A DNA stretch of 64,000 nucleotides from Salvelinus alpinus. Its lineage: Eukaryota > Chordata > Actinopteri > Salmoniformes > Salmonidae. Each line of letters starts with the position of its first letter. Position 1 is the first letter of the stretch. Below the pieces are notes generated by a model, which worked only from the letters and a program-made list of their open reading frames with translations, was not told where the DNA came from and made no database searches. Where the stretch lies: the NCBI RefSeq assembly GCF_045679555.1, contig NC_092096.1, positions 30,838,124 to 30,902,123 on the forward strand, written 5' to 3'. Positions 1 to 64,000 of this stretch are shown here, one piece after another. The translations under genes and the position numbers were made by a program.

Positions 1-1894
1 TCTAGTGTCCAAATTGACTACAAAGTGTTTGGAACATTTGTGTGTCACGACGGGTAAATGAAGGATGGGTATTGATTAGATGAAGTACATTTGCCCATTA
101 ACATGGGGTGAACAGCTGCAGTGATTGCTCTCTATTCAATAGCATACAGTGAGACAGACCTGCCCAGCAGCCTGACTTTGTTTACATAAGACAACATGTT
201 ACGCATTTTTTTAACTTGAGAAATACTGCAACAAACACCTTAGTCAGATGTAAAATTGCGCAACCACAACATGAAGTAGGCTTCTGCGTCTACAGTGTCT
301 CAGACAAACATCATTAACCAAGCGTGGAATCGGTCCTTGTTTTTCTAATGAGCAACAGAAAAAACAGAAGTGCCAATCGGCGTGTTCAGTGGTTCTTTAA
401 AACCCATTGTGCTCTTTATACCCAGAGAGAGTACCGGAGAGGCTCCTGTCAGAGAGGCTCCTACTGCACAATGATACCAGGCCTTGTCCTTTGGGTAAAA
501 GTTACAGAGGATTACATCAAGCTTTTCATTTTTTCATTAAACATATAACATTAAACATATGCTTGCAGCACACAGTCATAACCGTCTATGTTGTGTCAGT
601 AATTCAGCCGCGTGGCTTGTGAATTATTTGAGATATGGCTGAGCAAATAAGAGCTCACACTCATGGGATGCTACATGTTTTATAACACATACCACAGAGC
701 AACGTTGAGGCAGACTTATAGTGTACAAATATACCCCGTCATTGCTTAGATTGCTGGAGGTGATGAAGCAAAAATAACGACAACTCTGAAAATAGGTAGT
801 AGAAATATTAAGCCTGTCTGGGCCTCAGATGAAGCTATAACACGTTGATGTGGCTAATTCAGCTGAGCATTCTTTAAAGTGTACCCTTGACATACCTCCA
901 CGAGGCACATCACAAAAGACTTAACACCACTTGCAGGCTAAGGGATCCTCAGTGGCACTGATCGTTTGATAGTAACCCTCCTCATGTAGCCCTCGTTTAG
1001 CTCGGGGAGGTATGTGAGAGCTTGTAGACCTGTGCAGTAGAGGCATGAGGTGTGGGGACTGAGCAGGGATCATGTTGTATCAACCCTGGCATGCTGACTA
1101 CAGGGCTTTGCCACAGTGGCCAAGAGGCCGGTGGCCAAGCAAGCGACATGCGCGGCGAACAGGCTGCTAGGTGGCAAGCACCATGGGATTGCATGGAATC
1201 TGTACGCCATGTAGCCTTCCTCTCTGACACGATGCCCGGCCATTCTGTCTCCTCTCGCATACCTGGCCAAGGTTGACCAAGGCCGAGGACACAATAGGCT
1301 CTGCTATATCTCTGTTCTCAGTAGTAGTGGGAAAGCCACAGACATGTAGCCATTTCCTGCTGTCAAATGACCTAGTGGCCTCATGGGTGTAATGTTATTA
1401 ATATTTTTCATAATTTCATAATTAATCAACATTATTTCTAAAACCCGACCGAAAATCCTGTTTTTATGTCAGACGGTTTTGTTATATTTCAGTCTTCTGT
1501 GATGTATATAAAGTGTAATATTGGGATGCAAAATCCAAATTGTATTCGTTTAAACTCTATATCTGACATGGTATAGGTGTCTTCTTTTTTTAAAGTCCAT
1601 AACCATCTGTGTGAGGTGTACACTTTTGTTTCAAAGTAGATTTGTTTAAGAAGAAACACTGTGTGACCCTGATTTAGCCCACTGCAGTAAAAAGTTAATT
1701 CACAATCATTTTTAATTGGCTTTTCACAGTTCAATGGGCTTTTCGCAATTCACAGCAGAGTACACTACACTTTTCTGTAACTAATTCTACCAGAATATGA
1801 CATTAGCATCCCACTTTACTGACCTTTCAAAGTACTGACTTGTCAAATGGTTTCAACCATTGTTCTCAGCTTTTCTTACACCTATCCCTCACAG
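1..1894. other. Intergenic or intronic DNA, no gene recognised
   Basis: I see no convincing exon, RNA gene or complete mobile element here. The open frames are short and have no recognisable domain. If the candidate exon at 1895-2053 is real, part of this stretch is its upstream intron. Confidence 0.5.
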
Positions 1895-2053
1895 GCTGTT
1901 CCAAAAGAAGAAGAAGTGAAGGACACTGAAAGGAAGGTTCTGAGTCCATCTCTGTGCGGAGGATCCCGAAGGAACCACCTGGTAGAGGAGAATATGATAC
2001 TGTTAAGCAGTGAAGACTCTCTCTCCCCCTTCAATGTACTACCAACAGAGTGA
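1895..2053 (+). CDS. Candidate terminal coding exon, unidentified gene
   Basis: A pyrimidine-rich tract ending in CAG at 1892-1894 is followed by 52 sense codons in phase 0 and a TGA at 2051-2053. The predicted tail starts AVPKEEEVKD and ends with residues NVLPTE; it is charged and serine-rich, like the cytoplasmic tail or C-terminal end of a larger protein. No domain is visible and I do not recognise the family. Upstream exons would lie before position 1 or in the first 1.9 kb, where I could not pick them. What is seen is a good acceptor and an open frame; that it is a host exon is inference. A chance open frame remains possible. Confidence 0.35.
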   Translation, partial: AVPKEEEVKDTERKVLSPSLCGGSRRNHLVEENMILLSSEDSLSPFNVLPTE

Positions 2054-3635
2054 AGAAAAACTGAAAGATATGTGTTCTGAAATGTAAACAATGGTGCTTG
2101 TGACTTGAGACATTGGAGGCTAGCACTGAAACCCATCCTTTTAACTTTTATTTTGTTTGTGTTCATTTTAAGTTTTCCTCTAACAGTTGAAACTTGTGAC
2201 CCTCCTCAATGTTCCTTCTTGTCATTTGTGATAGTTTATTTCTTTTTGTTATCTGTTTTGAATTCATTTCACTTGTTTCCTGACTTTGGTTTTGCTATAG
2301 CTTTGTACAGTGATATTGTTTCTTCTATGGGAGCTTGTGTCTGTGTGTGAATGAACATTGCTTTTTTTGTGTCTAACTTGTCCTGCTTTGGATAAATGTG
2401 AACTCTTTTTTACCTTATATATTGCAGTGAGAAAATATTTTGTATGGAAACTTAGCAATAACAGACTTTCGTTGGTTTTACATTTCACATAAGAGTAATG
2501 ATTAGAGACATACAGTATGTGGTAAAGATACAAAAGTTAACAATGTAATACTAGGTCAACTGTATCTTATGCACTGTGTGTCATAAGGCAGCTTCTGCCA
2601 TTAAAATCAAACGGCTGTTAAAAGAGGGGTATATAAAGTGGATGAATACACAGAGATAATTGTATTCATACATTTGAATAGGCAAGTACAATTATCGTGC
2701 AATTTCATAACTGGACTTTCAGCTCTCAAGTCAGCCATTTAATGATTGTTAGTCGTCTACTCCCATCAAATGAATATATACAGAGAGTATATAGAGTAAT
2801 CATATAAAATATAATCTACGTATATAATTTGAACATTTGCTATATCATTTATATGAGGAATGTCAAACACATTAATATATATATTAATGACCTGGAGGGT
2901 TAATCATATGGTACAATTGTCTTTATTTTTAAATCAATCTATTTTATGTTGTTTATAATCTGAGTTTTGCATAAAGTAATTTCATTAAGGTATGTGTGTG
3001 TTTGTTAACATTCAGATTATTATTTAAAAGATTGAATTGTATAAGACCTATAGCCCAGTGTATAATTCGTACCAGAATAGTATGGTTAATGGACTCATTC
3101 TCCTGGATCTGCGTCGTCAACTTTACATTTTGACAATCATTGTGAGTAAGAGACTGTGGAATGTTCTAGTCGTCTTATCAATAAGGGACCTCTGTTTAAA
3201 ACTCTCTCTTTCAACCCTCTACCTATAGTCTGGCGTAGTATTCTCATGACAAGTAACCATATTTAAGTATAACAAGTTGCACTGTGGAGTCATTGAAAGC
3301 TATTAGAAAACCAGTTGATGATCGACACTGATCAAAAGGAGTCTTGTATTTGTAGTACTGTCAGACAAACATTACATTGGATGGTTTTCCTAGTAGCAAG
3401 CTCTAGTATGTATGTTCTATATAGGCCTAGTTCCTTTGTAGGTGGGTATTGAAGTAGTGCAAGATCATTTAACATCCATACTGTGTGCAATGTGCCATCC
3501 TGATAGTCCAACCAGATTGGGCTGTGAACGTGTTTTGTCCCTCAACTTTTGAGCAGTTCATCTTGCCTCTGACAGATCCCTTTTGTACATTTACTTATTC
3601 TCTTTCTTATTGACGACTTGCATTTTTTTAGGCTG

Positions 3636-3723
3636 GACGTACTGTACTTCCTGACTGGACGTACTGTACTTCATGATTCGACGTACTGTACTTCCTGATT
3701 TGACGTACTGTACTTCCTGATTG
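3636..3723. repeat. Tandem repeat, 22 bp x 4
   Basis: Four consecutive copies of a 22-base unit beginning GACGTACTGTACTTCCTGA. Copies differ at only a few bases near their ends. Confidence 0.9.
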
Positions 3724-4297
3724 TACAGAAAAAAAAGACAACACCAGGTGATATGCAATTGTTATACATATTATATTTGTATAAATAAATATATGTGCGT
3801 GTGTACAATGACGACTTTATTGACCCCAAACTGCTTCTTCTTCTACTGTGTCGATTGTGCTTGTCTGAAATCTGGGGTAAGGGGACTAACTCGTGACCCC
3901 TGTCTGTTTGAGCTGTGAACGGGAGTTATAGGGCAGCAGTGTAGCACTCTTCAAAAGCAATTAAGGTCTCTCTGTGATGGGGTGACTGGTTCTGACACTG
4001 CCTTCCACTGACAGGTACTGAGATGAAGTGCCTGTGGTTGACGCTTTTACATTATAATTCCCCCTTGAATTTAAGCAGCTGAATATAAACCCAATCGCCA
4101 ATGGCACGTCAATACAGAAGGCAGACACTGAAAGTAATGCCGGAGCTCAGTGGTCCTTGTAAGATTGCGGAAGGAAACTCAAGCTGAGGATGTGGATTTG
4201 CTTGCGCCAGCTACACTGACTATATAGAACATAGTGTGTATCAGCCTACTGTTGTGTTTGTCCAAGGGAACACCACTAGACAAACCAGGCTGCGTGT

Positions 4298-4573
4298 GCT
4301 ATTATAAACTGGGTGGTTCGAGCCCTGAATGCTGATTGGCTGAAGCTGTAGACCGTATACCACGATTATGACAAAACATTTATTTTTACTGCTCTAATTA
4401 CATTGGTAACCAGTTTATAATAGCAACAAGGCACCTCAGGGGTTTGTGATATATGGCCAGTATACCACGGCTAAGGGTTGTGTCCAGGCACTCCACGTTG
4501 CATTGTGCATAAGAACAGCCCTTAGTCGTGGTATATTGGCCATATACCACACCTCCTCGGGCCTTATTTCTTA
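4298..4573. mobile_element. Small non-autonomous DNA transposon (salmonid MITE)
   Basis: About 275 bp with no coding capacity. It contains the repeated words TATACCACG and its complement, and matches from memory a very common salmonid dispersed repeat that begins with ATTATAAACTGGGTGGTTCG and ends at a CCTTATT-type terminus. Internal complementary segments (CCACGGCTAAGGG and CCCTTAGTCGTGG) would fold into a hairpin. The family name is not certain. Confidence 0.65.
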
Positions 4574-5756
4574 AATATATTCCCCTCAGATAGAATCAAA
4601 GGAATATTTCCATCAGGAATGTCTAATTCATAAACAGCGACTCATCCTCGCAATCCATCTATCTATTTAATCACCTCTTTTCTCATTCAACGGCGCTAAT
4701 GAACTGAGTAGTGAGGATGGAAACGCAAACTCGTAATTAGGCATCACTGATGAGAGATCAGTGAAATATGTTAATATCTGTCATTCTTATTCTGTAAAAC
4801 GAATAGATCTCAGCTTGAATTAATCGTTCAGTTGGCTACACACTACAGAGACCTTCATATAGACTAGAGGGCTTGTGCACAAGCTACAGAGACTGGGCCA
4901 TGTCGTGGTTACTGACATTTGAGCCCTCAGGAATGACATTGCATTATATGCATCTAATCTCATATGAATCCTGGCTACAAGTCATTTCCATGATCACAAC
5001 CTTTAAATTCATCTGAATGATCTGATGAGTTTAATGCAAATTAAGAACAGCATAGCTGGCATATGCATTCACTGTATAACACTGTAAGAAATTCACACTT
5101 ATATGGCTGGTGTGAATTGATCTGTTTCTATGTAATGCTGGAACACAACACTTACTTTATAGCTAGGTGACATCACATCTTCTCTGTCTCTGTGACAACA
5201 TACTTCCAGATGCAGGGGTGGGGGTGTCAGACTTTACTCTGTAGGGTGGGTGCATTGCATGCATGTGATGTGATGTGATGCCCTGTTGGTCTGCCTTGGC
5301 AACCTAGAGGTAGAAAACATTGCTTTTGTACCACAGACATTTGGAAGCAGGTGATAAAACAATACTTTCTATGATTCCCCATGGAAGCAAATGAAGAAGG
5401 AAAGGATAGACTACAAAGGTTATGCTAACATAAATGATGATACAGTCTACTATACAGAGGAAACGCATGGAAGATTAGACTGAAGCTTTTAGCATAGTAG
5501 TCTGTCTGGCACCAGGTCTGGAAGTCTTCCAGTCACACCTCGCTGTGTAGTCACGTGGGTCGCGCGTCAGCCAGGCTAATAGTATAGACCAAATAAATTG
5601 TATAGACCCAACAACAACAAAAAATATATCCCTCTGGTGTCCCAGGTTTAAATCAGTCCCTGATTAGAGGGGACTTTTTTATGGTTTGAGGTCCAGATTT
5701 GAATTTGAGGGGTGTATACTATTATTAACTAGACAACTAGCTATAGCCTAAAATCC

Positions 5757-5843
5757 TACTGGGTACACACTGGATGAATCAACGTTGGTTAACCAACGTA
5801 GAATAGACATCTGTGCCCAGTGGGATGAATCAACATGGTGTCT
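5757..5843. repeat. Fragment of a 'CCCACTGGGCA' type inverted-repeat element
   Basis: Carries CATCTGTGCCCAGTGGGAT and, upstream, an imperfect mate ACTGGGTACACACTGG around an internal palindrome GTTGGTTAACCAAC. It shares its terminus with the fuller element at 30675-30939. Confidence 0.5.
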
Positions 5844-6039
5844 AGATTACTCACTCAAAGGTATGTCCTCAATGAAAGGGCAATAGTTAGCCATCATAAT
5901 GACAAAATTGTTTGAATTGTATTGAATTGATGCGATTATAAATCAGTTTTGATGTAGCCTACATAGCAATTGAATTGTTAACTGTCTTCCTTTCATCCCA
6001 ACCTGTCCCGTTAGAAGAGCACTATGTCTGTCAAAGACC

Positions 6040-6317
6040 TACAGATGTAGGATCTTAATTTGATCACTCTGTTGCTGGAGAGCTTTCCTGCAATCCAGGA
6101 AATGTAAAACGTGTAGTATATTTGAGGTTTAAAAAGGCTTCTGAAGTTTGTAATTTCCACTATGAAATCTCAGACTTGATTTTCCCTTACGACAAATGTA
6201 TCAACCCTTATAAAATGTCCATTAATTATAAGCCACATAATAATTCACATTTCCTGTTGCTGCAGAATAATTTTCCTGCTGTAGTACACTGGCTAAAATT
6301 AAGATCCTACATCTGTA
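6040..6317. mobile_element. Small non-autonomous DNA transposon with 11-17 bp terminal inverted repeats
   Basis: Starts TACAGATGTAGGATCTTAAT and ends with the inverse complement (ATTAAGATCCTACATCTGTA), giving near-perfect terminal inverted repeats around about 240 bp of AT-rich, non-coding DNA. This is a familiar salmonid MITE-like family. Confidence 0.8.
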
Positions 6318-7560
6318 TCAAATTGTCAGGTAGTTATTGTTTAACTGGAATATGACGCAAACAATATCACAACCTACTTATTAGATAAGCAATTTAAAAA
6401 AGCTATGGAGTCATGAGAGCATGAAAAGTGACACCTCATAGTCAAGTATTAGAAATACCTCCCTCTTGTGGTAATAGTGTATACTCAGTACTGCAAATAA
6501 GGGCTTTGGCTATTGTGAGAAATGCCAGAGTACTTCACATTAGAGTGATTTGTGTCAGGCTACTTTTAGTCCTTACATTGTCCAGGTTGGAAGACGAATC
6601 AAATGGAAATAGATGAATGATATCCTAATAATGAAGTACTCGATGCAAATTCCCCCCGTTTGTAACCTTGGGTCAAACTATCTGTTGATGTGGAAAAAAA
6701 TATCATATATCTTGTCATCTCATGACGTCACATGCCTGGTGCATGAGTGATTTATGAATATATCCAAGGTTCAGCCATGGAAAATTACTTCAATGCGTGG
6801 GGAGCTTCGTAGCCAGCGATTTGGCTTACTGAAATAGAAGCCCTCGCTGGTATGCCTGCTATGCCACAGAGCCATCTAGCATCGTGCCACAGAGGCAGAG
6901 CCAGTGTTTAACTACCAGTATGGCCCACTCGCCACTGAGTCTCTCCCTCTGGTGTCACAACAGGAAAGTGCTTGTCATAAATATGAAGACTTAAGTGTCT
7001 CTCGAAGGTTGTGTCACGACGAGACAGGTTTCTATGTTTTCAGATGTACGTGACTGTGTGCTGTGCTGCCATAGGGCAAGTGATACAGGAGCTACATCAC
7101 CTGTTGGTTGCTCTCAAACCCAAGTCAAAAAACATTTGATTTCACTGTCTTCTTCTGTTATAAATGTGCTATAAATGTGAGGGGAAATCCTTTTAGCCTA
7201 ATGGGGTCACAATAAAACAGGAAAAAGACTGCAACTCTTTGATTTTATGAGCTATAGGCTTTGATGACACGCAACATATGATACTAGTAACCCCTCCCCC
7301 TCCCTTACACACAATTTCAAGTGTTACGTTCAGGCCATTTGTTCAAAACCATAGTGTTTAGGGTGTAGTTAGGGGTGTTAACAATGAGAAACATCTGTTA
7401 CTAAAGAAAAAACAGGTACATAAACCCTCTCTCCACCCACCACACCAACACTATGACCAGCAATGGAATGCAAGCTACTCTCTCTTTGGTAGTCACTCTA
7501 TTTGATAGAATAAACAGCATTTACACCAACAGATGTGGGAACTCTAGAATTGTTGAAATG

Positions 7561-7566
7561 TTTATT
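7561..7566 (-). promoter_or_regulatory. Probable myf5 polyadenylation signal
   Basis: AATAAA on the minus strand, about 295 bases past the myf5 stop codon. It is the first canonical hexamer in a sensible place for the 3' UTR end. Confidence 0.5.
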
Positions 7567-7859
7567 GATCATGAGAAACGTGAAGCTAACAAAGGCAATA
7601 GCTTAAATACAACTTGTTTGAATGATGCATAGGCCTATATTAGGACAGACACATGAAAAGGATCTATTAAATATGTTACATTTGGTATAGTATTGTTTCA
7701 AATAAATGAACATTTACAGTACATATTTACAATCTTATTTACAATACAAAGGTTGGCAGGTGTTGATCGATCTTAGCCATCACCGAAATAGGAAGTAAAA
7801 GTGGTATGTGGTTGAAGATCAGGGCCATCAGATTATTTATATTCTAATGCAGGTTTTCT

Positions 7860-10161
7860 TCACAACACGTGGTACACGGGTCTGGTCCCGGGGCTTTCTG
7901 GAGTGCAAGGCTGGGAGTCGGTGCTGGAGGGCGAAAAGGTAAGCATATCTCTGAGCCCTGCTGGGGCACTGGCATCCACCGAGGAGAGGCGATCTACTAT
8001 GCTAGACAGGCAGGCCAGGCTGGAGGCACCAGCACCTCTCTCTCCAGAGCTCACTGGACAGGACAAACAGGGGAAGGACAAGGTCAGTCAAGACAATGGA
8101 GATAGCTCATCTTATGGATGAGATCAGTTAACTACCATGTCTCGTCTCATTGAGTCAATTTATGTGTATGGTGAACTTAAATGGAAAGGCAGAATTATTC
8201 ACGTAACTTGGAACACCATTTGTGTCTTTATAGTACGAATCAAAACGAATGAAAGTTAACCTGGCAAGTTTTACAATACTCAACATACACAGGTGGTAAC
8301 CAGACCATAGCCTTACATAAGCCCATTACGTGTATTCATTAGACTATGTCTATACGTTTACATGACATAACAAAAGAAAACATATTCATCAATGTGTCCT
8401 ACCATTCTTAGTATAGCTGTAGTTGTTGCCAAAGCTTGTGTTCATCTGAGGCCACACAACAGGACTGTTACAGTCAACCTACAAGGAAACATACAGAGCA
8501 AACTGACGTTAGCACAGCAGTCATGACAAAGCACGCGATACTATTCCCCTTTCTACGTTTCAGACATTTTGAAGTGTCAAGTGCATTTTCCTCAACTGAG
8601 GTTTGTAAATGTTGCGCAACAAGGAAATCTACTAAGATAAGAACATACATATATTAAATAAGATTAAAATATGGGTATATAATGTAATCCTTGGTCATCT
8701 TGCCAGACTGATAAATCCACAGTGTTCCTGCCTGTCTGGCTAGGGTTCTTTATTTCACAGCCACCTCAGGGCCAAAGTTGCAGGCTACTCCCATGATCTG
8801 CCTGGCTCTAGCCGTGGCGAATCGATTGTATCAGTGGAAGCAACACCAGTTTGTGCAAGATGACACTTTCTCCCAGTAAATCTGCAGAAAATCCTGGCAG
8901 CGGCGGAGAACATGCAGTCAGGATGGAATGCAGAAAAGCACAGTCTTTCCTGCCAGACTTCAGTAAGGTGGATTTAGCAGGGTTTATTAGGCTATAACGT
9001 GTCCAGCGGTGGGAAAGCCATTACTCCATCCACCATCATAAAGATCCATTCTATTATTTAGCATTGCATCACCTTTTAACCACTGTTTTGTAGAGCTGAT
9101 TCTAATCTTGACTGGCCAACTGAGAAGGTATCATGCATGCACTGGGGTAATGTACATGCACCAAACACACCAATAAAAAAACGGATAGCATTTCCAAGTG
9201 AAACATAAAGCATCATGCATGTATAACACTGCAAAAGAGCTGTTTGCATTGATGATGCAGCCAAAGAAGATGAAATGCACAAGGGAACATTGTAATTGGG
9301 ATCCCCCAACAGCACAATCAGTGCAAGTCTATTCAATAAACATTCTACATTTGAAGTGAGCCTGTTCCCCTTCAGATCCAGGGAGATACTCTAAATGCAA
9401 ATTAGATATGGCATTGTAATATCACATTATTACAATATGCATGCTCAGAGACATCGGAAATGAAGCTACTAAGCTAGCGTCCCAAACAAAAGCTTTTTAA
9501 CTCAAGATCTTGGGAGATGCAACAAGACAGAGGCTAACAGCAATGTGATCCATCATGCAAATAGAGTACTCTGAATTAGTCCAAAGAGGGAAAACGTTGC
9601 AGCAGACACTGAACTAGCAGGACCTGATAAAACCTCTGTGTGCTGCACAGAGATGAGGAGACAGTGAGAAAAGCTGTATATGAGTCCGTGTGTGTCTGGT
9701 CTCAGTCTCACCATGCTGTCGGAGCAGCTGGACGAGGGGCTCCCAGGCTCTGAGCTGCTCTCCCCAGGAAGGCCGTAGTAGTTCTCCACATGCTCATGGA
9801 GCAGCTCCTGGAGGCTCTCGATGTACTGGATGGCGTTGCGCAGGATCTCCACCTTAGGCAGCCTCTGGCTGGGGTTGGCTGAGGTGCAGCGCCTCAGAGC
9901 CTCGAAGCCGTGGTTCACCTTTTTCAGCCGGCGTCGTTCCCTCATGGTGGCAGCCCGCCGCCGGTCCACTGTGCTGGACTTACGCTTGCAGGCCTTGCAG
10001 GCCCACTGAAGGCAGTGACCCGCCTGGTGAGGAGTCCCAGGGACCCGGACGTGCTCGTCCTCCTCTGAACTGTCCAGTTCCCCGGGGCCGAAGTCCAGGT
10101 CCTCTGGCGAGGAGGCACAGGCGCTGTCATAGAAGACCTGGGATGGGGAGAAGACATCCAT
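7860..10161 (-). CDS. myf5: Myogenic factor 5 (bHLH transcription factor)
   Basis: Three coding exons, 9712-10161, 8403-8478 and 7860-8053, join in frame (phase 0, then phase 1) into 239 aa, close to the usual length of fish Myf5. The protein starts [21 protein letters not shown] Cys/His-rich segment with Trp53 ([11 protein letters not shown], residues 49-59) precedes the basic helix-loop-helix at about 67-121 (basic part [15 protein letters not shown]). The C-terminal helix III motif [15 protein letters not shown] is encoded by exon 3. Introns are 1233 and 349 bp with GT-AG ends. Family knowledge: it binds E-boxes as a heterodimer with E proteins in the nucleus and commits cells to skeletal muscle. 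It lies head-to-tail behind myf6, the ancestral vertebrate arrangement. An upstream in-frame ATG at 10314 lies before the TATA-like box, so the start at 10161 is preferred. Confidence 0.97.
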
Positions 10162-10278
10162 GGCTGGACTGTTGTTGTGGTTGAAGAAAGGAAGGAAATA
10201 ACTCTCTGCTTTGGGAGAGCAGTGGGGTGAGAAAGGAGACCTCTGAGTGATATGAGGGGGCTGCTGCCATGGGGCCCC

Positions 10279-10286
10279 CTTATATG
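10279..10286 (-). promoter_or_regulatory. myf5 core promoter: TATA-like box
   Basis: CATATAAG on the minus strand, about 120 bases upstream of the myf5 ATG, which predicts a 5' UTR of roughly 90 bases. The same bases read as CCTTATATGC, one base off an SRF CArG box; SRF binding is speculation. Confidence 0.6.
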
Positions 10287-12239
10287 CCCCCAGTCCAGAG
10301 CCCAAGGCCCACATTGGCCAGATCTAATTACCATGCCCCATTGGCCCAGGCAGGCTGGGGTTAGCTCAGCTCTCCGCCCCACCTGCTCCCTCACCCCCAA
10401 TACCCTGCAGAGTTCCCCACATCTGCACTCCCTGGTGTTTTCCCACTCATTACACCACTACATTAACCTTTTCTGTAAGAAACAGACCTATTCTGAGTAA
10501 AGGTAATGGTTGGTGAAAACCAATAGTTGAACAGGTAAAGAGGAGAATAACTTTACCTCTCAGATCCGACAAAATAGTACTTTTTCTATACCAATTTTTT
10601 TATATATACTACTAATATTGCGATGAGCCAACACTCAAAATCTTACACATATGTAAGTGTGATAATAATGGAGATTAGTTTTGTTTTCTAGAACTGAGCA
10701 ATAGCAACGAGGTGAACCATGTACACGAGTTCGCAGGCCAATTTTATGCTTGAGACAAATAGCAGCGTTACAGATGCAGCCCAGCTGCAAAGGGAGGTGT
10801 AACATTTCAAATCCCGATCATTCACATTGCAGCGGTAACTCCTCTAACCGGTCCTAACTCATCATTGAAGGTGTCATACACGGGGTGTCCGTGTTTGTTA
10901 AAGCTCATTAAAATGGGTAATTGAGCAATTAACACGAGGGCTTCAATTCGTGAATAATTTGCAAGACATAGCTTACTGTCATAGCCAAACATACACTATT
11001 AAAACCTAATTATGTCAAATTATATTCAAAACAGATAGGCCTATACATTTAAACATGTACATATAATTGTTGCACCTAGAAAGGTCTCATAATGTCTAAT
11101 AATGTATAGTTTTGAGGCCCCTCATAAAATACCTGTATCGCATTCTATCTTTGATTAATTTTACTCAATAAAATTAGAAATCTGGCATTACAATTGTGTT
11201 CATTTTTAAAACATTCGGCCTGTAATACATGTTAATAAGCATGCTATATTCATTATTTAAGCTGCATCTCGAAAGAGGCCGCTGGCGCCCGAACCACATG
11301 TGCATAGCCTAATTACGCATGAGAGACTAGCTAGAACAAACACTGATGAATAGCCATGATGAGCTGCCTGTTTCAGTCGTCGGAGTAATTATTCGAGCTT
11401 TGTGTTTGTTGACACCCTACAAGGATACAATGTGGATATTTCTCACAACGTGTCAAAACGTTTGTCCTCTTCTATCTCTGGGAACCGCGCACACCTAAGA
11501 AAACACCCGAGTACCTGCCACGGAATTGCCGTCCGAGTTTGTATTGCGCACAGCTGAAGAAGACATTGGCATGAGCCTGGCCCTCGATGCTGCCGATGAG
11601 ATCAAAGCCTATATTGACTGTGAACAACCCCAACAATATGGACAACGAGAAAACCTGGCAACAACCGACAGCTAATTGAGCCTATAGGATACGATTGCAC
11701 CAGCATATGGTGTTAGTGGCGATACATCTAGCAGAGGCCTATGCGCTGCTCCAGTCGTTGTACACACTCACTCTGGCTCTGTGATCTGAAGTGCTAGTGG
11801 TGTCTCTTGGGAACTAGGGGGTTTGTTTTTTATCGCCTCTATTCCGGAGTTGTTGTCAGGGGTCAGAGGCAGAGTTAAGTGTAGGGCATTAGCTGGGATT
11901 TAATGTCCCTTTTCCCTCACGTGTGAAACCCGTATTTCTTCTAAACTGCTTAAACTTTGATTTCATGTGATGTTGTGCCCCTCTTATCCGGTCTCCATAT
12001 GTGTCATATATCAAATGTTCCATAAAGGTTTATTTACCACAGATTATATATGCCATTGATGGAAACGTATTTTTGTTATATTTCTGAAAGATGTAGAGTA
12101 TGGTGACAAATCATCTCAATTTTGTCTGATGAACAACATGTTTCAGACTGATACAATAATTTAAATCACACTTGTGACGCATTATAATCCTTCATGTATA
12201 GTATTTCTCTTTTCCAGTTAACTAATGTTTGTTTTTATA

Positions 12240-12745
12240 AATAGGGGGCAGCCCAATTCTTAAAGTAACTTTCTAGTTTTTCCATATTTCTATGAAATAT
12301 GACCAACAGTTAGTTACAATATGAGTGAAATAGTTTTCCTTCCAAAAAGTGTTAAAAAGCAGCTTTACCATGTTGGAATTGTGTGGGTGGACCTCAGCAA
12401 CAGAATGTTGTGGGTATATACCGGTCATTAAAAATATTAATGTGACTAGACCGCTGATTGGCCAGCTCATCCTCCTTTAGACCACTGATTGGCCAGCTCA
12501 TCCTCCTCAGGAATATGACATCATACTCTATGAGGAAATAGCAAGCATTTTTTAAATGGTCTGTTTGAGATAGAAGTTTGAGGTGGGGTTTTTGAAGTGT
12601 TTTTTTTTTGTCCAATTTAAGCTTTGGCCACAAATGCGAGTATTGGATGAGTCAACAAGATTATTCGGGTATGAGTAAGATTATTTGGGTATGAGTTAAC
12701 AGAATATGAACTTTTAAAAGTGAGACTTTCACTGGACAGTTACTT
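12240..12745. repeat. Dispersed repeat with an internal 32-bp duplication
   Basis: Contains two adjacent copies of a word (CTGATTGGCCAGCTCATCCT) at about 12452 and 12484. The whole block resembles a dispersed salmonid repeat; boundaries are approximate. Confidence 0.45.
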
Positions 12746-13966
12746 TAGTGAGTGCATTAGATCATATCACATGACAAGGGTTTTTGATTGGCAACACCAC
12801 TTGTCTGGCAGGGAGCTGCAGTGTGCTGCCAACTACAATGTTGCAGGGAATCATTCCGTAGCAGGATATTCTAGGAAAGCCAGATAAATCAAGGCATTTC
12901 TCTCAAAGGCTGATCCTCTCCTATAAAATCTCCCCTTTCGTCGGCCTTGACTTTTTAAACACATCCTCCACAGCAAAATCCATTTCGATCGCATCATTAC
13001 AGAGACAAGGAAATCTCTGTAAAATTGCAGGCCGATGTTGTCTACTAACAAGTCAAATGGTGATAATACAACATACTGTAGTTATCCTCCATTTGAAACA
13101 CCCAGAGAGAGGATTAAATAATAGAATCTATAACACCTAACTTATAAAGACTGTATTATACATAAATCAGACAGTAATCATATACATTAGTATAGGAATC
13201 ACATCTATTAAACCCCAGACTGATCAATTTGCATCTAAATCTTAAAATAACAGGTCCCAATGAAATTACGTCCCTCAACATAAAGGTGGTAATTGCTATT
13301 TTCCCAAGGTTTAGGTCTCAATGTTGAGCAGGTGGTAGATTTTGGTAAAACACATCAATGATATTATCCAAAAACAAACAGTAGATTGACAAAGTCATTT
13401 AGGGGGATCTAGGAGAGCCTTAGAACTCATTTGGAAGGAAGACGCTGGACACTTCTCATGGACACTGGGAAACAGGCCCACAAACTCACTGTGAGAAAGC
13501 TGCTTCGATCCCATTAAAACAACATTACTGTGGGGGCTATCTAGTTTCAGTTTGGTTCAGTGAGAGAATCAGAAGTAAAAGGAAAGATGTGAAGGGACTT
13601 TGAAATACAGGCCCTATATCCTTTGATAGTACTTACTGTATCAGGCATCACTGAAGTGCTCATTAAATCTATTTTTAATCGCACTAGAAATAGGAGCATG
13701 GGTGCTTTGACATTGTGTTTTGGATAAATGTTGGTACATTGGATATGCAATCTGCTGTTTTGAGAAATCACCCAAAACGTACACTACCCTAAAGCCTTTT
13801 ACACCTTTCTACAAAGACTGTAAGGTTAATCAATTTGAATGTACTCAGCGGCAATACAAAAACAACACAGCACAGAGACCCTAGTGCACCTCTACTATGG
13901 CCTCTTTTTCAAATGACTGTTGGATGAGTCACTAATAAATTGTGTGTGTGCTTGGGGGTCATGAGT

Positions 13967-14109
<143 letters not shown>

Positions 14110-14147
14110 TACATTTGTATGAGGGCTGAGGGAAAGGCAGACAAAAT

Positions 14148-14420
14148 AACCTGGAATCAGGGGTGGACGTAACATAGTAAACAAAAATCTGGGAAGCTGA
14201 AATTAGGATGATATTTTACTTTTGGCATGACATGTATTAATTTCTGGATGTTCATCATCCATTTCTTATTATATGTTACAAATTACAATTCGTATGATAT
14301 TTTACGAATTACATTTCGTATGATATGTTACAAATTGCAATTCGTACAATATGTTTTGAATGTACAATTCTTATGATATGTTACAAATTCCAATTTGTTG
14401 TGGCTAACATTATGTTATGA
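14148..14420. repeat. Dispersed repeat with degenerate tandem units
   Basis: Between about 14267 and 14400 a unit of about 30 bases containing TTCGTATGATATGTTACAAA recurs four to five times with divergence. The flanking sequence resembles a dispersed salmonid repeat. Confidence 0.6.
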
Positions 14421-14867
14421 CTAGTCTATGACACCAGGCTGGACACACAGGGGTCAGCAGGGTCAGTGTGTCAGCCACAGAGATCTGAGAGGGAGAGGAG
14501 CAGTGCTCACTGTGATGCAGGGATAGGTCAGCACAGCAATGCACTGTGGGATCATAAACAAGTAGCACTCCCCAAGTCAACACATGTAGGAGAAAGAGAT
14601 CATCCTATCAAACATACATTCAGGGAGTCCCTTATAAACTATGTGTAAACATTGTGCTAATGTGCATGATCAAACAAGTGATCATGAATTAGGACCTAAT
14701 AGCTGTCTGCACCATTGCCTCCTGACCAAGTTTCCATGGCGAAGCATATCTGAGTTTAGAGGTGACAAAATAATGATAATAATAGTAATAATATTTAATA
14801 ATATATATTTTTAAAAATACATTATTTTCCGATCACCTAGCTATCCTAAAATGAGCACAATAGTTGT

Positions 14868-14918
14868 AATTCGCTCTGGATAAGAGCGTCTGCTAAATGA
14901 CTAAAACGTAAATGTAAC
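14868..14918 (+). repeat. SINE 3' tail fragment
   Basis: GATAAGAGCGTCTGCTAAAT and its flanks form the conserved 3' tail shared by several teleost tRNA-derived SINEs. Related tails are at 19607-19690 and 34450-34550. Confidence 0.7.
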
Positions 14919-15535
14919 GCTACTGAAGTGGACCAGGCTAGCTCTCTGCCAGCTGGAACAAAGAAAGGAGCCCAGGCTATTTCAGGTCCCGTTGGGTTTT
15001 ATGGTCTTCTAATACCCATGAATACTGGGGGAACTTGTGGCTGATGCTTGCATGTACAGTGTCATATCTCTATTCAAATTCCATATGATCAATTGGGTTA
15101 GTGGGGACATTAGGGATATCCTCGGATATCATTATGAGACCTGAAAGCTATTGCTGAAAGTTTGTCACATAATAAGAATGAAATGACCTGAAAATAGGTT
15201 GAACACAGTATGACCTACATTAAGTACCCATACAAACATACATTAAACTATAGTATTTGGAGTGAGTCTAGTCTAATTAAAAAACTGGTACAACATAGGA
15301 TAATTCAAAAATTAATACCTGAGGTTTTAAATGCATGGTTTTCATGATACTATATTATACTATATGTGTCAAGGATATATATTGTATAAAATGTAATTTG
15401 TAATTATATCAAAATGTGTAAAAACTGAATTTTTCTTAAAATACCTGACAAGTATTTAAAATATATAATGAAGTGCATAGTTAGTGATGAACAAAACAAA
15501 ACATGTAGATCCCGTGTAAGATACAATGCTTACAA

Positions 15536-15541
15536 TTTATT
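15536..15541 (-). promoter_or_regulatory. Probable myf6 polyadenylation signal
   Basis: AATAAA on the minus strand about 370 bases past the myf6 stop. Other A/T-rich hexamers lie nearby, so the actual site may differ. Confidence 0.4.
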
Positions 15542-15911
15542 TGTTGGTCAGTTCATATAGAAATACTCAAATACAACAATGAATCTCTTGAGGTTGTGTT
15601 TCTGCCTTTTATATGTAAAATAAATTAAGTTGTTAATATATTATAAAATATTTACAATTATCAAATGTCCATTTGGAAATAAAAGATTATAGTTCTATTG
15701 TTGTCATACTTTAGAAATAAAATATTGACCATTCATACAATTTAAAAGAAAACAGTGACTACAAAATGCCCGTTAATTTGTACAAATGAATATAAGTAAA
15801 TGGAAACTAAAACATATTAATAAAGAAGTGAACATAATTTCGAAATAGACAATGGAAATATGAAATGCTGACGTCGCTTATACAGGCTACAAAATCCCAA
15901 TAAATCAAGCA

Positions 15912-16923
15912 TTATTTTTCTGAGACTTCTTCGTTGCAAGTCGGTTTCTCTTCACTTGAGATACTGTCAACGATTGATGACAGGCGAAGAAGGCTGGTGG
16001 ACGCTGAAGACTCCGTGAAGCCTGAAATACAGAAATCAAATATATAAGATGTACAATCAGTTGACGAGTTGCAAAATAGCAATTTAGATCTAATTTACTA
16101 TTCATAATTGGTTCCAACCTTCTCTCTGATTCGTCATTGGTGCATTGGAATGATCAGCTGAGGTCTGCCAGTTTTGACAGTTCTTCTTCCAATGGTACTC
16201 CTTATTGGACGCCTTCATGTACACACACATGTATTAGCTTAAGTGTCAACTAACACACGTGTTATTATACAAAGTAGTAAGCCTACAAGTATAATGCACA
16301 GTAAGATATTTCTCATTATGGCAATTTTCCCTTTAAGTGTAAAGCCAATTATTGTACGCATAAAGTGACATAAAAAATGCAGATACAAATATTTCTCAAA
16401 TGAAGCTTACACGGTGTTCTTTCACGTTATAGTTATATGAGCCATTTTGGGGCGTTTTTTCTTGCTCATCCAGTGTATGCAACAGGTCCTGCAATTGCTC
16501 GATGTAGTTTATGGCGCTGCGTAAAATCTCCACTTTGGGCAGCCGCTGGTTTGGATTGGGCACGGTCTTTTTCTTCAACGCATCGAATGCTTCATTGATC
16601 TTCTTGAGCCGCCTTCTTTCCCTGAGAGTGGCCGCTTTGCGCCTGTCGGTCGGTGCAGACTTTCTTTTACAAACTTTACAAGCCCAGATGAGACACTGTC
16701 CCTCGCAGTGCGGCTGAAGACCCGGGGGTGCGAGGACATGCTCCTCTCCGCTGCTGTCACATCCAGTCTCGGACGGATCCCCCCCAGGTGACAACGGGCT
16801 GTCATTCCCGTGGTACAAAGGGGACACCCCCGCCATGTCCAAGTGCTGCAGTGGTCCATGATCTCCCTCGAGATAGCGCAGATCGTTGAAGGAATAAGTG
16901 TTGGTGTCAAAGAGGTCCACCAT
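15912..16923 (-). CDS. myf6: Myogenic factor 6 / MRF4 (bHLH transcription factor)
   Basis: Three coding exons, 16411-16923, 16119-16212 and 15912-16021, join in frame to 238 aa; vertebrate MRF4 is about 240. The product begins [20 protein letters not shown]. The Cys/His-rich segment is at 72-86 ([15 protein letters not shown]), the bHLH at about 93-147 (basic part [16 protein letters not shown]), and helix III ([18 protein letters not shown]) near the C-terminus. Introns are short (198 and 97 bp). The start at 16923 is chosen by family alignment; an in-frame ATG six codons upstream (16941) exists. The exon 2 acceptor could instead lie 12 bases further in (before GAG TAC CAT), so four residues there are uncertain. 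Known role: nuclear E-box binding factor of muscle differentiation and fibre maintenance. It sits 5.7 kb upstream of myf5 in the same orientation. Confidence 0.97.
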
Positions 16924-17006
16924 ACTGTTGTACCCTCGCACGGCCTATGTTTTGACAGTGGGACACTGCATGGCATTTAAATAGCCCAGTGACACAAGTC
17001 ACCAGG

Positions 17007-17017
17007 CTTATATATAG
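17007..17017 (-). promoter_or_regulatory. myf6 TATA box overlapping a MEF2-type site
   Basis: CTATATATAAG on the minus strand, about 85 bases upstream of the myf6 ATG. It fits both a TATA box and the MEF2 consensus (YTAWWWWTAR). From memory, the mammalian MRF4 promoter also responds to MEF2 near its TATA region. An E-box CAGGTG lies at 17167-17172. Confidence 0.6.
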
Positions 17018-17858
17018 AATGTGAAACTCTATCCAACGCTTAGCTGTCGCAGTGCATCAACCTTTTTTTCTCAATGGTTTTTTTTACTACCAAGCGAGTT
17101 TGTGTAGAAAATAAATAAGCGTTAACACCTCTCAATGAAAGTTAAAACGTCACTTCAAACTTATGACAGGTGTTTTCAATATCTGTTTCACAGTGAAATG
17201 GTAACATACTGTACCGGTGCCCATCTCAACTTTTCGAACTGCAAGATAAATGTCAATGTAATGTTCAGGCCCTCCCCAAGAAGTTGGCTCCCCTAAGCGG
17301 GAAACAAATATTGGCCCTCAACTGACTTGCAAAGTTCCAAAAACGTTATGTTCTTAATGTATAGTAATAATAAAGTATATTTGTTCTTGTTGACTTGTCT
17401 TATCAAAAATGTTCTACTTTTAACCCCAATTCTGAAATTCTACAGCATAGCCTATTACATTTCAAAGAAACATATCCTAGACAGTGAGAATGGTTAAGTG
17501 CAACTGTAACTTGTGGCATGTCCAATCATAAATAGATATGAATGTGCAGTCAAAATGACACATGTGGTATCTAGGTGGTATAAATAGATCTGGGACTCAT
17601 TCATCTTAAATCCATAAAATAGATGAAAGCCTTCTCAGTGGTGCTATGTGGCCTTTGACATTTTTCTCTACGATCGGCAAAGTCTGCTTCTCTCAGCTGG
17701 TACTAGTGGTCGCTGAGGGCTCCTGTTTCTGCCTGGAGGTATGGCATCCATGTCATGTGCCAAGAAATTAGCCAAGTACATTTTTGTCACCCTTTTGGCC
17801 ACTGTTTACCATTTATAGTATTAGGGTTGGGGTTAACTGAACATTCATGAAACTATTA

Positions 17859-17864
17859 TGTGTG

Positions 17865-17917
<53 letters not shown>
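17859..17917. repeat. (GT)n microsatellite
   Basis: About 59 bases of GT repeats with one GC interruption near the start. Confidence 0.95.
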
Positions 17918-17922
<5 letters not shown>

Positions 17923-18390
17923 CATACTGTATGATAAGCAGTGCATTGAGTATGTTCCAGATCAGTGTGTACTATACTGTTATGCAACCACTCTTGGTTA
18001 AACCTTATGGATGTCCCATGGATGTCACACTCTGGCTCTGGAATACCTGTGTCAGTCAGTGACACATCTCTCTGGCCCATGTCAAGTCATCTCTTCTAAA
18101 CCCACTTGGATAAAATATCCCTGACGTAAATTACCCAAATGAAAGTAGATTTCTATTGAAATATTGCCCCTCAAATATACAATTTCTTCTACATATTGTA
18201 TCCGTGACCCTCCATCAATCCATGCCTCATCCTCTACACTATTCTATTGTTCTACAGCTCTGTTCCAGACTGTAAATGTACTCATCCCTCCCAGTAACTG
18301 ACACTTTAGGGAGCGCTCCTAATCCTGCTGGGGTTTCGGGGTTTGTTGATCATTCCAACATCCTCCTGGGATCAGCAGCTGCCCATCCAG

Positions 18391-18530
18391 GACAATAGGC
18401 CGGTTGGTCCTGGCCTGTTCAATGGGACTATTCTACTGCAGTCAGGTCTTCTTTCACACAACCCCAGGGAGTCTGAGCTGAAGGCCATGGTCAAGGAGAA
18501 GCTGCAGATCCACTTCACAATAGATGATAA
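18391..18530 (+). CDS. Candidate internal coding exon, unidentified
   Basis: A CCATCCAG acceptor ends at 18390 and a consensus donor GTATGT begins at 18531. Between them is an open frame with gene-like codon use: 46 codons plus two bases, starting DNRPVGPGLFNGTILLQSG, with a segment SELKAMVKEKLQIHFTIDDK at the end. A second possible acceptor lies at about 18375. I do not recognise the family. Vertebrate myf6 is often preceded by ptprq, but nothing here resembles a fibronectin III repeat or a phosphatase domain. It may be an exon of an unrecognised gene or a relic. No partner exon was found nearby. Confidence 0.35.
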
Positions 18531-18968
18531 GTATGTATATAGGAGGAGAATGGATTGTGTGGATGAAATTAACTCAATTTCAGAGGTAGTGAAGATGTGA
18601 AAGTTAATTATGTAAATGAAGACGTGATACTTTTCAACAGTAAGTAGTAGAGGAAGCGCTGTCGTCTCGATCACTGGGTATACAGTATATGGTGAGCATT
18701 TCATGACATGTATGCCCATTCCGTCTTGTTTACAAGGGTCTGGGGGAGCAGTCACATGTGGAAGCAAATATAGATTTGATTGGTTTCTTGCTGACAGATC
18801 ACCAGATCATGTTGGTTCCTGACTGCACACAATAATACCACTTTGGAAACCACATTTTGTAAAAGCAGGACGTACTTTTCAGCTTGGGCAGATTTGCTGA
18901 TTCCACATAATTTCACATTTCACATCATTCATTTGACTGTTAATTACTATACAAATCATGATTTGACT

Positions 18969-19359
18969 TTTACCCCATTTTTCTCCCCAATTGGTAGTTA
19001 GTCTTGTCTCATCGTTGCAACTCCCCTACGGACCCGGGAGAGGCGAAGATCAAGAGCCAAGCGTCCTCCGAAACACAACCCTGCCAAACCGCACTGACAC
19101 ACTGCTCGCTTAACCCGGAAGCCAGCCGCACCAATGTGTCGGAGGAAACGCCGTACAGCTGGCGACCAAAGTTAGCGGGCCTGCGCCCGGCCCGCCACAA
19201 GGAGTCGCTAGAGCGCGGTGGGACAAGGACAAGGACATCCCGGCCGGTCAAATCTTCCCCTAACCCGGACGACGCTGGGCCAATTGTGTGCCGCCTCATC
19301 CGTTTCCCAGTCGCGGCTGGCTGCGTTACCGCCTGGGATAGCGCCACTTGGGAGGCCTT
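18969..19359 (-). mobile_element. Long tRNA-derived SINE, reverse orientation
   Basis: On the minus strand it begins GGCCTCCCAAGTGGCGC, a SINE head of the kind GGCCTCCCGGGTGGCGCAG, runs through CGGGCCGGGCGCAG-type body sequence and ends with CAATTGGGGAGAAAAATGGG. I know it as a frequent salmonid family but am not sure of the published name. The B-box region is degenerate, so this copy is probably not transcribable. Confidence 0.7.
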
Positions 19360-19606
19360 AATAAAAGTTACTTTTTGGGTTGTGTGACACTGTGTGACAT
19401 TTCCATTCTAGAAAAACAAAAACAAATCACAATTCCCACATCCGAAACACAACTAGGAGTTTCAATCAACATGATGTTAGTTGAGCCACGAGACTCTAGT
19501 ATCCTTTATCAATGTACATGCAAAGACAATAAACAAAGATCTCTTGCTGAGCTGGTTCCAGATAGTGGGGTGAATAAAAACAGTGTTCAGACCCTGTAGA
19601 TGACTT

Positions 19607-19690
19607 CACATTGACATTTTAGTCATTTAGCAGATGCTCTTATCCAGAACGACTTACAGTTAGTGCATTCATCTTAAGATAGCTAGATGA
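19607..19690 (-). repeat. SINE 3' tail fragment
   Basis: Reverse complement of the common GATAAGAGCATCTGCTAAAT tail, followed by the CATCTTAAGATAGCTAG word also found at 34470-34495. Confidence 0.65.
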
Positions 19691-20597
19691 GACATCTAAG
19701 ATATTGGTTCACACACTGTAGTATGCAAGTGCGGATAATGGGACACAGACCCGTTTCAGTGCTATAATGAAGGTTCAGTTAGTTGTGCAACAGTCAGGAT
19801 GGGACAGATGTGCTTGGTTGCTGGAGAGGACAGGAGATACTTCCTTAGCCTCCATAAAGGTCTGAGTTCTCTCCATAGTCTCCTCTCATTGTCTATCACA
19901 GACAAAATGGTGTCAGACAGAGTTCTCTGCTAGCTGATGATGATGGTGTAGATAGGGACTTGATCCTCTCAGGCCTGGCACTGTGGTGTCACCCCGGTGT
20001 CCTGCTCTCCCCAGGGCTACTGTGTATCCTGCAAATGCCCATAAATCGCCGCCAGTGTCAAGGGGGTGACGTTTCAGCTGTCAGGGAGAATCACGGGATA
20101 CCCTGCCAAGAAACCCAAAGCGCAGGGAGGGTCTAGCTTTCCTGGTGAAGGGGGACGGATACAGAGAGGAGTCGAGAGGCACTGCAGGAATCTCAAGACC
20201 CAGAGAAGCAACAGGGGCGATCAAGTCAATAAATCTTCAGCGTGAACTCAACATTTAAAACACAGAACACTGGAGACCAATCGGGCATGTGAATATGGAA
20301 TATGCTGACATGATAAGGATGTGAATTGACCTGAAGAAAATCTAATTATAGTGCCATGACACATTAGCACAGGAGTCCAGGTGCCATCAGAGGAAAAGAA
20401 TGTGAAAAGGTTACAAAGCTGTGTTTCTGAACTGATGACATTGTGACGTTTTAGGTGGTTTAGCTCCTGTAGTTCAACCTCAATCAGTCAAATGACTATT
20501 TCTGGAGTAAAAATCCAATAACTGCCCTGTAACTGAGCATGGTGTTGCATCACTCGACGTAACAGAGATAATGTAGTGAGTTCAGAGTTGACTGTTG

Positions 20598-20745
20598 TTC
20601 AGTCGCTCCGGAGTGAAGTTTCCTCTAGATACAGATCTAGGATCAACTACCCCTCCCCCAATCCTAACCTTAACCCATAGTGGGGGAAATGCAAAACTGA
20701 GTGAAAAAAAACAAGATCAGTGTCTATGGGCAACGTCACCTTACT
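20598..20745. repeat. Dispersed repeat with inverted ends
   Basis: Contains ACAGATCTAGGATCA near the left end and an imperfect inverse AAGATCAGTGTCTA at the right, with CCTAACCTTAACC between. The block resembles a dispersed fish repeat; family not assigned. Confidence 0.5.
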
Positions 20746-23542
20746 CCTGGTCTGTCAGTGTTTGGAGGTGTGATTTACTTGGCTTCAGGGCCCCTCTCTG
20801 ACCTATGATAAACTTTAACCTACAGTGCGGTGTGTTGTGTACAGGGAAATGCTCACCTCGCATGGCATTCAGAGACTCCATCTTCTTCAGAGGTTAATAA
20901 TTGACCAGGTACATCAACAAGCCTCTTCCTCGACATGTCAGGAAAGCCCCCACTACATGCCCAGAGTACTGAGAGAGAATATCATATAACAGGAAAACAT
21001 GACTGTTACTTAAGGGACGCACTCACATTTTCACACTTTCCTCAAAGTGATGTGAGACTTTCAACCGTCAAGTCATGCTTCCCTTTCACCAGGTCACGTT
21101 ACTGGAATATTCTAGTGTATTTGTTGAGCTGTTAACAGTAACCTCGTGCTGCTGTCCTCTTCCTCCTTATGCAACATGGTCAATAAGCCCAGTATTAGAC
21201 CTCACCAAAGACATGGAGGAGATTGCCTTACAGGAGGATATAAATACACATGACAATACCCAGAGCTGGGCCTGTTAGCACATTCCAGCTAATTTGGAAA
21301 TTTATGAGAAATCTGCAGAGAGCTCAACTAATGATTTAGGTGGGACGTTTACACTCTGCGTTGGTCCAATACGCTCTCTCTCTTTTTCCGCATTGGTCCA
21401 ATCCGCTCTCTCTCGCTCTCCCTCTCTCCCTTCTCTTTCCCTGTCTCTCTCTCTCCCATACTGTCTCTGTATTGGCCCTACCCTCCCTCCCCACTCCCTC
21501 TCTCTCTCCCTCTCTTTATGCCCATGCTGGTCAGGGCATTAACAAGATGTTTCCACGTGGTCTGTATGTTCTCTGAATGTCAGTTAGTTAGTGAGAAGGA
21601 GAGATCCAGAGGGGTGCTGACACAGGGGTCATAACCAGGCTTAAAAATTAACATGAACTTTGGGGACTTCATCCCTCGCCAACCCCTGTCTCCCTGCTTG
21701 ACCGAACCTCCTGACTCAGACAGACTACACAATCATTGGGCTGTTTTAGAGGATGCCAGAACCCAGCGTGACTGACACACCGTATATTACCCAGCAGTCT
21801 CACACGGTCACACCTGGGATTTGACTTGGCCAATGAGAGGTTAAGTAGCCTGGTCATGGACACGATGACAGTGCCTCACCTGGGGTCATGAACCTTTGAC
21901 CTCCAGGTCATCAGCCACATCGGCTTGGTGACTAGGCTCGTTAATGTTTGGGAAAGAGGCCCCATCTCACAATGAGGATACAGTATGTAAACCAGGATGT
22001 GTGAGGTAGAAGTTAGATGTTATAATGTTTAAATACACCTTCTATCCTCTTCATCCATTGACCGTTTACAGATTCCTAGTTTCATAATTCAAATACATCA
22101 TCAACGGTATCACAAACCTGTCCCGTGAGGTATTGTCATTAAAATACGTTGTCCTCACGTTGCCAGGGGAGACAGAAACCGGAGACACGTTGGTTGTAGC
22201 GCTTCACATTGACAGAAGGTCATGTTTGTAGAAGTCCGCTCTCTCCTCTTCTAAATGGCCTCAAGCCATTTCACCACAGTTAAAACCTCTGTCCGTCTGT
22301 CCCCTTACGAGGCTCAGGAGGGGAATCGGTCCTCTCAGATACTGTCTGCACAGATTACCAGGTTGCAGTTGTGTGGGGAATCGTCTTAAAGCCTAATGCT
22401 GGTTCTTTGTCTGAATGGAGGGGAATAGGCAGGATTATGGTCTAACAGCTGCCCTGCCCAGCTCATACGAGAGAGTGGAGCCAGACCTGGAGTACCGCCA
22501 GTCATCTCTGCTATCACACAGGGGCTAAAGCACTACACAAACATGGCCTCTCCTCCCTGACCCAACCCAGCTATGATGCAGCGTCCCCCAGGACTCTCAG
22601 GGCTACTGCCCCGTCTGTGGCTACTGATGATAGCATCTCTTCCCAACAACAATCCTAAGCCCCGGAGCCTGGCTCCCTCAAACACAGACCCGTGTCAAGT
22701 GTACTTAGAAAGCAACAACAGTGGCGCAGCCAGCGACGCGGGGCCAGGGCACACTGTTTCTTAATGCAAAGCAAACAGACGGGTCTTCTCACTGGCGGCC
22801 GTGGCAGCGCCGAGAGCTCTGGGTCATCATCGGGGGCTTGAGTTTCAAAGCAGAGGGGGAAATAATGATGCCATCTGCATTCTGCCGGGTGGACGAGGGG
22901 GATTCAGTTCAAAGAGCCCAGCGGCTGAAGTGCATCAATTAGCGAGGGAGAGAGGCTAGCGCAGGCTCCACATGCTGCTAGCTAACTCTCTATGACCCTC
23001 ACAGTCACAGCATTACATTATGAGGCGGTATCATGAGAGTGTTGCAACCTGGCCACGGACCGATCATCACGGACCCACACAAACGGTGTGTTACTGACGG
23101 ACTGGCTCATAGAGTTGTTCCCTGAAGATGGAGGCTAACAATAACAAGCAACAGAACAGAACAGGCTACTGGACGGAGGACGAGAGGAGGACATGTGTTA
23201 CATGTCTTTTGACAATCCACATCACAGGTTATGTCTCCTTCGACAGTGTGGACAGGACTCAACAGCTTGTCACTTGACAAACAATACTGATTTAGTATGG
23301 ACAAATCACATTCCTTGGTGATTGATTCTGTCCTCATTCAGCGGAGTGATGGATTGTGGGTGTTAGCCAGTGGCTTGTGTGTATCCAGACACGGTCACTC
23401 ATGGGGACTTAGAGGGGTGGTCATTGGGTGCTGGTCTTGACCCCCAGATGAGACGCCTTATCTGGACAGAGGGGCAAGACGTTAACCCCCTACCCCCACC
23501 CTGGCCTCTCTTACAGTTGAGACGATATGTGTAAAGCACATA

Positions 23543-25146
<1,604 letters not shown>

Positions 25147-25822
25147 TATAACTACTATATGTCATAACCAGTACTGAGAAAGTTTATGAGAGACATTTTT
25201 CTCAAACCATACATGGCTGAGAGAATTGGTTTGTAATCAAAACAAAGGGCATCAGCAGAGCACTTTAATGACACTTGCGTGCTTTGTAGCAGTGTGCTTC
25301 AATGTAAACGGCTGTAAATGATCTGGTGAGACATTGCTATCATTAATATCACTCTGCCGGGGGGAATTAGTGATGTAGCCAGTGATAAGACCAAAATAAA
25401 TCCAATCACCAGAGAAAGTGTGACGGTCGCCACAGCAACCCAGAGACAATGGCCCCCAATATTAGTTTTTCTAGAAGTCAGTAACCCAGTATACCGTTTT
25501 GGTTACAATGAAAATCAGCCCTAATGTAGGCATGGGATATAAAGCAACAACAGGCTTTGTAGAATAAAGGCTCCAAGAGAAACTAATAGGATATTGACAA
25601 ATGTCAGTGTTAAAGACTGAGGAGAGGGCTACCGCTGTCTTGTGTAATTGGTTATATCGGGTCCATGTCATTAAAACAACAGCTACTAGGGCAATGAGGC
25701 TTTAGTTGAATGGATGCTAGAATATGATAGCCATAAAGCCACTGTTGGTAAAGAACAAAGTCATGTCTCCTAAAGCAGTGTTGGAAGTCTTTGAAACAGA
25801 AAACCTTTTTTTTTTTTTTTTC

Positions 25823-25944
25823 ACTCAGGGTACCCCACTCAGGGTACCCCACTCAGGGTACTCCACTCAGGGTACTCCACTCAGGGTACTCCACTCAGGG
25901 TATTCCATTCAGGGTACTCCACTCAGGGTACTCCACTCAGGGTA
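25823..25944. repeat. Tandem repeat, 15 bp x about 8-9
   Basis: Nine occurrences of CTCAGGGTA-type words at 15-base spacing, unit CACTCAGGGTACTCC, directly after a T tract of about 20 bases. As the period is a multiple of three, it yields a repetitive open frame with no likely meaning. Confidence 0.93.
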
Positions 25945-28597
25945 CATGAAGATCAAACGAGGAAGTTAATTATTCACTTTTACCATGATTTATAGATGTA
26001 TTTGTCTCTCTATGACATGTGACCAGTTCCCAATAGGTGGGTTAGCTGACAACGTCACAAAAACAATCCACACACCTCAATGGGGCAGAAGTCTGTGTGT
26101 TGTTATGATTCTAGATGGCCAGACTGCTAGCAACAATGACAAAAAAACTGCCATGTGGGGAATTGTACGTGGCTCGTTTCATCTTGTTCTTGATACTATG
26201 TCTTGTTTTGAGGGGTTTTCACTGATTTCATGTCAATGCTAATATTGCAAAAATGTGTTGGCTCTCTAACCAACAACTGTAACGATGTATTTGAGAGACA
26301 ACAAGTGCTCATTGTGCATATATATTTATGTTTTCAAAAAACATTGGAGACTAAATATTGTTTACATGCTGTCAACATTCTAAGCCAACCCTGTCTGTTT
26401 TGCCCTACAGTTATGTTGCTTGCGCACACGTCGGTTTTGTTGCTAAACAACCAACTCGTCTATAAGTATAAATGACCCTGCACTAAGATGTTCATCCCTC
26501 TAAATCCCTGTCTAAAAAGTCTGGTATATGGGCCTGCTCTACCTTGTGATGGCTATAAATGTAATCTGAGTTATAATTGATCCATATAATGGTGATAAAT
26601 GGCTAAGTGCTGAAGCCCAGCCCATCCAGATGTGTGGTCCACCAATAGTAAGAGTATCCCTGGATTCCCACATTTGACACTCACATGAATTACACTCAAC
26701 AGGTTGCTCTGGAAGGGCCTAGGGAGCCAACCTGCATGATCTAACTTTACTGTCCAAACACAGGACGTGGTAATTGGGTATTGATGATGGTGTGGCGAGT
26801 GAGTGAGGGGAGTGTGTGTATGTATGTGTGTGTGTGTGCGTGCTTGCATGTGTGTGCTTGCCTGCACTGGCGGTGTGTCCGTCTGTCCGTCCGGCCGTCT
26901 GTCTGACCGCGTGTGTGTCTGGGAGGTATGCTGTGCTGTAGCCAGGGCCAACTGCAGCAGGCATGGTAGGCATTCCTCCCTGATGGTGAGTGTTGTTGTT
27001 GGCAGACAGGTTCTCCTGGATGGTGGGTGTTGTTGTTGTTGGCAGACAGGTTCTCCACGTGCTGCAGGAAGGACCTCTTGTAAACAAGTCTGAAAACATA
27101 CAAGAGGAGGATAGGATGGATCAGTATCCCATCTCTTAGGTGTCCTAGAGACACACACAAACACATTCCACTCATCCTGGATGTCACCCCCACCTGTTTT
27201 AATACTGTAAAAGCTCTAGTGTTACTGTGGTGGATGTTATTAGATATAGTGTTACATACCTGTGTACAATTTAAGTGCAGGAGGGTGTGTAGGAAAATGG
27301 ACAAGGAATTATATGGACAGGTGATAATAGGACTGCTATGATAGTGAATACTGGGTGCAGTACAGGGTGCAGAGGAGAGACAATGGAAAAGCCTAATTCT
27401 CAGCACGTTCACAACCTCTTTTACTATTTTGTTCTTCCACCGAAGCAGTCATCTATCGAACGGAAATTCACACATGAAGTGTGTTTTAATGTTGTTTAGC
27501 AATGTAGCAGAAATCCTCAAAAATATCTGATTCAAACCCCAGCACTCCTCCAAGATTATTCCTTGCTTCTGAGCTAATCAATACACGAGAATAGAGAGTA
27601 TCTTTTTACAGCAGCTTCACAGAGGATCCCCAGCGGTGGCTAAAGGTGATGGCTGTCCTTAATGACTTAATCCCAGGTTCAGTCTCTCTGGCCGTGGCCC
27701 TGCTGGCCCTGGATCTCTGTGTTCTCTCTCTCTGTGTGTTCTCTCTGTGTTCTCTCTCTCTGAGCCCAATGCTGACCTCACTGTTTGGTTTCATGGGGTC
27801 TCCAGGGGCCCGTGGGGCTTCGGCGGGGCCTTACTGCAGGGCGTGCTGAAATGCTGACGCGCAGTCCCTGGATCCACGGGGGAGCGCCGGCCCGGCTCCT
27901 GTTACAGGTGGGTTTAGTCACGCTCCCCTGATTTATGTGTGGAACGGTAGCAAGGGGAGAGTAAGGATTCCGGAATCAGAATATTGCCTACTAAACTCCC
28001 CTCTTTTCCGCTCCCCTGTCAATGGATTTCACCATTTTCACAGAGCACACTGACAGACACACATTCATACACATACTCTCACTCGTGCTCACACACACGC
28101 AAGCAAAACACGCACGCATGCACTTTCACAAACTTCTCAGGGAGGTGACCGTGTCACTCGAACACCCTGACATTACATGTTGGACCCCGGGTAAGATGCT
28201 TATCTGGCATCACATCATGTCAAAATACAACAACACACATCACCAAAACATGAGACCACATGCCAATGAAAATACTATTATGGTCCACTTTTGGGGTATG
28301 GGATGCTTGGTTGCACCATTGGTCTGATACCGCCTGTCAGTATGTGGCAACCAATGGCTGTGTTTCTAAGCATCAGTAACGGCATTGTCAGGAATGTGAC
28401 ACCTAGTCACAGGACCCCTGCAAACTTCAAATGAGATCTTTATTTAAAGTATGATGAATATCACAAATGCTACTTTGCTTTGCTGGCGTGTGTTCATCTA
28501 AGATCACAGTTATTATAATAGACTGCAATATAGATGCACAGAGGCTTTATTGAGGCAGGTATCTGAATGATAATGACCATCCTGACAAAGGGGATAT

Positions 28598-29083
28598 ACA
28601 TTGAGTGTACAAAACATTAAGAACACCTGCTCTTTCTATGACGGGTGAATCCAGGTGAACGATATGATTCCTTATTGATGTCACTTGTTAAATCCACTTC
28701 AATCAGTGTAGATGAAGTTAAATAAAGGTTAAATTAATAAATATAGATGAAGGGGAGGAGACGGGTCAAAGAATGATTTTTAAGAGACATAGATTGTGTG
28801 TGTGTGCCATTCAGAGGGTGAATGGGCAAGACAAAAGATTTGAACGGGGTATGGTAGTAGGTGCCAGGCGCACCGGTTTGTGTCAAGAACTGCAACGCTG
28901 CTGGGTTTTCCAGCCAACTCGACACAACTGCATTGCAGGCAGTCAACATGGGCCAACATCCCTGTGGAATGCTTTCGACACCTTGTAGAGTCCATGCCCC
29001 GACAAGTTGAGGCTGTTGTGAGGGCAAAAAGGGGGGGAAGGGGTGTATTAGGAAAGTGTTCCTTATGCTTGTTATACTCAGTG
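28598..29083. mobile_element. Small inverted-repeat DNA transposon
   Basis: Left end ATTGAGTGTACAAAACATTA with AAGAACACCT; right end reads as its degenerate inverse, closing with ATACTCAGTGTG. About 485 bp with no transposase. The same family occurs at 57105-57644 in the opposite orientation. Confidence 0.75.
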
Positions 29084-30674
29084 TGTTTTCATATGAGACC
29101 ACACAACAGGATCCTGGGTGTGTGGCAGGTCGTTTGTAAAGCCAGCGCTTGTTGTAGCTGACATTTGCATGGGTGGTGGTGCAGTTCATTTGTTGTTTCA
29201 CACTGTTTAGCGTTGATGGGGTGGAGGACCACCACTCAGGCTCTAGGCTGACCCTCAGTGCTCGGGGCAGGGAGACAGGTGGAGTACCCCCCCCCCCCAC
29301 ACACACCACACTTCCAGCCTGGGAGGCCATCCAGAGACCTCCAGCAGACTACCCTGACGAGGTGGATTAGGCAAAGATCGCAACGACTCAGAGTTACGAG
29401 GGACAACAGCATGCAACAAGCCTGTGCCGTAATAACTTAGTTGTTTTGTGTTACATTTTATAGATAAATATTTACCTTATTCTAAGAGGGGCAAAATCTG
29501 AATGGTAACTTTGACATTAGCTTCAATGTAGGTGGTTTTAGCATCTTACTGCTAACAGAGACATAAGGGCGCTGCACACCCCTGTGGTGAAGGTTGAACC
29601 ACAGACACCTAGCATAAACAATGCTTAACCTGGGCTGTGTTTTATCCCCATGCCCACCCACAGTTTACAACAGCGGGGCGCTGAAACCGCAGAGCGAGCT
29701 AGGGTCCATCTGTAGCCACCCTCGCTAACTCGCTAATCAGCGTGCCCACTCATCACAGGCCCTGGCTCCAACACACTGGGAAGAACCTCCTCTGAGCCCC
29801 TCTCCTTGGCTCCAACCGCATTATCAAAACACAAACCCGGTAACGTTAAGCTACGAATATACATAGTTTCAATAGTGCATCAACACACTGCCAGTGCAAG
29901 CGATGAAAGACAACACTCCTCTGTCTGTGTGAGTTCATTTTCTGGGTTCAGACATTGTTTTTATGAGACAGAGCTACAGAGATTTGTAGCACCGTGGTCA
30001 GTTGACATTCTTAGTGAGTGAGGAGTTAATTTGGGGGGAATGCTTGTGTTTTAGTCATCTCTTCACGGTTCTCACATGAAGAAGTAATGAGGGTCAGGGA
30101 GAGGATGAGACATAGGAGGGATTGGAGCGGTCTGGAGTGCCCCTGTTGTGCTCTCAGTTCGGACACACTGATGCCCCAGACAGACTGCTTGTATATCACT
30201 GTTTTGGGCCAACGTCTTTCAGAGGAACACCACAGAGGAATGTGCATCTCCACACTGGAAATATGTAGTCTGTGTAGGAATGGAGAATTGGCCATTTAAA
30301 TATGTTTTATTGTCAAATACACCGGATAAGTGCAATTGTATCTTTGCCAATTCGAACTCCAGGTCTTGAGTTACGTTTTCTAAAAAGACGGGGTTATGGT
30401 TTAAGATCTTAAGATTCCTGTGGAGTGAATTCGTGATTCTTCAAAAATGCATACAATTATAATATTACCTAATTTCATGGCTAGTCAATCATTGTACTTT
30501 TATTCCAAGTGACCCATCACTCATACATGAGTCACAACAAACCGATTCAAAGAGGGTTGTGTAGATGTTGTTATTGAACGGAGACCCTGTGATGTCATCT
30601 CACCGTGTGGTCCCCAATAACAACCTCCTGAAGAGAGGTTTCTGACTGCCACACAGCTAGCCTCTTCTCACATA

Positions 30675-30939
30675 CTACCCACTGGGCAAAAACTGGTTGA
30701 ATCAATGTTGCTTCCACGTCACTTCAACCCCAAAAATTGGAAAGTGGTAAACTGATAACATTTTGAAAAAAGTAATCAACGTAAGGGAATTTCACCTTTT
30801 TATCACCCTACTTTTTACCTAAATCCAATGACATGGCGAAATTTTTTGTTGATTTCACCATGAATTCACATTACTTGATAACTCAACCAAATGTAAATCA
30901 AAACTAGACGTTGAACTGACGTCTGTGCCCAGTGGGTAG
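30675..30939. mobile_element. Small inverted-repeat element, CTACCCACTGGGCA ends
   Basis: Perfect 14-bp terminal inverted repeats: CTACCCACTGGGCA at 30675-30688 and its complement at 30926-30939. The interior is AT-rich and non-coding. A relic of the same family is at 5757-5843. Confidence 0.82.
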
Positions 30940-30999
30940 CTACCACTATGGTCCCAGAGGATCAGATGGTAGTAGAAGAATACGATCTCAGACAACCTA

Positions 31000-31895
31000 C
31001 ACTACCGTTCAAAAGTTTGGGGCAGAGTTCCTCCTTCTAGGCAGAGTTCCTCTGTCCAGTGTCTGTGTTCTTTTGCCCATCTTAGTATTTTATTTTTATT
31101 AGCCAGTCTGAGATATGGCTTTTTCTTTGCAACTCTGCCTAGAATGCCAGCATCCCAGAGTTGCCTCTTCACTGTTGACGTTGAGACTGGTGTTTTGCGG
31201 GTACTATTTAATGAAGCTGCCAGTTGAGGACTTGTGATGCATCTGCTTCTCAAACTAGACACTCTAATGTACTTGTCCTCTTGCTCAGTTGTGCACCGGG
31301 GCCTCCCACTCCTCTTTCTATTCTGGTTAGGGCCAGTTTGCGCTGTTCTGTGAAGGGAGTAGTACACAGCATTGTACGAGATCTTCAGTTTCTTGGCAAT
31401 TTCTCGTATGGAATAGCCTTCATTTCTCAGAACAAGAATAGACTGATGAGTTTCAGAACAAAGTTCTTTGTTTATAGCCATTTTGAGCCTGTAATCGAAC
31501 CCACAAATGCTGATGCTCCAGATACTCAACTAGTCTAAAGAAGGCTAGTTTTATTGCTTCTTTAATCAGAACAACAGTTTTCAGCTGTGCTAACATAATT
31601 GCAAAAGGGTTTTGTAATGATCAATTAGACTTTTAAAATTATAAACTTGGATTAGCTAACACAACGTGCCATTGGAACAAAGGAGTGATGGTTGCTGATA
31701 ATGGGCCTCTGTACGCCCATGTAGATATTCCATAAAAAATCTGCCATTTCCAGCTACAATAGTAATTTACAACATTAACAAAATCTGTACCCTGTATTTC
31801 TGATCAATTTGATGTTATTTTAATGGACAAAAAAATTGCTTTTCTTTCAAAAACAAGGACATTTCTAAGTGATCCCAAACTTCTGAACGGTAGTG
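31000..31895 (-). mobile_element. Tc1/mariner transposon, internally deleted
   Basis: Ends ACTACCGTTCAAAAGTTTGG and the inverse complement at 31872-31895 (CCCAAACTTCTGAACGGTAG), flanked by TA. It is about 900 bp instead of the usual 1.6 kb. The minus strand keeps the transposase N-terminus from 31481 (MAINKELCSETHQSILVLRN) through the helix-turn-helix region (SIREIAKKLKISYNAVYYSL) to about residue 145. The whole catalytic half is gone; the deletion joins at about 31020-31045, where an imperfect 16-base word (GGCAGAGTTCCTC) is repeated. Confidence 0.92.
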
Positions 31896-33423
31896 TATAT
31901 CAAACACTCACCATCTTCTATGTCTACCTTCATTCTCTTTGTAATATTACCCCATTGATTTGACAAAACAAACATGATGAATGAAAATGAAACATATCTT
32001 ATTTGATCATTTAATTAGGATACAACTGGATTGAATCATAACTGTCCCCTTATGCTGCAACTGAAACTGGGTAACAATTTGGCTCGATCATTGAGGGACC
32101 CTATTCAATAATTCCCAAAGATTTGTAAGGAGGTGGGATAGTGTGTGTGTGTGTGGAGGGGGGGGTTAAAGGGGCAGGAGGGCAACCTGTGTCAACACAC
32201 TGGGGTCGTGCTGGGTTCAAGCCCCGAGAACCTGTGGGCAGGTTTTCTCCTCCTACTTTCTCGCTCTCTCCTGCTCCTCATTAGATTTCAGCTTGACCAG
32301 CCTATATACATACAGCCCACTGGGCCACAGTCCCGCCCTCCTCCAATCCCTCCCTCTGCCCCTGACATACAGTATAGAGGAGTGATTGACGCACACAAGG
32401 TCAAATCAGCACCTTTATCCTTTCTCTACAGTACGAAGACGAAGGCACTCTTTGAATATGTTGCAATAGAGAGGAGACATCTGAAGGAGTCCATTTTGAA
32501 CTCAGACTGGTCTTACCTCATTCCCAGCGACAGGTTATGTGACATTTTGCCAATGTACGGAAGGTGAAATCTTTCAGTATGAATCATAGAGTCCAGAATG
32601 CACGGAATTCCAAGGCCTTACCCTGCATGACACACGAGCGATCATAGAAATGATTTGCACCCATCTCCTGCTCTATATCACCTCGAAACGTCCTCGTTCA
32701 CTGTGGCGGTGAAGCTAGGGTTACATGTCAAATAACATAGCATTCCGATCAGCTTACCATACAGAGACATAGACCATCCTCCTAATTGAGACAGTGCTAG
32801 AGGAAGAATGGTTTTATGTCGGAGTTGAAATGACCTCCTGAAAAAAAAGATGCATACCTGGGATATTGGGTCCAGCACTATACCATACCCCTTTAAAATA
32901 TGGGACTTCTCTGTTTCCCATATCATTGCTCAGGAACACTGAGCCTGCTATCTGAATGTCACTTCTCGGCTGCGTCTTCATTGAGGGCTTGATTCATGCT
33001 CTGGAACCAATAGAGATGAAGTGGCCTTTTAGACAGGCCAGCACACAGTCTTCTGAGCAGATGAACTCCTATTGATTTATCGAGATTTACCTCAGCTAAG
33101 AAAACAGCTGGCACAGGGACAAATACCAGAGTTTGGCAAGGCATAAATCCAACAGAAGAAACTTGGCTCATTTGTTAAAAAGGATGCTTATTGCTGTAAA
33201 GGAGCAGATAGTTCTAGAATTACCCGGCGTGTGATAAGGCCAGTGAGAAATACATCAACATCACACAGCAACGTTATATCATTCACCAATTCTCTACAGA
33301 GGAGTTTAATGAGAGTGTAAAACTCGCTTGTTCAAATAAAACACAGTTAAATTAATCAGTCTTTTTAACATCCAACACGTGGCAGACTACTCTCTCTCTC
33401 TTTCTCAGTATCTATCTCTCACA

Positions 33424-33651
33424 CTCCTCAGTCACTTCCTCTCTCAGTCCTCAGTCACTTCCTCTCTCAGTCCTCAGTCACTGCCTCTCTCAGTCCTCAG
33501 TCACTTCCTCTCTCAGTCCTCAGTCACTTCCTCTCTCAGTCCTCAGTCACTTCCTCTCTCAGTCCTCAGTCACTTCCTCTCTCAGTCCTCAGTCACTTCC
33601 TCTCTCAGTCCTCAGTCACTTCCTCTCTCAGTCCTCAGTCACTGCCTCTCT
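33424..33651. repeat. Tandem repeat, 23 bp x about 10
   Basis: Unit CACTTCCTCTCTCAGTCCTC plus AGT, with near-identical copies. It lies within a CT-rich stretch. Confidence 0.92.
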
Positions 33652-34449
33652 CCTCTCGTCCAAAAACCAAAAAATTGAAAAATTAAGTGCTGTCAAACAA
33701 AAGCATTAGAATAGCTCCCATAATGTCAGCCCCGTGTTCAGGCCAGAAGCTTGGGGCTCTGGCACAGACACTTCCCCAGTGAGTCTCGATTGTGGGCTTA
33801 GGCAGCACCATTATCCCCTCCCTGGTGCCTCCTGGCTGGATGTGTACATAGTTCTGCCTATGGCGGGTCACACAGTAGTTCCCCTGTGGATGGAGGCTGT
33901 ATTAGACCCAGCTGTGGCCGTGTTAGGTGAGCCGGTGGGCCTTGTGTGTAATGATGTTACACGGCTGCTATCTTACAGATGTTTCCTCTCCTCCTCCTCT
34001 CTCTCTCTTTCTTTCCCCCTTTCTTTTCCTCATTCTGACGCGCTGACTAGGTCTCCCTCTCCTCCCCTGACGATCCTTCCGCACCTTGCTCCTCGGTGAG
34101 ACCGGAACCTTCCCCTGCCGGCTCACGGGGTGGGCTCCGCTTGACTCATGGTGTTATAAGAGGGGTCGTGACCCGATCGTATGACTGCTTCCTGTTGTAG
34201 TTGAAGAGGTCTTCCGAGGCCTGGGGTGATCACAGGAGATACTACATCCGGTGGTTGAGGACCTGTCACAGTAAAAGACATACATCAGTTGAACAGTAGC
34301 TGTTCTGGGACGAAGGGAGAGGGAAACAGAGAAAGTGGTGTTATTTATTGCTATGAGGGCCAGAGGGAAATGGTGAAAGAGATGAGTTCACTTCATATAG
34401 AAAAGACTGAATAAATTTTTTTTAAACACTTGACTCCCCACCCCTTTAC

Positions 34450-34550
34450 TAGCTCTGACTTTGCTGATAATGCATTCATCTTAAGATAGCTAGCTAACTG
34501 TAAGTCCCTCGGGATAAGAGCGTCTGCTAAATGACTAACATGTAAATATA
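34450..34550 (+). repeat. SINE 3' tail fragment
   Basis: Contains GATAAGAGCGTCTGCTAAAT preceded by TGTAAGTCCCTCGG and CATCTTAAGATAGCTAG. No tRNA-like head is present. Confidence 0.65.
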
Positions 34551-37500
34551 AGAAAAGAGAACTGGTGGTCATTTGGGTGTTCTGGATGAATGCCAGGAGG
34601 ACTCTGATGCTTTTAAAGTTCTGATACTGCTGTTCTCACAGACTATTACCCGGAGAGCTAGTTCCATGATCACCGATGTGAACAATAGTTAATATGGGGT
34701 AGCCAGTGAAGACAAGCCCATGATACTAACAAAGGAGAACAAACCACTGAAGGACTCTTATATTGGGTTATGGTTTGAATAGCTTAAAGTGTCACTCCAG
34801 TTACCTGGGGGAGGGGCATTCCTATTTTGTTCTCTATTGCTTCTCGAGCAAGGGGGGAGGCAGTTGACATCGTGACTTCCCATTGGACCAACTCCTTGAA
34901 GTTTGCAGTTGTCTTAAAAACACACATTTGCTATTTTTTTTTTTTTTTTACCCTTTAGTGTGTGTACTTTACTTTCTTTATACTTTGGATATTACAACAG
35001 GACAAGTTAAAAAAAAACACTGAAGGATGTCTTTAAAGGGGAACTGCATCCACTGATTTGGTCTAGTGTTTTGGCTTGCTCCTCAATAAATGCTGGCGGC
35101 CATAACAGAAGCCAAACTTGGGGGTGTGGTTTGACGTGGGTGTTTCTTGGGTGTGTCCTTGCCACCATCAAGACACACCCATCTGTCAAAAACTTTCCCA
35201 CAGCACCCCCCCCCCCCCCCCCCCCCCCCCTCAATCACAACAAACAAACCTTCTGCAGGTTGACTACAGGCAGATGTATGGTGAGATGCCAAAGGAAGCT
35301 TTGATTAGATCAGTCGCCTACAGAATAATATGAGAAAAATGCATTTGGTGAATTTATGTAGATTCTAAACTAAGTGTTTTGATGACTTTCAAATGTAGTA
35401 ACAGGTCCATGTAGAATAAACAAACCCTTTACATAATACCATAGAAAGGGTGTTCTGCTAATATAACAATGTGAACCTTTCATTGTTATTCCCAGCCGAT
35501 ACAGATACTGTGCCTGTTGGCATTTTGTCTGGTAAATGGGGCTGCCTTGGCAAACATGTCAGTGGTCATGCTTTCCTGTGTGGTGTCCTGTATACTACAG
35601 GAGTTTCCTGATCCTGGTGCAGAATACACAGGTTTTCTCCCACCCCATATTGACTGATACCATTCAATTCAATAATAAAAAAGACAATACAAGTAAATGT
35701 TAATGCCAGGTCTCTCTTCATTCAGCGACATCAGTATCAAGCCCATTTGTCAGTCTGGACTTCCTAACATCATCAAGTCTCCATGTACTGACTCCATACA
35801 TGTTTCTGTGAACACATACACACGGTCACTGTTATATTACCAATGGCAGTTAGGGGATATACTATTTTGAAGTTTGAACAGGTCAGATAAAACCTACACA
35901 ATTATGGTCTCCCCATCAAACGACGGAGGCTGCCGTCTGGCAAAAGCATCTCCAGTCCATCTGTAGAAATAAGCAGAGTTGAGGCAGAGTTCATCAGTCA
36001 CCCATGGAATGAAAAGGGTGTTGCTATTACTGGACATTTGTGCTGTACTGTATCATTAGTAATCACCTCATGTGTTAAGTGCCAGCATCTCATGTATCTG
36101 TGAACGCATACACACAATCATTGTTCTATTGCCAATGGCAGTTAGGGATAGGTGATATCTGATACACAGACATATCAAATATATGTTGAAGTTTGAACAG
36201 GTCAGACAAAACCTACCTAATTCTGTTCTCCCCATGTACGACCATTAGTGAGCAGACAAGAAGTGAGGCTGGAGGTGAGTTCTTTGCCAGCGTCCCATTG
36301 GTAGGCATAGCAGCGTAGATCAGCACCTGACCCCTTATCAAAAGATACTGATCGATCAAACACAAACACACTGATTACATGGTGGTTATGATTAGCTTGG
36401 TGTAACCAACCTGATCCCTGCATTCACCTTTCTATTTAACTTCAGATGTGAAGGTAATTCTATGTTTTACAGATGTAGACTGACTGGCTGAGGATTGTAT
36501 TAGATTCAGGCCGATGACGCTATCACACTATGCAACCAACTGTGACATGTTTTGCTATATCCCTGGGTTGGTTTGAGTTTGTTGCTAGTTTGTACACTGC
36601 TGTAGTCAGAAATGAGTTGTCTAGTACCACAATATGTATTTTTCCCCCTAGACATGGGTTGCACCACGGAGGCTAATGTGACTGTTTCATCTAAATTATA
36701 CTAACTTAGATATGCATGGAAATACGATGACATTGCTAAAGTATGAACATAATTTGTAGGAAACAGCTTTGCCATATTATGTTGTTGTCAAATTTACTTT
36801 AGAGAGAGATGGCAATGTTATCATTACTGTTACTAGCAAAGTTAGTCAAAAAATAGCTAGCAATGCTAATGTTAGCATGCTAAAATACGGTGGACCCTTC
36901 AATCTTAGTTAGCTGGCTAAAGTTATACTGCATCTAAAGTCAATCTGGCGACATCACAATCATGACAAAAGGTTTTCCTATTAATTATTTACTGTCTTTT
37001 GAAATGTTATCGTGTTTCAAAGCCAAATCTGAGTTGTATTGAGGTAGGCTAACGTTAGCCAGCTAGCTAACGTCAGCTATGCTAGCGATGATAGTGATAA
37101 CATTTATCAAAATATACACAACCAGATACATAACCAGCTGTCCAGCTACTGGTATACTCGCCACCACTGGGGACCAACGGACTCCAACCACCTATTCCGC
37201 ATTATAGGGTCCTTCGGAAAGGGCATGCAAACTAGTTGGCTGTGCATCCTGATGGAAGCATTCATTGCATGGTCAATCCGTATAGGGCTTTTCAGGCTAA
37301 AATATCTGTGATCTTTTCAACGCGTTGGGGGCAATGAAACAACGGAACCCCATTCAATGAAATGAGGCGAAGGGGGCAGAGGGGCCATTTGCATGTGGAG
37401 CTTGGTAAAAGGGGGCATGATTTGTTAACATAATTGTAATCCAAACCCAACCTTAATTTAAACGTATCCTATTTACACACTCTAATCAAGTTTGACACCC

Positions 37501-38058
37501 GAATAAATGTGTCTGACTCATATTGATGCCACATAGGCATAGAGATTAGTTGGTTTTTAGTAGAGGGTCTGAAATGTCATATTCAAACAATTGTTATTCA
37601 AACACCTTTACAACCTGATGGGAATTGAAGTGTTCTTTATTTTTCCTGTGAACGACAGTTCTGACCTCCACATGGCCTACCGACAACTGCCATGCTCCGA
37701 TTTAGGCTTATTTTTAAATCAGGAGCAGTCGGAGCTGATGGGACAAGGATGGGGTATCAGCATCCCCAGAGGTCTTATAAATCTGAGCAGTTTACTGGAC
37801 GGGAAATATGGGCCCGCTCTTCGTCTCCAAACTCTGCCTAATCCCAGCACTTCCTCTCCTCCGCTCCTCTCCCCCTGCCCACGGTGTAATGCATTTTCTG
37901 TAACTAACAGCCGTTGTTTCCCGATTGTCACGCTCCCATCCCTTTCTCCAGGAATGTGTATGTCTTTGTGTGTATGCAGGAGGGGAGAAGAGGGGCCATT
38001 GGTCTCTGGGGCGCAGGGCTCTCTTCTAGCCTTGGAGCCATGGACCCCGAGGCCAGAG

Positions 38059-38200
38059 TGAGAGAGGGGGGGGGGGGGGGGTCAGGGTGAGAGATGAGGG
38101 GGGAGAGACAGAGAGAGGGGAGGAGAGAGAGAGACAGAGAGAGAGAGAGGGGAAGGGGGAGAGAGAGGGTGAGAGAGAAAGGGAGAGAGAGAGAGGGAGG
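38059..38200. repeat. G-run and GA-rich low-complexity tract
   Basis: A run of about 18 G bases followed by about 120 bases of GAGAGA-type sequence. Confidence 0.9.
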
Positions 38201-39871
38201 CTGGGGGCTGGGAGCTGGCAGAGTATCTGGATAAGCCATTACTTTTTACACCACAAACCTCCTCTCCCCCTCCTCCACCTACCCCTCTTCCCTCCATCCC
38301 CAGCTCTGTGATGACTCTGGCAGGCATGGTGCTGTAACTGGGCCCCGTCACGCCTAGCCCCCCCTCTTTCCTGGTTGAACAACCACCTCAGTGAAAGAGG
38401 AACACTCGGGTGTCAAGTCCTCTCGTGCTGGCATCGTCCGGTGCCTTTCAACAGCCTTTAGGGCGTTTAATTAAGCATGTCCCTTATCTGCCCAGAGCCT
38501 GACAGACACAGAGCTTCAGGACCTGCAGGGACCAAACTGTGTACAGTACTGTAGGCACAACAGCACACCATGAGGACTTTCTGCAGTTAACCTTAAATAC
38601 CATTCTGATGATTTGATGTCAGTTTCTCCCATGTGTTCCCATTATCCTCAATCATTATGTGAGCATGCTACTGTCATCATGTTTGTGTTAAAAACAGCAA
38701 TTCTTTCAGATCAATGTTTTCCAGTTTCTCTGTGCTAAAAGCTCTTGTCTTAGTGTGGTGCTGGTGGCAGGGTCTTCTGTCTGTGTGGAGTGTAGTCCAG
38801 TCAGTATGTTATGTCTACAGAGGGCCTGAGCAGGCTGTCTGACCCCTCAAGAGCCCTGGTGCTTTAGGGGATCATCACAGGTCCAGGCCTCTCTGTCCCG
38901 CCAGCCCAGGGGTTGGGGGTGATTCTGGGTGTACGGGGCACCCTGTGACCCTCAGCCTGGGTCGGGTGTCAGGGGCTCGCACTCTGGGGAACACAACCTG
39001 ACCCCCCGTCTCATTTCACATGGGGCTCCACTCCAAGGCCACGTTCAGTGCCACGACACTGCCCAGACCGTGTGTGTGTTTGAGAGAGAGAGCGATAGAG
39101 AGGGCCGTTAATGGGAGACAAAGGCTGAGCGGTGTGAGCGCAGTGGGACTAATTCTACTTTAGTTCAAGTCTAGGGGTAAATACATTGGGAATGAGTCAA
39201 TGCTGGCGAGCCAAAGTGTGACTAATTGCTCAGGGTCAATAACTCCGGGCCAGATTCTGGCTGGTTTCAGACCCAAAAACACTCCGACGTGCTGGTGTGA
39301 GCATGGGAGGGCAGGCCTCTGCGTCTGGAACAAAACAGTCGAGATTAATCAATCATCGGCTCAACATTCTGTTCTGGCTCTATTGTTCAAAAGCCCACTA
39401 AAAATGATTTGTTTGGTGATTCTGGGTGAAGGCGAGTGGAGTAAGGAACCATATGAAGGGAGCTACAATTTTCCTGATGGAGGCCAGGGCTCAGGCAGGT
39501 CTGTGGGGGCAAATGCTATTCAACCACAGGTGGTTGCTGTCTTTTCAGCCAAGTGCTTATTTTTTTAGCACAAAATAGTGTGTTCCTTCACAAAAGCCAA
39601 GGCCAAAAGAAGAAAATGCCAACTACTCTGCTCTACTTGGCTTGTAAAAAAAAAGGCAAATCATTGTGAAAATGTTCCATGCCTGTGAACATTTTCCATG
39701 CCTGTGTTTCAGGAAGCTCCACACAGGTATGATCCGACACGGCTTAACGAATCACAATAGCCTGCTCTAACAGGAAATGTAAAAAAGGACATCTGCTTTG
39801 TCTGTTCCACCCAGTAAATAAGTGTTCAGTGCTGTTGTACCCTGGCTGAATAAAGCCTCCCCCTCTCCTCT

Positions 39872-40028
39872 TATACATTTTTGTAATTTATCCAGAGCGA
39901 CTTACAGGAGCAATTATGGTTAAGTGCCTTGCCCAAGGGATTTTTCACCTAGTCAGCTTGGGAATTTGAACCAGCAGCCTTTCGATTACTGGCCCAATGC
40001 TCTTAACCGCTGGGATACCTGCCGCCCC
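39872..40028 (-). mobile_element. tRNA-derived SINE, reverse orientation
   Basis: On the minus strand it starts GGGGCGGCAGGTATCCCAGC, with an A-box-like CCAGCGGTTAAGAG and a B-box-like GGTTCAAATTC. It then passes through AGGCACTTAACCATAATTGC and ends with the CGCTCTGGATAA tail, cut short. It is nearly complete at about 155 bp. Confidence 0.75.
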
Positions 40029-40363
40029 CTGCTACTCTTCTCCCTCCCCCTCAGCGACAGTCTGATAGGGGCTAGGGAGAGAGCGACAGGAGCTAAGGAG
40101 GGAGTGTGGCACAGTCCCTCATTAACACTCCCAAGCCCAAACCGTGGCGTGCCGCTTGGCTAAGCTACATTTCCTCTCCAGCCAACCCAGCATCTGTTTG
40201 TGTGTGCTACTGTCCTCTTATCCCAGGCTCTCTGACACCTTGCTCGGTCAATTGTTATTAACTCACCCAGGGCAAAGAACCCTAAAGGGGAAGGGGGAAA
40301 AGGAAAGAGGGGAGAAATGCTCATGACTATCCTCTCTCTTCAAAGTAGGCTGCTGATAGAGAA

Positions 40364-40395
<32 letters not shown>

Positions 40396-41859
40396 TTAGT
40401 GTGATGACAAAATGCATCCTGGACCAACACCTCTATTGTTTATGTGATTAGTGGAGGCAGAATGAGGTGTGAACAGAGGAAAGCCAGGTGCACCAGTGTG
40501 AGTACAAGTGTTTAGTACCCCCATGTGGTCCACACTAGGTTTTACCTAACAAGTTGAATGATTAAATATCATTACAAATTCTACAATTCTCAAAGTAAAT
40601 ATTCTAAAATTCCCATTGCATCCCAATCCCATCCCAAAAGGAGTTTATAGCTGCTGTATATTACCGCGGGTTCTCTCTGTGCTGATGTCAACGACCAGGG
40701 CCAGATAGGGCCGTAGAGGAGAGGTTAGGGCCACAGGGATCCATGAGCAGAGAGTAAACAACAGTAGCAGTGGCTCTCCCTGCTGGGTTGATTATTGGAG
40801 GGCAGTAAATAGGCCTGCCCATTGCCTAGACAGAGACAGCACATCTGGGGCTCAGCTCAACACTGCTCACCTGGGCATCTGCACTGGTTGGTACACACTT
40901 TAGATAGAGGCAGCAGCAGAACAAACATAATTTACGGTTCAGTAAAAAGACTGCACAGGATGTATCATAACCAGTGACTGAAAACAGAGAGGTAGGTCTA
41001 CACCTTCGGTAAATGTTTACCAGCTTTTTTTAAATGAGGAAAAACAAGACCAAGACCATATGCCTTTTGCTCTGTTGTGCTTCATAGTCAACCAGCCACA
41101 GATGTTACAGCTTCTCCTGCAAATGTGTTAATGAACACAACCCGAAGGCCCCAATGACACCCTGGGCACAGGAATCAAACAATCCCACATGCAGTACGCT
41201 GCACCTTCCAAAAGTGAGTATTTTTTATCTGCACAGGCACAATGTTTGTGGCTGTGGTGGTCTTTGTTCATCACCAGACAGAGAACTCCATGGTCAACCC
41301 ATGTCTGTCTATCTGTTGACCATAGTAGAGATTGCATAAAATGTAACTGACTTTTAGGAGCAGCAATACTCTGATCTATTGATTGATATATTTTTCCATC
41401 ACCAAAACTCCTTATGGATAGCTGACAGTTTCCCCGTGAGGGCCTCATGCTGAGGAAATCAAGTTGTGAGTGAATATATGATCAAAGAAATTGAGTTTAA
41501 TGAACAGAAGAACCTTGTACTGTGTGCAAAACAGGCAAAGCTTTGCCTCAGATTTGATCTGTAAACGTGTTTGTGCCATTGGATTCGTACTTTGTCACAC
41601 AGCACTCTCTGCTGGTGAAAAGGGAGCAGTTGAAATCTGAGAAATTGAGGTTAGGTATCAAGAAATCTGCATCTGTCCAATCCATTCCACAAGTACAATA
41701 AAAACAAGTATCAAATCTAGAAACATGTTGCAAACAGGAGAGAGGACATTAATATTACTGGAGGTAGGACGTGTTTCTTCTCTCCTCCACCTAGTCCTAG
41801 AATGAATAACAGACTGAGCACTGAACAAAGGACAAGACAACTTAGTCCATTCAAAATGA

Positions 41860-42066
41860 ATGTATTTAACTTGGCAAGTCAGTTAAGAACAAATTCCTGT
41901 TTACAATGACGGCCTACCCCGGACGACGCTGGGCCAATTGTGCGCCGCCCTATGGGACTCCCAATTACGGCCGATTGTGATTCAGCCTGGAATCAAACCA
42001 GGGTCTGTAGTGATGCCTCTAACATTGAGATGCAGTGTCTTAGACCGCTGTGCCACTCGGAAGCCT
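41860..42066 (-). mobile_element. tRNA-derived SINE (HpaI/Slm-like), reverse orientation, near complete
   Basis: On the minus strand it runs from GGCTTCCGAGTGGCACAGCG (A box) through GGTTTGATTCCAGGC (B box), CGTCGTCCGGGGTAGGCC and the tail GTTCTTAACTGACTTGCCAA. The order matches the well-known salmonid SINE. A 3' part of the same family is at 63338-63495. Confidence 0.85.
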
Positions 42067-42089
42067 ACAATAGGCGTTTACAATAAAAG

Positions 42090-43012
42090 TACACTGAATA
42101 AAAATATAAACACAACATGCAACAATTTCAACGATTTTACTGAGTTACAGTTCATATAAGTAAATCAGTCAATTTAAAAAAATTCATTAGGCCCTAATTT
42201 ATGGATTTCACATGACTGGGCAGGGCGCAGCCATGGGTGGACATAGTCCCACCCACAAAAGGGCTTTATTAGTCAGAAATACACCTCAGTTTCATCATCT
42301 GTCCAGTTGGCTGGTCTCAAGACGATCCCGCAGGTAAAGAAGCAGGATGTGGTCTGCGGTTGAGGCCAGTTGGACATAGTGCCAAATTCTCTAAAACGAC
42401 ATTGGAGGCAGCTTATGGTAGATAAATTAACATTAAATTATCTAGCAATAGTCCTGGTGGACATTCTTGCAGTCAGCATGCCAATTGCACGCTCCCTCAA
42501 AACTTGAGACATCTGTAGCATTGTCTTGTGACAAAACTGTGCATTTTATAGTGGTCTTTCGGCCCCAGCACAAGTTGCACCTGTGTAATGATCATTCCGG
42601 CACAGCCAGAAGAGGACTGGCCACCCCTCATAGCCTGGTTCCTCTCTAGGTTTCTTCCTAGGTTCTGGCCTTTCTAGGGAGTTTTTCCTAGCCACCGTGC
42701 TTCTACACCTGCATTGCTTGCTGTTTGGGGTTTTAGGCTGGGTTTCTGTACAGCACTTTGACATCAGCTGATGTAATCAGGGCTTTATAAATACATTTGA
42801 TTGATGCTGTTTCATCAGTTTGTTGATATGCCACACCTGTCAAGTGGATGGATTATCTTGGCAAAGGAGAAATGCTCACTAACAGGGATGTAAACAAATT
42901 TGTGCACAAAATGAGATACTTTGCGGGTATGGAACACTTCTGGATCTTATTTAAGCTCATGAAACATGGGACCAACACTTTACATGATGCGTTTATATTT
43001 TTGTTCAGTATA
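42090..43012. mobile_element. Inverted-repeat DNA transposon interrupted by a second repeat
   Basis: Left end ACACTGAATAAAAATATAAA; right end is the inverse, TTTATATTTTTGTTCAGTAT. Internal parts such as CATAGTCCCACCCAC and CTGGTCTCAAGACGATCCCG belong to this family. About 205 bp of unrelated repeat (42596-42804) splits it. No transposase is present. Confidence 0.78.
42596..42804 (+). repeat. Inserted dispersed repeat, possible LINE 3' end
   Basis: Contains CCTCTCTAGGTTTCTTCCTA, then GGCTGGGTTTCTGTACAGCA and ends GGGCTTTATAAATACATTTG, the common 3' end of an abundant salmonid retroposed repeat. It lies inside the element at 42090-43012, so it is the younger of the two. Confidence 0.6.
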
Positions 43013-43925
43013 TGTCCACTTTGCTTTGGCAACAGCTGATGGTTTTCACCGGTATAATGCGCTTTGACATTGAAAGGCACAATTCCACTAAAATGGATTA
43101 AAACTGAGTATTATTTGAGTGAGAATTACAAGACTTCACTGAAATACACAATGCATAAACAGATAAATGTGAAATGGCCCTAAGCTGAAAGGATCACTCA
43201 TGGGCCACTAAGTATTCACGTGTGATGACAGGAAGATGCTTGCATAGTGATGCTCATGGTGCCCCATGGCAGATGTGGGAAGACACTACTAGTGATGCTG
43301 AAGTTCATTCATTGGGTTTATTTGGTGGCTGTAGTTGTGAAAAACCATTTAATAACAGTTGTAGCAAAAGCATGTACAGCTCAGGTACTCAATGAGGAGC
43401 AACAATCTAGGGCTGTAAAGCCAAATTATTATCTGAACGGTGCTCTGCAAAGATGTTAAGGAGAAATCTGAAGCAAGCATAACATACACCTGCTATAATG
43501 CTTATTCACTTCAGCCATTTTAAAACAACCCAGGTCTAGTCTAGTAATTAATTGAATATATCAGGGTGAAACCCAGAGGATAGCGCTTAAACTATTAAAC
43601 GGTAGACTGAAAATGGCATTGCCACGAGCAGCACCGGAGATATTGAGGAGCGAGATGCAAGATAGCACTCACAGGTCACCATCTGCACAGGTTCTCTTCA
43701 CGCCATTAACAGCGTGGTTGCCACGGGACCAAAACAGCTGAGAAGTGGAGCCTCATGCTTCAACACTTAGTTGTGGAAATTTACCCCATATGCAGTTTAC
43801 TTTCTGCATCTACGTCCTATCGCAGTCTACCTTAACACTTTCCAAAGTAGTGCTTGATGGTCATTAATGAACATTTTCATCAAGCAAGTTTGAAGAAACG
43901 AGACAGAATTATTTTCTTCCTCAAC

Positions 43926-43931
43926 TTTATT
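43926..43931 (-). promoter_or_regulatory. rps16 polyadenylation signal
   Basis: AATAAA on the minus strand 22 bases after the rps16 stop, giving the very short 3' UTR typical of ribosomal protein genes. Confidence 0.8.
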
Positions 43932-43952
43932 ACATGAAAATGTACAGAGAGG

Positions 43953-48103
<4,151 letters not shown>

Positions 48104-48106
48104 GTT

Positions 48107-48225
48107 TCTGAAACAATTAAATCACAATAATTACCTTCAAAAATAATTAATAGATCATATTTTTGCATTTGTAACTGAGCTCAAGGGGGAACATACCGTC
48201 TTCAGCTTTAGTGCCGTACGAAAAG
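48107..48225 (-). promoter_or_regulatory. rps16 5' UTR exon with TOP start and first intron
   Basis: On the minus strand a CTTTTC tract at 48225-48220 resembles the 5' terminal oligopyrimidine start of ribosomal protein mRNAs. A short exon runs to 48197, where GTATGT begins an intron. The acceptor TTGTTTCAG ends at 48108, four bases before the ATG. TOP mRNAs are translationally controlled by growth signalling (mTOR/LARP1). The start site is inferred from the motif. Confidence 0.65.
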
Positions 48226-48394
48226 ACCGAACCGGGGTTTCAAACACCAAAAATCAGGGGCAGTAGCACGACAGTTTATGGCTTTGCAATGCATTTACGA
48301 TAATTGCAGGCAGAGGGGAAGAGCCGATAATCTGGTTTGAAACTTCTGCACAATTCATTTTTATTTTGTAGCAAACAAAATGTATCACGTATTT

Positions 48395-48764
48395 TGGAAA
48401 CTTAAGCAAATTATTTTCTATTTGACATGTTTAATAAATTCAGTCATAATGTAAATTATTTGACCCATGAATTTAAATGTTGGCAAAATGTAATTCATGG
48501 CCACAACAACAAAGATAGTGAAGCGAGAGGATAAGAGAGGCTAATCTACTCCGCAGTAGTTGCCCGTGAACAATCACATTTGCAGGAGAGTGAAACGAAA
48601 TATAAATAAAATTCACAGACCGTGTTTAATTAATTCAGTCATAATGTAAAATATTTGGGCCATGAATTACATTTTGCCAACATTTAAATTCATGGGTCAA
48701 ATAATTTACATTATGACTGAATTTATTAAACATGTCAAATACAAATAATTTGCTTAAATTTCCA
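48395..48764. repeat. Long inverted repeat, about 108-bp arms
   Basis: Arms at 48395-48502 and 48658-48764 are nearly perfect reverse complements (for example GCAAATTATT against AATAATTTGC and CATGAATTTAAATGTTGGC against its inverse). The 155-bp spacer also ends with a partial direct copy of the left arm (48622-48656, TTCAGTCATAATGTAAA). It begins about 170 bp upstream of the rps16 TOP start. Confidence 0.9.
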
Positions 48765-48786
48765 GAAATATATTGCAGTCAGACCA

Positions 48787-48843
<57 letters not shown>

Positions 48844-48898
48844 AATTGTAGCATATATATATATATAAATATGGTCTATGACTGCAATATATTTCTGT
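48763..48898. repeat. Palindrome centred on a (TA)n tract
   Basis: CAGAAATATATTGCAGTC at 48763-48780 returns inverted at 48881-48898, and the arms continue inwards through GACCATATTT (one 2-base indel). The centre holds about 40 bases of TA repeat and a second short TA run. It abuts the long inverted repeat at 48395-48764. Confidence 0.92.
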
Positions 48899-49008
48899 CC
48901 AGAAGAGGTCACTGTACGAACACGTTTTTCAGAGGACGAAACAAAGCAACTGTGGATGAACTCTTTGGTTTCCAATTTACCCTCGCTTTAATGCCATTGG
49001 GGGAATCC

Positions 49009-49072
49009 CCATCGCGAGTTGTCCAAATGATTAGCCAATCCCCATCGCGAGTTGTCCAAATGGTTAGCCAAT
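49009..49072. repeat. Tandem duplication, about 33 bp x 2
   Basis: CCCCATCGCGAGTTGTCCAA recurs at 33-base spacing, each copy followed by ATG(A/G)TTAGCCAATC. Confidence 0.9.
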
Positions 49073-49173
49073 CATGGGAAGTTTGCAACGTAAGCCCCGC
49101 AGCCCTCGTTTTTAGTCGCCTTTGCGAGCGTACAATTATGTTCACGCTGGATCCTAAAACTCCCCATAATTCT

Positions 49174-49290
49174 ATTCGCGACGATTGTACGTCCGCTAAC
49201 AAGCTACAGGTGGCTGAAGAGTGAACACTTCGCGATGATTGTGTTTTCAGCCACCCGTAGCTTGTTAGCGGACGTACAATCGTCGCGAAT
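49174..49290. repeat. Long hairpin 1, 45-bp arms
   Basis: Arms 49174-49218 and 49246-49290 are reverse complements with one mismatch. The left arm starts ATTCGCGACGATTGTACGTC. The 27-base loop (49219-49245) contains ACACTTCGCGATGATTGTG. Confidence 0.95.
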
Positions 49291-49292
49291 TT

Positions 49293-49489
49293 AATGATGG
49301 GGCGTTTCAGCCCCCAGAGTGGACAGGGTTACGGTCCAAACACTTAAGACACACCCTATCCCCTCAGCCGTCAAATTAAGTGGACACTTCGCGATGATTG
49401 TGGTAATTTGAGGGCTGAGGGGATAGGGTGTGTCTTAAGTGTTTGGACCGTAACCCTGTCCACTCTGGGGGCTGAAACGCCCCATCATT
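49293..49489. repeat. Long hairpin 2, 86-bp arms
   Basis: Arms 49293-49378 and 49404-49489 are reverse complements with one mismatch that I can see. The left arm begins AATGATGGGGCGTTTCAGCC. The 25-base loop (49379-49403) contains the same ACACTTCGCGATGATTGTG as hairpin 1, although the arms are unrelated. A partial relative of the right arm (TTAATTTGAGGG, GGGTGTGTCTT, GTGTTTGGA) lies at 49941-49982. Confidence 0.95.
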
Positions 49490-51242
49490 CAATTCGCGAT
49501 GATTGTACACCTGCTAAATCATTCAAAACTTAAAATCCACATCAATATGGAGAAGTCATCGTACAAGTGTAAGTAAAAACGAATGTAAGTAAGTTAGAAA
49601 TTGTGCTAGTAATGCACATTATGGCACAAACACGTATCATAAGTGTTTTTGTTAGCTTTTGGAAACTTTTATCTAGTGCATACAACTTTCCCTGACATCA
49701 CACTTATACATAGTAATGTTCGATTTACCTGACATTGTCGGATGGCTAGCATGCGTTGTCTTCTAGCCAATATATGAAATGCAATCATAAATGACTAGCG
49801 CATATAAAGCACACACCACAGCTCCAGGTGGTTCCATGATGACTGAAAACAACCGTGGGACGAACTTGTGGCACATTTCCGTGCAAGGGCGTTCCATTCA
49901 TTCTTCCCTCGCTCTGTAAGTGTCAACTCATCATAAGAAGTTAATTTGAGGGAAGAGGGTGTGTCTTTTATGTGTTTGGAACGTAGAAGGGTTTCCCAAA
50001 AGGATCAAGTTTATCCTTAGAACCTTTGTAGGAGCATCGTGAAATCTCCGAGCTGTTTCCCAAAACCAAGTGCACTTGAAAACGCCCGTAATCTAACGCC
50101 TGGCACAGACCACATGAAGAAAACGGTCACGTTAAGTGCATCCTTCGACGCTTTTTCGGCCTAAAAATAGAATTGCATGATTTCTCTCTCTCCGTGACCG
50201 CCGATAACTTCAAAACAAAGTTGACTACAAATACAACGTTTCCAATGATTTTGCAACTGATACAAACAGGCAACGTTAATGATAAAGATATGATTCAAAT
50301 GAACAGTAGGTTATAGGCTAGTGGGGAGATGGATTTGCTGATCTCCAAGCCCCCCAAAATAAACTTCAATACTAACTAAACATTTCGAGATACTTACTCG
50401 AAATGTATAGAAAGTGGAACATGCATATAGGATATTTTAATTTGTAGCATTAGGTTAGCTAGTTAACATTGCCATTAAATCGTCTACAACCTGATCGGGG
50501 ATTTCAGGTGGGGGTGGGGATTTTTAGATGGCCATGTTGCCGAGATCAGCACAGTTTGGCCGCCGGTGTTGTGCCGAAAATGGGAGGAACATGGGACATG
50601 GGAGGAAATCTTGGACGGCAAGGGACCCTGGGCACAGCCGGGAGAGTATCGCCGTCCTAAAGAGGAGCTGGAGGCAGCTAAAGCGGAGCGGCGACGCTAC
50701 GAGGAGTTAGCCTGAGGAGAGGTGCACGAGAGGCACCTCTCCTCAGGGGGGGGGGGCACACGGGGGGCACACGGGGGGGGGGGGCACACGGGGAGATTGG
50801 CGGAGTCAGGTAGGAGACCTGAGCCAACTCCTCGTGCTTACCGGGTGGAGCGTCGTACTGGTCAGGCACCGTGTTATGCGGTGGAGCGCATGGTGTCTCC
50901 AGTACATGTGCATAGCCCGGTGCGCTACATCGCAGCTCCTCGCATCGGCCGGGCTAGAGTGGGCATCGAGCCAGGACGGGTTGTGCAGGCTCGTTGCTCG
51001 AGACCTCCAGTGCGCCTCCACGGCCCAGTGCATCCGGTGCCTCGGCCAAGGATAAGGCCTCCTGCATGTCTTCCCAGCCTGGTGAGTCCTGTGCCTGTGC
51101 TAAGCCCTAACCCTCCTGCATGTCTCCCCAGCCTGGTGGGTCCTGTGCCTGCTCCCAGAGCCAGGCCTCCTGTGTGTCTGTCCACTCCAGTGATAATCCA
51201 TGGCACAAAGCCTCCAGTGATGATCCATGGCACGGGATCAGT

Positions 51243-51512
51243 CCGGAGCAGCCAGAGTCTCCCTCCTGTCCGGAGCAGCCAGAGTCTCCCTCCTGTCCGG
51301 AGCAGCCAGAGTCTCCCTCCTGTCCGGAGCAGCCAGAGTCTCCCTCCTGTCCGGAGCAGCCAGAGTCTCCCTCCTGTCCGGAGCAGCCAGAGTCTCCCTC
51401 CTGTCCGGAGCAGCCAGAGTCTCCCTCCTGTCCGGAGCAGCCAGAGTCTCCCTCCTGTCCGGAGCAGCCAGAGTCTCCCTCCTGTCCGGAGCAGCCAGAG
51501 TCTCCCTCCTGT
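51243..51512. repeat. Tandem repeat, 27 bp x 10
   Basis: Ten almost identical copies of a unit starting CCGGAGCAGCCAGAGTCTCC. The period is nine codons, giving PEQPESPSC repeats in one plus frame and open frames on both strands. It lies within the LTR element's internal region. Confidence 0.95.
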
Positions 51513-51696
51513 CCGGTGCCCGCTGCGAGGGTCTCCGCTCCAGAGGTGCCACCTAAGTGGGCCAAGACTAAGGTGGAGCGGGGTCCACGCCCCGCACCAG
51601 AGCCGCCACTGCGGATAGATGCCCACCCAGACCCTCCCCTATAGGTTTAGGTTTTGCGGCCGGAGTCAGCACCTTTGGGGGGGGGGGGGGGGGTAC

Positions 51697-52068
51697 TGTC
51701 ACGCCCTGACCTTAGATCCTTTTTATGTCTCTATTTTGGTTTGTTCAGGGCGTGAGTTGGGGTGGGCATTCTATGTTTTGTTCTATGTGTTTGGCCTGGT
51801 ATGGTTCCCAATCAGAGGCAGCTGTCAATCGTTGTCTCTGATTGAGAACCATACTTAGGTAGCCTGTTCCCACCTGTGTTTGTGGGTAGTTGTTTCCTGT
51901 TGTGTTTTTTTCACCTTACAGGACTGTTTCGTGTCGTTCACTCTCTTTGTTGTTTTTTTGTCATTCAGTGTTCAGTTTATTTGATTAAATTTACTATGAA
52001 CACTTACCACGCTGCGTGTTGGTCCGATGATTCCTATTCCTCATCAGACGAAGAGGAGGAGCGTTACA
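51697..52068 (+). repeat. Long terminal repeat of the element at 50.5-52.1 kb
   Basis: Begins TGTCACGCCCTGACC and ends GGAGGAGCGTTACA. It resembles a very common salmonid LTR. An AATTAAA-like signal is not clear; TTTGATTAAATTTACTATGA lies near the 3' third. Confidence 0.7.
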
Positions 52069-52086
52069 AATTTTGGCAAAGAGATT

Positions 52087-52125
52087 TATTTATAGACCAA
52101 TACACTTTGTATTGGTCTATAAATA
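52087..52125. repeat. Perfect short hairpin
   Basis: An 18-base arm TATTTATAGACCAATACA, a 3-base CTT loop and an exact inverse arm, 18 bases after the LTR end. Confidence 0.93.
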
Positions 52126-52127
52126 CG

Positions 52128-52830
52128 TTTGAACACACCTACTCATTCAAAAAAAAAAAAAAAAAATTGGGGTGGACTATTTTCTATATTGTAGAATAAT
52201 AATGAAGACATCAAAACTATGAAATGACACATATGGAATCATGTAGTAACCCAACAAAAATTAAACAAATATTTTTTTTAAATATTTTTCAAAGTAGCCA
52301 CCATTTGCCTTGACAGCTTTGCATACACTTGGCATTATCTCAACCAGCATCACCTGGAATGCTTTTTCAACAGTCTTGAAGGAGTTCCCATATATGCTGA
52401 GCTCTTGTTGGCTGCTTTTCCTTCACTCTGCGGTCCAACTCATCCCAAACCATCTCAATTGGGTTGAGGTCGGGTGATTGTGGAGGACAGGTCATCTGAA
52501 GCAGCACTCCATCACTCTCCTTGGCCAAATAGCCCTTAAACAGCCTGGAGGTGTGTTGGGTCATTGTCCTGTCTAAAAACAAATGATAGTCCCACTAAGC
52601 GTAAACCAGATGAGATGGCGTATCACTGCAGAATGCTGTGTGCCTTGAATTCTAAATAAATCACTGACAGTGTCACCAGCAAAGCACCATCACACCTCCT
52701 CCATGCTTCACGGTGGGAACCAGATCATCCGTTCACCTACTCTGCGTCTCACAAAGACACGGTGGGTGGAACCAAAAATCTCAAATTTGGAATCATCACA
52801 CCAAAGAACAGATTTCCACTAGTCTAAACA
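52128..52830 (-). mobile_element. Tc1-like transposon fragment
   Basis: Left end AACACACCTACTCATTCAA, then TTGTAGAATAATAATGAAGA, both familiar from a fish Tc1 family. The minus strand encodes a remnant with [20 protein letters not shown] (the catalytic Glu region) and EKQPTRAQHIWELLQ. The sequence stops abruptly at about 52830 without the other inverted terminus, and several internal segments are missing. Confidence 0.8.
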
Positions 52831-54080
52831 ACCAGGTTCAATGTGTGAGCCCCACATGGCACAAATAGAGCTCTTGGATTCATTTCCAGGAGTCTGGCTT
52901 GGACACCTTTGTTTTTGCCTCATGTTGGCCCCGTTATCATTAGACTGTCCTCTGCAGTCCTCAAAAGGAATTTTTAGCTCCTCTAATCTTTTGAGAATCA
53001 GGGATGCCAAATGTTGGCCCTGGACTCCTCTGCCTCAAAACCCCATAAAATGTTCCTTTATGTGGGGCTCCTCCTTCAGTGACACAATTCTAATCACAAC
53101 TGACAACTGTTCAGTGTGGCTGACATCTGAGGTGCAATCTAGAATGATAGAGAAGGATTTTGCCAGCTTGATGTCACTCACCATTATTGAAATGACCTTG
53201 CTGCTCAACAAATCAATGAGTTCATTCTGTATTTGGTGGCCAAGGTAGCTGGTGTTGTGACTCGAGGTCCATTTTTGGACACGGTTAAGGTGCTCTTTCA
53301 TGACTGGATCAAATTGTGCCTTCAGTTCAACCTCTGAGGAGATTTCCATTAGATGGAGAGTACAGTGTTTCTGTGTGTCCCCTTAGTGCCAGATTTCTAA
53401 CTGCCAGAGACTGCACAATATCAGTCAGACGTGTCAACACCTCTCTCCATCTTATCCTCTCAGGCTCCATCTTATCCTCTCAGGCTCCATCTTATCCTCT
53501 CAGGCTCCATCAGTTCCATCTCATGCTTATCAATTGTTTCCCCTTTTTTAATCCTCATTGCCAGTTCTTTCCATGTTTTCATGCAATTTTGGTCTTCTGG
53601 ACTGCTGTCGTGTGAAGTCAGCAAAGAACTTGCATGTTTCCAGTCTGTCAGTCCTGAGTTTGCTAAATACATTTTCTTCTTAGAAAAGAGATTGCAGCAG
53701 AAGAGGCTGTTGTTTTTTTCAGAATACACCAACCAACTTCTAGGGATTTTTTTTCACCACTCACCAAGGTCTTCCTGAAATACTGGTGGTGGCAACTTTT
53801 TCCATCACTCTCATTCCTTGGGAAAACAAAGTTAGATGGTACCTCACTTGGTCCTCTGCAAACTAGTTGTTAGAATTCTGTCAGAACTGAAGACCAGTAA
53901 GCAGGGTCTGTAGACAGTGGTTCAGTAGCAGTATCTGGTGGGGATGCTTCTACAGGCATTTCTGATGGAGAGCACATGGGCATTTGTTTACACACGTGAT
54001 TCACAGCATTTATAGTGGTGGAACATCCCACATACATACCCAGTAATAATAAAATCATCATTGTTACCTACAATATGGAA
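52831..54080 (-). pseudogene. Decayed hAT-family transposase (ZMYM1/DUF4371-like)
   Basis: Minus-strand pieces lie in order: 53732-53472 (NSGLTDWKHASSLLTSHDSS), 53349-53035 (EHLNRVQKWTSSHNTSYLGH, then DIKLAKSFSIILDCTSDVSH with the Asp-containing start of the RNase H-like fold) and 53010-52819 (FEDCRGQSNDNGANMRQKQ). These match what I know of the DUF4371/hAT dimerisation proteins annotated as zinc finger MYM-type 1-like in fish. The pieces are separated by frameshifts and stops, and the C-terminal half is missing where the Tc1 fragment begins. It is a dead DNA transposon copy. Confidence 0.8.
53451..53512. repeat. Tandem repeat, about 20 bp x 3
   Basis: CATCTTATCCTCTCAGGCTC occurs three times in a row inside the hAT relic. 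Confidence 0.9.
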
Positions 54081-54260
54081 ACTTAAAACTTTGCAAAAGG
54101 GAAATGATTTATGTTTATGTTATGCAGGGATGCACACAAACACATGTGCGTGTACCCATACACACGTGTGCACAAACACACCTGAAGAATCCTGCTGGGG
54201 AGAAGTGGAAGCAAATGGGTCTTCATCCTCAGGCTCAGACAACATTTGCGAGGACACCTG

Positions 54261-54450
54261 TGTGGCTGAGGAGGTAGATGGCTCCTCATCCTGGCCAGTG
54301 TGACTGAGGAGGTAGCTGGCTCCTCATCCTGGCCAGTGTGACTGAGGAGGTAGATGGCTCCTCATCCTGGCCAGTGTGACTGAGGAGGTAGATGGCTCCT
54401 CATCCTGGCCAGTGTGACTGAGGAGGTAGATGGCTCCTCATCCTGGCCAG
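54261..54450. repeat. Tandem repeat, 38 bp x 5
   Basis: Unit GACTGAGGAGGTAGATGGCT followed by CCTCATCCTGGCCAGTGT. Copies are almost identical; the first is the most divergent. Confidence 0.94.
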
Positions 54451-55582
54451 TGCCAGAGGGTGCTCCAAAATATTTCACAAGTGCCCCTGAATTTGCATTG
54501 AAATACAGTATATGAGTCTGAAACCAGTTCACCTTGGTGGTGTGCAGACTGGTTTTATATTATTGTTAACCATTTCGCACAAACCAGAAAAAAATGCAAC
54601 AATATGTCTGTGAAACTATATAGTCACATTACTATGAATAAATTATGGTTTATTTGGTAGTATTTCCTAATGTGACTGATTTTTACTAATTGCATTAGTA
54701 CTGTACAAAGTTAGAGGTGTGCTATTTGATAGATTCCCCGCTCCCCCTACCCCGGGCTTCCTGTGGGGAGACCTGAAGTCAACCTACCCACCCCATTTTT
54801 AGCCCAATAGGCCTGGCGAACTTGTTTTTGTGTGCAGATTAATATATTAGTTTGATTCAAATGTTTACATGCTTTGCAAGAAGAACGATTTCCCTTATAA
54901 TCCTGTTTACATGGACACGTCTAAAATCAGGCTACCTGGTGGGACTTTGATAAATGCTAAAAATCATCTGCAATCAAAATAAAGATTATATCACAGCACC
55001 CCATGTTCTTTTTGGGAAGGTTATTTCATTCTGAGTTTGGACAACGTTTGAATGTGAAAACAATTTCTACGATGCATACTTTAAGTTTTTCAGAGCTGAC
55101 TTCACTCGCGCAAAAGAGGTTAGCTGGTGCTGCCACGTGCCGATCCAATACACTGCTGGAACTCCGATTTGAAGGTGTTTACATGTCCGACTAATTAGAA
55201 CGATTGCTCAGAAATCTAGGCGTGTGCTTACTTCGATTATGATTTGCTGATTTAAGATAATCAGAGTAATGTGTTCACATGACTAATGATAAACTCGGCC
55301 TATTGCCATAATCAGTTTAACATTGAAGTGTTAGTCAGCATGTTATCATTCTCAGTATTTAGATAATAACGGGGCCTTCAAGGGAGAAAAATGTGTAGGT
55401 GTGGTTTCTTGTCCCATTCCGCCCCTGGACCCATGTTTAGGTCACTGATGTTGTAATCTTTCCTCTTGGTCTACATCTTAGGCTCGTTTCATTCTAATTT
55501 TGCTTATGCATAGGTCTAAACTGTGTCCCCGTCCCCCCCCCAGATTAGAAGGTTTACTTGAAGTTGTCGAACACGAGATCGC
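54451..55582. other. Upstream region of the Ig-domain gene
   Basis: No exon or complete repeat recognised. The start of transcription of the gene at 55583 should lie in the last few hundred bases, but no clear TATA box is visible. Confidence 0.4.
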
Positions 55583-58504
55583 ATGCCAATGAAGAATCAA
55601 ACATATTTCTGGGTTCTGGTGGACCTCTTTCTCACGCTGACTCAGACTGGAGTTGGTGAGTGTAGGAGCGATGCAAAGCAAAGCCATAACATTTGTTCTC
55701 CACAATATCAAGAAGAGTCTGAGAATTTGCTCTCTAATGCATCCTGCTAATATTCCTTTAGGTATCAGAGTCATCTCTTACAATGGCCGCCCAACAGTGA
55801 CCCAGGGACAACACGCAGACTTGACCTGTGAGCTCATAGAGACAGACGAGGAGCTCATCCAGATCTCGTGGCAGAAGAGTACCAGGGGTTACCGTGCCAA
55901 CCACAACTTCTTCCTCATCACCCCTAGCCATGGTCCATCACATGTCAAGGGGCAGGGGGACAGGGTGGGCTTCATTGGGAACACCACTGCGCTGGTGGGC
56001 TCTATCCGACTGGGGGATGTGTCCCTGACTGATGAGGGCGTCTACACTTGCATCTTCACTGTGTTCCCCAGTGGGCCATACAAGGCAGAGATCCACCTCA
56101 ATGTCCAAAGTAAGAGGTTATTTATGATGTATTTCCCCAATGGAATGAATCGTTTGATACAATTTTGTTAAGGGTGTTCCTTTACCAGCTATCCAAGGGT
56201 TAGGTTTTAAAGTATAGAAAGACATACATTCATATTAAGTCAATGTGTTTATTGTGTTTTTTTCCCAATAGTTCCTCCTGTGATTTCGGTTGCTGTGGAG
56301 ACTCCACCCGTGGTTGCTGAGGGGCAGGAGAGCATCTTGGCCACATGCACAGCAGCTAACGCCAAGCCCCCTGCAGATGTACGGTGGAGCACGGCCAGTG
56401 CAAGACAACCACTGAGTCTGACAACCTCAACCAACACTACACTGAACCCAGACGACACCGCCACGGTGAGGGTCCACCTGAAGGGAGAGCCCTCCAGGGT
56501 CATGCACCAACAGGAGGTTCAGTGCCTGGTGAACCACACCACTCTGAGCCAGCAGAAGGTCGTTCCCTACGAGATAGATATACACTGTGAGTATTCTCAA
56601 TGACAACAGCCACAGTGTTTCTACTCCATATTAGACACAACAGTAACAGCACATAAATAATGTGGTGCAACTTTTTGCCTATTGTATAGATCCTCCAAAT
56701 TCGGTCAAAATCATCCTTCATGAGAGCGCACCCCAGGCACCAGCGTTTCAGTGTTTAGTAGACGCCAACCCCCCTCCAACAGAGTTCACATGGACGAGGT
56801 CAGTTGTTCACAGTATTTCATTTCCCCCAACCCATTTTCTAAGGATCAGTGTCTACATCTATGTTTTGCTATGTGTCTACATTTGTCTTAGACTGAATAG
56901 ATCAAATCTCAGTGAGACCAGGGGCTTGTTGGAGTTAGTGAAGGTGGGCCCTGACTTCAGTGGTCTGTACAGCTGTGAGGTGTCCAACCCATACGGAGCA
57001 GCATCTGGTTTCCTGTATGTGCATAAAGGTAATGACGTATGTAACTTAGCCGTCTTGACATTTAATTCATTTATTTGAAGCATACATTCTGCAGAACTTG
57101 AACGTACACAGACTGTACAAAACATTAGGAACACCTCCCTAATATTGAGTTGCACCCCCTTTTGCCCTCAGAACAGCCTCAATTCGTCGGGGCATGGACT
57201 CTACAAGGTGTCGAAAGCGTTCCACGCGGATGCTGGCCCATGTTGACTCCAATGCTTCCCACAGTTATGTCAAGTGGGCTGGATGTCCTTTGGGTGGTGG
57301 ACCATTCTTAGCGCACATGGGAAACTGTTCAGCATGAAAAACCCAGCAACGTTGCATTTCTTGACACACTCAAACTGGTGCACCTGGGACCTACTACCGT
57401 ATGCCGTTTTAAAGGCACTTACATATTTTGTGTTGCCCATTCACCCTCTGAATGGCAGACATACACAATCCATGTCCCAATTGTCTCAAGGCTTAAAAAT
57501 CCATCTTTAACCTGTCTCCTTTCCTTCATCTACACTGATTTAAGTGGATTTAACAAGTGACATCAATAAGGGATCATAGCTTTCACCTGGTTAGTCTGTC
57601 ATGGAAAGAGTAGGTGTTCCTGATTTTTTTGTACACTCAGTATATATTTCCAGCTCTGTTTTCAACACAAAGTTATGTTCCTTTATTGTTACTTATAATT
57701 TTTAAGAAAGGGTAGATTGTTGGAAAATGAAGGTTCTGTTTTTCCTATTTGCAGTTGATCAGCGCTCCATTGTACCAGTAACCTTGTGGGTTTTCTTCCT
57801 CATCCTCCTCCTCTTCCTTTGCGTTGTAACTGTATCTCTCTGGCTGTTATTTTCCAGAGGACCCCTGAGAGAGAGGTAACATTGTACAACCTCAGGACAA
57901 ACTGTGTACACACACCTTTATTGACAAGTATATATCATTATATGCTGCTGCTTTGTCTAAAATTATATGTACAGTACCTTCAGAAAGTATTCTCTTGACT
58001 TGTTCCACATTTTGTTGTTACAGCCTGAATTTAAACTGGATTAAATGTAGATAAAAAAAGCAGAAATTGAATATCCCTTTGAGCTGGTTATTCCAATGTG
58101 CCATTGGAACACAGGAGTGATGGTTGCTGATAATGGCCCTCTGTACGCCTATGTGGATATTCCATAAAACATCAGCCGTTTCCAGCTACAATAGTCATTT
58201 ACAACATGAACAATATCTATACTGTATTTCTGATCAATTTGACGTTATTTTAATGGACAAAACTTTTGAACGGAAGTGTATATTTAATCAATTTTGAATT
58301 CAGGCTGTAACACAAAAAGAAATGGAATAAGTAAAGGGGTATGAATACTTTCTGAAAGCACTATGTGTTCTTTGCAGAGCCATGGCACTGTTTTTTTGTA
58401 GTGGAGAGGCCATCCAAAACCCAGGAAGGGTAAGCCGTAAAGAACTGCAGGATTCTCCAGCTTGCGAGTCCGTTGAGGTTGAGAAACAGAAAGGCGCGGT
58501 TTGA
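55583..58504 (+). CDS. Three-Ig-domain membrane protein of nectin/PVR type
   Basis: Seven exons, 55583-55655, 55762-56109, 56272-56586, 56690-56798, 56892-57028, 57755-57875 and 58378-58504, join in frame to 409 aa with GT-AG introns. Exon 1 encodes a signal peptide ([13 protein letters not shown]). Exon 2 is one V-set domain with Cys47, Trp61 and Cys121 in DEGVYTC. Its ending [18 protein letters not shown] resembles the FATFPTGNRES strand of nectins. Exon 3 is a constant-type Ig domain. Exons 4-5 share the third domain, split as in other Ig genes (YPPNSVKI to [13 protein letters not shown]). Exon 6 is a membrane helix at about 333-357, and exon 7 is a short tail without a clear PDZ ligand or ITIM. 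Nectins are cell-adhesion or immune ligands, so a role at the cell surface is likely; the exact orthologue is unresolved. A second in-frame ATG lies at 55589. Confidence 0.88.
57105..57644. mobile_element. Inverted-repeat DNA transposon in intron 5
   Basis: Left end GACTGTACAAAACATTAGGA with ACACCT; right end AGGTGTTCCTGATTTTTTTG followed by TACACTCAG. About 540 bp without transposase. It is of the same family as 28598-29083 but in the opposite orientation, and lies wholly inside intron 5 of the Ig-domain gene. Confidence 0.82.
57972..58365. mobile_element. Tc1 relic (outer) in intron 6
   Basis: Left terminus CAGTACCTTCAGAAAGTATT and right terminus GAATACTTTCTGAAAGCACT are inverted mates of the same Tc1 family as 45158-46283. 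Both arms are kept (GTTACAGCCTGAATTTAAA and TTTTGAATTCAGGCTGTAAC), but all transposase sequence is gone and another element sits between them. Its right end stops 12 bases before exon 7, so it contributes part of the acceptor context. Confidence 0.85.
58095..58282. mobile_element. Tc1 end fragment (inner), nested
   Basis: Matches the terminal 220 bp of the element at 31000-31895: TGTGCCATTGGAACACAGGA, GATGGTTGCTGATAATGG and the terminus CTTTTGAACGGAAGTG. It is only one end, lodged between the arms of the outer Tc1 relic. Confidence 0.88.
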
Positions 58505-61060
58505 TAAGGATTGTGTTGATTGGATAACATGAGGCGTTTCTCGATGTTAAAAACAGGGCCATGTTTTTGTGCTCTTGCCTTTTTTATGTTTACATGTTCT
58601 AACTAGCATCTAAACGGTTTAGAAGTCCACAGCACACTACTGTACTCAAGTGTGAAGATGATTTCTATGGGGATTTCTACGTTTTTGTTATGGTCTTAAC
58701 TGTTGTGTAAAAATGTTCCGACACAGTTTAGTTAGAGTCGTAATGGTAAAACTGTACCTCGACATACGAGATTGTATTAGGCGTAAGAGTATACAGCATT
58801 AATCATTTGAATTATAAAAATTCATCAAGCAAGTTTAAATTTCACTGTATTTGTGTAGACCTATTATGTCATACAGTATTGTGTTGGAATGTAGCAGTTA
58901 CTTTTGTATAAAATAGCTACATGGTTTGACCATTTGAGGGCACCGTTTCCTTCATTCCTAGTGCAAAGGATTTTTTTTAGGTTGACCTGTGTGTATAGTA
59001 TACTATATTCTGTATGTGCCTGTGGCAACATTACAGGCTTAGGTCTGACAGATCTATGCAACTATCTTAAATGGGATCTATTTAAAACACAAGCTCAAAA
59101 AGCACTTTTTTCATCTCAAAATATTATTTAATTAGAGGCTAACAAAGAACTACTCTGGAATGCCTTACAAAAGAGATGATAATAATCTGTTTTAAAGACC
59201 GGTAAGCTCCTAATTTTAACAGAAATAATACTGTAACACAACTAAACAATACTGTAAGTTAAAATACACATTTCACTAGTGTTAAATACTAAAGAGAGGG
59301 GAGGCAGTAGTGTGGCTATTTATAGTCTAGTCCTGGTCAATTGTGCTTCTCCTTGCTCCTATTGATAGACACAGTTGTCCCTTGCCATCAGTGACCAAAA
59401 GGCTTCATTTTAAACCAGACCACCACCTGCTACTCATAATTGATCAATCAGCAGGGTTGAAGTTTAGTAATTGTTTTCTTTGGGATGGAGGGTTCCTCTT
59501 TTGTTCACTGAAATTTGTCAATTGGAAAATAGTTAGGTATGGAGGACTGGGGGCGTTCCCCTAGAAATGGAATAGCTTTAGTCCATAAATGTTTGAAATG
59601 TTCTCTCAACCCATTTAACCTGACATCTGTGTTGCACAGGATGCTTGTTCTGATGCTATTACTATTTTAATATGAGGCTCCGTACTGGCCTTAATAATAC
59701 TGTGATCTTAGTTGTGGGTACTGGCTGGCAATCTTCAGGGGTGAGTCTTAGGCTGTGGAGTGCAGGGACACTTTCAAAATCCTTCTATTCTCTGTCCCCA
59801 AATCCTAGCCCTTAGTCCAAGGCCTGTGCTCTGCCATTTTGCTGTCGCCTTGTGAGGAAAAGGCTACGTATTCACTAAGAGGATCAATCTTCATCAATCT
59901 TCCACGGGACAGTAGTTTATTGGAATTCTCTGTGTTCATAGGGGACACCCGTGGACAACGCGCAGCACCTGTCTATCCCTGTCAATTATCCCATACTAAA
60001 ACCACATTTGTGCTTTTGCTCTCCTAACTCAAGGGCTGGGTATTTAAGTGCTGAACACTATGTATTCTATTGTTGCCGTCAGTGCCCGAGAAGTAAACAT
60101 TAAAAAAGCAATCCGCTCGACCCTGAAAGCTGGAGTCTTCCATTGCAAGAATGTTTTAATTACATTCCGAAGTGGAGACGAGGCAGTGTTCAGAAATTGT
60201 TCTTGTTGGAAGTTGTATTTTTAGGGCCCGTCTTTCCTTGACGGGTGTTTTTTGTCAGCACTCAAGGATGATCAGTTGAAAGCTTGTGCTCAAATAGGAT
60301 TTACTATGGTAGGGTAGTCTTTGGCTGGCAAACTGGAAGAGGTTTTATTTTTTTTCAGAGTGCAACATGAAAATGGAAAAGTGGTCAAGCATTTCTTCAT
60401 AGTTTCTTTGTTATTTATTAAAATGTATTTTAAGGGCAAATTGATGTACAAAGACAGAGATCCTAATTTGAGGTGTCAATTAGCAAAGTGAACATATTTA
60501 AAGTAGTTGTAGGAAGGACAACTATTGAAAAGATTATACACGGCTTTGATGTTCTTGCAAAGGGTACTTTATATATTGTAATGACATGCTTTGCTCTTGG
60601 ATGTGCTCACCGGTAAGCTCTGTAAGTCACAGTGGAAAAACAATGCTCTAGATGAATGTACTTCAGTCAAGATGAGGTGGTTATGACGTGATGGCATAAG
60701 CGAGAGACCGCAGTTACGTTGTCTGGTGTTCACATTCTAACAATGAAGTGCTACTTTAACTGGCAGCAAGCCTTTGGTCTATCTATCAATGGTCTATCTT
60801 TGGTGCATGACCCATATATGTGCTTGATATATCACTCTGTATGTGGAATATAAGAGACCATTCATTATATAGTTATTGATATATATAGACCGTTCATTAT
60901 ATATTTATTGATATAGTGACCATTAAACTATTACTCTTCATTCTTCTAAACTGAAATTAGGAAACTTCATCCCTTTGATTATTTGACCACTATGACTTTT
61001 TTTTTTACAGGTGTACATACCATAAACTCTGTCTCTATTTTCTCCCTCTTGATGACCAAG
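58505..61060. other. Gene-free stretch: 3' UTR then intergenic
   Basis: The first part is presumably the 3' UTR of the Ig-domain gene. No canonical AATAAA is obvious soon after the stop. At 60856-60920 a unit of about 37 bases (ACCATTCATTATATAGTTAT) is imperfectly doubled. No other gene or complete element is recognised. Confidence 0.45.
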
Positions 61061-61062
61061 TG

Positions 61063-61070
61063 TATAAATA
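61063..61070 (+). promoter_or_regulatory. Candidate TATA box of troponin T
   Basis: TATAAATA about 455 bases upstream of the ATG, which would give a 5' UTR of about 430 bases or hide a leader intron. An A/T-rich MEF2-like word (TATATTTATTG) is at about 60899-60909. Confidence 0.4.
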
Positions 61071-61525
61071 ACCCCAGAGTATATGAGTAAGAACTTCAAT
61101 TGAGACCTTCAACAATCATGCTGTGATCGTGATGCATACAGTCGATTGTGGGCTTGAAGGAGAGCACAGGTTTGAGTGGCACCTGAGTGCATCTGTTGTG
61201 CGTTTGAAATAGGGCACTCCCGATTGTCTTTAGAAAGGAATGATGGGGAGAGACTGGGGTCGGGGTTCAGGGAAGGGGGCAGACTTGTTGAAGAAGAAAA
61301 TAGACTCCATTCCATCTGTCTGAACATTTCTGCTAGACAGTGGGGTTTGGACACATGATCAGGGTAAAGCTTTAAAAGAGCCCTAGCAACCACACCCAAA
61401 AGTTCACTTCACTTCCCCTCTTGATTGTTGGGACACAAGTTGGTCTCTGTGTGTGTATTGTGTGTGTGTCTCCGCTGGTCTTTCTTCTTTGACTTCTTGA
61501 CCGTCTCAGAGGCAGGCTTAACATC

Positions 61526-62362
61526 ATGTCTGACACAGAGGATATTGTGGAGGAATACGAGGAGGATGAGGAGGAAGAAGTAGAGGAGGCACCTGAGGTG
61601 GAAGAGGAGGCTGAAGAAGAGCAGGAGGAGGATGAGGAAGATAAGGAGGATGAGGTAGATGAGGAGGAGAGGGAACACATTGAGGGGAGCGAGGGGGAGA
61701 CCAAGCCACGGACCAAGTACATTACCAACATCGCTCCTCCCAAGCTACCCGACGGCGAGAAGTTAGACTTTGATGACCTCCACCGCAAGAGGCTGGAGAA
61801 GGACTTCAATGACCTGCAGAGCCTGATCGAGATGCACTTCTCCAGCCGCCAGAAAGAGGAGGAGGAGCTGGTGGCCCTCCGCAACCGCATCGAGCGCCGC
61901 CGTGCCGACCGTGCCGAGCAGCAGCGTGTGCGCGCCGAGCAGAATATTGAGCGCCAGGCCCGTCTTGCTGAGGAGCGGACCCGCCGGGAAGAGGAGGCCA
62001 AGCTCCGTGCCGAGGAGGATGCCAGGAAGAAGAACGTCTTCTCCAACAAGGCGTTCGGCGGCTACATACAGAAGGGGGACGTGAAGAAGGGCAAGAAGCT
62101 GACGGGGCGCGAGAAGAAGACCAAGACTCTGTTGGAACGCCGCAAGCCCCTCAACATCGACCACCTCAACCAGGAGAGGCTGGTGGAGAAGTCCCGCGAG
62201 CTCTGGCTGTGGCTGCGCCAGCTGCACGCTGAGAAGTTTGACCTGGCCGAGAAGCTGAAGAGGCAGAAGTACGACGTGAACGTGCTGCGGAACGGCATCA
62301 GCGACCACCAGAGGGGCTCCAAGGTGGCCAAGGCGACCCGTGGGGCGAAGAAGTTACGTTAG
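61526..62362 (+). CDS. Troponin T, intronless teleost type
   Basis: A single open frame of 278 codons encodes a complete troponin T; ordinary troponin T genes have more than ten exons. The N-terminus [20 protein letters not shown] starts an acidic hypervariable region (1-60). Residues 81-135 are the tropomyosin-binding T1 part ([40 protein letters not shown]). Residues 140-205 are a basic coiled coil, and 206-260 hold the TnI/TnC-binding T2 helix ([40 protein letters not shown]). The C-terminus ends RGAKKLR rather than the usual GRWK. An intact frame, strongly GC-rich codon use and a polyA signal argue for a working gene. Intronless troponin T genes are published in flatfish and other teleosts and are taken as old retrogenes. 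In muscle it would anchor the troponin complex on the thin filament. Confidence 0.93.
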
Positions 62363-62725
62363 TCCCACAGCAACAACCCCAACATGATCAGATTAGCCTA
62401 GCTGTCTTAGGACCATTTTAGGTACAACCACCTGCTTCTCTTTATCATATTTCCTGAGGATTGGGTTTAGGCCTGCTTGTTTATTTGTTTTGTTTGTTTG
62501 TTTGTTTGCGGGTTTCTACACTATACTGTTAGCTAAGCAGGTCTATAACTGATCAGCCTACATAATGTATTTACAGGTTTTGCACAGGCTGTCATTTTCT
62601 TTGGTGACTGTAGTTGTCTGATGTAAACATTTTAATATGCTTCGAGTTATATGGTTACTGATATCGTATTCACAGATCAAGCTAATTGTTTGAATGCTGT
62701 TAATACAGTTTTGATTGATCATTCT

Positions 62726-62731
62726 AATAAA
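62726..62731 (+). promoter_or_regulatory. Troponin T polyadenylation signal
   Basis: AATAAA about 365 bases after the stop, followed by a GT-rich stretch (TGTGTGAATGTTGGGTG) as expected downstream of a cleavage site. Confidence 0.7.
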
Positions 62732-62759
62732 ATGTGTGAATGTTGGGTGCAGTTTTGGT

Positions 62760-64000
62760 CGTTTATTATACCTAAGCAGTCTTTGTAGTTGGTTAGTTAA
62801 ATTCCTCTCTTTCTACTGTGAGGGTTACTGAAACAGTCAAATGCAAGCTATCTCGCCAAAGGATAATGTACTACATTGCATGATGTTTGTTTTTTTACAC
62901 ATTAACATACACCTCATGAATGTTTATTTGTTTGTCTTGGTCCTTTTCTGATGGTTGAAACATGGGTCGTGCCTGACAGGTGTGGCACAGATGGAACTGT
63001 AAAGAGCTAATTTAGTCTCTGCCATGCTCAGGGTGGGGAAGGTAGTTGTATTGACCTGCAGAGTCTTGGCCAGAAGGAGTTAACTATGGGTTAAAATTCC
63101 AATAAGGGGTTTCCCCACATTCAAGTCAATGGGTGGCTGTTGGGTGGACTGCTGGCCATATTGAGTGTACCCATAATCCATAATTCTATTTCTATGGATC
63201 CCACTATCTTAACTGCCCCTCTGAGTGATAGATGTCATTCCATTGATGGGTGTTTACAGTCAGGCATCTCGGGCCATCCACCAATCAACAGGAGACATAA
63301 TGGATGCATCTATGGTACTCAATGGCAATGATGTACTGTATTTTTGTATTTAACCTTTATTTAACTAGGCAGGTCAGTTAAGAACAAATTCTTATTTACA
63401 ATGACGGCCTACCCTGGCCAAACCCGGACGACGCTGGGACAATCGTGTGCCACCCTATGGGACTCCCAATCACGCCCGGATGTGATGCAGCCTGGAGATA
63501 ATACATATCAATCCATTATATGAGGCGGTATAATTTACTCAACCAATTTTAGTGCTAAAGAGTATCAACAAACATATTATCAGATGTACTTGCACTACTG
63601 AGAAGTTATTTAGCTGGAGTTGTGTCGTATGGGGGCTGTTTGGTACTTACTGGAGACAGTAGTCTGGACAATCACTAGAGGGCGCTAAGTGACCAGTTTA
63701 CAGTTGAACGTGTGAATGTATCTTTTCTTTACACCGTCTATAGCATGCATAACTTGGCATTCATTGATGTAATGAGTACTGTGCATACCTCATCCATAAG
63801 AGGTTTCCTCCCCTCCTGTTTTCCTCTACACTTGTGAACCCTTAGCTCTGTGCTTCACAGTTACCTGTTTCTACTGGCAATCTCCCCTCAACTTCTGAAC
63901 TATTCTGGAAAAACAATGAAATTGTCACTTGGCAACAACAAATCAATGAACTGAAAAGAAAGCTGTGTCATAATAGGGAATGCAATAGGGGACAATATTT
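62760..64000. other. Intergenic end of the window
   Basis: Apart from the SINE piece at 63338-63495 I see no gene or repeat that I can name. Confidence 0.5.
63338..63495 (-). mobile_element. tRNA-derived SINE, 3' part, reverse orientation
   Basis: Minus strand: CCAGGCTGCATCACATCCGG, then GGCCGTCATTGTAAATAAGA and the tail TTAACTGACCTGCCTAGTTA with AAATAAAGGTTAAATAC. The tRNA head is missing, so the copy is truncated. Same family as 41860-42066. Confidence 0.85.

Follow-up and report, generated by a model that had tools for sequence, protein, structure and literature searches.

How do two long hairpins with different stems come to carry the same loop? The question is raised by a locus of Salvelinus alpinus, lying in the 64,000-nucleotide stretch of DNA analysed here (C11:30838124-30902123; hereafter the window, to whose positions all unprefixed coordinates refer). 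Two hairpins with arms of 45 and 86 bp, each with 1 mismatch, stand there side by side, separated by only 2 bases (49291-49292). The coordinates bear out this geometry as first described in an initial annotation of the sequence. Folded as single-stranded DNA, 49170-49493 reaches −173.9 kcal/mol, and dinucleotide shuffles of the same segment average −40.8 ± 3.7 kcal/mol, with 0 of 100 matching the real fold.

One 19-base word lies in each loop, as had been noticed, and a core, CGCGA(C/T)GATTGT, does occur five times (at 49177, 49231, 49390 and 49495, and inverted at 49276). The motif had further been placed at every turn point, which does not hold, since only 2 of the 5 copies sit in loops; the other 3 are in, or just past, the outer stem ends. 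The description of the arms as unrelated stands in part. Each hairpin uses different halves of a repeated unit, but under laxer pairing the arms extend (114 nt at 95%; 80 nt at 86%) and overlap in 49265-49325, so that they are not wholly unrelated, both drawing on one inverted segment, called A below.

The transposon family and its pieces at the locus

A search of the 2.37-Gb genome containing the window with 49150-49520 as query gave 122 matches from the best 40 of 696 candidates, and among the matches listed all those outside the window are pieces of at most about 80 bases. A consensus of the family, which has hundreds of candidate places, was built from 15 near end-to-end copies. It is 785 bp long, begins with G, and has 33-bp terminal inverted repeats that are perfect in the consensus. 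The 15 copies are 90% to 96% identical to it, with a mean pairwise difference of 11%. Target-site duplications of either length considered are in excess, with exact 3-bp duplications in 9 of 34 rows (1.6 expected by re-pairing) and 5-bp duplications, one mismatch allowed, in 17 of 34 (4.2 expected), in a set of rows that takes in the window itself, some ends that are open to doubt, and 3 loci counted twice under differing ends.

On its terminal repeats and duplications, PIF/Harbinger-like is a reasonable label for the family. Passages on such elements give repeats of 25 to 50 bp, a range into which the 33-bp repeats fall, and generally 3-bp duplications (PMC9179366), or a first base that is usually A or G and mostly 3-bp duplications (PMC4482050). 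The likeness to non-autonomous PIF/Harbinger-like elements (PHIS superfamily), or MITEs, of teleosts covers the 33-bp repeats starting with G, the excess of 3-bp duplications and the absence of a protein domain, in that a Pfam search of one of the six frames of 48900-50100, with stops as X, returned 0 families. It ends where the window copy has no left repeat. Four strings from the family terminal repeat had no match in the collection of papers searched. The hairpin locus is a rearranged copy of this dispersed, non-coding family of about 785 bp and no new element.

Three segments of the consensus make up the hairpins: A (178-241), B (571-605) and C (720-785). Mapped to the consensus, the window runs forward through element 41-78, 93-241 and 571-590, then in reverse through about 731-720 (placed by eye), 605-571, 241-178, 785-720 and 605-593, and then forward again through 732-785, 178-366, 533-646 and 744-783, the last at 49947-49986. 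The reversed stretch thus reads C' B A C B', between forward flanks A B and C A. The resulting features are collected in Table 1, in which the three copies of A are numbered in window order and E and M denote the two family copies discussed below.

Table 1. Features of the hairpin locus, in window order
Feature	Positions	Strand	Basis or remark
Left flank common to the C37 paralogue, fused to element ~36-41; left terminal repeat missing	48861..48976	+	48861-48981 aligns to paralogue flank, 82.9%; paralogue has left terminal repeat beside it
Part of second family copy M, element 41-241, ending in A1	48977..49202	+	89.6% to consensus (180/201)
33-nt direct tandem duplication within M, one difference	49004..49069	+	Repeat analysis
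Segment A1, last part of M	49139-49202	+	Element map
Hairpin 1, left arm: end of A1 and B	49174..49218	+	
Segment B, element 571-590, joined straight to A1 (joint 241|571)	49199..49218	+	Consensus map
Inverted segment: C' (~731-720), B (605-571), A2 (241-178), C (785-720), B' (605-593)	49219..49404	-	Ends placed to within 1-2 bases
Loop word 1, inverted B|C joint (605|720)	49225..49243	-	
Hairpin 1, right arm: inverted B and end of chimaeric A2	49246..49290	-	
Chimaeric A2, first half like A3, second half like A1	49262..49325	-	Parentage changes between 49282 and 49291
Hairpin 2, left arm: inverted start of A2 and C	49293..49378	-	
Loop word 2, inverted B|C joint (605|720)	49384..49402	-	
Hairpin 2, right arm: C and start of A3	49404..49489	+	
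Segment C forward, element 732-785, reaching the element terminus and joined to host position 177/178	49404..49455	+	
Host element E resumes, A3 onward, element 178-366	49457..49642	+	81% to paralogue
Host element E, element 533-646	49779..49898	+	Consensus map; 49652-50303 aligns to paralogue
Right terminal repeat of host element E	49941..49986	+	Consensus map; same place in paralogue

A genome-wide search with arms and loop motif had been proposed at the outset, and it places the loop word and joints at this one locus only, within 2 to 3 mismatches. The two loop words are the only exact copies of the B|C joint in the genome; with 2 mismatches allowed there are two other places, neither with a family element, and the reversed control gives 12 matches. 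Within 3 mismatches the A|B joint (241|571) occurs only as the two locus copies. The C|A joint (785|178) occurs as two locus copies and at one further place at 3 mismatches, C11:34609733, a family copy that continues differently beyond the terminus. At 60 distinct places elsewhere (62 loci examined, 2 of them repeated) element pieces lie in one orientation only at 55 and in both orientations at 5 (L032, L033, L036, L057 and L059), where some of the pieces may belong to adjacent or nested copies.

A mobile foldback element, one of the ideas first raised, is not supported by these results, as the three unit joints appear private to the locus within 2 to 3 mismatches and 55 of the 60 places have no opposed pieces; we set it aside for want of dispersed copies with long fold-back arms. 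An abundant short A-B-C subfamily inserted at the locus likewise lacks support, its A|B and B|C joints not being found elsewhere in the genome in the same searches. Joints that appear private to the locus point to a one-off rearrangement rather than a dispersed element, and the locus is most likely a one-off genomic scar and not a new kind of element.

Re-inversion of the middle segment

Each joint inside the reversed part is the joint expected of an array A B C A B C A, so that the whole can be read as this array after inversion of its middle part. Re-inverting 49219-49404 raises the best direct-repeat score from 21 to 160, at a lag of 159. Tandem Repeats Finder, which reports no array in the sequence as it stands, then finds one with a period of 160, 2.2 copies and 93% matches. 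The restored units are 159 and 159 bp long, gap-free, and differ by 6 substitutions in 159. Among 200 random inversions elsewhere in the window the maximum score was 35 (mean 8.1), and among 500 with a wider lag range none reached 160, the top four scoring 74, 77, 79 and 141.

A scan of 7200 intervals found none above 160, but the repeat score by itself gives no unique interval. 49220-49403 and 49221-49402 tie with 49219-49404, and a second tied set comprises 49244-49379 and its neighbours, which cover the part between the loops only. It is continuity with the consensus that favours 49219-49404, because B (49231-49265, 97%) and C (49327-49390, 92%) then continue unbroken into the loops in consensus order.

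Judged from the sequence, the hairpins are most likely slightly more than two tandem copies of an A-B-C unit of 159 bp with the middle, 49219-49404, inverted. The likeness of the loops follows from such an inversion, since the inverted piece would consist of one unit plus the B|C joint and so carry that joint, identically oriented, at either end. The two pairs of arms are unlike because in hairpin 1 it is A-B that pairs with the reversed B-A, and in hairpin 2 the reversed A-C that pairs with C-A. No function is indicated for the hairpins, as their pieces are repeat sequence without a recognised domain (one frame searched) and the long stems result from the inversion; the structured RNA precursor among the ideas first raised finds no support here.

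The middle copy of A is informative about how the array could have formed. A1 and A3 differ at 16 positions, 13 of them substitutions and the last 3 positions of the A|B joint; A2 follows A3 through the first 9 of them and A1 through the remaining 7, with no exception, and also has one base of its own that is unlike both. If the 13 substitution sites were assigned at random, a perfect single split would be expected with a probability of about 26/8192. The 2-base gap between the hairpins sits at the edge of the zone in which A2 changes parent. This pattern would fit an unequal exchange between A1 and A3, and homogenisation of the hairpin arms would leave an identical mark.

The ends of the inverted piece bear on the manner of its inversion. 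In the re-inverted order, no exact inverted match longer than 2 bases is present within 8 bases of both ends, whereas human-chimpanzee microinversions are described with flanking inverted repeats of at least 3 bases (PMC8755829). Such a short match weighs somewhat against the inversion, and would speak against a switch mediated by inverted repeats; end joining and a switch of this kind would look the same here. Template switching primed at the CGCGATGATTGT word had been put forward as the most economical origin of the hairpins; such priming is not needed. The word is present twice in the consensus in opposite orientation (element 216-227 and 594-605), a match weak enough for chance (E 7.2), and neither inferred end of the inversion falls within a 19-base loop word, the distances being about 6 and 2 bases on the outer side. 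The rearrangement is younger than the repeat family, in line with the initial view of the palindromes as young or kept homogeneous, in that the units differ at 6 of 159 positions against a mean of 11% between family copies.

The paralogous segment and two parent copies

Window 46467-50505 and 52173-52827 align in order, at 77% to 94% identity, to a reversed segment of C37 (L090, C37:14706000-14714000), which may represent the second copy left by the salmonid genome duplication. The same element stands there at the same site, which implies that the element predates the segment duplication. Both of its terminal repeats are recognisable, and it has no hairpins, no array and no inversion. Six bases lie between the parts matching 48975-49097 and 49452-49642, the single A is 81% to 83% identical to A1, A2 and A3 alike, and about 30 element bases preceding A are absent. 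The C37 copy would represent the state before both array and inversion. A rearrangement at a single locus with an unfolded counterpart, the outcome that the initial annotation had tied to its favoured origin, is what the apparently private joints and the C37 paralogue suggest. The annotation had looked for the unfolded state in a single-arm relative at 49941-49982, which is real and homologous to the stem of hairpin 2, but which is the right terminal repeat of E; the unfolded state is on C37.

Compared with C37, the window has lost the left terminal repeat. CCACTTACC can be read at both ends of this loss, in the paralogue flank and in the family consensus at 36-44, and this common sequence suggests that the repeat was likely removed by a microhomology deletion. 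For the 49004-49069 duplication, a genome search with a 30-base pattern, allowing 3 mismatches, gave the window as its sole place.

From element 178 onward (copy E), the window has the paralogue base at 8 of 28 paralogue-specific sites, with 1.6 expected and 0 to 5 in the 15 family copies, two of which share 4 and 5 such bases in this range, making the 8 an excess but no gulf. Before 178 (copy M), the count is 2 of 35 (1.0 expected; 0 to 3 in family copies). One copy of the 33-nt tandem duplication was dropped from the window row before this alignment. Because E shares an excess of paralogue-specific bases and M does not, E appears to be the old resident and M looks like another member of the family. 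A single element that was simply duplicated into E and M is disfavoured, as M has no more paralogue-specific bases than other copies do.

E keeps its own 533-646 and right terminus, which makes the B and C of the unit extra copies, probably derived from M. The terminus of M (785) adjoins E at 177/178, as a nested insertion would give. Nesting in this family does not seem unique to the window, since element termini also abut internal positions elsewhere: position 178, in the opposite orientation, at 870-1010 of L036, and position 593 at 900-960 of L032. Both are probable nested insertions, and position 178 is perhaps favoured.

Routes to the present structure

The element map, the joints, the chimaera, the gap-free tandem obtained on re-inversion and the unfolded paralogue can be assembled into a history whose order and agents (nested insertion, crossover, and end joining or replication switching) are conjectural. 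The path that we hold most likely, with good though not full confidence, is a nested insertion followed by an unequal exchange and then a precise inversion. An old copy E of the non-coding terminal-inverted-repeat transposon would have been joined by a second copy M, probably through nested insertion. Before or during the joining M would have lost two internal stretches, leaving A|B|C, and with its right terminus at E 177/178 the A of M (A1) and the A of E (A3) would have come to lie about 159 bp apart. An unequal exchange between A1 and A3 could then have duplicated the 159-bp unit and left the chimaeric A2 in the middle. A clean inversion would next have turned round this middle, a piece of about 184 bp made up of one unit and the B|C joint, so that each flank could pair with the unit half facing it, giving two hairpins, and the B|C joint at both ends would give the same loop twice. 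The nesting of M in E falls short of proof, the left end of M being gone and the target-site duplication with it. The double-deleted form of M was not found elsewhere in the genome by the A|B and B|C joint searches, and the event behind the rest of the rearrangement may also have made its two deletions.

The strongest competitor, which we consider unlikely without being negligible, is that template switching during replication or gap repair made the whole structure in one pass. The forward strand would have been left in B, followed by backward copying from C through B and half of A1, a slip to A3, and copying back through C to B before the forward strand was resumed at C. The joints all lie inside one transposon pair, with 0 to 2 bases of homology by eye, and the source sequence is present; there are descriptions of template switching during gap filling in terminal-inverted-repeat elements of animals (PMC8277862), and of template switching as a process able to create stems in a single event (PMC8794818). 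This route is the less economical one, because its exit and return points (590/593 and 731/732) must coincide by luck, where a two-break inversion gives them free, and because the re-inverted units are equal in length with no gap. A clean inversion would likewise result if the array underwent a four-point template switch.

Somewhat less probable again is that a single replication-repair episode, copying another family member, produced everything at once: the lost left end, the three joints (A|B, B|C and C|A), the duplicated unit and the inverted middle. If true, this would be a chromoanasynthesis-like burst at a 500-bp scale, by which a mobile element became a pair of stable hairpins with one loop in common, and such a burst could seed hairpin RNA genes.

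Two further readings have very little probability left. One has the B|C joint already inverted in each unit, with a shorter inversion, 49244-49379, between the loops making the hairpins. It reaches the same score at the same lag, but the unbroken run of B and C into the loops in consensus order would require an extra small inversion before the duplication. The other, an assembly or library artefact from fold-back chimaeric reads, is at odds with the substitutions scattered between the units and with an A2 that is chimaeric between two different copies. Weakest of all is a mobile foldback element or a hairpin RNA gene under selection, which the very stable fold might suggest and which is opposed by a loop word without an exact copy beyond the locus, by the lack of opposed pieces at the 55 places and by stems that come from a dispersed non-coding repeat.

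The locus has relatives among known processes. Short-range template-switch mutations and microinversions (PMC8794818, PMC7954356, PMC8755829) share with it the reverse-complement copies, near-perfect stems and a clean inverted segment. The stems here differ in owing their origin to the position of the inverted piece inside a direct tandem array, and that piece is about 184 bp long, compared with 17 to 33 nt for the human-chimpanzee microinversions of PMC8755829. Gap filling and FoSTeST in animal terminal-inverted-repeat elements are alike (PMC8277862) in that breaks inside an element are refilled with rearranged sequence; here no captured non-element sequence was seen, and the pieces all come from the family itself.

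Adjacent hairpins that differ in their stems and agree in their loop can thus arise without selection, by inverting one unit plus a bit in a short tandem array, and this twin-hairpin signature is something to look for elsewhere before such pairs are called functional. The paralogue makes much of the history of the locus readable, with no new element or function revealed.

The C37 copy of the element has an unrelated insertion of about 750 bp inside it. A second inverted repeat at 48390-48770, with 113-nt arms at 89% and a nested one of 46 nt inside, is probably older, as related inverted sequence is present on C37. On the other side of the hairpins, 50007-50304 belongs to another dispersed repeat, with matches of about 70% at many places.
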